Source: Phlegmacium glaucopus
Lineage: Eukaryota > Basidiomycota > Agaricomycetes > Agaricales > Cortinariaceae
Reading direction: 5' to 3'
Length of the DNA: 64,000 bases
Assembly (NCBI GenBank): GCA_015039465.1
Contig: MU130381.1
Coordinates: 50,080-114,079 of the forward strand
The notes under the pieces were generated by a model, which made no database searches, had not been told where the DNA came from, and saw only the letters and a program-made list of their open reading frames with translations. Of this stretch, positions 1 through 64,000 are shown one piece after another (the stretch's first letter is position 1; each line of letters opens with the position of its first letter). The translations under genes were made by a program, and so were the position numbers.

Positions 1-740
1 GACTACTCCGTAGGCTAATAGTAGCAACTACCTGGGGGAGTTGTGACCGTTGTAACTCGGTCGGCTACAACTGCAACAACCCATCCTCGGAGTGACAATC
101 ACAAGTCCTAGGGATACTGGAACTCCTCTGTCGTAACCTTCGGACTTTTACCTTGTAACTCCCGAGAACCGGACATCATGGTCATCATGAATCAAATAGT
201 GTGCAATTTATGTGTTAAAACTCCAATTATTGTACAATTTTTGTACAATAATTGGAGTAAAAAAAAACCGGCGAAGCGCCGTTACTGTAGTACTAATGCA
301 TGTTTTATTGTCAATTATTGGATTCATTGATTGTAGTGTACTTCCGGGTTTGGTAGTAGTGCAATATTTGTCGGGCCCAATCGTTTTTTTGGGTCGGGAT
401 GTAGCATGCACAATTTAAAAAGATATGGGTTCTTCGCCGCAAAACAACTCTTGTTAAAGAGTACAACGTGATATGTATGTCAGGTGAAAGTGCCGACCAG
501 ATTAGCACCCGAAAGATCGAGAACAACTGCGTGAGTAGGATGGGTTGGTAGCTTGTCGTAAATTGCAACCGTACGAAAAGAGAAAAAGCGAAATAGAGAA
601 GTAAAGCCATTGTAGTAGCAACGAGTCATAAAGCGGTCACAGAGTGCGATTAGAAGTTTTCGGTCATCCCTAAATAGAAATTATCTTCGAATGTTACTAC
701 GGAAAAAGATAAAAATCCCCAGCTTGAGCGGACATGTGAT
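1..740. other. Polarity-inverted block 1 (complemented but not reversed)
   Basis: From the window start to somewhere between about 665 and 750 the text reads sensibly only as its complement taken left to right. In that reading 401-408 is CATCGTAC, matching the target duplication of a hAT element whose other side is in normal polarity at 865-872, and 482-664 is an open exon for a hydrophobic protein. The stretch 403-630 is a direct copy of 15,628-15,850, which lies in the other inverted block. The left limit is outside the window. Open frames read in the ordinary way here are shadows. An assembly error is the likely cause. Confidence 0.85.
482..664. CDS. Membrane-protein gene copy 1, exon 5 (in parallel complement only)
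   Basis: Read as the complement left to right, an intron acceptor (CATACAG) ends at 481 and an open exon follows, starting STFTAGLIVGFLALVDALIL and continuing through a second hydrophobic stretch (GMLFSFSLYLFISV). It probably ends before GTAGGG near 664. The same exon occurs in copy 2 at 15,708-15,870. It continues exon 4 of the disrupted gene at 869-957 once the block is flipped and the hAT insertion removed. Two membrane segments are evident. I do not recognise the family. Confidence 0.65.
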
Positions 741-864
741 CTGGGTATCTAACAGTAAATCACAAGGCCTCCGGGACCCCCTTATGTTATTAACGTTAAA
801 TACATGTTAACAACATGTGATTTACTAGGGTGTTTTTAACATAGCACTAAAAAACCCAGCCCTA
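741..864 (-). mobile_element. hAT transposon end in membrane-gene copy 1
   Basis: On the minus strand the element starts TAGGGCTGGGTTTTTT at 864. The other end (AAAAACCCAGCCCTA) is at about 386-400 in the parallel complement of block 1. The 8-bp target duplication CATCGTAC lies at 865-872 (minus strand) and 401-408 (parallel complement). The TIR starting TAGGGCTGGG and the 8-bp duplication are hAT features. The block also holds a perfect 17-bp hairpin at 222-258. Most of the element's interior lies beyond the polarity break and left of the window, so no transposase is visible. Confidence 0.75.
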
Positions 865-1872
865 GTACGATGACTACAAGCATGTTGAACTGTTGAGTGA
901 GAACATCGTAGAATTTCTCATTGCCATCTGAGGATGCTGCCGGCAGCTTCTGTATCACTAATAATGGAAATAGGTGTTCGTATAAATAGAAGCAGCCGTT
1001 AGTAGCCTCCCTTACCAGTCGTAACAGGCTTTTTATCACCGGTAGTAGAACGAAGAGAATTCTGTAGAGTATGCAGATTCTCTACATGTACATTCAAAAA
1101 ACCGCTCAGACTTTGTAGATGGTTCTCAAGAGGTGGGGCCTTGACAGGGTTAGCTGAAGCACGCCGTGATGGCATTACACCTTGATTGCAGATAGCTTGG
1201 TTGGAAACCGCATCGACTATAATGTTAGGATCACCATCTGATGGATGAAAAGATGGGTAGGTATTCGGTGTAACTGTACAAATCGTTCTTTTTCCCATAG
1301 TTAACATAATAATATGTTGTTTACATACCTGTCCCATGAACATCACCACCACCGCGGTCCGCTAGTACTAGCAGTATGGCTGTCCGATTGCACAAGTATT
1401 ATTTCCAGTATATAGTCCATGTATTTGGTCAATAGATTCACATTTTTCTTATTCCCTGACAAAAGTACACTCTAATTCTGATTTTACCAAGTGTGAAATG
1501 CTTGTTCCTATGGGCTAAAGGCATATTCCCAGCTACATAAGTGGTGTTCCCCAATGCTTAATTAGTTCCCCCACATAACTAGCCTGTATTACCAGGATTT
1601 AATATACATTCCCTGATACTTAGTGTCTATTCCAAAAAATACTGGATGAGTTCCCAAGTACACTTCCAGTTCCGGGAAATTGATGCGTTCCCGGTGATAT
1701 TGATCATGCCGAGGCTGCCGGTGCACTGTGATGGCATTACATTTCAATCAATTCGGCAAGATTCGGCAAAATTGGCAGCCACGGCGCAGCTCGGCACACA
1801 CTTGCTCAGGCCAACGTGCATCAGAAAGGCAGAGGCAGGATATCAGACATCACTTCGTTGCTCACTCCTTTT

Positions 1873-2175
1873 TGTTAAAGTCTAGATGAGAGGTCTCAGT
1901 GTTAGCGTCAATGAGACGTAGAACAACTATGTTATTATGTACCTAGATGAGAGGTCTAGGTAATAATGACAAGATGTAAGTCATGGTAATGTTGTACAGT
2001 TAAAGTAGTGATATTACCTCAGTGTTAGCGTCAATGAGACGTAGAACAACTGAGGATAAGATATAGACGAGAACGGGCTTCATATAGCAAATCTAAAGTG
2101 TCTACACGAACAAACAGAGGAGAGGTGGCGCGACGCGAAACGAGACATGTGATGAGAGAAAAGCGAATGTGAACA
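1873..2175 (-). repeat. 3' LTR of the copia element
   Basis: 303 bp, minus-strand ends TGTTCACA and CTTTAACA. It holds three hairpin modules: H1 at 1942-1960 (CCTAGA...TCTAGG), H2 at 2017-2055 (CCTCAG...CTGAGG), and a composite at 1881-1928 made of the H1 body followed directly by the H2 body. It is almost identical to 7035-7337. Confidence 0.95.
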
Positions 2176-2186
2176 GCCCCCCTCAA
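2176..2186 (-). other. Polypurine tract
   Basis: On the minus strand the bases TTGAGGGGGGC directly precede the 3' LTR. This is the usual place and composition for the plus-strand primer of reverse transcription. Confidence 0.75.
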
Positions 2187-5100
2187 CGAGCTGAGAGCCC
2201 GAGGCGGGCGACGTGAGATTGAAATACAACACGAGCGAGAGGTTTGGTGAAAATGTCGGCAGTGTTTTCAGTTCCAGGAATGTGATTGACAATGAAGGAC
2301 TTGGATTCGATGTGGGAGCGGATGAAGTGGTAGCGTATGTCGATGTGTTTAGCCTTTCCGTGATTGGAATCATTGACGGACAAGCATTTGGCGCCGTTGT
2401 TGTCGGTGCAGATAACGAGAGGACTGGGACAATCAACTTGGAACTGAATGAGAGACTGACGGAGCCAGACACCTTCTTGGATGGCTCGAGTGAGAGCAAC
2501 ATACTCGGCCTCTGTTGTGGATAAAGCAATACAGTTCTGTTTCTTGGCAGACCAGCTGATGGGTCCACCACCCATCGACCAGAGGAAACCAGACACGGAA
2601 GCCCGATCCTTTTTGTCACCAGCCCAGTCTGCATCTGACAGACCAGAGAGTGCAAGACCGTGGTTGTCGCCGCCATAATGGAGGCGATACGCCCGTGTTC
2701 CTTTGAGATAACAAAGTACTCGCTTGGCGGTGGCGAAATGCTGAGGTTCAGGTCAAGAGCAATGTTGAGAAAGCAAGAGGACAGCGAAGGAGATGTCTGG
2801 GCGAGAGCATATCTGAAGAAACAGCAGAGACCCCACCAAGCGCTGGAATGACTTTGTGAGATTCACTATGGGTGGATATGTGTCATCAGGAGACCCGAAA
2901 GGTTGATCATGATCGAGTGGAGTTTTGACAGGGTTGCAATTTGTGAGGTCGTATTCGGCAAGGAGGGTGTCGATGAACATCTCTTGATGTATCCAAAGTT
3001 CTCTGGTCTCCAAACGACGTTCAAATTGAACACCGAGGAAGCAACGAAGAGGACCAAGGTCCTTGATTCCGAAGGCCTTTTTGATTTCGCCTTTGATGAA
3101 ATCCAGAAAGGGCATTGAAGTGCACCCTGATAGACCGTCATCGACGTGCATTGCCAGAAGACAATGCACTTCCTCCCCCCCCCACGATCGCTTGTAGACA
3201 AAGACAGCATGATCAAACTCGGATCGAAGGAAGCCGAGACTTTCAAGAACCTTGCGAAGGAGGTTGTACCAGATTAGGCTGGCTTGCTTCAGGCCGTAGA
3301 GCGATTTCAGCAAACGCCATACACCCTTAAGTCCAGATGGAGAGGTGTAACCGGGAGGATAACGCATGTAGATGGTGCGGGTGAGGTCCCCCCAGAGAAA
3401 GGCGCAAGTTGCGTCGAAACACTCTAGGTGCCAGCCATTCAGAGCAGCGTAAACTGCTATGAAACGGATGCTGGCAGACTTTGCAACAGGAGCGAAAGTT
3501 GCGTCGTAGTCAACGAAAGGCACTTGAGAAAACCCTTGCACGACTAGTCGTGCCTTGTGAATAGCTGGACCACCATCGGGGTCAAGTTTGAACTCGAAGA
3601 CCCATCGGTTACCAATGGCTCTCCTTCCCTCTGGTAAGATTTCTTCCACATACACCCCCATTGACTTCAACATCCCCAACTCCTTCTCCTCCACTCTCTT
3701 CCATTCTTCTGCATCTGAACGTGCCATAGCCTCTCGATGATTAGCAGGAGGGGTATTCATGTCATAGCTGGGACTGTGAGGGTTACGAGCAATGTCGCTG
3801 CGCAAGGAGAGAAGCGCCAGTTCGAGACTCGCCTCTGAGTCGCGCTGGAGGTAACTTTGAACGTCGAGGGAAGCAGCGAGGGATGTGAAGTTGTCGACTT
3901 CTTCAAATAACTTCGGCAGTTCGCAGCAGAGATAAGAGTAATCTGTTATTTCATCATGACCCTTCATTGACACTGCATCATCCTTTTCGACTGTCAAGGA
4001 GGCTCTTTCCATTGCAAGCCGTTCGACTGCGGCTCTCCTCTCTTCGCACTTCTCTTTGTTTACCCTGATTTTTTCTAGATGTTCTTTTGCAGATCAAATG
4101 GAATCAGCATAATCACGTCCTCTAGTTGTGAGCAGACGATTACTGCGAAGAGCAGGAGCGAACTTGGTCGAATCGGGAGGAGATTGCAAGGTGATATTGG
4201 GCACGGGAACATCAGACGAAGATGTTTCGTCAATAGGGAGTGAGGTCGCAGATGGAGAGTCTGAAGAGGGCTCAAGAACAGAAGATGGGAATGGGAGTGA
4301 AGAGTAGTCGACAGGAGTGGAGGAAACTTCATGAATTGCATGATAGGGGATATTTTCGTCGAAGATAACAGATCCCGAGTCGAAGAATTGATGGGTTGCG
4401 AGTGATCGTACCCGGTATCCTCTACCCGAAGGGGGATATCCCATGAAGAGACACTCGATGGATTTTACCCCCAACTTCGATTGCAGTTCAATGGGAACAT
4501 GGGCAAAACATCGAACGCCCCAGACTCGCAAGTGAGAGACGTCGGGCTTATGATTTCGAAAGATTTCAAAAGGAGTGGTGTTCTTTGGAAGGGACGATGT
4601 TATTGTGAGATTATAGAGGTATGCAGCGGTGAGTGCTGCTTCGCCCCAGTATGTGAGAGGGAGCTGAGCGGCAGTGAGCATCGCGAGCATCCTCCCCTGT
4701 ATGGTTCGGAACACGCGTTCCATCTTGCCATTTTTCCAATGTTCGTAACGCGGCACAACGTCACGCTCAATCCCATCTCTCTCAAGGGCCTGAATAAATT
4801 CATTGCTCCCGAGTTCGCCACCTCCATCAACTCTCAACTTAATCACTTTTTCCCCTGTCTTTCGTTCCCAGCTGGCTTTTGTTATGCACCAAGCTTGGTA
4901 AGCCTGATCTTTTCTTGAGAGACAATGGATTTTCAAAGCATCAGAGAAGTCGTCAAGGAAACCGATGAAATAGAGTTTCCCATGCGGGGTGGCGACTGGG
5001 AATGGACCACAGAGATCGCTGAAGATGAGTTCAAGCAGCCACGTTGACTTTGGTGTGGAGGATGGCGGGTTTGGGGTGCGAGAGTGCTTTGCAATAATGC

Positions 5101-6805
5101 AGGGTTCGCACTTGGATAGCTTGTCGCCAGGAGGGAATGCAACGCCCTTCACAGAGTGAAGTAGGTTTTTCGTAGCATCCTCACCAATATGTCCCATATG
5201 ATGATGCCATAGGTCCATCGATTCGGTAACTTTGCTGAAGAAAGCAGTTTTGATGGGGTGAATCCCCGGTGCGGGAATAAACTCGACATTTACAAAGAAG
5301 AGCTTATTTTGTTGAGTACCCTCATATATGTCTTCCCTTGAACCGTCATTCATCTTTCTAGTTATCACAAACTTCCCATCCTCGAAGATACATCCCACCT
5401 TACTACCGCTTGCAGTCATTCTCCCGACTGACAGAAGATTTACGCATGCGTTGGGAGCATGAAGACAATCGTGAAGCTTTACAACTGTTGTCTTGCCTCT
5501 CAGAACGAAACGCACAAGGCAGTCACCGCTTGCCATGGTCTGTAGTATTCCATGATTAGCGGTGGTCATGTCTCGAGCCTGGGTCACTTCGTAGGACCAA
5601 AAGACTCTTCGGTCTTTGAGCAAGTGAGACGACGTTCCGGAATCCAGGAGATTTGCAAGATTTTGTTTGGAGAAGAATCCTGCAAAATCGGCAGCGGTAG
5701 GATCGTAGTCAATTGAGGCATTTGACACTTCATTAACACGCATAGTTGTATCATCTGTTGCAGGTGCAATATAGCAAGGATCAAATAGCACGCAAGATAA
5801 GTCACCCATGTAGGTGTTATCAGCATTTGGTGCGGTCACTGCCCTGACAAGACTAGAGACAGAAGATGAGGCGACATGATCAGGGGAAATTAATGAAGTC
5901 GAAGCAGCGGCCATTTCAGGTGATGCTTTAGCTTTCCCTTTTGATTTCGATGGCTGACGCTTCCCTTCCATTCCTCCACCTTTGGCGAAACAATGGTCTC
6001 TGTCATGCGATTTTCCTCCGCAGTTCGAACACAGAACGCCTGAAGGGTTCTTGTCATGTTTTCGGATTGAATCTCCTGCATGATTGCAATATTCGGATCC
6101 TGGACCAGATTTCGAAGGTCTCGAAGACTCAATACACTGGCATTCAACAACTAACCGGTTGATGATCCGATTCAGTAGAGTGTCGGGAGCAGCAGGAACG
6201 ACGGCAGTGGATTGACTATCAGCGAAGTCTTGGTTGATCTGCGTGAGGAGCATTTGAAAATGTGGCCAGGAACCATTCGAGGGAAGTCCTCGAATAATAG
6301 AATGAACCATCTCATATTCGGAGTAAGGTACGTTCATTTCAATGAAACGTATACGACCGGTTTTGAATTCTCCAAGGTATCTTTCTAGATCGCAATGATC
6401 TTTGAGTCTCACGTTTGACAAACGATCCCGAAGATCAAGTTGCAACATGACATCTTTTCGACTATAGAGATCCTTCAAAGTTTCCCAGACACTCCAAGCA
6501 GTAACCACAACACCGTGAGGCAATAGTGATAAAGTGACGGGAGTTATGCGTCTCTCTACTATAGTACGTGCTTTTGAATCAGATTTCCACCATTCGCGAA
6601 ATGCAGCGATGTCATCTGCAGTCGAGAGCGGGGTAGGAAGGGGGGGCTGAGGTTCAATTGGAAATGGCGAGTAAATATTTGCATCGCCTTCTACGTGACC
6701 CCAGTAGCCTTCCCCTTGAAGAACTTGACTGATTCCTCGTTTCCAGGTCTCATAATTGGACGGTCCAACAAGTAGCTCTATATGGTCAAGTTTGATGGTT
6801 GACAT
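2183..6805 (-). pseudogene. Copia gag-pol polyprotein with two in-frame TGA stops
   Basis: One frame of 1,541 codons runs from ATG at 6805 to the stop at 2183, broken only by TGA at 4094-4096 and TGA at 2753-2755, with no frameshift. Domains in order: gag; a CX2CX4HX4C zinc knuckle at residues 259-272; aspartic protease motif DSGTSSH near 388; an HHCC integrase zinc site at about 534-569; integrase catalytic D596, D660, E696; then after the first stop a reverse transcriptase with MHVDDG at the catalytic site (usually YVDD), and after the second stop RNase H with TEAEYVA and TDNNGA. Both stops fit CGA to TGA changes, expected for deamination of methylated CpG. The element cannot make an intact polyprotein without readthrough. 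Confidence 0.93.
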
Positions 6806-7020
6806 GATGGAAAGTGATTATATGCGCGAAATTGTTGACAGAATATGAAAACAGAAGCGTAGAGTGGTCTTAATAGACTCGAGGAATTGTTGACAGAGAA
6901 TGCAAACAAGTTGAATATAAGCACGAAATGTGAACAGACAGAAGCTATCTGATTCGAGCGAGTTGTTCTAAGCGACCTCGCCTAGACTTTATGATTGATT
7001 ATGTTGCTTGAATTATCAAG

Positions 7021-7034
7021 CGGGGCCCATAACC
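7021..7034 (-). promoter_or_regulatory. Primer-binding site, initiator tRNA-Met anticodon arm
   Basis: Directly inside the 5' LTR the minus strand reads GGTTATGGGCCCCG. This is complementary to the conserved anticodon stem-loop of eukaryotic initiator tRNA (GGGCCCAUAACC), not to a tRNA 3' end. Drosophila copia uses the same internal, half-tRNA priming site. Downstream of it, 6806-7020 is the untranslated leader before gag. Confidence 0.85.
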
Positions 7035-7337
7035 TGTTAAAGTCTAGATGAGAGGTCTCAGTGTTAGCGTCAATGAGACGTAGAACAACTATGTTATTAT
7101 GTACCTAGATGAGAGGTCTAGGTAATAATGACAAGATGTAAGTCATGGTAATGTTGTACAGTTAAAGTAGTGATCTTACCTCAGTGTTAGCGTCAATGAG
7201 ACGTAGAACAACTGAGGATAAGATATAGACGAGAATGGGCTTCATATAGCAAATCTAAAGTGTCTACACGAACAAACAGAGGAGAGGTGGCGCGACGCAA
7301 AACGAGACATGTGATGAGAGAAAAGCGAATGTGAACA
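7035..7337 (-). repeat. 5' LTR of the copia element
   Basis: 303 bp, nearly identical to 1873-2175, with the same hairpin modules. On the minus strand it drives transcription of gag-pol. The sequence to its right starts CCCAGCCCT, which resembles the hAT terminus seen near 855-864. Confidence 0.95.
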
Positions 7338-8160
7338 CCCAGCCCTCTTGCAGGTGGCTTGGGTACATAGTACTATACTATAACATAATAATTTACTATA
7401 CTACAAAGACAATGATAATATGGGGTTGCACAATCCTCAGTATGAGTTCTAAATACTGAGAACTCTGAATGTGTGACATTCAGTCACATGTGGTGTCACG
7501 GCGTGACACAGCCAATTTCTTGAGACATCGCATTTGTGGTCTCCACACCTCTGAGATACAAGAAAAATTATGTTGTATTTAACAATAATAAGAAGTAATT
7601 ATACATGCCTAAGATATTCCTTGCAGGAAAACATTATATTTAACCCAAAAATGCGAAATGAATCTTAATTGCCTGCTAAATATGGGGCTCCAAAGAGATT
7701 GGACATTATTCCTTCAACCACAACACCTATAAGCATGATTTGCAGGAGGATTTTTCTTAACATTTAAATTCCAATTGATCCACAAGTCCAAAATTTTGAT
7801 TAGTGCCTCCTATGTCAGGTGTAGACCCTCAAAATGTGCACTTTAACAATGGTTAGAGGCCAGGTAATTAAAATTTTGAACTTAGTTAGAATGGAAGAGC
7901 CATATACAAGTAGTTTTGTAGTTGGAAATCTAATGCGTAAATCCCGATGTAAGTGAAAATAGCCCATGGAAAGAGTACGGACTACGGAGACATCTCCGAC
8001 ATTTTCCAATTGTATTGTCCAACATGGTGAAGGAATGTACAGTACCCATCTATGCCCACCATGTCGATTGATATCAAATTGCTGCATCGATAGCTAGACA
8101 TGTATTGACAATGAATGTCCTCAATTGTATATTTTGATCATCGTTTCGAATACTTAACAA
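7338..8160. other. Interior of the TIR element, no gene
   Basis: AT-rich transposon interior without a credible coding frame. The part 7421-7845 has a mirror-image (reversed, not complemented) homolog at about 15,906-16,300, and 7838-7895 has a direct homolog at about 16,792-16,860. Confidence 0.6.
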
Positions 8161-8997
8161 AAATGACTTTATACCTGACCAACTTTGTGTCAAAGAAGTG
8201 ATGTTCGATAACCTGCCTCTGCCTTTCTGATGCACGTTTTCATGGATACAAACACGTGCCAAGGTGTGCCGTGGCTGCCAATTTTGCCGAATCTTGCCGA
8301 ATTGATTGAAATGTAATGCCATCACAGTGCACCGGCAGCCTCGGCATGGTCAATATCACCGGGAACGCATCAATTTCCGGGAACTGGAAGTGTACTTGGG
8401 AACTCATCCAGTATTTTTTGGAATAGACACTAAGTATCAGGGAATGTATATTAAATCCTGGTAATACAGGCTAGTTATGTGGGGGAACTAATTAAGCATT
8501 GGGGAACACCACTTATGTAGCTGGGAATATGCCTTTAGCCCATAGGAACAAGCATTTCACACTTGGTAAAATCAGAATTAGAGTGTACTTTTGTCAGGGA
8601 ATAAGAAAAATGTGAATCTATTGACCAAATACATGGACTATATACTGGAAATAATACTTGTGCAATTGGACAGCCATACTGATGGTGGTGGTGATGGTTT
8701 GATATAGTTCTTTGAAGAGCTACAGTTCTTGATAAATGCTTCAAAATAAATTCTTGTAGCTCATATTGGATATCTTGAAATGTAGCTTGAGTATCCAAGA
8801 TGTTGGTCGCTGTCAGCAAAGAAATAGTGTTTCACAAAATAAGAGATTCACAGCAAATAAGGATTCCATTTTCCAGTATTTGAGAGGTATAAAATTTTAT
8901 TATTATTGTCCAACTGAGGCCCCCATAGATATGTCGTAAGTAGAAGAGTGTTCCCTGAATCGAATCATAGGCTATATACACCCATAAGCTCGATGGT

Positions 8998-9885
8998 TCA
9001 AGCACAGTATAGAACAGCCAACAAAATACCACCAAGCACCAGCAGAGGTTGATATGGCTGGGCTTGTCCAGCGGCACTTCGAAAAACACCAGTAGAAACT
9101 CCCAAAGGTGTCGTGAAGGTCATTGTAGGTGTTGAAGTTGTTAGGGGAGTAGTAAATGCTTTCAAAGGATTTTTTAGTGAATTGTGAGATTCAAGGGATT
9201 ATACTCAAGCTCACGATTTGGGGGAAAGCCAGTAGGATTTCCCAAAGGTGTCGTGAAGGTCGTTGTAGGTGTTGAAGTTGTTAGGAGAGTGGTAAATGCT
9301 TTCAAAGGATTTTTTAGTGAATTGTGAGATTCAAGGGATTATACTCAAGCTCACGATTTTCAATGCTAGATGTACTAGTAAAAAAGTTCGTCGTTGTCGG
9401 ATCCGGCCCGGGGCCAATCGTGTTCGGAGGCCCTACTGGTCCTGAACAAACTTCTCCATCTGGACAACATCCAATATTCCCATTGCTTGAGAGAAAGCAG
9501 AAGAACCTATAACAAGATATACTCTAGAACCATTGAAACTTGGAGCCAAAAAAAAAAATTTACCCAGGATCACAGCAGCCACCATCTACGAGAATGATAC
9601 TCAGCTCCCCAATGGCACTCGGAAAGAAAAAAAAGAAAGTTGGGACGAACCACGGCAACAAGTCCATCCTATAATACAACAAAATTCCACTTCACATATG
9701 AAGTTCCCAGCTGGGCAAGAGAAGAAAGATTGGCGCGTGTACAAGAGGCCTCGAATCACTGCACTTTTTTGAAGTAGAGCACTATGCTTGGACGTTGGGT
9801 GGAGTGGGTGCAGGCCGTTGGCAAACGACAGAGGCAAGAGCAGGAGCGTGCATACCGCAAGCAACAGTCCAGTGAAACGTCGCAT
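8998..9885 (-). CDS. GPI-anchored cysteine-rich small secreted protein
   Basis: Five exons on the minus strand give 210 residues: 9651-9885, 9564-9585 (22 bases), 9355-9485, 9215-9298 and 8998-9158. All phases agree. The protein has an N-terminal signal peptide (MRRFTGLLLAVCTLLLLPLS), a cysteine-rich core with pairs spaced as in many agaricomycete secreted proteins (CPAGNFICEVEFCC, TCCRDGGCCDPG, GCCPDGEVC), a Thr/Pro-rich stalk, and a hydrophobic C-terminus (LLVLGGILLAVLYCA) typical of a GPI-attachment signal. It probably acts at the cell surface or wall; the function is unknown. Exon 4 with its intron is a tandem duplicate of the start of exon 5. The first intron has the less usual donor GTTCGT. 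Confidence 0.85.
9101..9359 (-). repeat. Tandem duplication of an exon-intron unit (period 140)
   Basis: 9101-9219 and 9241-9359 are near-identical copies, 140 bp apart. Each unit contains a 3' splice acceptor, the Thr/Pro-rich stalk sequence (TTSTPT, FTTPLG) and an intron starting GTGAGCTTGAG. The duplicated exon (84 bases, phase 1 at both ends) stays in frame and lengthens the stalk by 28 residues. Confidence 0.9.
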
Positions 9886-10399
9886 TATTGATGTCAGGGT
9901 GACTCTTTTGAAGTTGACATGAGGATGGATAGGCAGACTTTATACTGCCTAAAACCGAAAAGTCCGGTTCGTTGCATCCCTGCAGGGCATTCTGACAAGA
10001 TAATCATTTATTTGAATTGAACCCTATTGAACCCTGTACAACTGATTCTAATCATATGTGAGCACTCTCGGTCGGTAAATGGTAAATACCTACTACGGGT
10101 TTGACCCCGCGGTCACGAGTCCTGGTATTTGCTATTTTTCTACTGATTGGTTGCAAGGTTGGTGGGATAATTCTATTTGGAAACCCGGTTAACTCGAGAA
10201 TACTGTAACCGGAAGCAGATAGGATGACACTTTGCTAGAATCTCAATACAGCTTTGCACTAGAAGAGATATAGTACAACGGTCGACTTTGTCTTAACCAT
10301 GCCTGTGATAACCCATAAATGTTGCGTATAACCCATACTTTCACCGAGTCCGTTCTCTGCCAAATGGACCACACTCTCCAACCCATACCTTTTCAGCGG
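9886..10399. promoter_or_regulatory. Upstream region of the secreted-protein gene, TATA box
   Basis: On the minus strand TATAAA lies at 9939-9944, about 55 bases upstream of the ATG at 9885, a plausible TATA box. No gene is seen in the rest of this stretch up to the MITE. Confidence 0.5.
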
Positions 10400-10407
10400 A
10401 CTATAAC

Positions 10408-11259
10408 AGGACCCTGGGCAATAGGCCAAGAGGCAGGGTCCCAATCCGGACAGGATTTGAGCTTTTTTGACGGACAGCTAGGGTCAATCCGGACAAGATT
10501 TGCCGAATTTTTTTTGGCAGCCAGTGCCAGAATCCAGACAAGTTTGGAGAAATTGTTATAGGCTAGTTGCCTATCCGGACAAATTTTAGGGTACTAATAT
10601 GCTATGATATGGTGTAGCCTGTTGAGCGTATGAATGACTCAATATTTGATAAGCTGCCGGTTCGATTCCCCCTCTGATTATTTTTTCTTTGCTGTATAAC
10701 TTACTAATAATAATGATAATTTTTGTAAAACAAACATTCACATCTCTCAGTTAGGCATTCTTGACCCAGAAACTCCTTTAGCTCCTACAATTTCTCTGTC
10801 TACTTGATTCTAAGATCTCTGAGCCCCAAGCTCAAGGACTGTCTATTGAACTTTCACAGAGGGACCTGTTACATTTCCGTGATTTCCAGAAGGGTGAAAC
10901 ACAGCTCAAGGCTGCTATCAAGTTGTTTCGAAAGCGGGGCGGAAATCTTGAAGGGGACGATTAAGAAAATAGTTTTATTTACTTGTAGATAATAGGATAT
11001 GCTTATTACAAGCCAGAATTGTGCTTTTAGAGGTGGGCAAGAGCAGTACAGACCTTTTTTGAGCCCTAGGAGGCCTGATCTACGAATCCGGACAAAATTT
11101 GGGCCGAAAAATAGCTAGGTCAACAATCCAGACATATTTTTGGAAAATTTTGGGATCCTAGGTGCAATCCGGACAAGAATCGCGCTGAATGACGACGCCC
11201 TGTCCGGACAAAAAGTTGAAATCTGGGACCCTGCCTCTTGGCCTATTGCCCAGGGTCCT
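10408..11259. mobile_element. hAT-type MITE, 852 bp, with intact target duplication
   Basis: The ends are inverted repeats of about 35 bases starting AGGACCCTGGGCAATAGG (10408 onward, and its reverse complement ending at 11259). An exact 8-bp direct duplication, ACTATAAC, flanks it at 10400-10407 and 11260-11267. There is no transposase. The subterminal regions carry about eight copies of a motif close to ATCCGGACA, in the manner of hAT transposase-binding repeats. The insertion looks recent because the duplication is perfect. Confidence 0.88.
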
Positions 11260-11390
11260 ACTATAACCCTGAAGGCGATGCCTCATACAAGGAACGGTCA
11301 TCGATGCCATCAATTTTGGCTGGAAGCGATGATCTATATATATATTCGGATTAGCACCCGAGTTCCATTTAGCACCCGAGTTCCATTCAG

Positions 11391-11744
11391 CTCAAAGAAA
11401 CAGTTAAAGAAAGAACGGAAGAGCAATCTGCCTGCTCGCACGGCTACAAAAAATGACAGAAGATCTGCTCGCCGGAAGATGATCGATACATATCGGTGGA
11501 ACCTGGCTTGATCAAGAAGCCGATGGGAAAAGCGCCCATGTTGACAATGCTTCAGAAGTTAGGAAGGGCTGAGCAGACTCAAGAAAACAGTTAAAAAAAG
11601 AACGGAAGAGGAATCCGCCTGCTCGTACGACTACAAAAAAAGGCAGAAGATCTGCTCGGAAGATGACCGATATCGGTGAAACTTTGAAGTCTGGCGTGAT
11701 CAGGAAGCCGATGAGGAAAGCGCCCTGTTGAACAATGCTTCAGA
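11391..11744 (+). repeat. Tandem duplication, period about 188
   Basis: 11391 to about 11563 and 11579-11744 are two diverged copies of the same sequence (both contain CAGTTAAA, GAACGGAAGAG, AGAAGATCTGCTCG, AAGCCGATG). A shorter duplication (TAGCACCCGAGTTCCATT) lies just before at about 11352-11387. No protein function is evident, and the rest of 11,268-11,836 holds nothing recognisable. Confidence 0.75.
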
Positions 11745-11836
11745 ACGGCCTCAGACTCTTTATGAGCACGCGCACTCCCAAAAGCAGGTATTAGTATTCC
11801 TGTAAATAACTATGTAAGTGTAAGTGACGACATTAT

Positions 11837-12223
11837 TCAAGCATGCTGTCCCTCGCGACTAGTAGTAGTAGTAGTAACACCACCCCGCGCCTGTAAATAA
11901 GCAAGTGACCTCCACCTCAACCGTCGAAAATTTTGTACAATAAATTTAAGATTCCTAAACGTGATCGAAACCTTCCAATACGCACTCCAAAAAACAACCA
12001 AAGTCCCAACAACAGCGACGAACATTAAAACCAAAGGAAAAGCCAAGGAAGTGCCAAAGATGTAAAAGGACAGTATCACGATTGACACGATGAACAGCAA
12101 GGTCGCAGCAAACTGTAATTGCTCACACACTGAGAGGTAGTACCGAAAGTACTCTGGGGTGTAATCCTTGTTCCCGACTATTAGAAACCAATCTTTGCGA
12201 GTTTCAAGAGAACAAGATGCCCG
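11837..12223 (-). CDS. Membrane-protein gene copy 2, C-terminal exon
   Basis: An open exon on the minus strand begins after the acceptor TACTGTTAG at 12224-12226 and ends with a stop at 11837. It reads KDWFLIVGNKDYTPEYFRYY, then SVCEQLQFAA, then two long hydrophobic segments, a basic stretch (FRRLRWR) and a Ser/Thr tail. When inverted block 2 is flipped in place, this exon lies downstream of exons 1-5 of copy 2 (14,801-15,870), after a transposon-derived tract. The protein would have about four membrane segments. I do not recognise the family. Confidence 0.6.
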   Translation of the reverse strand, partial: RASCSLETRKDWFLIVGNKDYTPEYFRYYLSVCEQLQFAATLLFIVSIVILSFYIFGTSLAFPLVLMFVAVVGTLVVFWSAYWKVSITFRNLKFIVQNFRRLRWRSLAYLQARGGVTTTTTSREGQHA

Positions 12224-12358
12224 CTAACAGTATTGGAAGAAGACGGCTGACAGTCTACCGCCAGTACGCTTGGTACATCTAGGTATCTGGCAGTTGCATT
12301 TTTAGTTTAGTCCAAGCTTGTCTCTCGCCATCGTCTCTTTATGATAACCTCGCTCTTC

Positions 12359-14470
12359 TACCCGCTGTGATGAGTGGGAGGCCACAGCCGACAGAATCTC
12401 CTAGCAGTCGGACGGAGAACCCCGCTACCTTTCCGATTTCTTAGCGTTGTCTGTTCAGTACGGCAAGGTCGCCCACGCCAACTAGGGCTACGGCTTCCCC
12501 TATAGCTATACTCACTCTTACCCCTACCTTGACTCGGTTTCCAATAACTTTCGGTCGTTGTTGGATGACAGCGAGGGTAGCGATGGGGCGGCGGAGGTTG
12601 TAGAGGTTATAGTTACCGGTCGCCGAAAAGTTCTAAAGTACAATGCTAACTAGGATTCTTACGAAGTAGGAGTGGCCGCCGAAACCTAGGATGCTGAAGA
12701 TGTCGGTTTGAACATTGAGAACTACTAGGAGACCGCAAATCCCGAATGGCCGGCTTCTGTTGTGGAAGCCGTTAACCATCCTAAAACCGAGCCTTAGGCC
12801 GTAACAGCCAACTACGAAAATGTCTCCACAACGTCCGACTTTCACGTTCACACTCAAAAAAAAAAAAACCAACAAAAGGGAAGGAGGAGCTCGAGGAAAA
12901 AATATTACAAAGAGTTTACAGAAGACTGTTAAGAAGAAGATCTGACCGTCGCACTACCGGGAGGGCTAGGTCGTTTTCTGCTTGCGCTGAAGAAGATGAT
13001 GCTTTGGATAGTATTGCGGTTGGTAGGGTTGCAGACGCGGGAAGCACATATTTCGGGGACTCTTCTTCTAACATAGTTGCTCCTCGGTACCTCCTTTTTA
13101 ACGTTTCCCGTTTGCGTTTCGACGACGACGATGGAGAGGTCTTTTTGTCGGTTCGTGTTCATGGTAGTGTAGTTGATGCGGTCAGGGGCGTAGACGACCA
13201 AGTGGACGACAACGAGATGGATCAAGTATACCTCGAATACCTATAGGAGTCATAGGAATAGGCATGGGAATAATATAAGGAAGAGGTATGCCGTACGGCG
13301 GAAAAGGAATAGGAGTTGGGGGCCGTGGCGGATATAGTCGAGGTTTTGTTTTCGATAGCGGGTTTCGAAGGAGTAGCAGTTGCTGTCAAAGAAGAAGTAG
13401 CGACTCAGTACATGGAGGTAGTTGCGGCTATGGCCCAATAGGAGGTATAGGTATGGGAATGGGAGGAGTTGGAATGCCTATAGGTGGTGGTGGTGGTGGT
13501 GGAGGTCCTCCTATAGGTATGTACGGTGGTGCTATATAAGGACCAGTTGTCGGTAAATCGCCTAATGGTGGACCTGGTAGTCCATCATTGGGCATAGGCA
13601 TAGGAATAATAGGAGGACAAAAATTATGAGGAGGAGGACAAGGAGGTGGGTGCGGATGATGTTGGCATAGATGATGGTGATGATGCGGCCGCGGAGGTAG
13701 TAGTAGATGAAGAAGACGTGGGAAAGGTTTTTGACGACGACGACGAGCACTCTCCGTTTTTGTTCAAGTTCTATGGTTCAAATTAATAATAGTTATACCT
13801 CCTCCTCCTTCAAGACATAGCGGATGCTGCGGATTGCTACATACATGATGGTAAAAGGTTGGGTAAGGTGTCTCGAGTAACCAAAAAAAAAGTTATCTTC
13901 TCCTCTTTTGCTTCCTTTAACCTGGGACTCATAGAACTCTACAAATTCCGCGTCTGCCTTCAATAAAGCTACAGAAACCTAGTTCGATCTTCACTATAAA
14001 GTTCAAGACATGGGTGCGATGTTGGTGGCGGCGGCGGCGGCAACCAGCGAAGATGATCGTCACGATTGCATCGCGGCGGCGGCGGTGGTGGATATCAAAG
14101 ACAAGATGGCCTTTATTGGCATAACCTTCAGCTGTGACGACTTCGTGAAAGTTTAGGTCAATATAGATGATGACATGCAACTACTTAAAAAATAAGGTAG
14201 ACGACATAAAATTGTAGGAAAGTGCTAAGTGTCGCAGGAACGCGCTTATTCTGCACGGTAGCTAGTTAAGGACAACTATGATGCCGCTTATGGTACACGC
14301 TATTTACATCTGACGCCAAATTCTTCGTAGTTCAGTTCCACTTCTTTGCTAAATTTGAACTTGGTGCGTTCAAAGAAGAGCAGTGACCATTTTGATGCTG
14401 CTCATGCTCACTCTTCGTCCCGAGACGCCGCCATCTACTACCACCACTCTATCACCACCTCGCATCAACT
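12359..14470. CDS. Pro/Tyr-rich zinc-finger protein, readable only in parallel complement
   Basis: In the left-to-right complement there is an ATG at 12359 and four exons, 12359-12850, 12943-13839, 13898-14173 and 14234-14470, all in phase 0, separated by introns GTGAGT...CTAG, GTATGT...ATAG and GTACGT...ACAG, giving 633 residues. The N-terminal part is acidic and Ser/Pro-rich. The middle has long Pro/Tyr/Gly tracts (GYPPYPYPYPPQPYGYPP and a run of eight prolines). A basic patch KRRKRRK follows the second intron. The C-terminal exon has a zinc-binding pattern C-x4-C-x13-C-x2-C (residues about 558-580) followed by RLRFKKHQ. It is probably a nuclear DNA- or RNA-binding regulator; the family is not recognised. 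In the ordinary reading of either strand no gene exists here. Confidence 0.85.
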
Positions 14471-14800
14471 ACTTACTATTGTCTAAACGTACTAATAAAA
14501 AAATTAAACAATCATAGAATAAAAGAACTTGGGGGGAACGTGTTTTACTCGATTGGGAACCCCACAACAACAAACAAAGAATCTACCAAAAAAAAAAGGG
14601 GGGACCAAAACACAAGTGAACATGATCATTTTACAAGCCTAAAGGTTGTTTAGTTCAGTTCAACTACTTTTTCAGCACAGGGATTGCAAAAGTATTTTTA
14701 TAGTGTTGGTACGACAAATGAACTCCGTTTGGACTGGTCGGTCAGAATACCTAATCTGGAGGGGGGGTTGGGGGGTTAGGTAGAGAGCAGCAACGAGTGT

Positions 14801-15870
14801 TACTGTAGGGGTTGACTTCTGAACCTCAGGCGACGGCTCAAACCGCCCCAGTCCGTCTTACAATCCTCGTGGCAATATAGTTGTCTACGAGTTGGTCCAT
14901 GAAACAAGAACTTGCGGTAAACTGGTACGCGTCTAACACTTTGCGCATAAAGAAACGACTGTCGCTGGTTGTAGAACCTATGAGTTCGATGTAAAGTTCT
15001 ATAGGTTATACTCGATGTTCTTAAATAAAACTTCGTAAACAGTTCTTGACATCGAGAAGTTGCTTGATATAGCTCGGTAGTGGTGGTCGTAGTCAGAGTA
15101 AACCTAAACGGCCCCAACTTCCACCGACGATCATGATCACCACCACCACTTCAAGTACCCTGTCCACACATTTGTTGTATAATAATACAATTGATATCAC
15201 TTTTTCTTTTTCTTGCTAAACATGTCAATGTGGCTTATGGATGGGTAGAAAAGTAGGTAGTCTACCACTAGGATTGTAATATCAGCTACGCCAAAGGTTG
15301 GTTCGATAGACGTTAGTTCCACATTACGGTAGTGCCGCACGAAGTCGATTGGGACAGTTCCGGGGTGGAGAACTCTTGGTAGATGTTTCAGACTCGCCAA
15401 AAAACTTACATGTACATCTCTTAGACGTATGAGATGTCTTAAGAGAAGCAAGATGATGGCCACTATTTTTCGGACAATGCTGACCATTCCCTCCGATGAT
15501 TGCCGACGAAGATAAATATGCTTGTGGATAAAGGTAATAATCACTATGTCTTCGGCGGCCGTCGTAGGAGTCTACCGTTGCTCTTTAAGATGCTACGAGA
15601 GTGAGTTGTCAAGTTGTACGAACATCAGTAGCATGCACAATTTAAAAGATATTGGTGTCTCCGTCGCAAAACAACTCGTTAACTAGTACCAACGTAATAT
15701 GTATGTCAGGTGAAAGTGCCGACCAGATTAGCACCCGAAAGATCGAGAACAACTGCGTGAGTAGGATGGGTTGGTAGCTTGTCGTAAATTGCAACCGTAC
15801 GAAAAGAGAAAAAGCGAAATAGAGAAGTAAAGCCATTGTAGTAGCAACGACCCGCTCCGTGTCGGTAGTC
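14801..15870. CDS. Membrane-protein gene copy 2, exons 1-5 (parallel complement)
   Basis: In the left-to-right complement: ATG at 14801; exon 1 14801-14897; intron GTACTT to ACAG; exon 2 14964-15164 (ILDTQATFQDIQYELQEF); an exon 2/3 junction I cannot phase; exon 3 from about 15,202 to 15484; intron GTAAGG with branch-like CTAAC; exon 4 15543-15631; intron GTACGT to ACAG; exon 5 from 15708, with two membrane segments. Exon 5 then runs into a 25-base homopolymer and transposon sequence, so the gene is interrupted there. The C-terminal exon lies at 11,837-12,223. The neighbour upstream is the zinc-finger gene. Function unknown. Confidence 0.7.
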
Positions 15871-15880
15871 GTGGGTTGTG

Positions 15881-15905
15881 AAAAAAAAAAAAAAAAAAAA
15901 AAAAA
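15881..15905. repeat. 25-base homopolymer at a gene/transposon junction
   Basis: Twenty-five A in the text separate exon 5 of membrane-gene copy 2 from a fragment homologous to 7421-7845. It could be a poly(A) tail of a retroposed fragment or a simple repeat. Confidence 0.8.
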
Positions 15906-16300
15906 CGTAAAACTCCTAGATATAACTGTCTCTCCCGTGATTAATTCTAAAACCTGAACATCTAGTTAACCTCAAATCTAAGATTCACTTTAGGAGGACG
16001 TTTAGTACGAGTACCTACAACACCAACTTCCCTATTACAGGTTAGAGAAACTTCGGAGTATAAACCGTCCTTTAACTCTAAACAAAGTGTAAAAACCCAA
16101 TTTATATTACAAAAAGGACATTCCTTATAAAATCCGTACATATTAATGAAGAATAAGAATTTATATCGTGTTAAAAAAACCATAGAGTCTCCACACCTCT
16201 CGTGTTTACGTTACAGAGTTCTTTAACCGACAGTGTATGTGACTCCTAACACGTTGGGGTAATCATCATTAGTACATAGTCCACTACACTGAGTCTCAGA
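15906..16300. mobile_element. Mirror-image copy of the 7421-7845 transposon fragment
   Basis: Read backwards without complementing, this stretch aligns along its length with 7421-7845. Shared runs include GGGGTTGCACAATCC and CTCCACACCTCTGAGATAC. It belongs to inverted block 2. Confidence 0.85.
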
Positions 16301-16920
16301 CAAGTATGAATCCAATAACCGAAAAAGGACAAACGAATAAACACTGATTGATAGTACTACCCTCGGTCCTTCGTTTGTTACTAGTTATTGAGTAAAGGTC
16401 GTTACACAACAACAGTATATAAACAAAACTTTTCCAAAAACTCTATTAAATATTACAAGTGAATAATTAAATGATGGGTAATGAACACGAATAGGTAAAT
16501 GGGTTTTTGTAGGGATACTTTGGAGTATTTTAACTTCTGGTCAGTGACAACAAACAAAACCTTCGATTTACTGTCCAAAGACTCAAGTTTCCACAAAGAA
16601 GGAACCCAGGATACCTCCGCGAGACCGATGTTATTACATTTCTCCAACTATGTGTATTCTTATAAAAGAGTTATTTTTATATATATTTTTTTAATATTAT
16701 CATTATTATTATGTTCCAAGACGTTTTAGTTATAAATAGAAAGATTTAATAACTAGTTAAAGTAACAACCACGAACCTTAAAATAAAAACTGACTGCACT
16801 TTAACATGGTTAGGGGCCAGTAATTAAAATTTTGAACTTGTAGAATTGAAGCAATATACAAATAGATGATTTTATCTCTGCAAATATAATCCTAAATTGT
16901 AGAAAACTAAACCGCTTATG

Positions 16921-17130
16921 TGAACAGATATGTATACGCCCTAATTTGAGCTAGATAATTGTGATAGATATCACTGAACTCAGTCACGGTATAATGGACT
17001 ATATTTAGATTGTTACTGTACCTAGATAATTGTGATAGATATCACTGAACTAGGTAACAGTAAGTTAGGGTGCAGTAAAGAAGTATATCGTAATTACTCA
17101 CCTCAGTCACGGTATAATGGACTGAGGTAG
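16921..17130. repeat. LTR-like repeat of a second family (solo or fragment)
   Basis: It has the same modular layout as the copia LTR, with different loop sequences: a composite at about 16,951-17,001, H1 at 17,021-17,054 (CCTAGA...CTAGG) and H2 at 17,101-17,127 (CCTCAG...CTGAGG). No adjacent polyprotein is found. The exact ends are unclear. Confidence 0.55.
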
Positions 17131-18833
17131 AGTAGTAGGTTAATCTGGTATATATACAAGTGGAGACAATGGTCATGGCTGGTGGCCTCTGTTACTACCT
17201 CATTTGGTCTTTGGTGGCCTTTGCTCTAAATCGCAACATAAATCCCATCTGTTGTGAAGATAATAGCCCAAGAAGGCACAGGTGGAAGCAGGAGATGCAC
17301 TGGTGATTGTCATGGGTAAACTATAAAAATTTCCAGGTTTGGACCCATGGACATGTACATCTAAACATTCTCTACATTTTGCAATTTTATTTGTCCGAAG
17401 TGATGAAGAAATGAATAATCTATTGGCCCACCATGGTAGTACAATAATTGATGTGGAGGGAATTGAGTTGCCTAATTTGGACATATTCTAAATGTGACAA
17501 AACAGAGCAACCATGAAGGAGGTGTAGCCAGGCCATTTCTCAACAGATTTTGAGAAAAAAATTGCAAAAAAAGAGCAAAAAAAGAGCTACATGGTTCAAA
17601 GCAGAATTTTTTTGAAAATACACAAATTCCTTGTGATAAATCCTAGAAGGATCTGAATATCCATACCCTTACCTTGTTCCTCATATCCTCCACTTAGGCA
17701 TCTTTGGTGCTTATAAGCTCATCCTTGATAAGGTTAGTGGGATTGGAAGACATATTACTGAGATGATAAGCAGGATTGGGAGGATATAGATGATTGACAT
17801 CAGAATGTATAAGATCTTTGTCATAATATTGCAATTTTCCTAGAATATTTTATTTATTTAGGGGTAATATTCAAATTTAATGTATTATATACTGTAATAT
17901 GTATACTTCACAAAAAAAAATGGAGGGAAACAGTCAAGAACTCAAGGAACTGCAACTGTATTAGTAAATGTGACGCCAGTGGCTGTGTCACACAGTGTGA
18001 CTGGGTCAGGCTGTTACCCAGCCTCCACTACTACTAAGACTAGTAAAGTATGTAAACAGTAGGAGCAAATATACCTCTCCATTCTCATTTTTTAATCCTT
18101 TATTAATTTATCTTTTGTTTTTCACTTCTTTACTCTCTCTATCTGACAACAACAAAACCGCTAATTGCTTGTAAAAAGCAAAATATATTGCATTTTGTAA
18201 AATAATTATTAATAATAAATTATTTTATAGATAAATATTATTTTAATTAAAAAATCTAAGAAGAATGCGACGATGTGCCTGGGAAAGTGATGGGGTATCA
18301 ATGATCTCTATAAACAATGCGACAAACGCCTGCGAAGTTCGGGGGTATCAATGATGATCAGTTTTATGTCTAAGCATTTATAAGTGTTATATAAGCATTT
18401 GTAAGCATTGGTAATATTTTATAATTGGTCAGCTGCTCCCACACCGTCGTCCCATTATACTGTTAGCCCAGTGTCACGCATGTCACAAATCGTGACATCC
18501 CAGTAACTTCCATCTAAATTTCGCTTTTTTGGGTTCTTTTGTAGGGTGCTAATGTTGTATTAACTTTGCTTTTTTGAACACTCCCATCTGCTAATATTAG
18601 CTGTGATGTATATTGTCTTTTCTGTGTGTTAATTGAACAGCTATAACCTGTCTTTTGGGATCTGCTGCAATTCTTTTTTTCAATCCTCCTCTTTAGGGTG
18701 TATTTTTTAATTTTAATTTTTGTTTGGTATTTGTGTGGGGTGTTCCTTGGTATAGCTATTTATTATCTACACAGTTGATAGGAACATGGGATGAGAAGAT
18801 ATGAAAATAATATACACACTTAATGTGAGAGAT
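17131..18833. other. AT-rich transposon-derived tract without a gene
   Basis: Low-complexity AT-rich sequence. A 94-codon frame on the minus strand (17,200-17,484) has no recognisable domain. Short stretches such as GTGTCACACAGTGTGAC near 17,984 recall the terminus-like sequences near 7500. Nothing here supports a gene. Confidence 0.5.
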
Positions 18834-19760
18834 AGGTGAGTGGGAATGTCAGATAAATTGAGAATAAAAAACAAAATTGGAACATGAATAGAGATTTTAT
18901 TTGAGTGAATGGGAGGATGGTTACAAAAAAAATATGAGTGGGAAGATAAATGAAGACAGAGAGGTGGATGGAGATGGGAGGGAATATGGTTAGATGGGTA
19001 TAGATGAGTGGGGGTGGTGGTAAGATAAAAATGAAAATTTGAGATAAATTGAATTAAGTTAGGTGTGATGGATTAAATATTTGATATGATTTACTTCAAT
19101 GTATAATGGATATATTCAATGATGGATACAGGGTATGGCCAGAGTGAGTGAAAAATAAGAACTAATTATTTCTGAAAAGGGAGGGTGGAAGTGGAAATAA
19201 AATAGGAAGAAAAAACAAAGCTTATGGAAGATGTTCTGTGTGGGTTCATGTGACAGACAAGTGAGTGGAGATAAATTGAGAATAAAACAGAACATTGGAA
19301 CATGAATTGAGTGAATGGGAGGATGGTAAAGACAACAATGTGAGTGGGAATATAAATGAAGACAGAGAGGTGGATAGAGATGGGAATATGGTTAGATGGG
19401 TATAAATGAGTGGGGCAGAAATGAGGCTTCTCTGTTTTGTTTTGTACTATGAGAATTTTGAAAATGAAAAATTGAGATAAATTAATTTGGATGTGATGGA
19501 TTAAGGATTTGATATGATTTAGGATGTGTGGAACTACTATTAATCCAGCTACAATTTTGAAATTGAGAAAATATAAATGAGGTTCAAGTTCAATGTATAA
19601 TAGATACATTCAATATGCATACAGGGTATGACCAGAGTGTATTTGAGTAAAAAGTAAGAAGTAATGATTTCTGAAAGGGTAGGGTGGAAGTAGAAATAAA
19701 ATAGGAAGAGAAAACAAAGCTGAAGGTATCTTATGGAAGATGTTCTGTGTGTATTCATGA
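18834..19760. repeat. Two diverged tandem copies of a unit of about 420-500 bp
   Basis: About 18,834-19,250 and 19,258-19,760 share the same order of landmarks: GATAAATTGAGAATAAAA, GAATGGGAGGATGG, GAAGACAGAGAGGTGGAT, GATTTGATATGATTTA, TATGGAAGATGTTCTGTGTG. They are purine-rich on this strand with no coding frame. The following AT-rich sequence up to 20,583 shows no gene. Confidence 0.75.
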
Positions 19761-20583
19761 TTTGGATATAGACCATTCAGATGAGGGGAATTTGTAGAAA
19801 ATGAAAAATATCAGTTACATGATTAATATTTATGTGGTGAGTGTAGGATGTTAATTAATTGAGTGACAGGATGTTCAATGGTAGAGAAGGATGTATGATT
19901 GGTAATTGAGGATGTACACAACAATGGAAATCCCTTGCTCTGAAACTCCTGTATGGTAATGTATGATAGGGGTTGTATCTCACAATTGTTCACCTGTCTC
20001 CAACACACCTCAGGACAGAATATGATATTAGAACATTGGTGAGAATAAATTTATGATGGGTCAAGATGCTCATGAAGATAATAATTATTGGCTATAACTG
20101 ATGACTCTCTCTTCTTCAGAGTGTGATGGGTAGATGTTCATAGTCTGAGATGCTCAGATGGGTCTACTATTACTAAGTATAATTGGAGTGTATTTGAGTA
20201 AAAGTAAGAACTAATTATTATTCAAGCAGAAATAAATTGGGAAGAGAAAATAGAAAGGTTCTTATGATTTATGATGGTTCTGGATGGTGTTCAAGTTCAG
20301 AAAATTGAAGTATTTTAAGTGTAAATTAAGTGAAAAGGAGATAAAATAAATTGATTTGAGTTATTTAGATGTTTTAGTGATATTATTTAGATAGGGTAGG
20401 ATTTATAAAAATGGCTTCTCAATTTTTTTCAAGAGTAGAAAATAAAAGAGAATGTGTTTGTGATAAAATGGACTATTTTGTGTTGTCAAAGGGCTGTGAT
20501 TTGTTGACTGAGTGTTAGGTGGATGGGCAGATATATAAATACTCTCTTCTGCTCAGATTCATTGACTCTTGGGGTATCAGGTG

Positions 20584-20775
20584 TGGTCTACTATTGGGAT
20601 ATCAGACTGGGTCTACCATTAGGATTTGAAACTGGGTCTACCATTGGGATTTGGAGTCTACCATTAGGATTTGAAGCTGGGTCTACCATTAGGATTTGAA
20701 ACTGAATTTACTATTAGGATTTGAAACTGGGTCTGATATTAGGATTTTCAACTGAGTCCACTGTTGTGATGCAGC
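20584..20775. repeat. Minisatellite, period about 25
   Basis: About seven imperfect copies of a unit close to GTCTACCATTAGGATTTGAA in tandem. Confidence 0.85.
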
Positions 20776-21559
20776 CAGGGGTCCAGGGGGCGGAAAAAAA
20801 AACAAGCCCTGAATCCGTGCTGTAGGCCGGCAAAGCAGAGCGGCGCCGTGCCGAAGGCACGGGTTCATGGCTTGTAATAAGTATTCTATATAATAACTGT
20901 AAGACTCGTATTGCTGTGCAAAGCAACAGCCCACATCTCTAGTTCAACATCTGTATGCCTTGTAAATTAAAAACTATGATATGTTTTTCTTGGAAATACT
21001 ATTTTTGGTCTGACATATCCACTTTTGTGGTGTAGGGATTGGGACCATCTCAATTAAATTTTTTTACCATTCCTTGGGCCCCCCTTGGTTTTGAGTTATT
21101 TTTGCAAAAAAATAAATTGGGCAATACTGAAGCCAATTGAAAGAATTTCTTGAAACAAAAAGCTGGGATGTTTAGCATGTATTCTCTAGCCTCTGAATTC
21201 GGAAATGATCAAAAGTATGATGTGGTGGGTGCTCGTCCGTTTTTGATTACATAAGGTTTGCATAAGGTAGCCAGTTCCTGATGCGCCTCTATGTTAGTGC
21301 TTAAGCTTACCTCCCAACACTGTAAACTGCGAATTCAAGATGCTGCTTTATCAGTGGTAGCAGAACAATATTAATTTTTCAAAGGCCGCATCAATTACAA
21401 GCCCAGACAGTTCATGCTAGTGATTTTTTTGAAGAATACATTTCTTGCCTCATTATTATGTAATTCTGGTACAAACACGCTGTCCTCTCATCACCTTTCC
21501 TTTGCTCTAACCTTGGTCCATTTCTTCCTCACTCACTCAATATTTCTTGAATACTGTCC
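20776..21559. other. Non-coding region before the Fun30-type gene
   Basis: It contains a short hairpin (CCGTGCCGAAGGCACGG near 20,847) and otherwise no supported feature. The last few hundred bases are presumably the promoter of the SNF2 gene. Confidence 0.4.
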
Positions 21560-24500
21560 ATGATATCTACTACAGAGTCCTCAGCGGAAAATAAAGTTAG
21601 CATACTGAGCTCAGGTCCAGATCGCTTTGTTTCTAATGTTATTTTGATCCTTTCATTAGAGAAATGTGTTAGACCAGCTCAGATTCAGTAAAAAACAGCA
21701 AGAGAATCATACACAATTTGCTGAGACATCCGCGTTATCTATAACGGAAGCTTCTGGGCAGCCTTCATATCCACCACCACCCTCACAGTCGAGGGATGCG
21801 AGCCTACCTTCTCGGTTTTTTCCCTCCACACCTTCCACTCTAGGCAATGTACTTGTACCAAACTCAAGTCCCCTCTCACCTCAAGAGACTTTTGGGATGC
21901 CACAACATCCTTACAGTCATCAGTATGGCCACGACGTGGCATCCACATCCAGTTCAAATTTCGCCAATGGACGGGCGCAACAGAGGATTAACTTGACTTT
22001 AGATCCGTTAACTGCGCCGAGCGGGTTTATTTCTCATAGGGGACCATCTCACGCGTCATTACGTCGACAATGGAATGGAGATGATCAGTATGTTCAAGAG
22101 GAAGGCCCTCCCCGGAAAAAAGTCAACCGCAGGACATCGGAAGACGCGTTCATTACCCCAGAGTCGCCTCCGTCCCCAGATGTTCAACGTGCTGGCCAGC
22201 GACGCCGGATTCCAACCATCGGAATTGATGCCACGTCATTGTCCTCAGATGATTCTTTGCAAGAACCTAGTCGAATACTGGCCGGTCCTTCGAAACCTCG
22301 TCTGACCAAGCACAGGCCGAGTCCCTCCCCGGACTCGCACGCAATATTGGAGGCCCCACAGGACCAAAGATTCATACGTTTTAAGATGACAATGCCCACG
22401 GAGTCTGTTGCGCGTGTCCAGGCAGCCTGGAATCAAGCTGGTGGTGATGTGAAGAAGGCAACCGAATTGTTGTCTGACCATAGCTGGTCGCCAGATCCTG
22501 TTGTGCCTACCAAAGTTGAGAAAGAGACATTAGGTAGGGTAAAAGAAATTGATGAGGCCTTCAAAGCGCAAAGAGCAGCTCTGAAGGAAAAAGGGAAGAA
22601 ATCTATGATTTATGCCAATCGACCTGTTTTGGAGGCCAAAATACCATCAACGCCGTTAACTCAAACATCTGTCATTGACCTTACTGCCCCATCCCCGGCA
22701 TCCCCATTCACGCCCGCTATCAGAACACCTCAACGCAAGCGAGCGAAGAAGTTAGTAATCGATTCCGATTCCGAACCTGACTTCGATGACGATAGTGATG
22801 ACGACCGGGATAGAAAGCGAGGACGATTAGAAAATACATATGAGAACAGAGCCATGGAATACCTCAACTCATCTGCCTCTGAAGCCTTGCAAGAATTGAC
22901 AGGTGAGTTTTCTGCTTTCAATTAGATTAGAAATCTGATTTTCTCCTCTGATGAGGCTGCACCCGAGAACAAGCCGAAACCATTATATCTCTTCGACCCT
23001 TCCAATCAACTGAGGACATAAAGAGTAAGCTTGGGCAAGGGAAGAAAAAAGCAGGCCCAAGTGGCATTAGTCCCCGCATGTTCGAAGACTGCACGGCAAT
23101 CTTAAAAGGTTATGGGTCGGTTGACAACGTCCTTGAGGATTGTGAACAAATTGGTGCTTCACTGCGCGCTACTATCTCTTCATGGAACCTCAATGGCGAG
23201 AACGCCAAATCCTCGGATAGTGTTGAAGATGGTGCTCTCAGTCTTCTCTCGTTGGGATCTCTGAAGCATCACAAGGCGCAAAAATATCTCACAAACCAGC
23301 CAACATTGCTGTCTGATAATGTGTCGTTGAAAGAATATCAACTTCTTGGTGTAAATTGGCTCAATTTACTATATCGCCGTAATTTAAGCTGTATTTTGGC
23401 AGATGAGATGGGTACGTATTGTCAGAACTCGCAGCCTGACGGTGTTGAACTCATTTGTCACTAGGCCTTGGGAAAACTATCCAAGTTATAAGCTTTCTTG
23501 CATATCTCAAGGAACAAGGAAACAAAGGGCCTCACCTTATTGTGGTGCCGTGTGTTGATCTTTTTTCTTTCGCTGAGTAATTTTATTCAACCTTCCCATT
23601 AGATCTTCAACGCTTGAGAATTGGTGTCGCGAGTTCGCTCGTTTTGCACCCTCGATAGCTATACAAACCTACTACGCCGATAAGAATGAGCGCCCCCACC
23701 TTCGTGCAACTTTGTCGGATACGCAGAGGTGCCGGAGTAAGACGTCAGAAGGCTGGGAAGTCCTGATCACTACCTACAATTTGGCACAAGGTGATGACCG
23801 TGATCGGAAATTCTTTCGAAAGATAGAGTGGGATGTAAGTCAACCCTTGTATCTGTAAACCTCAACTAATGCTTGTCCTAGTGTTGTGTTTACGACGAAG
23901 GCCACGTCTTGAAGAATTTCCAGTCTCAACGCTATCAATCGTTACTGAAGTTCGGTTCAAACTGGAGGCTTCTACTTACTGGTACCCCGCTCCAGAACAA
24001 CTTGCAAGAGCTTGTGGTTGGTCTCTTTTTTATCGTTGCTTGAGGCGTTGATCAACACAATATCTATAGTCTCTCCTAAATTTTATTTTACCTAACCAAT
24101 TTGCTGACGCGATGCCCTCACTACGCGCCATATTTAAAGTCAAGGGGGACACAAAGGTAACATTGCTTTCGCAAGAGCGTATCTCCCGTGCCAAAAAGAT
24201 GATGACGCCTTTCGTGCTTCGGCGACGAAAAGATCAGGTGGAGTGGCATCCTCATGGCCTGTGATGGTTACTAATGTTTTGTCGAGAAGGTTTTGAAAGA
24301 TCTCCCCAATAAAACTGAGCGTATTGAGTGGTGCGACATGACTGATCTTCAAAGGTCTATTTATCGCGATACTCTCCGACGCTCGCGCGACACGATTATT
24401 GAAGTTGGACCTGGGGTTGGAACTGAAGTTCCTAGTGGGAAGCAAGCCAAGAAATTGCGACCGAATGCTCGTCCCAAAGATAAACTATATTCCGAGAACA

Positions 24501-25536
24501 GCACGAACGTGTTAATGGACCTTCGAAAGGCTGCCTCACATCCCATGTTATTTCGCACTCGATTTTCGGATGAGACCTTGGTAGGAATCACCAGGCAGCT
24601 TTTGAAAGAACCTGACTTCAAGAAACGAGGCGCAATTTTTGACCATGTGAAAGAAGATATGTCTGTCATGACTGATGCCGAACTTCAAGTTTTTTGTGCG
24701 ACCTACAAGGTTTGTCTCGCGAGCACCATATTTTCATTTGCGAACCAATGAGCAATTGCTAGTCTACTCGGAAATACCTCCAAGATCAAGAATGTTACAT
24801 CGATGCCGGGAAAGTGCAAGTCCTATTGAACCTCCTTGTAAGATACGAAAGTGAAGGGAGAAAGGTTCTCATCTTCTCACAGGTCAGCCCTGATGCATTC
24901 CTCTTACACGACGTAACCTAACCAACGTTTATATAATCAGTTTACGCAAATCCTGGACATCCTTCAAGCCATCTTCAAACACAAGGATACGAGGTATCTT
25001 ATCCTCACTGGTAGCACGCCAGTTGATATCCGTCAGACTCTTGTCGATGAGTTCACTGAAGACGAATCAATTCCTATATTTTTGTTATCCACAAAGGCTG
25101 GCGGTAAGGATGAACGTCGTTGTCAGCTGATGTCACTTCTGACCTTTCGATAGGAATGGGGATCAATTTGACGGCAGCATCTGTTGTGATTATGTCTGTC
25201 CTTCAAGTCTTTGTCTTACTTTTCTGCTCACAATTCATCTGAAGGTTTGATCAGGATTTTAATCCTCACAATGACCGCCAAGCGCAAGATCGAGCTTACC
25301 GGATAGGTCAGAAGCGAGATGTAGAAGTGGTGAAGCTTATCTCCAAAGGTACTATTGAGGAGGACATGCTTCGACTTGGGGAGACCAAACTTGCCTTAGA
25401 CGAAGCTGTGGCAGGAGATGGTGAAGAAAAGGAGGAGAACGCTCCGGAACGCGCTATGAAGACCTCACTAATGAACGTGCTAAGGCAGCAATTCGAAAAG
25501 GAACAAGACGCCATGGGAAGCCATACCAAGAGCTAA
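21560..25536 (+). CDS. SNF2-family chromatin remodeler, Fun30/SMARCAD1 type
   Basis: About twelve exons. The start is the ATG at 21560 ([12 protein letters not shown]), then an intron 21596-21659. The N-terminal part is disordered with a CUE-like segment ([20 protein letters not shown]). The ATPase has motif I DEMGLGKT split by the intron at 23412-23464, motif II DEGH (the variant usual in Fun30/SMARCAD1), [10 protein letters not shown], and C-terminal lobe motifs ending [12 protein letters not shown]. Introns are 46-64 bases and phases agree throughout. Orthologs act in nucleosome exchange, heterochromatin maintenance and DNA-end resection in the nucleus. The call is firm for the subfamily; the exact ortholog name is left open. 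Confidence 0.93.
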
Positions 25537-25633
25537 GAATATAGTAGATTTATTCATGACCTAGATACCTTTTTTCCAATGTATCGTTAGAGCTTAATTT
25601 TTGGAAAGACTGACTCAAATCAAAAGGTCCTAT

Positions 25634-26398
25634 CTAAGCAAAGATAGAAAGGGCTCGGATGAGTCTGTCGACGCTTGATCTAAAATACTCGTTGTCTATG
25701 CCCTGTTGCCGCGAGTCCATCTTAACCAAAGGATTCCGCACAACGTACTCCATAAAGGGACCAATATATATCTGACGCAACACGAAACGCAAAGAATCGG
25801 TTTTTGGGTCGCTGAGAATTACGAATTTGTAACCTGATAAGGTTTCAAATAAGTGAAGCTTGTATGCAGAGGTGCGGTAATTGACAAATTGCTCGTCTCT
25901 GGGGTGCAATTCTGAGTAATGTCATCCTGGTGCTGAATAGAGAAATCACCATACCGGCCAGATAGCTTTTTGATCATGTTCCGTAACGAGATAACAACGC
26001 CGTAGACGAGCTTTGCTTCTTCATCGAAAGGTAAACCCGTACTTGAAGCTGCCGAAATCGATGGGGATTGTAGCAGAGGTGTAAGGGGCAATTGATTTGA
26101 GTTTTCGTTCATGGCGACAACCATGCCGGTCGTGGATGAGAGCGTGTTTCGAGGGCTATTGAAACCCAAAGTCAATCCTGCATTGACCTCTGCGCTATTT
26201 GAAGGAACCGGGGAGACTGCCTGGGAAACGCCAGGTAATATTCCTCCTTCAGCTGCAGGTTTGGGACGTTTTGTACGATGCCAGTCCTGATAGTATACAC
26301 ATATGCAATGCCTGCATCATAGACAAGGTAAGAAACGCCAATAAAGTACCTGAGGAGAAGATTTACCTGTCGTAGATATAGAGACTGTGAATTGTCAT
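25634..26398 (-). CDS. BET5: TRAPP complex subunit Bet5 (TRAPPC1)
   Basis: Three exons. The N-terminus is MTIHSLYIYDR, an intron, then HCICVYYQDWHRTKRPK, the classic Bet5 start of a longin-like fold. A poorly conserved insertion of about 75 residues rich in Ser/Pro/Asn follows. The core then resumes (FDEEAKLVYGVVISLRNMI; YKLHLFETLSGYKFVILSDP; LRQIYIGPFMEYVVRNPL). Bet5 is a core subunit of TRAPP, the Rab (Ypt1) exchange factor and tether of ER-to-Golgi and Golgi traffic. Insertions at this site are common in fungal Bet5. It shares its strand with the Rmt2 gene upstream. Confidence 0.93.
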
Positions 26399-26647
26399 CG
26401 CACTAATTTGTACCCAAGACCTGTATAGCAGCTACAGCTTCAACTTGCGGTTGGAGGTTCCGAGCAACTATGTGCAGTTGCAGTGGTTCGAAAGCAATGG
26501 CCCGGGATGACAGTTTTTATTACTAAAATATTGCATAATGGGTGTCCTAGATTGGAAAATACCTGGCAAGTATGCATCAGATCTAGAGATAGGTCCCATC
26601 GTATTCTAATAGTCTGTCAAATCCCTTGGTAACTATGAGCCGCTTCT

Positions 26648-27991
26648 TAGCTACCGGCAGGATTCATCCGTCCAATTGGTAACCGATATGTAGGCAACGA
26701 AAAATATTCACGACTTTGGCCCCATCTGTCTTCCTGGATGTCAAGACTAACATCTACATCACTCCAATCAACATGGAGCCCAACACTAGAAAGGTGAATC
26801 TCGGATATATGTGTGTATATATCATAGAAAGATGGATCTGTAAATCAAGTCAATACACTGTGAAATTTAAGCAGAATAACCGGCATAAACTCACTGGTCG
26901 CTCCAAGGCCGTTGAAAAAGCTAAAACGAGAATCGGCGTCGGCCATTAGATCAGGTAGATGTTCGAAGAATTGCCGCAAATCCCTGTAGTCCTCTGAGAA
27001 CGTGTCCGTATAAATGATATCGAATCCACCCCAGCCCAGCAAGTCATCGCTGTCAAGAAAATCTTGCCATTTCCCTTCCAGAACCTTGACCCCGGTTTTA
27101 TCGTACCATCCGGTCTCTCGCATATGTCGCAAAACATCAGGGTGTGCTTCAACTATGACATGCTGAATCGGACGAGAGAGCAGAGATTGAAAGAGACCGT
27201 CGATCTTTTGATGATGAACATCATGATTAAATACCTCCTTTTTTTGTTGAAGAATGAACTCACGATGCCCAATCCGAAGCCAATATTTAATACTTTCAGC
27301 CCCTCGGCTTTTGGGTGATCCAGACACAGCTTTTGCACTGTTTCGCGCATGATGTCTTCCTCCCAGCCCATCATAACACCAATTTCCTCCCCGTCGACGT
27401 CAAGGACACATATGTTTTGACCATGTTCCACTTTATACCTCAGCTTTGAATTGAGAAATGCATCCGACGAGCCATAGGCAGTGTCATCCGTTGCACGAAG
27501 GAGCAGGATGGAAGAATCGGTCAATGGACGAGTCCCGAGTAAGCCAAGGAGAAGTTCTGCGATATCTCAGCAAATTGTGGAAGGGTCGACATTGCAGATC
27601 GGGGATGCACCTGAACGGATGCCTGCATCTCGAATCAACGTATAAATCTCTGCGTTGTTGAAGGACAGAGCGATATCTCCAGCTGTATTGTTCAGATAAT
27701 TAACTATTCACGATATCATTCATTAGAATCCACGCAACAGGCAAAGGGTGGCGACAACCGACCAGCGTTCCAAACGGCGCCTTTCTCGATCAACAACTTC
27801 ACAAGCTCAGTGTTCTGCACGAACGCCGCAGCATGCAACGGCGAGATGCCTTCGATTTCATTTTGATACCACACTGGAGACCCGGAATCTAACAACCCTA
27901 AAATAATCTCCCTAGAGTCATTTTCAAGAATCCTGGCAATTAGTTCTTCTCCAAGTGTAGTCGCTACGGTGTCAATATCCGAGTCTTCCAT
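26648..27991 (-). CDS. RMT2: Protein arginine N-methyltransferase 2 (Rmt2)
   Basis: The start is MEDSDIDTVATTLGEELIAR at 27991. The N-terminal part has ankyrin-type repeats (GISPLHAAAFVQNTELVKLL). After an intron, LTDSSILLLRATDDTAYG leads into the methyltransferase: GVMMGWEEDIM, then LNIGFGLGI as the SAM-binding motif (followed by an intron), HVIVEAHPDVL, and GFDIIYTDTFSE. A last exon ends with YRLPIGRMNPAGS. Yeast Rmt2 methylates the delta nitrogen of an arginine in ribosomal protein Rpl12. At least four introns are needed. An internal Met at 27524 is not the start, because the exon upstream of it is in frame. Confidence 0.92.
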
Positions 27992-28118
27992 CGCTCGGGT
28001 ACGTTGTTCGGAATCGGCAAGAAACGAATTTAATTAAGTGTTGGCGCAGTGGCAGGGAATTTCCTTGTAAGGCAAGTCATAGACCAAAAGTATTTCACGA
28101 AAGTCATTCTACTCTGCA

Positions 28119-28997
28119 TTAAATAGAAATTCTTTCCAAATCTGCCAGCGTCATATATTTCATGAGATTTTCTCCTCGGAGGTCAGCAACCTTGGCGGAA
28201 AGGTACATCGATCAACCTCTGAAAATCTGAGTACATAACTTGAAGTTCACCCACCTCTTCATCGAGATGATGAAATAGAACCTCTCGAAATGTGTCTAAA
28301 CATGCCCGCATTTCCGTTGGTGAATAAGTGGATGGCTCCTCTGTCCACTTCTCTACTACCTTTTCTAAATTCGATAAACCTGTAATAGAGATATCATCGA
28401 AAGCGATCGGCAATCTATCAACAATCTAGACCATACCATCGTGAATGCTCCTGTGAGACTGTATGTGGGCACCATCTCCATTATCATTTTGGGAAAATTG
28501 AGGCATGGTTTTTGCTAAAATTGGGAACAAATGGCGCTCCTCGATTGTGTGATGCATAGTCAGGTCTAAAATTATTTAAATAAACAAAGCAATCAACTTC
28601 ACGTTAGAATTACAATCCATGGTAGATACATACGATGGTTCATAGTCCTAGCGCTGTCGAGGTAACGATGAAGGGACATACCACGACTATTGAATGAGCC
28701 ATCTGAGAGCTGTATGATCATTAGCGAGTCTCAAGCCTGCTTCACATTGGCACTACCTCATATAAAGTATTGACTATCAAACCTGTCTGAGAATTTTTTC
28801 AAAAAATAAATATGAGCGCACACTAACATTCTTGTTTGAACCATTCATGAAAGCTGCTCATCTTCTCACTCAACTGCCGTACATAAGTAGTAATCAACCG
28901 AGTATGACTTGAATAATTATATACTTACTTTATTCCAACTCCTTTCCTCTCGAGCAGAAGCAAAGGCAGATTGCGGGGATTGAGTCGAGCCAGACAT
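28119..28997 (-). CDS. Hemerythrin-like (HHE domain) protein
   Basis: The start is MSGSTQSPQSAFASAREERS, followed by short exons. Metal-ligand-like segments are SFHEWFKQE, MNHR, HHTIEERHLFPIL and SHRSIHDG, and later FREVLFHHLDEE. The C-terminus, after a 65-base intron starting GTGGGT, is VADLRGENLMKYMTLADLER, typical of fungal cytosolic hemerythrin-like proteins. The fold is a four-helix bundle with His/Glu ligands for a di-iron centre; a role in oxygen, NO or iron handling is possible but unproven. It is divergently transcribed from the Cog2 gene. Confidence 0.85.
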
Positions 28998-29090
28998 AAT
29001 TCAATGGTTGCAATAGAAAGCAGCATATGGATACTGATATATAGGCGTTGATGAGTAATTTGATTTGATGTGAGTACTACGCTCTGACCA
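28998..29090. promoter_or_regulatory. Bidirectional promoter, hemerythrin-like / Cog2
   Basis: Only 93 bases separate the two start codons, which face away from each other, so core promoters and 5' untranslated leaders must lie within or overlap here. Confidence 0.6.
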
Positions 29091-32000
29091 ATGTCTTTGT
29101 CACCACAGAACAACGACCGTGATCCGTACCAACTAGAACGCCTGGCAGATGAACTGGCAATTCGAGAAGCCACATCCCCATTGCAACAATCTCATCTACC
29201 AGTAAACCGCCATCTTCCAGAACACCACCCGCTTTCTCATGATGACAAGTACTTAAGTGCCCAAGTTTTCAATGTCGAGGAGTTTCTGCTAGCCAGGTCA
29301 CATATTTCTCTTCCGGACCTGCGAGTAGAACTTCGGCAATATCTTGCAGACCTTAAGGAAGAACTCGTCAAGCTTATTAATGATGATTACGAGGCCTTCA
29401 TTAGTCTGAGTACTGACCTACGTGACGAAGGGGTACGGTTGGATCGATTGAAATATCCTCTTGCCAACCTCAGAGTCAAAGTTCTTGTGAGGTCTTATTG
29501 ACATCGCCGCAGTCTATACTACTAATCTCTGCAACTCTATCTCATGTTCACAGGAATCCAAGAGAGAATTGCAGGATATTCAGAATGCCATTCATGACAA
29601 ACTTTCAAAACGTGCTATCCTCCGCGAAGAAAAAGTCGGTCCTTGTCTATCTAAAGATGACTCAATTATTTAAATCTTCGTGCAAGGCCTTACTACATCT
29701 CCTCCTCAAAATATCAGAATCATTAACAAGACTAGAAACAATGTTGTTGATTGCTGCTCCAGATGAGGAAGTTAAAGGTTCCATGGATATTACCGCGTCT
29801 AATTTTTTAAATTACACGACTCAAGCCGAAGATAATCCGGACGAAAAGTAGGCTTTCCACATTTGCTTTCTCTGCGAGTAAGAATTTTATCCCCGAATTC
29901 TCAGACTTCGAGGCAATCGAGCGAAACATCTCGGGCGTGTTGCTGCTGAATACACTCAACTGCTTTACCACGCTCGCAAGGCTCGTTCCGAAAACTGTTT
30001 ATTTGTCGAACAAATCCAATGGGTCAGCGACGTTCTTTTGACTTCGCATTTATCGCTCATACTCTATAGCGTATCGACAGAGTCCGCTCCACCTTATCAT
30101 CTGACCTCGACCAACTGTTTACCCAAACTGTTCTATTGTTAGCTGATTCCAAAGGAGAGAACCGCGGATCAGAACTGGAGAAGAGCAAATGGATAGCAGA
30201 TTTAACCGAGTGTCTTCGCACATATGACATACTTGGGTTGTGGAGAGATGCAGAAGATGTTATTCGTCAAGAAGTTGTTCGTAATTTTGTTAAAAAAGTG
30301 AGCTACATCTTTCAGTTTTAATGATCGTCAGCTAAACTCTCTAGACGATATACCCAGGCGCCCTTACGGTTCCACATTCACCCATTGTTCCTCATACTCC
30401 GTTTCACAATGCTGGCCCCGGACCTTTGACTTCAAACCATTTGGTGCATCAAATACCATACACACCGTTCACGGCGTTTATCCCGAAACAATTTGTACAT
30501 GTAGTACCGAATTCAGTTGATGATCTACCCAAGGCATACTTGTTGGACGACACGGACGATTCTCTTGCAAGATTGTACAATCAAATTCTTCGTTTTGTAG
30601 AACGCGACCTTAGTCGAACCATGGATTTAGCCGAGAAGGTTATGCTCAAACCATCGTCATCTACTTCGCGTGTAAAAGGCCTTGGAGAACCTTCCCCTTC
30701 CACATCTGATGGCGAAAGGGACGATGACAAGAAAGGATTTCAAATGTTGACAAATGTGGTTTGGAGCGAAATTAGCAGGGCGATTGTGGACGAGATTGGT
30801 AGTGTCGTCTTCGCGGCTGGGAGACCAAATGATTTTCGGAAGGTGCGCTCTGTACCGCTTTGAAGATGTTGGTGCTAATTAAAATGTCAGCATTATGAAA
30901 CGACGCAAGCTTTCATTCGATCGCTTGAATTACTAGCGCCATCTTTGCAAACGGTAGAAGCGATGCGTCGAGATCCAACATATACAGCCTTTCAACGTCG
31001 GTGGCAATTGCCCGTGTATTTTCAACTAAGATGGAAAGAAATTGTTGGTTCCTTGGAAGATGCTTTATCATCAGTAGAACGCTTAGAGCCGAATCTGAAA
31101 AGTACGTCATCTCTCACCCTCCATCAAGTGCTTAATTGACAACTTGAAAAGAGAGTGACTCATTCGCTACGCCACAAGCTGGCGCTGTCTGGATTGCTGT
31201 TTCTGCTTGCTGGAGCTCAGAAATATATATTCCAGAACTATGTCATAGGTTTTGGAGGCTATCACTACAAGTTTGTACAAATTTTCATCTCTATTCATGG
31301 TCCTTATTGCTCTTTAGATTTTGAACCGCTATAAAGTCTGGTTGGATGAATATCTGGCAACCATAGATACTCTACCCAAATTATCTGTTTCTTTGTCTCA
31401 AGAAAAGGTAAGTTCTTGTTTCCAAGTAGTTGTGGCAAAAAAATTACCTGCGAGGACAGTCTTCAATGTCTTCTAATGTTCCCCGTGCCTCCACACCAGT
31501 ACCGGACTTGCCTTCAGTTGAAAGCGTTGCTGCAGACGATGCCCTGCTCAAGCAGTATTCAGCTATTATCATCGACATCAAGGTTTTAGAAACCAATATG
31601 CTTACCTTATGGCACCAAGTAATTACCATGATGATGCCTGAAACCAGCCACACTGAGGATCTGCAAGCAGAAAGTGACTTTACCCTATCTTCCTCTGATT
31701 TAGCTGCTAAATAACAAACTCTGTTCTGTCAGGTGCTATCCGTGAAACTCTTGCTGGACTGACTTCCGCCATCCCACCACTCTCACACAAGATTGTTGCG
31801 ATACTGACGAGGCGTTGTTGCGATGCATTGCTGCCGGTTCGAAGTATTCCTTCCCAGTTCAGGGCAATGTCCAACAAAAGAGATCCTACGGAACCCAGTT
31901 ATTTTGTGTCTTCTGTTTTGCGGCCCGTCAAAAACTTTTTCGCGATCGGTGTTGCGGAAGGCCCTGGTTATCTTTTGAAGGAACATTCTATGAAGACTTA

Positions 32001-32345
32001 CGCCACTGAAGTTTTTGACAACGTCACCCAACGGCAAGTTCTCGCTGCTAGAATGATTCCACTCACAGTTAATTGGGCATGTTTAGATACATAAGCTACC
32101 TCACAGCCATGAAAAAGACAGAAGAAGCACTTATACGACTTAAGAAAGGCAAAAAATCGGCGTTTTCTCTATTCGGTAGCACAAACTCGAGCGAAGAGGG
32201 TAGAGATGAAGAACGGATTCGGGCTCAGATGGGTTTAGACGCTGAATCATTTGGGAAGGACGCAAAATCACTTCATGTCAATGTGGACACGAACCAAAAT
32301 TTCCGCATCCTGAAAGAAATGGTTTTTGCATCAGACGGAGATTAG
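29091..32345 (+). CDS. COG2: Conserved oligomeric Golgi complex subunit 2 (Cog2)
   Basis: About ten short introns. The start is MSLSPQNNDRDPYQLERLAD. The family signature follows: VFNVEEFLLARSHISLPDLR, then LADLKEELVKLINDDYEAFI and LSTDLRDEG, the conserved COG2 N-terminal coiled-coil domain. Later exons contain WIADLTECLRTYDILGLWRD, DLPKAYLLDDTDDSLARLYN, a central helical segment and a C-terminal tail ending NFRILKEMVFASDGD. COG is a tether for retrograde vesicles at the Golgi; Cog2 belongs to its lobe A. An open low-complexity insert (GLGEPSPSTSDGERDDDKKG) is probably disordered. Confidence 0.92.
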
Positions 32346-32423
32346 TTTGTAATGTAGTATTGTACATTTGTCCTCAATATTATTACTGAATTTAAAAAAC
32401 CGCATTTCAGTGTCAGTGAATGG

Positions 32424-35400
32424 CTAGGGTAAGGCATCAGGTGGTTTACAATCCCTGTGGTAGATGGCACCCGTCCGTGAGACTATGATCTGTTGGATAC
32501 TGACATTGGCAAGGCCATGAGATAATGGAACAACATTCAAAGGCGCCAACGACTTGCGGCAGTACTGACATGTTCCTCGGCGCGAGACCCAACCAGATGT
32601 TCGCTCACGCGTCACTTGCGCGACAATGTCAAATAAATCTCTATCCACCAGGTGCTTCAACATGATCAGGAGATCTTCATCTGAACGGTAGGATTCTAGC
32701 ATCCCGGTCAGAATTATTCGGAACTCGTCGTAATGTGATCCTGTTGATTGCGGTGTGGAGTTGACCAATCGTTTGAACAGCCGAGGAAAGGACACAGCGC
32801 TGGTGGACGTGACCGTGACAAGTGTGCTGAATGTGGTCTGGACAATAGATCGTAAAGAGGATCGAAGGTGCTCCACTTTGTCGGCGTCACTAGATTGGTG
32901 ATTTTGCATGGACCCAGAAATGATTTGAACACTGTGGATTTGACTGTTTAATAATTTAAACCACATGTCTTCCAGGGGTACTTCTATTGAAGATCCCTCA
33001 GAGCGTTCCAAACAGATATCGCGACTGACTTTCGCAATGGCTTGTAATGAATCTAGTTCTCGATCAATACTTGGCGAATATGGGTCAAGATTGAGTATCT
33101 CCAGAATTTTAAGTGATATTCGCTTCTGAGACGTATCCGCCTTCAGGAGAGCTCCTTGAGGGTCTCCTTGCCAATTAATGGCCCAAACAACGGCATCATA
33201 CACTTCATTAGACTCGCAAGTTTCCAAAACTTCAGAAAGGTCGAGGTTATCTTTGACAAGGTGCTGCAAAGTTGGAATGACTTCTGTGGGATGGAAACGA
33301 CACTGGAGAGCGATAAACAACTGTTGAAGACGCTGCGGCACATTGTGACTGTGACGGGGTTTTGGCCCACCCTCTTCGTCACTTGGCTGCAACAGGGTTT
33401 GAAGGTATTCGTGACGATCCTTGTCGGGGTCGAGATTTATATTAAATATTTCCAGAGCTTGGCTGTGAAGCTCAGGGATCAATCTGTCGATAAGAGCAGC
33501 TGTACCTGCAATATCGGCATCTAATAGTCTGGGAAGAGATTCGGAGACGATGGTGATGAGCTCGTTTGGCAAAACACCTTTACTTGTGCGGGAAGACAGA
33601 AGAATGACTTCTTCAATCTTATCCAATAGGTCCAGAGATGTTGAATCGGGATCGTGGATATACGTTGATAGCAGCTGGGCCCATTGGTGATCACGATGAT
33701 ACCAGCCCCTAAGGATTCTAAAAAATCCAGCGTTTTCAAAAAGTTCAGTCACCCGCTCAATCTCATGTGGGTTATAATTAGAAAGGAGATATTCCGCGGC
33801 GAGTTGCCGATCCTCGCGGGTCTTGGCATCTGGATCCTCTGCAAGTCCAATTAAGACACTATGCAACACGGTAGGAGCGATCTCAAGAAATTGTTGGTAT
33901 TTCGGAACATTTCGGGCGATGAAAATGTTAACCAACGTAACATCCTCTTGTAGCAATGAGCCGGAAGACAAGATTTCCAGGAGAATCCGGACAATTACGA
34001 GGCGATTGACGGTAAGGAAATTATCATTGACGGTAAAGAAATTATCATTGAGGTGGGCGTCCTCGAACGCAATGTCAAGGGAGTGTAGAAACGACTCGGA
34101 GTCGAAGAGAAGTAGTTGGCGAACATAAGGGTAAGTTGGCTCTACCCCGCCTTCTTCGTCGGATGTCAAGACCAATCTTCCTCCTTCACCTTCTGGCCAT
34201 ACATTGGAGCGACCGGAGAACAAGAAAGTGTAAACTTTCCTTTTGGCATGAAGAGCTTCTTCTAGGGTCAGAGGATCTTCACTGGGGAACGTGAGCCCCG
34301 ACAGTGTGTTGGCCAAATAAGGATAAATTTTATATGCACTGATGATGTTAGCTTCCATGGTTGAGTCGAAGTCTACATGTGTTCCAGCTGTCTTCATAGA
34401 AGTAATCTGAGACCTCCTGTACTGCCGGACCTGTCGAATGAGGCCAAGGAGTATGACAACGGGAGCGACATAGTCGCGCATGGCACGAGTGTATACGTAG
34501 ATCAAAGCGTCGTATAAATGATATTGTTGACAGATCTGTATTGCTTGATTGAGATCGAGGCAAGAGGGGTCCATATGCCAGATGATACGTTCAACATGGT
34601 CTGGTCGCCCATCTTTTTCGTGCAAAGCAACTAGTTTTTGAGTGATCCGTGCCGGGACGTGCCGGATCTCATTGCTTAAAACAAACGGCTCCAGTTGTTG
34701 AAGATAAATGGAGGAAATTCCAGAATCGTCATATCGTTGGAAGAGGTCTTCAAACAAGAACTCGAAGTCATCCAATGCGACACAGGCGCGACAGCACACT
34801 GTAACAAGGCCTTCGAAAAGTGATGTACGGTCCACGCCTCTGTTATCCGGTGTAATGTGGGTGTTATCAGTCATTCTATCCTGGGAAAAGGTGTATTGGG
34901 TAGAGGCATCCATGAGGCTTCTTAGTTTTTCTCCGATTATTTGCTGTCTAAGATTGGGGTCATCAGGAAGATTGTTCCTGTTGCCAGGCGCTTCGTCGAT
35001 ATAATATGACAGAACCAGGTCAATTGCACCTAAGAAATCGCCATCTTTCACCAGGGAAAGCACACGGTCGGCCCATGTTAGCAAGGTGCCCACAACCAAT
35101 CGATCCCGTTCCTATGACATCGAAATGAGTAAATAGCAACCGTGAATGTGTTAAGCTCACAAGTAAAAACACTTTTCCCTTGTAGACACGGACGCTATGA
35201 GCGACTGGATCGTTGTCTGCTATATCAGTAGCAGTTGGCGATGCGAGAGATAAGCCTTTAAAAGTGATCTGATCGACCAATTTTGACACTTTCAAATCAT
35301 AGACTGCTAAATGACCACGGGTGACGACGATGATTTGCTAAAATCGCGGAGTTTAGAAAGACCCCGTATTTTATCTGCAGGCGAAAACCAAACCCACATT

Positions 35401-37230
35401 AGCATTCAGCCATTGCACACTGATTATGTCGTCATCCGCCGACCACTGCCCAAAGCGCTCATAATTGAGGGTCCCAACTTCAACCTCGGTTGCCTTTCCG
35501 GTTGTGGGATTGTTGACAACTTGTTTTATCCTAGATTCAGCAACCTTCACTATATGTAGAGAGCTTCCCCAGGAATAGGCGAGCATAGGGGTGGTCGAAA
35601 AGTCGTCCTCTGTTCGTGTGGGTTTAGCCATTTCCGGCCCAGATTGTGAGGAACGTATTACACAGGGAAACCAAGCCAGTGAGCCTATCCATTTCGATCT
35701 TGATCTCCATGCACCCCCTTCGTCAACTTCACGAGGACACTTGAACCATGTTCTAGGAGAAGGTTTTAAACCAATGACCACAAGCTTAGTGGGAGTAAGC
35801 AAAGCAACTGCATGATAGTTGTCGGTAGCATGGGGCGCAGTACCAAGAGGAAGTGAGGACATTGCTAGGATCGTATAACGTGATTTGCGTCGTTGAGGAG
35901 CATCTACTGTTGGCGAAAAGGCGGGGATAGAGGATGATAGTAAGGGCATCTTCAGCGGCGTCCTGGGAAACGAACCATCTGGATATCTCCCAAGAATACG
36001 AAGGATATCTGAGGCCTCTACAAAGAGAATTTTACCCAGAGAATGGAAGAAAGCAAGGCCATGGTCGTCCGCCGAAACAATGGCAGTGTGTCGCCCTGCA
36101 ACAAAGCCTACATTAATAATTTTGGATCCTTGAAGATGACCTTCCTTTCGCCCAGTCGAAACTGCCGCCAGCGTAGTTGGTGGAACGACACGTACGGGGC
36201 TCCGAGGGTTTTTGAGATTGTAAAGTATGATATGACCCGTAACATGGCCAGATACGACAAAGGTATGATCATGAGACAGCGCAACGGCTGTGACTGCTCC
36301 AAGGGAGTTAACTAAAAGAAAGATGGTTAGATGCGTCCCTGCATGAAGCAGTAAAGAAATACCTTGTACATTGCTTTCGCAAATACATATCAAAGTTTGT
36401 TTAAAATCATGAACAACTACTTTTCCATCATCTGTACCTGTGCATATTAAGCCGTTTGCAGCCAACACGGTCGGTCTTCCTAGAGACGAGGCGCCAAGCA
36501 GACCGGACGCTTTCGGTGAAAGCTTTGTATATATGGTCTGCATGATCGCTTGAAGTTCAGTCCACCTGAAGACCTCGCGACTTGTTTCGCCATTGGATGC
36601 GTTATCTTGCTTCGCAGATGATGTAGTTTGCAGATTTGACACGGAGGAAACACGTGATAGAGATGAAAAGTAGGATGGAGAAGGAGAGGTTCCGTCGAAA
36701 AGATAGGAATGGGAACTTGCTACATTCCCATCGTGATTTATCCTTGAGGCTTGTGGGTTATATGAACGAAGTCGGGAGACAGCAGGGTGAAGGAAAGGTC
36801 TCGCCAATTTGAAGTAAGATGTTTTTGAATCAGGAGAGGAAATGCCTGATGGAGGTGTCAAAGTTCCTACCAGGGAATTTTCCACTTCAAGGATGTCGGA
36901 TTCGGACCCGTCGTCTTCGATATGATCTGGCCCGAGAACATCTAGCAACTGTTCCCGATAACCAGTAGGGGTATCGACAGCATCAGCACCATTGTATATG
37001 AAACCTTCCTCTTCGTCCTCGAAAGGATCGTCGCCTTCCTGAAAACTTCCTTCAGCGTCTTCGTCGAAGAGTTCTTCCATGTGAGATGAGTAGTCGCCAG
37101 CATGAGACAAGTCAAGTTCGTCATCGCTTAAGCTGCCAGTGTCTTCGTTGAGAAAGGTATCAACAGTATGAGAAATGGAGGCATCCATTGCCGCTTTCAA
37201 GTTTGTGAAAGTCTTTTTGCACGGGGTCAC
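32424..37230 (-). CDS. VPS8: Vacuolar sorting protein Vps8 (CORVET subunit)
   Basis: A large protein of about 1,500 residues. The N-terminal part is acidic (DDELDLS, FEDEEEGFIYNGAD), then a WD40-type beta-propeller (GLICTGTDDGKVVVHDFKQ; VTAVALSHDHTFVVSGHVTG; NVGFVAGRHTAIVSADDHG), then a long alpha-solenoid in one exon (32,424-35,117) with VKDGDFLGAIDLVLSYYIDE. A C-terminal zinc-binding segment (CQYCRKSLAPLNVVPLSHGL) resembles a RING-like end. Introns near 36,310-36,362, 35,341-35,390 and 35,114-35,163 join the parts in frame. Vps8 is the CORVET-specific subunit that binds Rab5 on early endosomes. Confidence 0.92.
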
Positions 37231-37354
37231 AGTGGCTGTGCCAAACTGTATGGGTTATGGATCGCAAAGGGTCTGGGTTATGGGCTAGGTTTTCACAGCT
37301 ATGGATTAAGAGAGCTTCGACTGTAATAAATAATTACCAGGACTATAGAAAGGC

Positions 37355-39431
37355 TCAAACTACTAATCTTTTCTCCCTATGTTTCGCACCCGGGCCAAAC
37401 CTTTCCTGAAATCCAATTAGTTCCTCCATGAGCTCCTCCATCATCTTCATTGTTAAAGTGGTCATCTCTAACGCACATTCCGAGGTTGCCTGAGCTGCGA
37501 AGGAAAGATTTGTTTCCTTATTCTGTTGATCAGCTGTGGTTGCCTCATCCTCATCTATCACCATTTCCATATCAGATTCACCTGTAGGACTCACACCATC
37601 CAAGGCGTTCGCGGGCTGTTGTCGGAGAGCCTTCTCCAAAGCTTCTCGGCGGCGTCCGCGATCGAGCGCACCAGCCTGTTCTCTTCCAACCCACTCAACT
37701 AATGCTCGAACACGTTTATTCATATCGCCAACACTCATCCTCTTGCTTGGCCATTTCACTTTGACACCTCTCTCCAGTGTTCTTTCGGAACCGTCTCCTC
37801 TCGAACTTGGGGCGCCAGTGCTTGAGATGCCTGCACAAACCTCTAAGGGTTGAGGTGTGTCCGTTGGAAGCATCTGTTCTAGGTGTGACAAGTAATCTGG
37901 AAGATTCCACGATGTAAAAAAACTTTGTTGAGACACAGCGTACGCATGCGAATTGCGATAAGCACGAGAAGACTCTGCAGTTCCAGATCCTGCAGGTTGA
38001 CCGCCACTACCAGCAGCTTGATTGCGCCTTGTACCATGCTCATGAATACCACCAGTGGATCCATTCGATGTTGACTGACACAGAGGGGGGCGCTTTACTG
38101 CATTAGTCGCCTTTGCACGAGAATTGTTTCCTTGTCGCTTTGTCGACATTGGTACGACTAGACGTGAATGGCAGCAGTCAATGATCAGTCTTTCAAGCAT
38201 TAGATAAAGAATCCACCTTCTTCTGACTCCATGGGTGCAGTATCAACCGCAGCAGTTTTCCGGCCTCCTCGTTTATTTCGTCCAGGAGGTTTGGATGATT
38301 GTGGAGGTACCTTATCAACCACAGCAATTTCGCCTGGTGGTGCAGTTCCGCTTTGACCGTCCGATGCTGTAGAGGCTGATCGCGTCCTTTTCTTCGAAAT
38401 GCTATTCCATGGTTAGAAATGTTACACTACAACAAAATGTCATTTTACCTGTCATCATCCGTTCGTTTTCTTTTCTTCTTTCCACCTGACACTACCTCGA
38501 TGGGTTCTATTTCGTTTGGATTGACGAGAAAAGCATCGTGAACAGCAGCTGCTTCCGCGGCCGTTGCCTCAATGATTTCCTTGAGACTTTCGTCAAAAGC
38601 AGCGTCTCTGCTGTTCATAGTATTTCTACGTTTTGAAGGTTGCTTATGGAGGTGGGTCGGTGAATGGGAGCGAGAGACTCTCGAGTTGGCGGGATCTTGC
38701 CGTGATGCTGCAGAAGCCTGACGAGGTCGCTTGGCCAGCCTCCTGGAAAATAATTTGAGGAATGACAAACATGAAGGAAATCAGATTGTCCCACTTGAGA
38801 AGCTCGACGTGTAATTCGGGCCTACATTGTTCACAGTAGTAATCATCATCGTGAACCTGGTCCTCGGACTGATAGCCCATGCATAGGCCATGTTGCCAGA
38901 CTTTGCACGTTTCGCACTGAACCATGAATTCGCCCGCATCTGGATCATCCTCTGTTTCGTTGAAAAACACGTTAATTTACAATGTGATTAAAAGGCATAC
39001 AACCTACCAGCGCTACCGCATACACATCGTGTGATTCCCTGTTCCTCTTCTTCCTGAGGATCTTGGACTTGATTTTCGACGGAGACTACGTCTTGATCTC
39101 CCGAATTCGTGTTAGATTCTGGCTTGTCTTTTTCTTTATCCTTAACCTTTCTTTTCGCCTTACCAGTGCTGTTCGAAACTGAAGAAGCCGCTGATGATGC
39201 AGGATAGTTTCTGCGATCCTCAGGAGGTTCATCGCAATCCTCTTGCTTCAACCGCTTGTTGCGAGCGCCAGATCCGTTAGACGACGAAACAACACGAGAA
39301 GAATTGTCCTTTTGTCGAGGTGGTTGGTCTGAATCGGGGGATTTGGAAGTGCCGGTTGATACTGAAGGTGCTGAACGCCGTCCCGAGCGCCTGGTTTCTC
39401 TTGGTGATAAAGGTGGACCCATGGTAGTCAT
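37355..39431 (-). CDS. PHD-finger protein, Cti6-like (Rpd3L complex)
   Basis: The start is MTTMGPPLSPRETRRSGRRS. A basic, Ser-rich region is followed by a PHD finger: RCVCGSAEDDPDAGEFMVQC, ETCKVWQHGLCMGY and YYCEQCRPELHVELLK, with C4HC3 spacing and an intron after the first CxC. The C-terminal half is low-complexity (KKKRKRTDDD, RNKRGGRKTA). An intron at about 38,158-38,216 joins it to the last exon (VPMSTKRQGNNSRAK ... FQERFGPGAK), which has a short helical end. In yeast Cti6 this finger reads histone H3K4 methylation within the Rpd3L deacetylase complex. The assignment rests on finger type and layout. Confidence 0.8.
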
Positions 39432-39580
39432 TTCAAAGGCTTGTTGATTGAGCGAATCTGTACGACAGTCAAGTTCCGCTGTTCCAGGACCAGAAAATTA
39501 GAAGACCGGTCATGTGACATCTAAATACAAAAAATTTACATTCACTCCTCGACCGAGCTCATTTAACATACTCCTTGTGA
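39432..39580. promoter_or_regulatory. Bidirectional promoter, PHD gene / threonine deaminase
   Basis: 149 bases between divergent start codons, so a shared promoter is likely. Confidence 0.5.
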
Positions 39581-41476
39581 ATGGCTGCAACCATAGAATA
39601 TGCCTCTAATGCACCACAACCGCTTTCATATCCTAGGCTGGAAAAACATTATCTTCTGCCTTCTCATAAACCGGACTATCTGAGGTTGATCTTAACCTCA
39701 AAAGTCTACGAGATTTTGAAGGAGACGCCTCTAGTCCATGCAACGAATCTAAGCACCAAGCTAGGCAATCAGATCTGGCTCAAGCGCGAAGATCTACAAG
39801 AAGTTTTCAGTTTCAAGATCCGCGGGGCGTATAATTTTATGGCGAACTTGACTGATGAAGAGCGATGGAAAGGTGTTATCACTTGCAGTGCTGGTTAGTG
39901 TGCGTAATCTTGCGTCCACAACATACATTCCTACCTTTTTCCACCATTGGCCATCAATTTTAGGCAACCATGCGCAAGGAGTTGCGTTATCTGGTTCTCG
40001 ATTGGGCATACCTTGCACCATCGTAATGCCTGAAGGTACACCTGAAATAAAGGTTCGCAATGTGGCCCGGCTTGGTGCGAAGGTCGTTCTTCATGGTGAA
40101 GATTTTGACGCAGCTAAGGCCGAATGTGCCCGTCTTGGTGCCTTGCATGGTCTCTCTTTTGTGCCTCCTTACGACGATCCTCTTGTCATCGCTGGACAAG
40201 GCACTGTCGGAATGGAAATCCTGAAGCAACTTCCGAATTCTGACCAGCTCAGTGTCATTTTTGCATCTGTCGGTGGAGGAGGGCTGGCTGCAGGAATCTG
40301 CGAATATGTAAAAAGAATCGGCAGCCCACATACCCAAATTATCGGCGTCGAAACCGTGGATGGAGATTCTATGGCAAGAAGTCTAGAAAAGGGCGAAAGA
40401 GTTACTTTACGCGAGGTTGGCCCATTCAGTGATGGTACGGCAGTCAAAATCGTCGGGATGGAGCCCTTTAGAATTTGTAAAGAACTCCTGGACGGTATCG
40501 TCAAGGTTGACAACGATGAAATTTGCGCCGCTATCAAAGACATTTTCGAAGGTATTCAAATTCTATGATCGTTTGTTTTGCGTGTTTATTTCGCCTTGAA
40601 GAAACGCGTTCTGTCACCGAGCCTGCAGGAGCGCTGGCGCTGGCGGGATTAAAACGATATATCATTCAAAACAATCTGCTAGGCGCTGAAAAGAAGTTTG
40701 TTGCAGTCGTCAGCGGCGCTAATATGAATTTCGACCGTTTACGCTTCGTCGCAGAGCGTGCGGAGCTGGGAGAAGGCAGAGAGGCGCTTTTAAGTGTTGA
40801 CATTCCAGAACGGCCGGGCAGGCAGGTCCTTTTTTTTCTGATGTGTTTATCTGCCAATATGTTCCCAAAAGTTTTATTGCCTTACACTCCGTCATCCACC
40901 CACGTGCGGTCACTGAATTCATCTACCGATATAATAACTCTGGGGATCGGGCTCATGTCTTACTGTCGTTCAAATTACAGTCGAATTCACGCGAGACTGA
41001 AGTCCACCAAGTACTTGAGGAACTCGCAAGCAACGATATGCAAGGTTCCGATATTAGTGACGATGAAATGGCTAAAAGTCATGTTAGATACATGATTGGC
41101 GGGTGCCACCGAGTTGATGATGAACGAGTTTTCAGATTTGGTCTGGATGACCGTTCCTATACCAGGCTACTTATCTGACAAATTTCCCAGCTTTTCCAGA
41201 AAGGCCTGGCGCCCTGCGCAAATTTCTTCTGGGTCTACACCAAGGTTGGAATATCTCTCTGTTCCATTATCGGAATCATGGGGGAGGTGAGTACCTGGAC
41301 TTGAATCTGGCCTGCTCATATGCTGAAGAATTTTTGTAGATCTCGGCAAGGTCCTAGCGGGAATACAAGTCCCCAAAGACGATCAAGCTGCTTTTGATCA
41401 GTTTTTAAAGACGCTTGACTACCCTTATGTCGAGGAGACAGAAAACCCCATCTACAGTCGATTTTTGCGAGGTTGA
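39581..41476 (+). CDS. ILV1: Threonine deaminase, biosynthetic (Ilv1)
   Basis: The start is [20 protein letters not shown]; there is no obvious long targeting presequence. The PLP-fold catalytic domain has [20 protein letters not shown] (the lysine of FKIRGA binds PLP), then [20 protein letters not shown] and [15 protein letters not shown] (the glycine loop binding PLP phosphate), and [20 protein letters not shown]. Two ACT-like regulatory segments follow ([34 protein letters not shown]), the sites of isoleucine feedback and valine activation. About four introns. It catalyses L-threonine to 2-oxobutanoate and ammonia, the first step of isoleucine synthesis, normally in mitochondria. Confidence 0.95.
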
Positions 41477-42189
41477 ATGTCTTCTTTATCTACTTAGAAG
41501 TCTATCGAAGACGACTGTATTGACGGTGACCCCCATCAACCCCCTCAGATCAATCATTAAAATTTATACTGTGTGGGACTCTGAAAGTAGCCATTTCAGA
41601 TTGCACATGACATTAGGTGCCATACTGATAAATTCTGCCCAAAGTTTCTAGACTGATAGAAATATGTGAATATTACCTTTCATTTTATCGAACCAGAAAG
41701 CCCTCACGATTGTTGCAGATCCATCGCATCACCATCAATCCTCGATTTCCCAATTCATACTTCTTACAACGTTACTCGCAGACTCTCTCTTCTTCGTTCA
41801 ATTGGTTCATTCATTCCCTCGTTGATTCATTCACCCAAATGCCTTCTTTCTTTATATATGGCCTGCTCTACTTTGCGATACCTCACTTGTTCACCCACAA
41901 TTTGCCAGCCGGCACATCACTTACTTGTTTTCAATGATGTTGGTCGAAAATTTGGTCTGTCCCAGGTCACACCCCGAGTGGCCGAAAGCTAAATTTTGTC
42001 CACTGTGTCCCTCACACGAATTAACTGAATGCTACAGCACAGTCCAAAATTATCATGTGACTAGGCAAGCATTATGTAATTACAAAAACCGCAGCTCTGT
42101 GACTAAGTAAGCTAGTTCTCTGACGTGGAATTCCTCACCTCTTGTATTCCGTCTCGCAACTGTCTTCTCAGGATATCTCCAACTTATCA
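41477..42189. other. Intergenic, no gene seen
   Basis: About 710 bases with no frame of quality. The right part is the presumed promoter of the carrier-like gene, and an in-frame ATG at 42142 would extend that gene by 16 codons. Confidence 0.5.
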
Positions 42190-43428
42190 ATGGATACACC
42201 TTCGCCGCTATTACCAGCGTCTCTTGTACTGGTTCTGGCTCTCATCATCAGCCTAGTAGTCTTTGTTCCTCTGACAGGAGTTTTAGTAAGATTCCGGGCG
42301 AATTACAACCCGAAAGGTCTTCAGCTAGATTCAGATGGAGGAGCTGTTCCCTACACGGGACCCGTTGTGCGCTCTTATTTCGGGATGATGGTTCGTGTGT
42401 ATCGTCTGGAAGTGTGTATTCACAAGGTTGCTACTTCTTGTCTGGACTAAACCAAAGGCATCTAGGGAGTTTCCGGCCTTTACAAAGGATTGAGTATGCA
42501 GCAGTACCGTTTAATCTCGATGTCCACTCTCTCAATTCTCTATTGCAGTGCCAACCGCCATCAGCGGCTTCATCGTTGGCCTCATTATTATTCTTTTCAT
42601 AGATACGGAGCAACCTCGTCATGGCAAATATAGAGCGCCTGAGACCGGGATTCTTGTGAGCCGACAGACAGTATTCCTCGAGAAGTGTAATTAACAGAAC
42701 TCCCAGGGTACTCTGATTTATAGCCTCGGAATGCTTGTTCTATCCTTACCAACGGCTATTCTGACATATCGGTCAGCGCTCGCTCAGCTTAAGGTGGTGA
42801 CTGGCTGACAAAGCAAACAGATCTATCACAACTCCTCACAAACTTCCCTACTTCAATTTGATATCATCTCTCCATCTTCTCCTCACTCCTACGGAACGAC
42901 GACGCCCCTGGATTCTCTATCTGACACCTGGGCTTATGGCTGCTGAATTAATCCACGTCGGCATCATCGTCTTATTCCTTGGTCCCCTTCGTCGACTGCT
43001 ACTCCCTGAATTGTCTCAACCAGGCCTCAACGCATCCAAAGTGTCATTTATAAAATTGGCCATCTATTTCAGTATCTTCTGTTTGAGTGTTGTTGCCCTG
43101 GCGCCACTGGAAGTCATTGGGACGCGTTTAGCAATTCAACGAAATCACGCATCGGCAGAGTATAATTCTGTGTCTCAAGAGATCGATGGTGATGGAGAGG
43201 AAACGGTAGAATATGCTGGCGCAGACGAAGACGTCATCGGGTGAGTCAAAAAATCAATCAAACCCTACTGCACCTCAAATTTTTTGTCTTAGTCTGCGAA
43301 GTGAAGGCGATCCGTATCTAGGCCTTGTTGACTGTGCAAAGAGAATAATCAATGAAGAAGGCTGGATGACACTTTACCGTGCTTGGTGGATAACCTTCCT
43401 TGGTGGTTTAGCGAGCTCGTTTGCTTAA
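42190..43428 (+). CDS. Mitochondrial-carrier-like membrane protein
   Basis: The start is taken as MDTPSPLLPASLVLVLAL. Several short introns join hydrophobic exons: YFGMMVRVYRLE, GLYKGL-like sequence, GFIVGLIIILFIDTEQP, SLGMLVLSLPTAILTYR, TPGLMAAELIHVGIIVLFLG, KLAIYFSIFCLSVVALAPLE. A final carrier-type segment is DPYLGLVDCAKRIINEEGWM and TLYRAWWITFLGGL. The last part matches the second half of a solute-carrier repeat (Y-x-G-x-x-D-x-x-x-x-I-x-x-E-G-W). The first repeats are diverged, as in atypical fungal carriers. The substrate cannot be told. Probably in mitochondrial membranes. Confidence 0.75.
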
Positions 43429-44603
43429 ATCCCAGTGATATATTGCCATTGCACATATATACATCACAATCCATTTATTTCCTTACATGATCATGTCCAA
43501 GTAGCCTGGCAATGAAATCCAATGGTTCAAGCGTTACGCAGCGCGTGAAACCGTTGTCATGTTGAGGTGCACAAATAGGTTGGAGTACCTCCAACAAAGG
43601 CCGATGGGGGCCTGGCAACACGTCTCCCTTTCGAACAGGAAAAACGCGAAAGCAGCGACAATGAAACTGCTGAGATCCCTTTGGCAAGAAGAAACCGGGA
43701 TCGGTAATATGACAGCGAAGGTAAGAAACTGCACAAAGCGTGCGAAACTCCCAGGCATCTAGCGTCTTTAGTAGTAGTAATAGCCATGTACATTATTTAT
43801 TGTTACTATGAGTGACCACAACTCCCAGTGAGAACCGGATCTTACCGGAGTTGAATAGGCACTAGATTTTAATCGGGGAATGAGACACTTCTCATAAGTT
43901 CCCGCTTCGTTCAGTCAAATTGATTGGTTTTGATTACAAACACTGTATTTTCTCGGGGGTTCTCCATGGTGGAATCCATACCATATTTACTGTACTGAAC
44001 ACTATGTAGCCATAAACGCATATCTACTAATCTAGCTTCCTGCGATGTAGACGGCTTCGGTTAAAAAGAGGCGACGGCCCAGACAGCGTTGAATCCCGCT
44101 GATTATTACCTATATACGACGCAAATTGATGCGAGCCAGGCGGAAGTGATGTGTTGACTCAAGGTGGACATGCAACCCACCCGTGCTGGAGGGCTTAGTG
44201 TATCTAATCATTGCAAAATCGACCTACAATAGACGAGAAAGGAATGCCTCCATGGAAGCACCAATAGCGGAGTAGGTTGTTGCCAGAGAAGGTGGAGGCT
44301 GACGTGGCAAGAGGAGATGATTGTCGGAGCACGTGCGGGAAGAAGATATGGGATCAAACTCAATACTTCCGTGATCATCGAGCACAGGCTCACGTGGTCT
44401 CAATCTGATAAGTCTTATGATATTTTCGTTCTTCTTTTGTCCAAAATGTAGAGGGGCATACTAGAGCGCCACATCTGGATATACTCGTGTCATCTGCACG
44501 TATATTTCCTTGATCCTGTCCAGACTGGCTATAAAAGTAATGAAATAAAGAATTGATCGAGATACTCTAATAATTCTATAAATAACCAGAAGTAAGATCA
44601 TAA
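43429..44603. other. Intergenic, no gene seen
   Basis: About 1.2 kb between a plus-strand and a minus-strand gene ending toward each other. Only short frames without domains are present. It holds both 3' ends; nothing else is supported. Confidence 0.5.
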
Positions 44604-46048
44604 TCAATAATGCCGAGGGGGTTCCCAGCTCATAAATGGGTCATCGACAGAGGCAAGAGGGTTATTAATAGCGCTGGGAGACAAGTGATAGTTCTGGGTA
44701 TTATGAATTGGTTGTTTAGGACACGAGGTCGGCCTTGACAAAAATTTATCCGTAGACTCGGAAGGGAACTGCTCAGTCGATATCAGCAATTCAGGTAAAT
44801 TTCCAACCGTAGCTGTGATATCGCTGAGTGCATTTCTAACGAGAAAAACTGTGAGCACATTGATGCAGACAATCATCGAAATATCGTACGTCATGAAGTT
44901 ATCCAGGTTTGAAATGGTTTGATGTATGAGACAGGAGTGAAAACCTCCTAGCCGATGAATAGGAGAGCGTGAAAGAAAGTCCGAAGCCTTCCGCAACCGC
45001 AAGGATAGTTCCAGCATAACGTGGTAGTTGGACTGTTCACGTAGGCAACCGCAATGACTCCCGTGCTCTTTGTCAAAAACACCAGAGCGGAGAGAGTTGT
45101 CCGCGTATCCCATCGTGCTTGGGTATGTTAAAAACATAGACCCAAAATCATAATCTTGAGGTAGCGTGAGAGATCCTATATCTGCAACGCCTACCTGTGT
45201 AAGAGGATATTCGTCCGTGGGCGTCAACAAGCTAGGAGGAGATGGTGTGCCCAAATCAGATCCTTGATAGTAATGAGAGTCCGGGTGTGGGCAGCCTGTG
45301 TGGGCTTGAAAGTCGATAGTCGCAGGAAATATTCCAGCATCAGCTTTAGCATACGTTGGTACGCATGTGAGGCTGGGATGTGAACAGCCCTTTTCTGAAG
45401 AGGAAGAAGAGTCCGGGAGTGAGGGTGCGTTGGAAGGGCACATCTCACGTTCCCCGCCTACAGGCGGATGGAGTCGAGTATGACACTTTTCGCCGGAATT
45501 AGACGCCTGAGCCCACCTAGGATGTGGCTTATTCTTGAGCTACCAAGAAAGCGTGAACAAGCAATATAATAGACAGGGGTTAGAAACAAACCTCTCGTAT
45601 AACGCCTTCTAGTTCGGCAACCTTCTTAATCAGTCTAGAACTTTCATCCTGTGTTTCGGTTCTTTGGGTTGGGTCGTCTACTTCGTAGACACATAATCCA
45701 GTCTGGAAATAGGATAAGTCAGACAATCTCATTTGCTCAGATTATCGCTGAGGATAGCGTACCAATCCAAGTTGTGTACAACGCGCGCACGCAGGGCGCT
45801 TTCTATCGCACTGAAAATGCAAAGTGCTGAGAGCAAGTCGAAATGGTAAGGCTTAATCACCTACCATGCGTTTTGAAGTGTGACAGTTGAGGCAAGATTG
45901 CGTAGTTCTGTTCCGACGTCTAACCAAACTGTAAGCGAACTAGAACATGTTACGCTGATAGCTACTACCTCTTGCGATGGTCGCCGTTTGGCTCTGGAGC
46001 AATTTCAGAAGCATTCCCCTTTTTTCTGTCTGCACTTTCGGACGACAT
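44604..46048 (-). CDS. Zn(II)2Cys6 transcription factor
   Basis: The start is MSSESADRKKGNASEIAPEP at 46048. After the first intron comes the binuclear cluster, split by two more introns: QSCLNCHTSKRM, CDRKRPACARCTQLGL, TGLCVYEVDDP. All six cysteines are present. A coiled-coil-like segment follows (ESSRLIKKVAELEGVIRE), then LKNKPHPRWAQASNSGEK and a Ser/Pro-rich C-terminal part of about 290 residues (44,604-45,443) with no typical middle homology region. It is a short factor, probably a nuclear activator or repressor. The target is unknown. Confidence 0.87.
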
Positions 46049-46573
46049 GTCTGATCGCAGGCTAGCTGGGAGATTCAAAAGATACCAAGTTTCAAATATG
46101 GTAGTATATTTGTAGTCTGGCATTGGCACTTATTATCTTGGCATCCTCGATAGTTGATTCCAAAAAAAGAGTGTGGAAGTGACTACACAGGGAATATTTT
46201 CCAGGAAGGTTGAGCCTCGGGAACCAGATTGCTACACATGGGACGCGATAGAACTATGTATCCAAGATCTTGCCAAGTCCACATCAGATTGAATACACGC
46301 AGTGCTACGTGAGAAATCCCAACAAATAGTTCACATCATAACGGCAGTGCTACTCAATCGTAGGATGTCATACATAGTCTTCAGTGGTGTGATCAAGTCC
46401 ATCGGTGGAGAAACTCGGGAGAAGCAGATGGCACCGTTTTCACGGTGCCGCAGAGAGTATTGCCAAGATGGAAGGAGATTCGAGAAATTCTACACACGTT
46501 GTAATACTAGCAATCATGAGCTGCGCAGGGAAGGATCAAAGAGCTTAACGTTACAGCTGTTCTCATATCTGTG
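46049..46573. promoter_or_regulatory. Upstream region of the Zn2Cys6 gene
   Basis: No gene seen; presumed promoter of the minus-strand regulator. Confidence 0.35.
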
Positions 46574-47126
46574 GACGTTCTCAAATTTTCGCATTGTGCG
46601 CCTTTGTTTGTGACAACTTGAAACACCCAAAAATAGTAGTGGCTATCGAGGCTAGCATTGGAGTGTAGTGGAGTGTGAGGGCATACTTGTTGAATTTAAT
46701 CCAAGAAGTGGATATCGTCGGCTTATAGGACAGATAAAACGGAGAGAATGATTAAGATAAAAGCTTAGACAATTCAAACCGAGTGGTGAATACAAGCCGA
46801 TGAGGATTCACCTCATACGGCAACTATATAAATACAAAATGCCTGTGGCTATGTAGCTACTGAGTCCATCCCAATATTAGGCTGGTATTAATAAATGATC
46901 ACACAATACGATGCCATTCTGATGCCATTTGGATGGATCGATAATTCCAACAACACTGCGTCGAGACTGGTAATGCCGCGTAGCCACGGCCCCACACCAT
47001 ATATGGTAACTGGCACTGCTTACAACTACTCCACTGATCACAACTATTACCTATATTTGACCTATATAGGCTAGTTCAAGGCTAGTTTGTAAGCAAAGGC
47101 GCACAATGCGAAATTTCAAAAACGTC
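46574..47126. mobile_element. MITE-like element bounded by inverted repeats
   Basis: The ends are imperfect inverted repeats: GACGTTCTCAAATTTTCGCA then TTGTGCGCCTTT on the left, and AAAGGCGCACAATGCG with AAATTTCAAAAACGTC on the right. About 550 bp, no coding capacity. A target duplication was not identified. Confidence 0.6.
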
Positions 47127-49569
47127 TACGCTTAGAGCTATCTTTGAGATGAGATAACTGTCGCTCTTTGTTCACAAGATCAATAAGGGATGTAATGCAA
47201 GAAATTCGTGGGTACGAATTTCTTGTTTGTGCCAAGGGCTTGCCTAGTCTCCCGAAGGCAGCCCATATAACGATGGAAGACAAATCGTTCCATCTAGGGC
47301 GCGTTCATATCTTTACGGGAAAGATTGAGGCATGTTGACGCGTAAATTTAAATTACATTCACTTGGCATCAAATGCCTCACGTGATTCCCGAAAACGCCG
47401 AAGGTTGATCAACCCAACCATCAGAAACAGACTAGGGCTTGCCCGGCTTTCCTCGCATCTTCAGATCGAAATCTGGATGTCTTTGGATCACGTGATTAGG
47501 CTATCAGTATGATTGCGCTCCTCGATTTGGATCTCGAGTGACAAATGAGATTGGCCCGGGCAAGTCCTGATCGTCTGGAGAGCTAGATTGCAAACGGGTG
47601 CCGAAATCCAAGCCAGCTGTACCAACCCAAGTGTAAGCTCAAACCAAGCAGGCTGGGTGAGGCACACGGAGACTAGTCTGGTTTTCCAAACAGAGCGTCA
47701 CTTGGGAGGTGTAGTCTGTCTGACCTGTGCTTAGATAGTAAGATTTGGAGATAGCTACAATACAAATCATAAATCTTAATTTGTACCACTATTACGGGCG
47801 CAGTCCGTTGGTGCGGCCGAAATCAAATCAGAAGCGTGATATCCATGTGAATGAGATAAGGTAAAAAATAAGATTGATGTTCGTCTCGACGAGCTTGAGG
47901 AGCAAGTAGATGGGTAGCTATAGTGGATATTCTTGTTACAATAGTTATATACTATATTGTGGACTACGGAATCAAAGGAAGTGTGGGTCTGCGGCCTCAA
48001 AAATTGCAAGGGACCAATAAGAAATTAAGAATGGCACTGGAGAGAGTACCCAAATATGAGGTACAGTAGAAGTTTTCATAATGCATAACGTCATGATGCA
48101 TAATTCTATTAATGCATAGGTCTGGCGTCGGAACCGCCATGGGACGCAGGGAAATGGGGTGCATAATGCATAGGCCCGGGGACCCCAATATGCATTATCG
48201 GAGTAGGTGGGAATCTTATTTGTACTGATGAATGGTGACGATATAGGGTTGGGAACTGCTTGCAATTTATTAGAATAATGCTTAATTTAACAGGTATAGT
48301 ACTAAGGGTGGAATGACAGAATTTTCCTCATAAGGAGTGGAGCAAACATCATTGATAGTATGATACAAAGTCGAAAATGCCTGCTGGTCCTGAACCCACC
48401 CGTAAACCTTGCGCAAAACCAAAAGCTGGGACACAAAAGCCTAAGACCCCTGTATGCTATAATGCATAGTTGCCTGTGGTGAAGTTGGTACTATCAATCA
48501 ATATCAATGATTTGCCCATGTGACATGAAGTCATGAAGCTCTGTGAAAGGCTCGAAATTTTTTGTGCAAGGTATGGAGGTGAGAGCTTCTCCCTAGAATT
48601 GCCTTGTCAATTATGCAAGTACAGAGTTGTTGCATGTAGCTCTACTCAAACATTGTTGACCCAGTATTTTACGAAAACATGTTCCTATGATAGAGTAACA
48701 CCTGTCGCCCAATTGGTCAGAGGGTCACATATGTCACAATGTGTGACACTTTCTTCCTGCATAAATCTATTAATGCATAACCCAATGGCCGGTCCTGAGG
48801 CTATGCAGTATGAGAACTTCTACGCACATACTCACATGGTTCTTTCTTCTTCCACAAGGTGATCTGATTGCGTGCTGAAATCCCCACATGTGCATTGTGT
48901 ACAGGTAACAGCCTAGCGTCCCCCCAAATTATAATTTTGACCGAGGATGATTGTAAATTTCTTCCCAAATTGAAATACTGTTTTGTTGGTTCGAGTTGGC
49001 AGCATCAATTAATGAACCATGTGACCCATGAAGCGGTAGTTCGATCACATATTACATAATGTAAACATGACGCAACAAGTTCGAAATACCGGCTGGGCGT
49101 TCTCGTCGCCCTTTTGGCGTGCGAGAATTTTCCCTGCCATTTCAGAAGTGGTCACTTAGTTGAAAAATGGCCTCAAGGTTCGCAAAATGTTGACTTTTTT
49201 TAAAAACCTTTCTCTGAAACAATTAGGCATTTGGTGATGTTTTGGATCAAAAAATTTCATCCCCGAAAATCTTGGGCTATTCTTTGTTTTGAGAAAATTC
49301 TTTTCCATAGAGTTGTAGCTAAACCTGTTCTGCACACTTCTATGGTGTTAAGTTAGGGCTAAGGGTTTTGTTGTGCAAATAATTGAGGCCACCATTGAGC
49401 ACAGTTTTTGATTATGTAAGGATGCTGGTTCCTGTCGGCGGTAATCTTGTTTTTGCCGCTCACGTTATCTTATCCATCACATCGGAGTATGTAGTCGGAG
49501 TATCTATTCTAACTCCTCCCTAATACCATTTGTCAGCAACTGAGGCCTTCCTTCCACTGCTTTTCTTCA
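47127..49569. other. Long intergenic region with clustered ATGCAT motifs
   Basis: No credible gene. Between 48,079 and 48,805 the motif AATGCATA(A) or its reverse complement occurs about eight times, in two groups (48,079-48,190 and 48,755-48,805) plus one near 48,462. The flanks of the groups form a weak inverted repeat (GTAGAAGTTTTCATAATGCA against its partner near 48,820). This may be a decayed transposon. The last few hundred bases are the promoter of the U2AF gene. Confidence 0.5.
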
Positions 49570-50466
49570 ATGGCTTCGCACTTGGTATAAAAATCCCATC
49601 GTTCATATGGCATGATAACTGAAATCGTGTTATTATAGGCCAATATATTTGGAACTGAACAGGATCGCGTCAATTGCTCTTTCTACTACAAGGTAACCCG
49701 CGGTTTATCTTCTCAGTAACCACTCATTCATTTGAAAACCATAGATTGGAGCCTGCCGTCATGGAGATCGTTGTTCAAGAAAGCACATTAGACCTCCATT
49801 CTCCCAGACCATCCTACTTCCAAATGTTTACCACAATCCAGCCCATGATCCTGTTTGCAAACTCACCGAAAAAGAACTTCAAGAAGGTTTCGACGCTGTC
49901 TACGAGGATCTCTACTGTGAGCTAGCCAAGTTTGGGCATCTTCTGGAACTTCATGTAAGTCTAGTATACCTTTTGCAGTGATTAAACATTATTTAACACT
50001 CCCACAGGTTTGTGATAATGTTGGGGATCATTTGATCGGGAATGTATACGCACGATACGAGTGGGAGACGGAGGCACAGGCCGCTGTTGACAGTTGCAAC
50101 GAACGGTGGTATGCAGGTATGAGTGAAGTTGCTTGGAAAAATATATATGCTAAGTTGTTGGTAGGCCGACCACTTTACGCAGAACTCTCGCCCGTAACAG
50201 ATTTTCGAGAAGCTTGCTGCCGTCAGAATGAGAATGGCGAGTGCAATCGTGGTGGCTTCTGCAATTTCATGCACTTGAGACTCGCGTCGAAGGACTTGGT
50301 TTCTTCTCTTCGCGCCGGTCAAAGGTTAGAACGAAGGTTAAATCCTTCAAAAAATGAAGTAGGTGGTGGAGGTTGGGAGCCAGGCAAACGAGAGGGTGGA
50401 AGAGGAAGAAGTGCGAGTCCTCGACGAGGAGGGAATCCAGGTGAAGACCGGTGGACAAGAAAATGA
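49570..50466 (+). CDS. Splicing factor U2AF small subunit (U2AF35/Uaf2)
   Basis: Exons: MASHL; ANIFGTEQDRVNCSFYYK; IGACRHGDRCSRKHIRPPFS and onward to ELH; VCDNVGDHLIGNVYARYEWE to WYAG; then RPLYAELSPVTDFREACCRQ. Introns are about 45-55 bases. The layout is CCCH zinc finger 1, a UHM/RRM-like domain, CCCH zinc finger 2 (CCRQNENGECNRGGFCNFMH) and an Arg/Gly/Ser tail ending GNPGEDRWTRK. It recognises the AG at 3' splice sites with U2AF65 in the nucleus. The short introns here with clear YAG acceptors fit a dependence on this factor. Very high confidence by motif. Confidence 0.96.
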
Positions 50467-51831
50467 TACTGGTTTTCGGCACAGGCTACGCTTCACGTCA
50501 CCCATACTTCGTAGTTCTGAATAGTATAAACGCTTCCCACGAGTCTGTGTCAAGGACATGTACATATACATGCATCAGACAAGCCAAGTATTACGGTTTC
50601 TCCGTTGTGCATGATCCCTTGGTTCGGGCCACTGGAGGATGAACCTCATGAAAAGGTCAGAGATGATGGCGCCGGCTTTGATGGGATCTACGCTCACCGG
50701 TCAGCTAATGGTCGTATAAGTTTGCCAGATAATGACAATGATTTAACGCGAGCAAAACTCTCAACATAGATAACCAAAGGCGCTTGTAGACCAAAGAACT
50801 GGGAGGCGATTAAATGATATCATTATAGTATTACTGCCGTGGAACAGACTGACCTTGTTCAAGTATATTGTAAAGCACAGCACGAAACAAGTTCCTGGGC
50901 CATTGAGTATCAGAACATCTGCAAATCTCTGATCCTTCGCAAGAGGGAGGAAAGAGAGATGATAAATACACGCTCTCAACGAGAGAAACGCGGAGAACGG
51001 TGTTGTGAGAAGAGTTTGGCCCACTCGTCTGGCACGAGGTATTTTCAAGATAGAATACTATCCGCAGTGCTGATCGTCAACAGTCCGAGTTAAAGCTGAT
51101 GAGACGGACATACGCTTTTTTCCTGAGGCGAAGGCTCCTTCGACCTTTCTAAAGTAATGGCTTTCTGGCGACTTAAATTGTCTCCTTGACTGACAATATA
51201 AATCCGTCGATTATATCGGCGAAAATCCAACGCTGACACCAGGGCTAAAGCTTCGCTCGTATGCCCCCCTATTTATGATTATGGGTCTACGTCAGGAATG
51301 AATTACAAGTGAAGTACCTGAACCTAGAAAGACGGCAATAGTACACACATGGGCCGATGATCGTTGGGACTGTGGCTTCTTACTTGGAAGAATCGTGTAC
51401 AACCGCCAGATAGCGAGAAGAACAATAAATATCATAGCTGTAATGGTGGACATTATGTCAGTCTAGGCGGAGGATTACGATAGGTAATAATACAGAGTCA
51501 CGAGTCTATATCAGTGATCTGAGAACTGAGCCACATTGTAATATTGTCAGGGTTCATAGAAATGAGCTCTGTGGACTCAACGATAGCGTCAGAACTTAGG
51601 ATTGCTACCAAGGAATGTTTGGATCGGGGTTTACTGGTCGCAGCAAAATGGTGTGTTGGTAGAACTCTAAGCGGATAACTGATACTAACGGAATATATAA
51701 GGGCTTCCGAGCTCTTACTCTCTATCGCGCAAAATAAAAGGGGCACTGGCAAAGTTTCCGTTTTTTCGACTTCAACACCTGCGAGGTCGCAATCTCCTCA
51801 AGTTTCCCTGTCGTTCATCGACCAGTCACCC
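50467..51831. other. Intergenic, no gene seen
   Basis: About 1.4 kb with short frames on both strands and no domain. It holds the U2AF 3' region and the promoter of the Cdc23/Apc8 gene. Confidence 0.5.
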
Positions 51832-54003
51832 ATGCCGACGCAGGTTGCGACTCAACCCGTACTGTCCATGACTCCTCCTCGCCATCCGCATGCGCCACAG
51901 ATAAACCTTGTATCAGAAAACGTTCAAGTTTCTGAAAATATTCTAGAGAATGAGGAGGAAGATGCTCTTCAAGCAGCTCGCGCATCCTTTGAAGCACGAG
52001 AATTCTATCACGCCATCCATATCTTGCAAGATTGTAGAAGTGCTAAGGCCGAATTTTTGCGCATATACAGTCAATTTATTGTGAGTACGAGCAAGGAATC
52101 CTAGTGCAGCACGATATAATCTCGTTCAAGGCCAGTGAAAAAAAGGCGCAAAGAGATTGGCATAAGTTGGATAGTAAGTCGTTTTTCTTTTTGACGCACA
52201 ACCATGGAACAAGTGCCTAGATAACCGCCATCAACCACCGGTACCCATTAACAAGTCTTTAAGCGACCTATTAGAAGTCGTCAAAGACGCCATGGATCCA
52301 TGGCTCCTTTTTCTGTGGGTTGCTTTTCAGCTGCACTCTTCCGCATTAATGATGTCTTGTTTGCCTTCGAAAGAAAAGCTCTTTTTCTTTCCCGGTTGTC
52401 CAGGCGAGAGGAAGCCATCGAGAGTGCACTGATCTCCTTGGCCAGTTTCAGATGGAATTGGTCTGCTTGGACATTGTTGGGAAGTTGCATTGGCGATGGG
52501 GAAGAGGTCGTTTCGTCTCTACCGACTACCGGTTTTCGCTCACATCTTCCACAGCTATCGTCTCTCCTCCAACTACTTCCGCTTGCTCCAGACCATCCAC
52601 TAATTCATTTTTTCCAAATAAAAACATTAAATGAACTTCATAATCCCTCCGAACATGAACTACAATTGTGCGACCGCTTGCTAGGCCATGAATTCTTTCC
52701 CAACAGCCTTTGGATCATGAGCCTGAGGGCATGTGTCTTATATCACCTCCACGGTATGTCCATACTTTTTTCTTTTTCATTCAATACTTAGATAGTTTTT
52801 GAGATTTTGGCCAAGCGGGAGCTCAGTTCGAGCGAATTTTAGCTATTGATCCGAATCGTATCGACGATATCGATGTCTTCTCGAATATCCTCTACGTCAC
52901 AGATAGCCGTCTGAAATTATCAAGACTTGCTCATGAATTTTTAGCCCTTGACAAAGACCGGCCCGAAATTTGCTGTCTGATTGGTGAGTTACCTGACATT
53001 AGAATTTGACAAGTTTTTTTAAACTTCACGAATGGTTAGGAAATCATTACTCACTCCGTGCCGAGCACGAGAAAGCTGTTAAATATTTCAGAAGGGCAAT
53101 TCAGCTGGACCGGACCTACCTTTCCGCATGGACATTAATGGGACACGAGTATGTTGAGATGAAAAACTCTCATGCTGCGATTGAAGCTTACCGTCGAGCT
53201 GTAGGTAAGGGATTGTTTCTTACTTTTCTCACTCCGTATCACTCATCTTCACGAGGAAGATGTGAACCGCAAGGATTACAGAGCATGGTATGGTCTTGGT
53301 CAGGCATATGAGTTGCTGAACATGCACCATTATGCTCTTCACTACTATCAGCGGGCGACGGCCTTGCGGTCAGTGACTTGAGAGCTCTGACCCACTGAAG
53401 GACATTAACTTCTTCAATTAGACCCTACGATGTTCGTTTGTGGCAAGCCCAAGGCATGTGTTACGAAGCGATCGAAAAGTCAGTGCTATTGAAGTTCTCA
53501 GCTGTAAATTGGGAGTTGAGAACAAATACTCATTAGACACAGAGAAGCTGTGGAGTGTTACAAGCGTGCCCTGATACCCGCTGATCCCCACGAGATTACT
53601 ATCAATTTGAAGCTCGCTAAAATACATCGCATGCTTGAGGAACATACAGAGGCAGTGGCATACCATCGGCGCGTTGTCGAAGTCTGCCAAGCTGATTGTG
53701 AGTGCATTTAGAAAGATAGCTCGTTACTATTCTTACCGATGTATAATATCAGTACGTCCAATACAAGACTATGCCAAATCCTGCATGGAAGTTGCTGAGC
53801 ATGAAATGCGCATTCCCAACGGTGACTTGATTCTGGCCAGGGATTACTTGGAGCTCGTTGCTGGAAGTAATGCAGAAGATGTCGGTCGAGCCTCGGAGTC
53901 ACTGAAAGAGGTAAAAGCGAGGATATACAATAACCCTGTTTCTGTGCAAACATTTATTAAAGCGCATGAAGAGCATGAATTGAAGACGAGTGCCAAAGCC
54001 TGA
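51832..54003 (+). CDS. CDC23: Anaphase-promoting complex subunit 8 (Cdc23)
   Basis: The start is [20 protein letters not shown]. Around eight short introns. The N-terminal domain has [20 protein letters not shown] and FLRIYSQF. A series of TPR repeats follows: [120 protein letters not shown]. The repeat order and the [14 protein letters not shown] region are characteristic of Cdc23/Apc8. The APC/C is the ubiquitin ligase that triggers anaphase; Apc8 is a structural TPR scaffold subunit. Confidence 0.94.
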
Positions 54004-54184
54004 CTTTATGTCGAGCTCCAGGCTCCATCTGTAAAGGCTGTGGGATACATATTCTGCTAGGGTTTACTCATATCTACTTATACATTGAATGTCAAGTTTG
54101 TCCTGCCCTGAAGTTCTGATATCTGGTCACGGGCTTGCTAAGGTCCAAACCTCGACAAATTGAAACCAAGTACATAAACGATAA

Positions 54185-55545
54185 ATGTCAAAAGCCTCAG
54201 CCAGCACTCTGAACTTCCAGAATTCCACAACTCTGGTCAGCTATCTTGCAGAACGCCCCATACTCAATGGCTACACCGAAAATACCTCTTCGAAGCCCTC
54301 GTCAAACGCAGCATGGCTTGCACCCCCACAATCACAGGGAAACGTCAATGAACTTCACTCTGTTGAGGCTCTGGCGTCTAAAAAGCTAATCAGAGCCAAG
54401 AGGACTTCTGGAGAAATCGAATGCATGAAAGAAACACGGGCCAGGTTGTCTTTCATGTTGATAGCTCAGAACTGTTCTCATTTTCATTTTCATGCAGATT
54501 AACTTCACGACTTGTTCATGATCAGAATATAGTATTACATCCGGACGTGGATTCAGCGTTCGTTGACCAGCTCGATGTCATACGCCGACTACTTCCATAT
54601 CATTTATTCCAACATCCTAAAGAGGATTTGGATGCAATCACCACAGGGAAAGGCAAGGAGAAAGCTGTCGAGCAAGATTGGAGAGAAGAGATGCGGGGTA
54701 TGCAGTAACAGTTTAACAGGCATTTTTTATTGCTTATTCATCAAGCAGCTACGAGATTGGCCTTGGATATTTACAAAAGACGCGATGCTGTCCGGGACCG
54801 ATGGCGAAGACTTAATATTCGCTCAGGGAAGGTGAAGGCTACATATTCTATCTCTAATGCAATCATCTCATCTCATAAGCAGCGTGCTGTACCCCACGAT
54901 CAAGGATATTATCTTGCACAAGTTGTACTCGATGCCGACCGTTCTGAGAATGCTTGGCTTGGAAATGAATTACGCATTGCCCGCACGGAATCGGAGAGAA
55001 TAGAGCGAGAAAAGCGCGCGGCTGCCAACCCTGCACGACCGACGCATTTTACTTCTACGCCACAGACAGTCATGTCTAATCTACAGCCTCAATATTATCG
55101 TGGATATCCGTATGCATACGCCCAAGCATATGGCAACGCAACCCCTATCCCGACCAGCTCAACTCTTCCTCAACCGCCAACAACATCAACTAATTATTCA
55201 CTCTATCAGCCGAGCGGTGCCATACCAGTGCAACTTCCGGTCGCATCGCTACCAGCTCTGCATGCACTTGGAATAGTACCTGTGCCAGCCACATCCCTGC
55301 CTCCCGAAGGTCAACCTCAACCGGCAGCAGTCCTGCGTGGATGTACGGCGAACGGTGCCATTCTCAGCCTCGAGATAAACGTATCACTATTGCAAAGCAC
55401 GCAAATGAGCGGTTTGGCGATGATGTTAAATTCACTAGTGACAAGAAGTAATGCTGCTACTAGTGCTTCCACCCTGGTCGGGAATAGTGTTGATCCCCCC
55501 TCTAATTCATCCGTTGTACAAAGTACAGAAAAGGATCGTCGCTAA
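54185..55545 (+). CDS. GLTSCR1-domain protein (SWI/SNF-associated)
   Basis: The start is MSKASASTLNFQNSTTLVSY. After the first intron (within ARLTSRL) comes the signature LVHDQNIVLHPDVDSAFVDQ and DVIRRLLPYHLFQHPKEDLD, matching the GLTSCR1 conserved region found in SWI/SNF (BICRA-type) subunits. A second intron leads to a helical, basic segment (ATRLALDIYKRRDAVRDRWR; AWLGNELRIARTESERIERE). The C-terminal half is Pro/Tyr/Thr-rich and probably disordered. It is likely a nuclear subunit of a chromatin-remodeling complex; complex membership is inferred from the domain. Confidence 0.8.
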
Positions 55546-55964
55546 TGAACGAAATATAATACTTCAAATTCGCCAAGTGTTGATCCGATCGCGCACTTTT
55601 TTTTCAAGGTCCGCTGCGGCAGGTGACGAACCTCCAAACAGTGATCTGCAATAAATTCTCTAACAAGGCTCATTGGGCCTGTGAGCATTGAGAATTGACG
55701 ATCGATCCGAACTGCTTGGCTTGCAGAATGTATGTCGCGCAATGAATTGGCAGTGCAGCATTTGATGCGACTGACAGTCACAATCACACGCATCCCTTGC
55801 TCTGTGCCCCCTAGGAACCTCGTTTGATAACGAATATGACCGATGATCGGGCTTGGAGTTGCCAAATTTGGGACACTCTCACAACATTGCAAACCATTTT
55901 CTTGTTCTAACCATAACATACCGCTGCAACACCGGCACTCTCTGTCGGCCAATCGCGCGCTGAC
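55546..55964. other. Intergenic, promoter of CLC gene
   Basis: About 420 bases. A minus-strand frame here overlaps the start of the CLC gene and is a shadow. No other feature. Confidence 0.4.
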
Positions 55965-58900
55965 ATGCCTGTTTTGGATCAAGTGATGGAGAGCAGCAGC
56001 GCAAGGCTCTTGGAAAGTCACACGTCGCAGTTGGGTCGCTATGCCGACGACGAGCTAGGCATCGGCCCTTCCGCTCATCGTTCATATGGAACGCTGCCTT
56101 CTCGTCCACGAATATTGAAAAATCCACCTTTGGCAGCTAGCATCCGCAGGACTCTGGCTCAGTGGGGTCTCCGGCGCGTCCAGTCAAACTCCTCTGCCAT
56201 CCTACGGAGACTAAGTCGCCCCGTTTCAACTTATGATGACCCTCTTCATACCGGAGGCAATGCAGAAGCCGACGCTGACGCTAAGGTTAATGGAATTCGA
56301 GTGTGGTATTCCTCATTCACTTCGATTGACTGGCTGCATGACGTCATAAAAGATTCCCGACGTTTCTCGAGACTCAGAAAGAGCAAGTCTCTACGTGATC
56401 GCCTTTGGCTGGCCTTTGACAGAAGCTTGGGATGGATAATCGTGACTATAGTGGGCTTTCTTACAGCAGTTGTAGCATTCTTAATTGTTCGCACTGAGCA
56501 ATTGTTATTTGACGTCAAGGAAGGTTATTGTGGATCGTCGTGGTGGAAAGCCAAAAGATTCTGTTGTCCCCATTTTGATGGAAAGCCAAATTCCATAAGA
56601 GGGAACCGATTGTTGAAAGAGATGTGCCCGACTTGGAGGACTTGGGCGGATGTGCTTTCTCGAGACCAAGTGGCTTATCAAGATGGTGCCCTTGAATATA
56701 TCACATATACCTGTATCGCGGTAAGTGTAACTTGTCTTTCAGTTGCTGCCAACAATTCTCATACTTTGCAAAGGTCTTCCTTGCAATACTATCCTGTTTT
56801 CTTACACTCTACCTCACCGATTCGACCACATTTATTACGCGCAAAGAATCGAGCACAGGTTCCCCGGCATCCCCTGGTCGCAATTCGAAGGACCGCAATC
56901 CACTTCTGGAGCCAAAGCGCAAGGTCATGTATTATGTGGGTTATTCTTTCTCGAGATCTCCCTTTTTTAGCCAATGGAACTTTTTTTTACGCAGGCTGCG
57001 GGCAGTGGCATTCCAGAGATCAAAACTATTCTGTCTGGTAAAATAACGATACTCCATTGAGACTGACTTTTGTTGCGCCATCTAATTTTTCTTGTACAGG
57101 TGTCGTTATCCATGGCTATCTCGGTGGGCGAACCTTGTTCACGAAAGCCGTGGGATTGTCCCTTTCTGTTGCATCGGGACTTTCTTTGGGCAAGGAAGGA
57201 CCTTTAGTTCATATAGCAAGCTGCGTCGGCAACATTGTCAGCCGAATCTCACTTAAATATGAAAACAATGAAGGTACTTTTATCACAATCACAAGGCGTT
57301 GCTTCACTGCTGATATTTACTTTAGCCAAACGTCGGGAGATCCTGAGCGCAGCTTGTGCCGCAGGCGTCGCTGTTGCATTCGGGGCGCCGATTGGGGGAA
57401 TCTTGTTCAGTTTGGAGGAGGTCTCCTATTTTTTCCCCTCAAAGGTAAATACACTCTTGCCCATCATCCCATTTCTAAAACTATCTTCAAGGTTATGTGG
57501 AGAAGGTGGGCCTTTGTTTCAATCAATAAGTCAAACACGTATGGATCCCCTTTAGTTTTTTTTGCGCCATGATTGCTGCAATTACCCTCAAACTGCTTGA
57601 TCCATTTGGTACAGGAAAAATAGTGCTCTTCCAAGTTACCTATGACAAGGTGAGTTAAGGTTCTATGGCTTTCGAACACCTGACGAATCTTCGGATTCTC
57701 AGGACTGGCACGCGTATGAACTGCTTCCTTTCATTCTTTTGGGGGTATTTGGTGTGAGGGCCGATAATCCTGTCTTTCATGTTATAGACTGATTTTTGAC
57801 ACAGGGTTTATATGGTGCATATTTCTCCAAGTCCAACCACTACTGGAGCAAGCACATCCGTAACAAGACATCCCTGGGCGCACACCCCATTCTGGAGGTC
57901 TTGCTTGTGAGTTTAGCGTGTTCACAAACCCTTAATGATTATGAAGCCATGTCCTGCGCAGATCACCATCTTGACTTCTATCCTTTGTTTCCTCAACCCC
58001 TATACTCGAATGGGAGGCACGGAGCTCATCTATAACCTATTCCGAGAGTGTCGTACTGGTGCAGGATACAACAGATACAACAACTCGGACTTGTGCATCG
58101 TCAATTCAGGGTCATCTTCACGTACTTGGCCGGTGATTCAATCGATTTTGGTGGCAATGGTGGTGAAAGCCGTTTTGACTGTTATCACATTTGGTATCAA
58201 ACTACCTGCTGGCATTTTTATTCCTACTTTGGGTGTTGGAGCATGCGCTGGTCGAGTTCTAGGCATTGGGATGCAATGGCTTCAAATGATGTATCCGGAT
58301 ATCGCGTTATTCAGAGCATGCAAGGGAGATACCGATTGTAAGTTAAACCACCATTATTAAGATCTATATTCACATACATTGGCCATAGGTGTCGTTCCTG
58401 GCCTTTATGCTATGGTCGGAGCTGCGGCTGCTTTGTCAGGCGTCACGGTAGGTTTTATTCCTACTGGTTTCAAGATAGTTTTCTAATCCCTGTTGAAGCG
58501 CACAACTGTTTCTTTGGCTGTGATTATGTTTGAGTTAACGGACACATTGACATATGCAGTGCCTGTCATGTTATCTGTTCTGGTGGCTAAGACTGTCGCA
58601 GATGCTCTGGAACCAAAAGGCATCTACGACCTTGTCATCGAGCTAAATCAATTGCCCTATCTTGATGCCAAACATAGATATATGTGGGGAAACTCCCAGA
58701 TCAGTGACGTGGTGAGTAACTCCTAGTGAATCTAAGAAAATGTATTGACTGTCATAGACTTCACAAGATGTTGAAGTTATCAGATTGGATCAGAGAAATA
58801 CAGTCAAAAGTTTGAGGGATTTACTCTTCCAATACTCGGCTTCCAGCGTCGATGATGGATTCCCAATTCTGCGTAGAGACAGGAATGATGAGGGTATGCG

Positions 58901-59439
58901 AATGGTGGGCTACATTGGTGTAAACGAACTGGAACATGGCCTAAGTTTGTCTAGTTGTGTGCGTTCAAGTCGCCATCTCTAACTTCTAGCGGTTTTTATA
59001 GGTCTCGTGGAGGATAGCATTGATGAGGAAGTTCAGTTCCATGCGACGTCCTCTAACGGCTTAACTTCGTCTATCTTTTCGCTACAAGAAGCAAGTCAAA
59101 CATTAAATCCGTACGACTTCAGTGTCTATATGGATCAGGTAAGCCACCAAGTTGCTCGCACTTGCTGTCCCTTCGATCTTATTCTGTGAATGTAACGCCT
59201 TAACTTTAAGGCGCCTCTTACCATGGCAAATAATTCTCCCATGGAGTTCGTGCATCAAATTTTCGTAAAGCTCGGAGCACGATACGTTATCCTAACCGAT
59301 ACCGATGGCTTGTGTCAGTCTATTCCTGGTCAATCTTGTGGTTCTTCTAATGACGAATTTAATGTTACTAACAGATAAAGGCGTCATTGACAAGAAAACG
59401 TGGCTTGCATTCCTCAGTGACCTGGAGGGGGGGTCATGA
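55965..59439 (+). CDS. CLC chloride channel/antiporter (Gef1-like)
   Basis: The start is [20 protein letters not shown], with a long cytosolic N-terminus. Membrane segments begin at [19 protein letters not shown]. Selectivity motifs are present: [25 protein letters not shown] (the gating glutamate that marks a chloride/proton exchanger) and [15 protein letters not shown]. Then [19 protein letters not shown], and two C-terminal CBS domains ([48 protein letters not shown]). About ten introns. Yeast Gef1 acts in Golgi/endosomal membranes supporting acidification and copper loading. The length and the EGYC and WW motifs after the first segment fit the ClC-3/4/5 branch. Confidence 0.94.
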
Positions 59440-59845
59440 CCTTTCCATGTCCTCAAAACAATTAGTACAGCCCACTATATATAAGTATGGAAACGCGGCA
59501 ATTAGTTTTGATGCTTTCAGCTCTAATTATTATTCGGAGTTCTTTTTTCTAGCTGGTGTCTAGAATCCTCAGGCTCATAAATCAACTTGTAATTCTTACT
59601 TTAAATAAATTATACTATCCGGTAACAGGGATCCGGCCGCATAAGGTCCAAGAGATTTTCGTGCACTCCTATACCTGAGTAATACCATTATGAGGCCGAA
59701 GCGAAGTTAGATCTCTCGCTACTCTTGCGCTACTTGTGAAATCGCAGGTTGCGACTATGTACATATATTTGGTTGAATAAGTGTATGCCAAATAGGTTGC
59801 CTTGACTTGTATTCATTCCTAAACAACTTCAATTAGCTGTTAATC
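59440..59845. other. Intergenic, promoter of SmD3 gene
   Basis: About 400 bases; no gene seen. Confidence 0.4.
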
Positions 59846-60562
59846 ATGAGTGCAGGATTAGGAGTCCCCGTCAAGCTGTTGCACGAGTCGCTAGGTCACA
59901 TTATAACTGTCGAACTGAAAACAGGACAGCTTTATCGAGGAAAACTTGCAGAAGGTGGGCGATCATACTTTTAAACAGGCAAATCGCTCAACTGACAAAT
60001 TTCCTTCTTCATGTGTCCAATATTATTTTGATCGTTGTGATTTTACGCGCATACAGCGGAAGATAATCTGAACATATCTCTAAAAGATATCACCGTGACT
60101 GGGCGCGACGGACGGGTATCACAACTCGATCAAGTGTATATACGGGGAAGTATGATTCGTTTCTTCATCGTCCCCGATATGTTGCAGAATGCACCCATGT
60201 AAGTGCACCCTAATCGTCTGGCTTATAGCTTTTCCATTCGTGCTCATATACTGTTTACAGGTTCAAGCGGGTAGGACCAAATGCAATGAGGGGCCGTGGT
60301 ATTGGGACTGCCAGAGGGCGTGCAACAATCATGAGGGGTTTGTCTTTTTTTTTTGGCACTCATGTGCTTTCCCGATGATACTAACTGAACCAATTGCTTT
60401 CCCAACATTCTTGTTTTTGCCGATAATATTTATCATCATTAGCCAATGGTGTGGAACGAATTCACTATCTAAGTCTCCACTATAAACTGATTGATGTTGC
60501 AACGTTATATAGCCCGACGTGGACGCGGGGTTGCGCCTCCAGCACGAGGAATCAGACGTTAG
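59846..60562 (+). CDS. SMD3: Small nuclear ribonucleoprotein SmD3
   Basis: The start is [20 protein letters not shown] at 59846. Sm1 motif: [27 protein letters not shown]. Sm2 motif: [16 protein letters not shown]. The tail is Arg/Gly-rich ([20 protein letters not shown], then [16 protein letters not shown]). Three introns, the last about 180 bases and longer than usual in this window. SmD3 forms part of the heptameric Sm ring of U1, U2, U4 and U5 snRNPs. The RG tail is the usual target of symmetric arginine methylation. Confidence 0.95.
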
Positions 60563-60647
60563 TGAGGGGAATTTGTTCGATACTGGAGGATCCATCGTCA
60601 AAGGAAGATATTTCATATCACCAACCTTCGAGAAGGATCGTAAAAGA

Positions 60648-60809
60648 ATGGCGCCCCCCCCGAAATTACCTCGATTCACCAAGCCAGAAAGAACAGCTCT
60701 TATATTTTTTGGTGTATTGCTTTCTATTGCGTTATTCATGTATCATTTCGTAAATAATGATTGTACGACAATTGTGTTGGGTGAGCATGAGCTTTTACTC
60801 CCCGTATAG
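60648..60809 (+). CDS. Possible 53-residue single-pass membrane protein
   Basis: An ATG at 60648 opens MAPPPKLPRFTKPERTALIF, with one clear hydrophobic segment (ALIFFGVLLSIALFMYHFV) and a short polar tail. It lies 85 bases after the SmD3 stop, on the same strand, and could be a small gene or part of the SmD3 3' untranslated region. The basic N-terminus before a single hydrophobic span resembles small mitochondrial inner-membrane proteins, but no family was recognised. Confidence 0.3.
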   Translation: MAPPPKLPRFTKPERTALIFFGVLLSIALFMYHFVNNDCTTIVLGEHELLLPV

Positions 60810-60990
60810 ATTTGAAAAAAAAAAAAGGATGTGGTGAACTTTTCTTTTGAGGGAAAGATAAGCTGATGGTTGAGGGGGAGAGAGATGATGCCTCAATTCC
60901 GCAGAATATGACGTTGCTCTGAATTATGATGTGAATCGCGAGTTCTGTGGCTGAAGAATGGGCGCCATTCAAGTCTAGAATAAAGTTCCT

Positions 60991-61326
60991 TCAGAAATCA
61001 GAAACTCTGCCTTTGAAACTCCAGTCTCCCCCTGGGTCTGCCGCCCAACGTTTGACGGGTTCCCGCTTCGGACCTCCTTGTTCACCCGTGCTGGGATTAA
61101 TTTCTCCTTCGAATTCGGGCTTTATTGGAATACGTGTGTCTGGATGAATTGTGAGGTCGGCTTGATTGTTGGATGATGCAAGCGGTGTTTGTGCTTTCCG
61201 CAAAAGCTTTTCTAACTCACGCTGCTCTTCACGAGGAAGCGGCGGCGGCGCTGGGCGGTTCATTGAAGCTCTGCGAACAAAGGCTTGAACGACGACTGAT
61301 CGCAGTGATATTGTGAGGAGAGACAT
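60991..61326 (-). CDS. Succinate dehydrogenase assembly factor 4 (Sdh8)
   Basis: 111 residues in one exon. The N-terminus MSLLTISLRSVVVQAFVRRA looks like a mitochondrial targeting sequence. The C-terminus PKREPVKRWAADPGGDWSFK followed by GRVSDF is the signature of the SDHAF4 family. Yeast Sdh8 binds free flavinylated Sdh1 in the matrix and helps its assembly with Sdh2 while limiting oxidant formation. The middle (REEQRELEKLLRKAQTPL) is helical. The start at 61326 is the first Met in frame. Confidence 0.92.
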   Translation of the reverse strand: MSLLTISLRSVVVQAFVRRASMNRPAPPPLPREEQRELEKLLRKAQTPLASSNNQADLTIHPDTRIPIKPEFEGEINPSTGEQGGPKREPVKRWAADPGGDWSFKGRVSDF

Positions 61327-61393
61327 GTCATTAACTCACGTGTTTTTTGTTGGAGATTAACCGTTTTAGGTTTACATAAGGATTGAACTGTGA

Positions 61394-64000
61394 ATGTCCT
61401 CCGCGAACACTCAAAAAAGGAAAAAGGAAAGAGCCTGCGATGGTTGTAGGCGCAGAAAGACCAAGTGTGATGGGCCTTGGATGCAACAAAACATCTGCAC
61501 TAACTGCATCCAGACACGCAAAGCATGTACATATGTGTGAGTTCACTATGCCCGTCTTCAAGCTATTACCCCCAACCCTTCTATTCGACTATAGCGAGGT
61601 TTCAAAACCCCGTGGACCCCCAAAGGGGTATGTTTTGCTCCCATACCGTCTCATCCATATCTATCTTACTCTAAATATCAAGTTACGTTACAGGTTTAGA
61701 AGACAGACTAGAAGCGCTCGAAACTCTGCTCCGACAGGTCAGATTAATGTTTCATATATTTCTTGCTGTTCATTTGAATCCCTCTATTAGATACGTCCAG
61801 GTACGGATTTCTCTGAAGAGTTGGGACCTCCTGTTGTTCGTGGATCTTGGGACACTCTCCTTGAACCCACAATTACACCTACGGCCCTAATTGGCACCGC
61901 TCCGACATCTATCTTGATCCCCTTTCGACCTAAGGACGCTCCGTCTTCGAATCCTCTTGCCTCTATTTCTCCACGTACGACCCATCTCACGTTCCCGCGC
62001 TCAAAATGGTCACGAACAAACACAGAAGGAGTTCCGGCTTCGCGTACTGGTGGTTATCATCTCTCTGACGATGACTCGACCACGGATGCTTCTTCATCGT
62101 CTTCAGATACAGAAGAAATGTTTTTATCCTCCTCCCATGGCAGAATGAAGACCAGCCTTCTTGTTAACGAACGCGATGATGACACGCCAGACGAAAGCGT
62201 CATTTGCTTTCATAATAAAAGTAGCATGGCAAGTCTTATCGAGGATATCCGGAAATCCAAACACATGCACATAAGAGAAACAGATCCATCGGTTCCTCCC
62301 TCCCCAGATAATCTCACTCTAGCGCAGTCAAGACGGCCCCAATTCTGGCGAACTCCACGAGTAGGTCCCTCAAGGCCAATTTCTTTGATAGGTATCTGAA
62401 TATCTTATTTCTAGTGGGAAATCTTATGTCAGAATAAATCGGTTGATTCGCCATCGCTTCTTCCGAATTTCCTGCTATATTTTCCGCCAACAGATCTTGC
62501 AGAAACTCTATTTAATTTATATTTCGCAAGATCCAATAATGTCTTTCCTTTGCTTCACCGCCCCACTTTTGAGCGACAGTGGCGTGATGGCCTACATCGT
62601 CGTAATATCTGGTTTGCCTGTGTTTGCTGTTGCCTTTTCGCTGTGGCCAGTCGATGGTGCAACGATGAGCGTGTCCTACCAGAGGGTTCAAAACGGGAGA
62701 ATGGGGAACTAGATTGGCGGAAAGCAGGGCGTCAGTATTTTGAAGTAGGAGCAGGTCTGTCTAATACTCTATCCTCATCTCCGTGAAGTGCTTGTCGTTG
62801 ATCTGTCTTTCCAGAAATTCATCGCGTCCGGGGGAATATATTTCAACCCGCGAGCTTATTTGAAGTGCAAACTTTCTCGGTGCGCAGCTCCATTTCATTG
62901 TTCAGATTGGCACACCTGACCTTTTCTATAGCTTTTGAGCATGTATTTAAGTGGCACGAACGCATTCCCCGTAGCATGGCTGGTTGTTAGCGTGGGGATC
63001 CGCAAAGCCCAGGAAGTAGGTGCCCACCGCAAGAAGATTTATCGTACAGACCCTAATGCTGACGATGAACTCTGGAAACGAGCATTTTGGCATCTCGTCG
63101 CATTTGACCGCATCGGTAGTGTGAGTTTAGGACGGGCTTGCGGCATAGCGGAGGAAGAGTTTGTTTTTCTCTCTACTACCAATCTTCCTATTAAAACTGT
63201 GTCTAGTTTCGATCTAGATTTACCTCGTGAAGTTGACGATGAATATTGGGAAGGACGCCAGGACACCAAAAAAATATTTGAGCAGCCTCCTAACATCCCC
63301 TCTCGAATTACCGCATTCAATCATTTCATTAAGCTCACGCAGATAATGGCTTTTACGATGCGAACTATGGTGTGTGTCGTTGGTCTACGTCAGATTGTGT
63401 CTCATTATTTTGAAGTATGCCATTGACAAATCCAAAATTTACTGCGGGACAGTTCCAATGGGTAAGGAGAACCTTGTACGACAACTGTCGTCGGCCATGG
63501 AGAAATGGCTAGATACCATTCCAGAGCACTGTAAGTTGTAAATCATATTCGACACTTCTGGTTGTTTTACTGACGGTTGCAGTGAAATGGAGCGACAACG
63601 TGAATAACCCTGAGCTGTCTATCCAATCCGCTATTCTCCTCACCTCTTATTATGTTACTCTGATGCTTATTCATCGTCCTCTCATTACTACATCCCTACC
63701 TTCCCCATCCACCGTGCATCATAAACTATATTCATCCAAGCACTCACCTCCTATGTCTAACCCCGCCCTTCTTATCTGTACTGATGCTGCTCGTTCTTGC
63801 GCGCGCATCGTCGAGGTTCAGTTACGAGATGGCTTGAACAATTGTCACATGCCAGCCGTCATCAATGTCGCATATATTTGTGCTGGATTACTTTCATATA
63901 GAATCTGGAATTTGAAGGTTCAAGAGAAAGCCCAGCGATATGAACATTCACAGGACGTCAAGGCACCTATTGCTCAAAAAATTGAAGATTATATGGCGGA
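61394..64000 (+). CDS. Zn(II)2Cys6 transcription factor, partial at window edge
   Basis: The start is MSSANTQKRKKERACDGCRR at 61394. The binuclear cluster is complete: ACDGCRRRKTKCDG, then NICTNCIQTRKACTY, followed by the linker KPRGPPKG and a coiled-coil-like segment (RLEALETLLRQ). A Ser/Asp-rich middle (DDDSTTDASSSSSDTEEMF) precedes the fungal transcription factor domain (LLHRPTFERQWRDGL, then FACVCCCLFAVASRW, RKAGRQYFEVG, KRAFWHLVAFDRIGSVSLGR). Several introns. The coding region continues past the right edge. Similar factors regulate carbon or secondary metabolism; the target here is unknown. Confidence 0.9.

Follow-up and report, generated by a model that had tools for sequence, protein, structure and literature searches.

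The anomalous block in the window, by which we mean the whole 64,000-nucleotide stretch analysed here (C147:50080-114079, from an assembly of 60.5 Mb in 259 contigs), is almost certainly an assembly error. Two pieces around a run of 25 A's are written backwards, most likely contig-end extensions from a long-read gap filler that carried out half of a reverse-complement operation. The anomaly is an artefact of the file and no biological feature, and we predict that the DNA in the organism is ordinary at this place. By protein comparison, the proteins of the window resemble those of agaric mushrooms; for one normal protein of the window, the closest match with a species name among the best 120 of 528 belongs to Crassisporium funariophilum (70%), and the closest without one reaches 91%.

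Layout and borders of the block

By scanning the window text with a strand-symmetric 5-mer model, we obtained one call at 12136-17157 and no other region in the window, positions 1-624 being missed. A second model run on a wider sample (174 kb of C147 plus parts of seven further contigs, of which four had been picked for matching flipped text) put the block at 12126-16805. Both pairs of model borders are superseded by the alignment-based ones, 12184|12185 and about 16794|16795. What the sequence-only reading had taken for a single block at 12300-16700 is in fact two inserts, neither assigned to a strand: insert 1 at 12185-15880 (3,696 bp), reversed in place and containing the greater part of a Cys-rich agaric gene together with a portion of the gene for a predicted membrane protein, and insert 2 at 15906-16794 (889 bp), reversed in place and made of repeat sequence. 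The block is divided by a spacer of exactly 25 A's at 15881-15905 (+ strand), presumably a former gap placeholder. An additional reversed insert, also without assigned strand, occupies window positions 1-624 (C147:50080-50703), with 2,085 N's immediately to its left, outside the window; the sequence-only reading had overlooked it.

As had been proposed from the letters alone, three repeats within the block mirror copies that stand in normal form elsewhere in the window (87.3-95.9%): 15126-15635 mirrors 865-1374 (95.9%), 14935-15095 mirrors 8678-8837 (95.7%) and 15907-16232, in insert 2, mirrors 7508-7836 (87.3%). Chance resemblance is ruled out by these mirror repeats and by the match of insert 1 to a second contig, C50. 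Elsewhere in the window, two long ORFs on the - strand (2753-4012 and 4094-6805) look like copia-type retrotransposon polyproteins when their translation is read by eye.

Over three normal stretches C50 and C147 run collinear at 98.1-99.7%, and, judging from this, C50 is probably the other haplotype of the locus. First, C50 24929-27184 corresponds to C147 60008-62263, and from C50 27185 on the match passes to C147 65959 and runs downward, read backwards. Second, insert 1 matches C50 27185-30877 at 99.3% over 3,700 columns when reversed, whereas as written it gives a 22-bp match only, with both strands searched by blastn. Third, for the left join of insert 1 the comparison with C50 gives a score of 78 of 80 in the reversed arrangement, one base in 80 then differing, and of 40-41 otherwise. 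No match past insert 1 was found between C50 30880-38500 and C147 60000-90000, so that insert 2 lies outside this comparison. Its right join was compared with the diverged copy 7737-7936, with a score of 55 of 80 when reversed and of 35-36 otherwise.

We scored 80 bases per join at the seven borders that had a reference copy to compare, and set four arrangements against each other: reversed, as written, complemented in place and inverted. Reversal in place fits at all seven borders, with 78-80 of 80 at six of them and 55 at insert 2; the three other arrangements reach 35-42 at every border. Moreover, each of the seven scored inserts adjoins an A spacer or an N run, and its opposite end joins a contig end. 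Outside the scored set, an eighth border (C184 near 433070) has the same orientation by blastn comparison, and the C219 block and a second C164 piece lie next to an A run or an N run. Judged from these sequence comparisons, both inserts of the block are reversed in place relative to their flanks and are not complemented in place. The earlier description, "complemented but not reversed", fits the block taken by itself and does not hold relative to the flanks.

The fault is reciprocal between C50 and C147, since each contig is backwards where the other is normal. On the one hand, C147 46329-47994 is reversed where C50 is normal (100%), and the 2,085 N's separate it from C147 50080-50703, that is window 1-624, which matches C50 14872-15495 at 100% when reversed, with a join of 80/80. 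On the other hand, C50 7442-11088, which a run of 25 A's adjoins, is written backwards against the normal text of C147 (99.1%). Between this C50 extension and its left contig end there is a true overlap of 258 bp (C147 42589-42846), hidden because the text of the extension is reversed. A forecast of its right border at 10808 proved wrong on account of this overlap, the aligned border being 11088|11089. We also observed a repeat element with direct terminal repeats of about 316 bp (LTR-like) at C50:7442-11088 and C147:41315-46424, one contig having it in normal form and the other with part of it reversed.

Genes within the reversed text

The complement text of 12359-14470 runs from an ATG to a stop through three introns (12851-12942, 13840-13897 and 14174-14233), all in phase 0, and encodes 633 aa with a Cys-rich C-terminus, which reproduces what the sequence-only reading had described. 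That reading had also proposed a search of the complement text against proteins; it returned matches to agaric proteins, the best being a Galerina marginata protein (E 4.5e-66). By comparing six homologues with the whole window by tblastn, we found all 15 matches on the complement text and none on the two real strands, in agreement with the statement that neither real strand holds such a gene.

The gene is not complete, contrary to what had been claimed. Its frame is open upstream of the ATG as far as 12194, its homologues have additional N-terminal sequence, and C50 holds further N-terminal sequence at 30.9-32.8 kb, collinear with homologue P0006, the gene continuing to about 32.9 kb. It is incomplete in C147 because insert 1 ends at the spacer before the N-terminal part held in C50. 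The part present in C147 spans 12194-14470, without assigned strand and legible in the complement text alone, the 5' part being lost at the insert end.

The expectation that two genes are affected was borne out by a second gene, for a predicted membrane protein, which spans the left border of the block. Its normal-text part lies at 12080-12184 on the - strand, where the ORF extends further left, and the remainder lies in insert 1. C50 reads this protein as one 191-aa ORF across the left-border point, and three homologues align across that border; the reversed reading of C147 has a frameshift within insert 1. A Pfam search with both hidden proteins gave no match above the cut-off and one sub-threshold hit to DUF3397 (E 0.022). 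Further along the window, a normal gene at 32424-35099 on the - strand matches agaric Vps8-type vacuolar sorting proteins.

Extent across the assembly

Exact runs of 25 A's occur 157 times on the + strand of the assembly and once on the - strand. This bias indicates that they are not natural runs, which would favour neither strand of the file. Exact runs of 24 A's number 0 and 1, and those of 26 A's 72 and 1, on the + and - strands respectively, so that the 60.5-Mb assembly holds at least 229 runs of 25 or 26 A's on its + strand. Runs of 26 and 27 would be expected where a chance A adjoins a 25-A spacer. Within the wider sample we found six A runs of 25 or 27, every other homopolymer run being 14 or shorter.

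On the same sample, six contigs together yielded eight calls by the flip model, one of which extends into the first 911 bases of the window. The model's 1-kb windows had a mean score of -21.6 in normal text (sd 11.7; overlapping windows, n=143), with 3.5% above 0; in stretches whose flipped state had been established beforehand, all 22 windows scored above 0. One false positive was found at C50 4949-5662 (score 16.1), a region that aligns normally to C147. When complement was compared with text by blastn, 75 matches joined a flipped to a normal stretch, none joined two flipped stretches and 6 were of other kinds, all of them involving C164:417343-417703, an uncalled tail just past a called block. 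When text was compared with text, 121 of 146 matches were normal-normal and 14 flipped-flipped; the remainder comprised 9 with a partly overlapping stretch on one side, one flipped-normal match (39 bp) and one flipped-mixed match. Together these comparisons indicate that the text of the sample falls into two states, normal and flipped. Genome-wide, a normal repeat copy had at least 43 matches, with 40 of 105 candidates scored, and a flipped stretch sharing part of those repeats had 6 matches including itself (5 candidates). Tandem copies of a unit of about 126 bp also form an array on C164 (414770-415736 and 417700-418389), part of which lies in a reversed insert.

We then sampled eight 25-A spacers from the genome-wide list, their flanks being unseen at the time of choice. 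Four had a firm flipped call beside them (on C5, C15, C62 and C148, with scores of 25.5-51.9). A fifth, on C130, had a weak call (16.3) at a distance of 87 bp, which we left out of the count because the false call on C50 had scored 16.1. At the three others (C41, C105 and C125) the flip model found no flipped flank, and neither did it at the 27-A run at C147:147683.

Biologically these findings mean nothing, and we give them moderate weight as a warning about data quality. Aligners and gene predictors do not see text written backwards, so that genes are lost without notice, and reversed repeats can be mistaken for new families. Gaps also remain open, since no overlap can form between a reversed end and its neighbour, as with the 258 bp on C50. 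Searching with reversed text offers an inexpensive way to screen for such faults. We tentatively suggest, at a little short of even chances, that a systematic software fault writes long-read gap extensions backwards, and that many stretches with genes are likewise reversed in other public assemblies from the same pipeline, unseen by aligners and gene finders, where a simple reversed-text scan could expose them.

Origin of the reversed inserts

In the mechanism that we propose, a gap filler would extend contig ends into a gap from long reads. Filler built on the opposite strand would then receive the complement without the reversal, so that the true sequence would end up reversed in place. The text would be identical if a filler of proper orientation had simply been reversed, and the exact operation is one that we infer. 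The 25 A's would stand for a 25-base gap placeholder. An error of sequence processing at gap filling or scaffolding had already been suspected from the letters, and this suspicion is upheld by the normal copy on C50, the one-strand 25-A spacers, the spacers or N runs at which the inserts end, and the recurrence of the fault on further contigs. Points against the proposed explanation are that spacers are written as A and longer gaps as N, and that some of the sampled spacers lack flipped text beside them. Insert 1 has 4 gap openings, two further inserts have 0 and 1, and normal stretches have 0, 1 and 7, which gives no clear long-read signature.

It is unlikely that the flip was made after gap filling, during scaffolding, polishing or file conversion. 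The A spacers beside retained N runs do imply that at least one step treated gaps unusually; however, the seven scored inserts each have a gap at one end and a contig end at the other, which is the geometry of gap extension, and a step acting on whole scaffolds would turn entire contigs.

We consider it highly improbable that the block is a complement in place, continuous with both flanks, produced when a filler that needed reverse-complementing was reversed alone. Read from left to right, the complement text does carry the Cys-rich gene, and the block by itself fits both arrangements. Complemented joins nevertheless score 36-42 of 80 at all seven borders, where reversed ones reach 55-80, and C50 passes from the left flank directly to the far end of insert 1.

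A real molecular event in the cell, yielding a parallel complement or reversed copy by "swinger"-like polymerisation or by a repeat that spreads in flipped form, is equally hard to credit. Such polymerisation has been proposed in print, according to the available part of one paper (PMC7027195), and several flipped stretches have repeat sequence in common, as the 14 flipped-flipped text matches indicate. Yet the flipped inserts stop at spacers or N runs in seven of seven scored cases, gene sequence is flipped besides repeats, one locus, present in two near-identical copies, is flipped at different places in each, and 157 spacers stand on one strand of the file against 1 on the other. A flipped transposon that spreads is likewise ruled out by the flipped gene sequence and by the ends at spacers or N runs. 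As far as that part of the paper describes "swinger" DNA and RNA, the likeness is that the text becomes recognisable after a systematic exchange of letters and switches abruptly to normal sequence; the differences are that reversal in place explains all seven borders here, that gap spacers bound the pieces and that a normal copy exists in the same assembly.

An ordinary chromosomal inversion, or another rearrangement driven by transposons, has a negligible probability even in this repeat-rich region, because an inversion is a reverse complement and would be visible to two-strand blastn, which gives a 22-bp match for insert 1, and because inverted joins have scores of 35-40 of 80 at the seven borders.

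An ordinary assembly orientation error is a segment inserted as its reverse complement. The fault described here is similar in that a contig-sized piece is wrongly oriented, and differs in that the piece is reversed without being complemented, so that its match is invisible to strand-aware aligners. No report of such an assembly error appeared in the titles and abstract openings of the best-ranked matches of a literature search.

The extensions that we propose also recall the gap filler PBJelly. According to excerpts of its description (English et al. 2012, PMC3504050), PBJelly extends both contig ends, treats any stretch of at least 25 N's as a gap, and keeps a gap open as "overfilled" if no overlap appears between the two extensions; an excerpt of the gapFinisher paper (PMC6733440) states that PBJelly gives short gaps a length of exactly 25 bp. 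Unlike PBJelly as described in these excerpts, the present assembly has inserts written backwards and spacers in the letter A instead of N, and we regard the common traits as a resemblance and not as an identification of the program. As far as those excerpts go, these traits are the extension of both ends, a gap unit of 25 bases and a gap that stays open without overlap between the extensions. The C50 extension with its hidden 258-bp overlap, left open beside a 25-base spacer, likewise resembles the "overfilled" gaps of that description.
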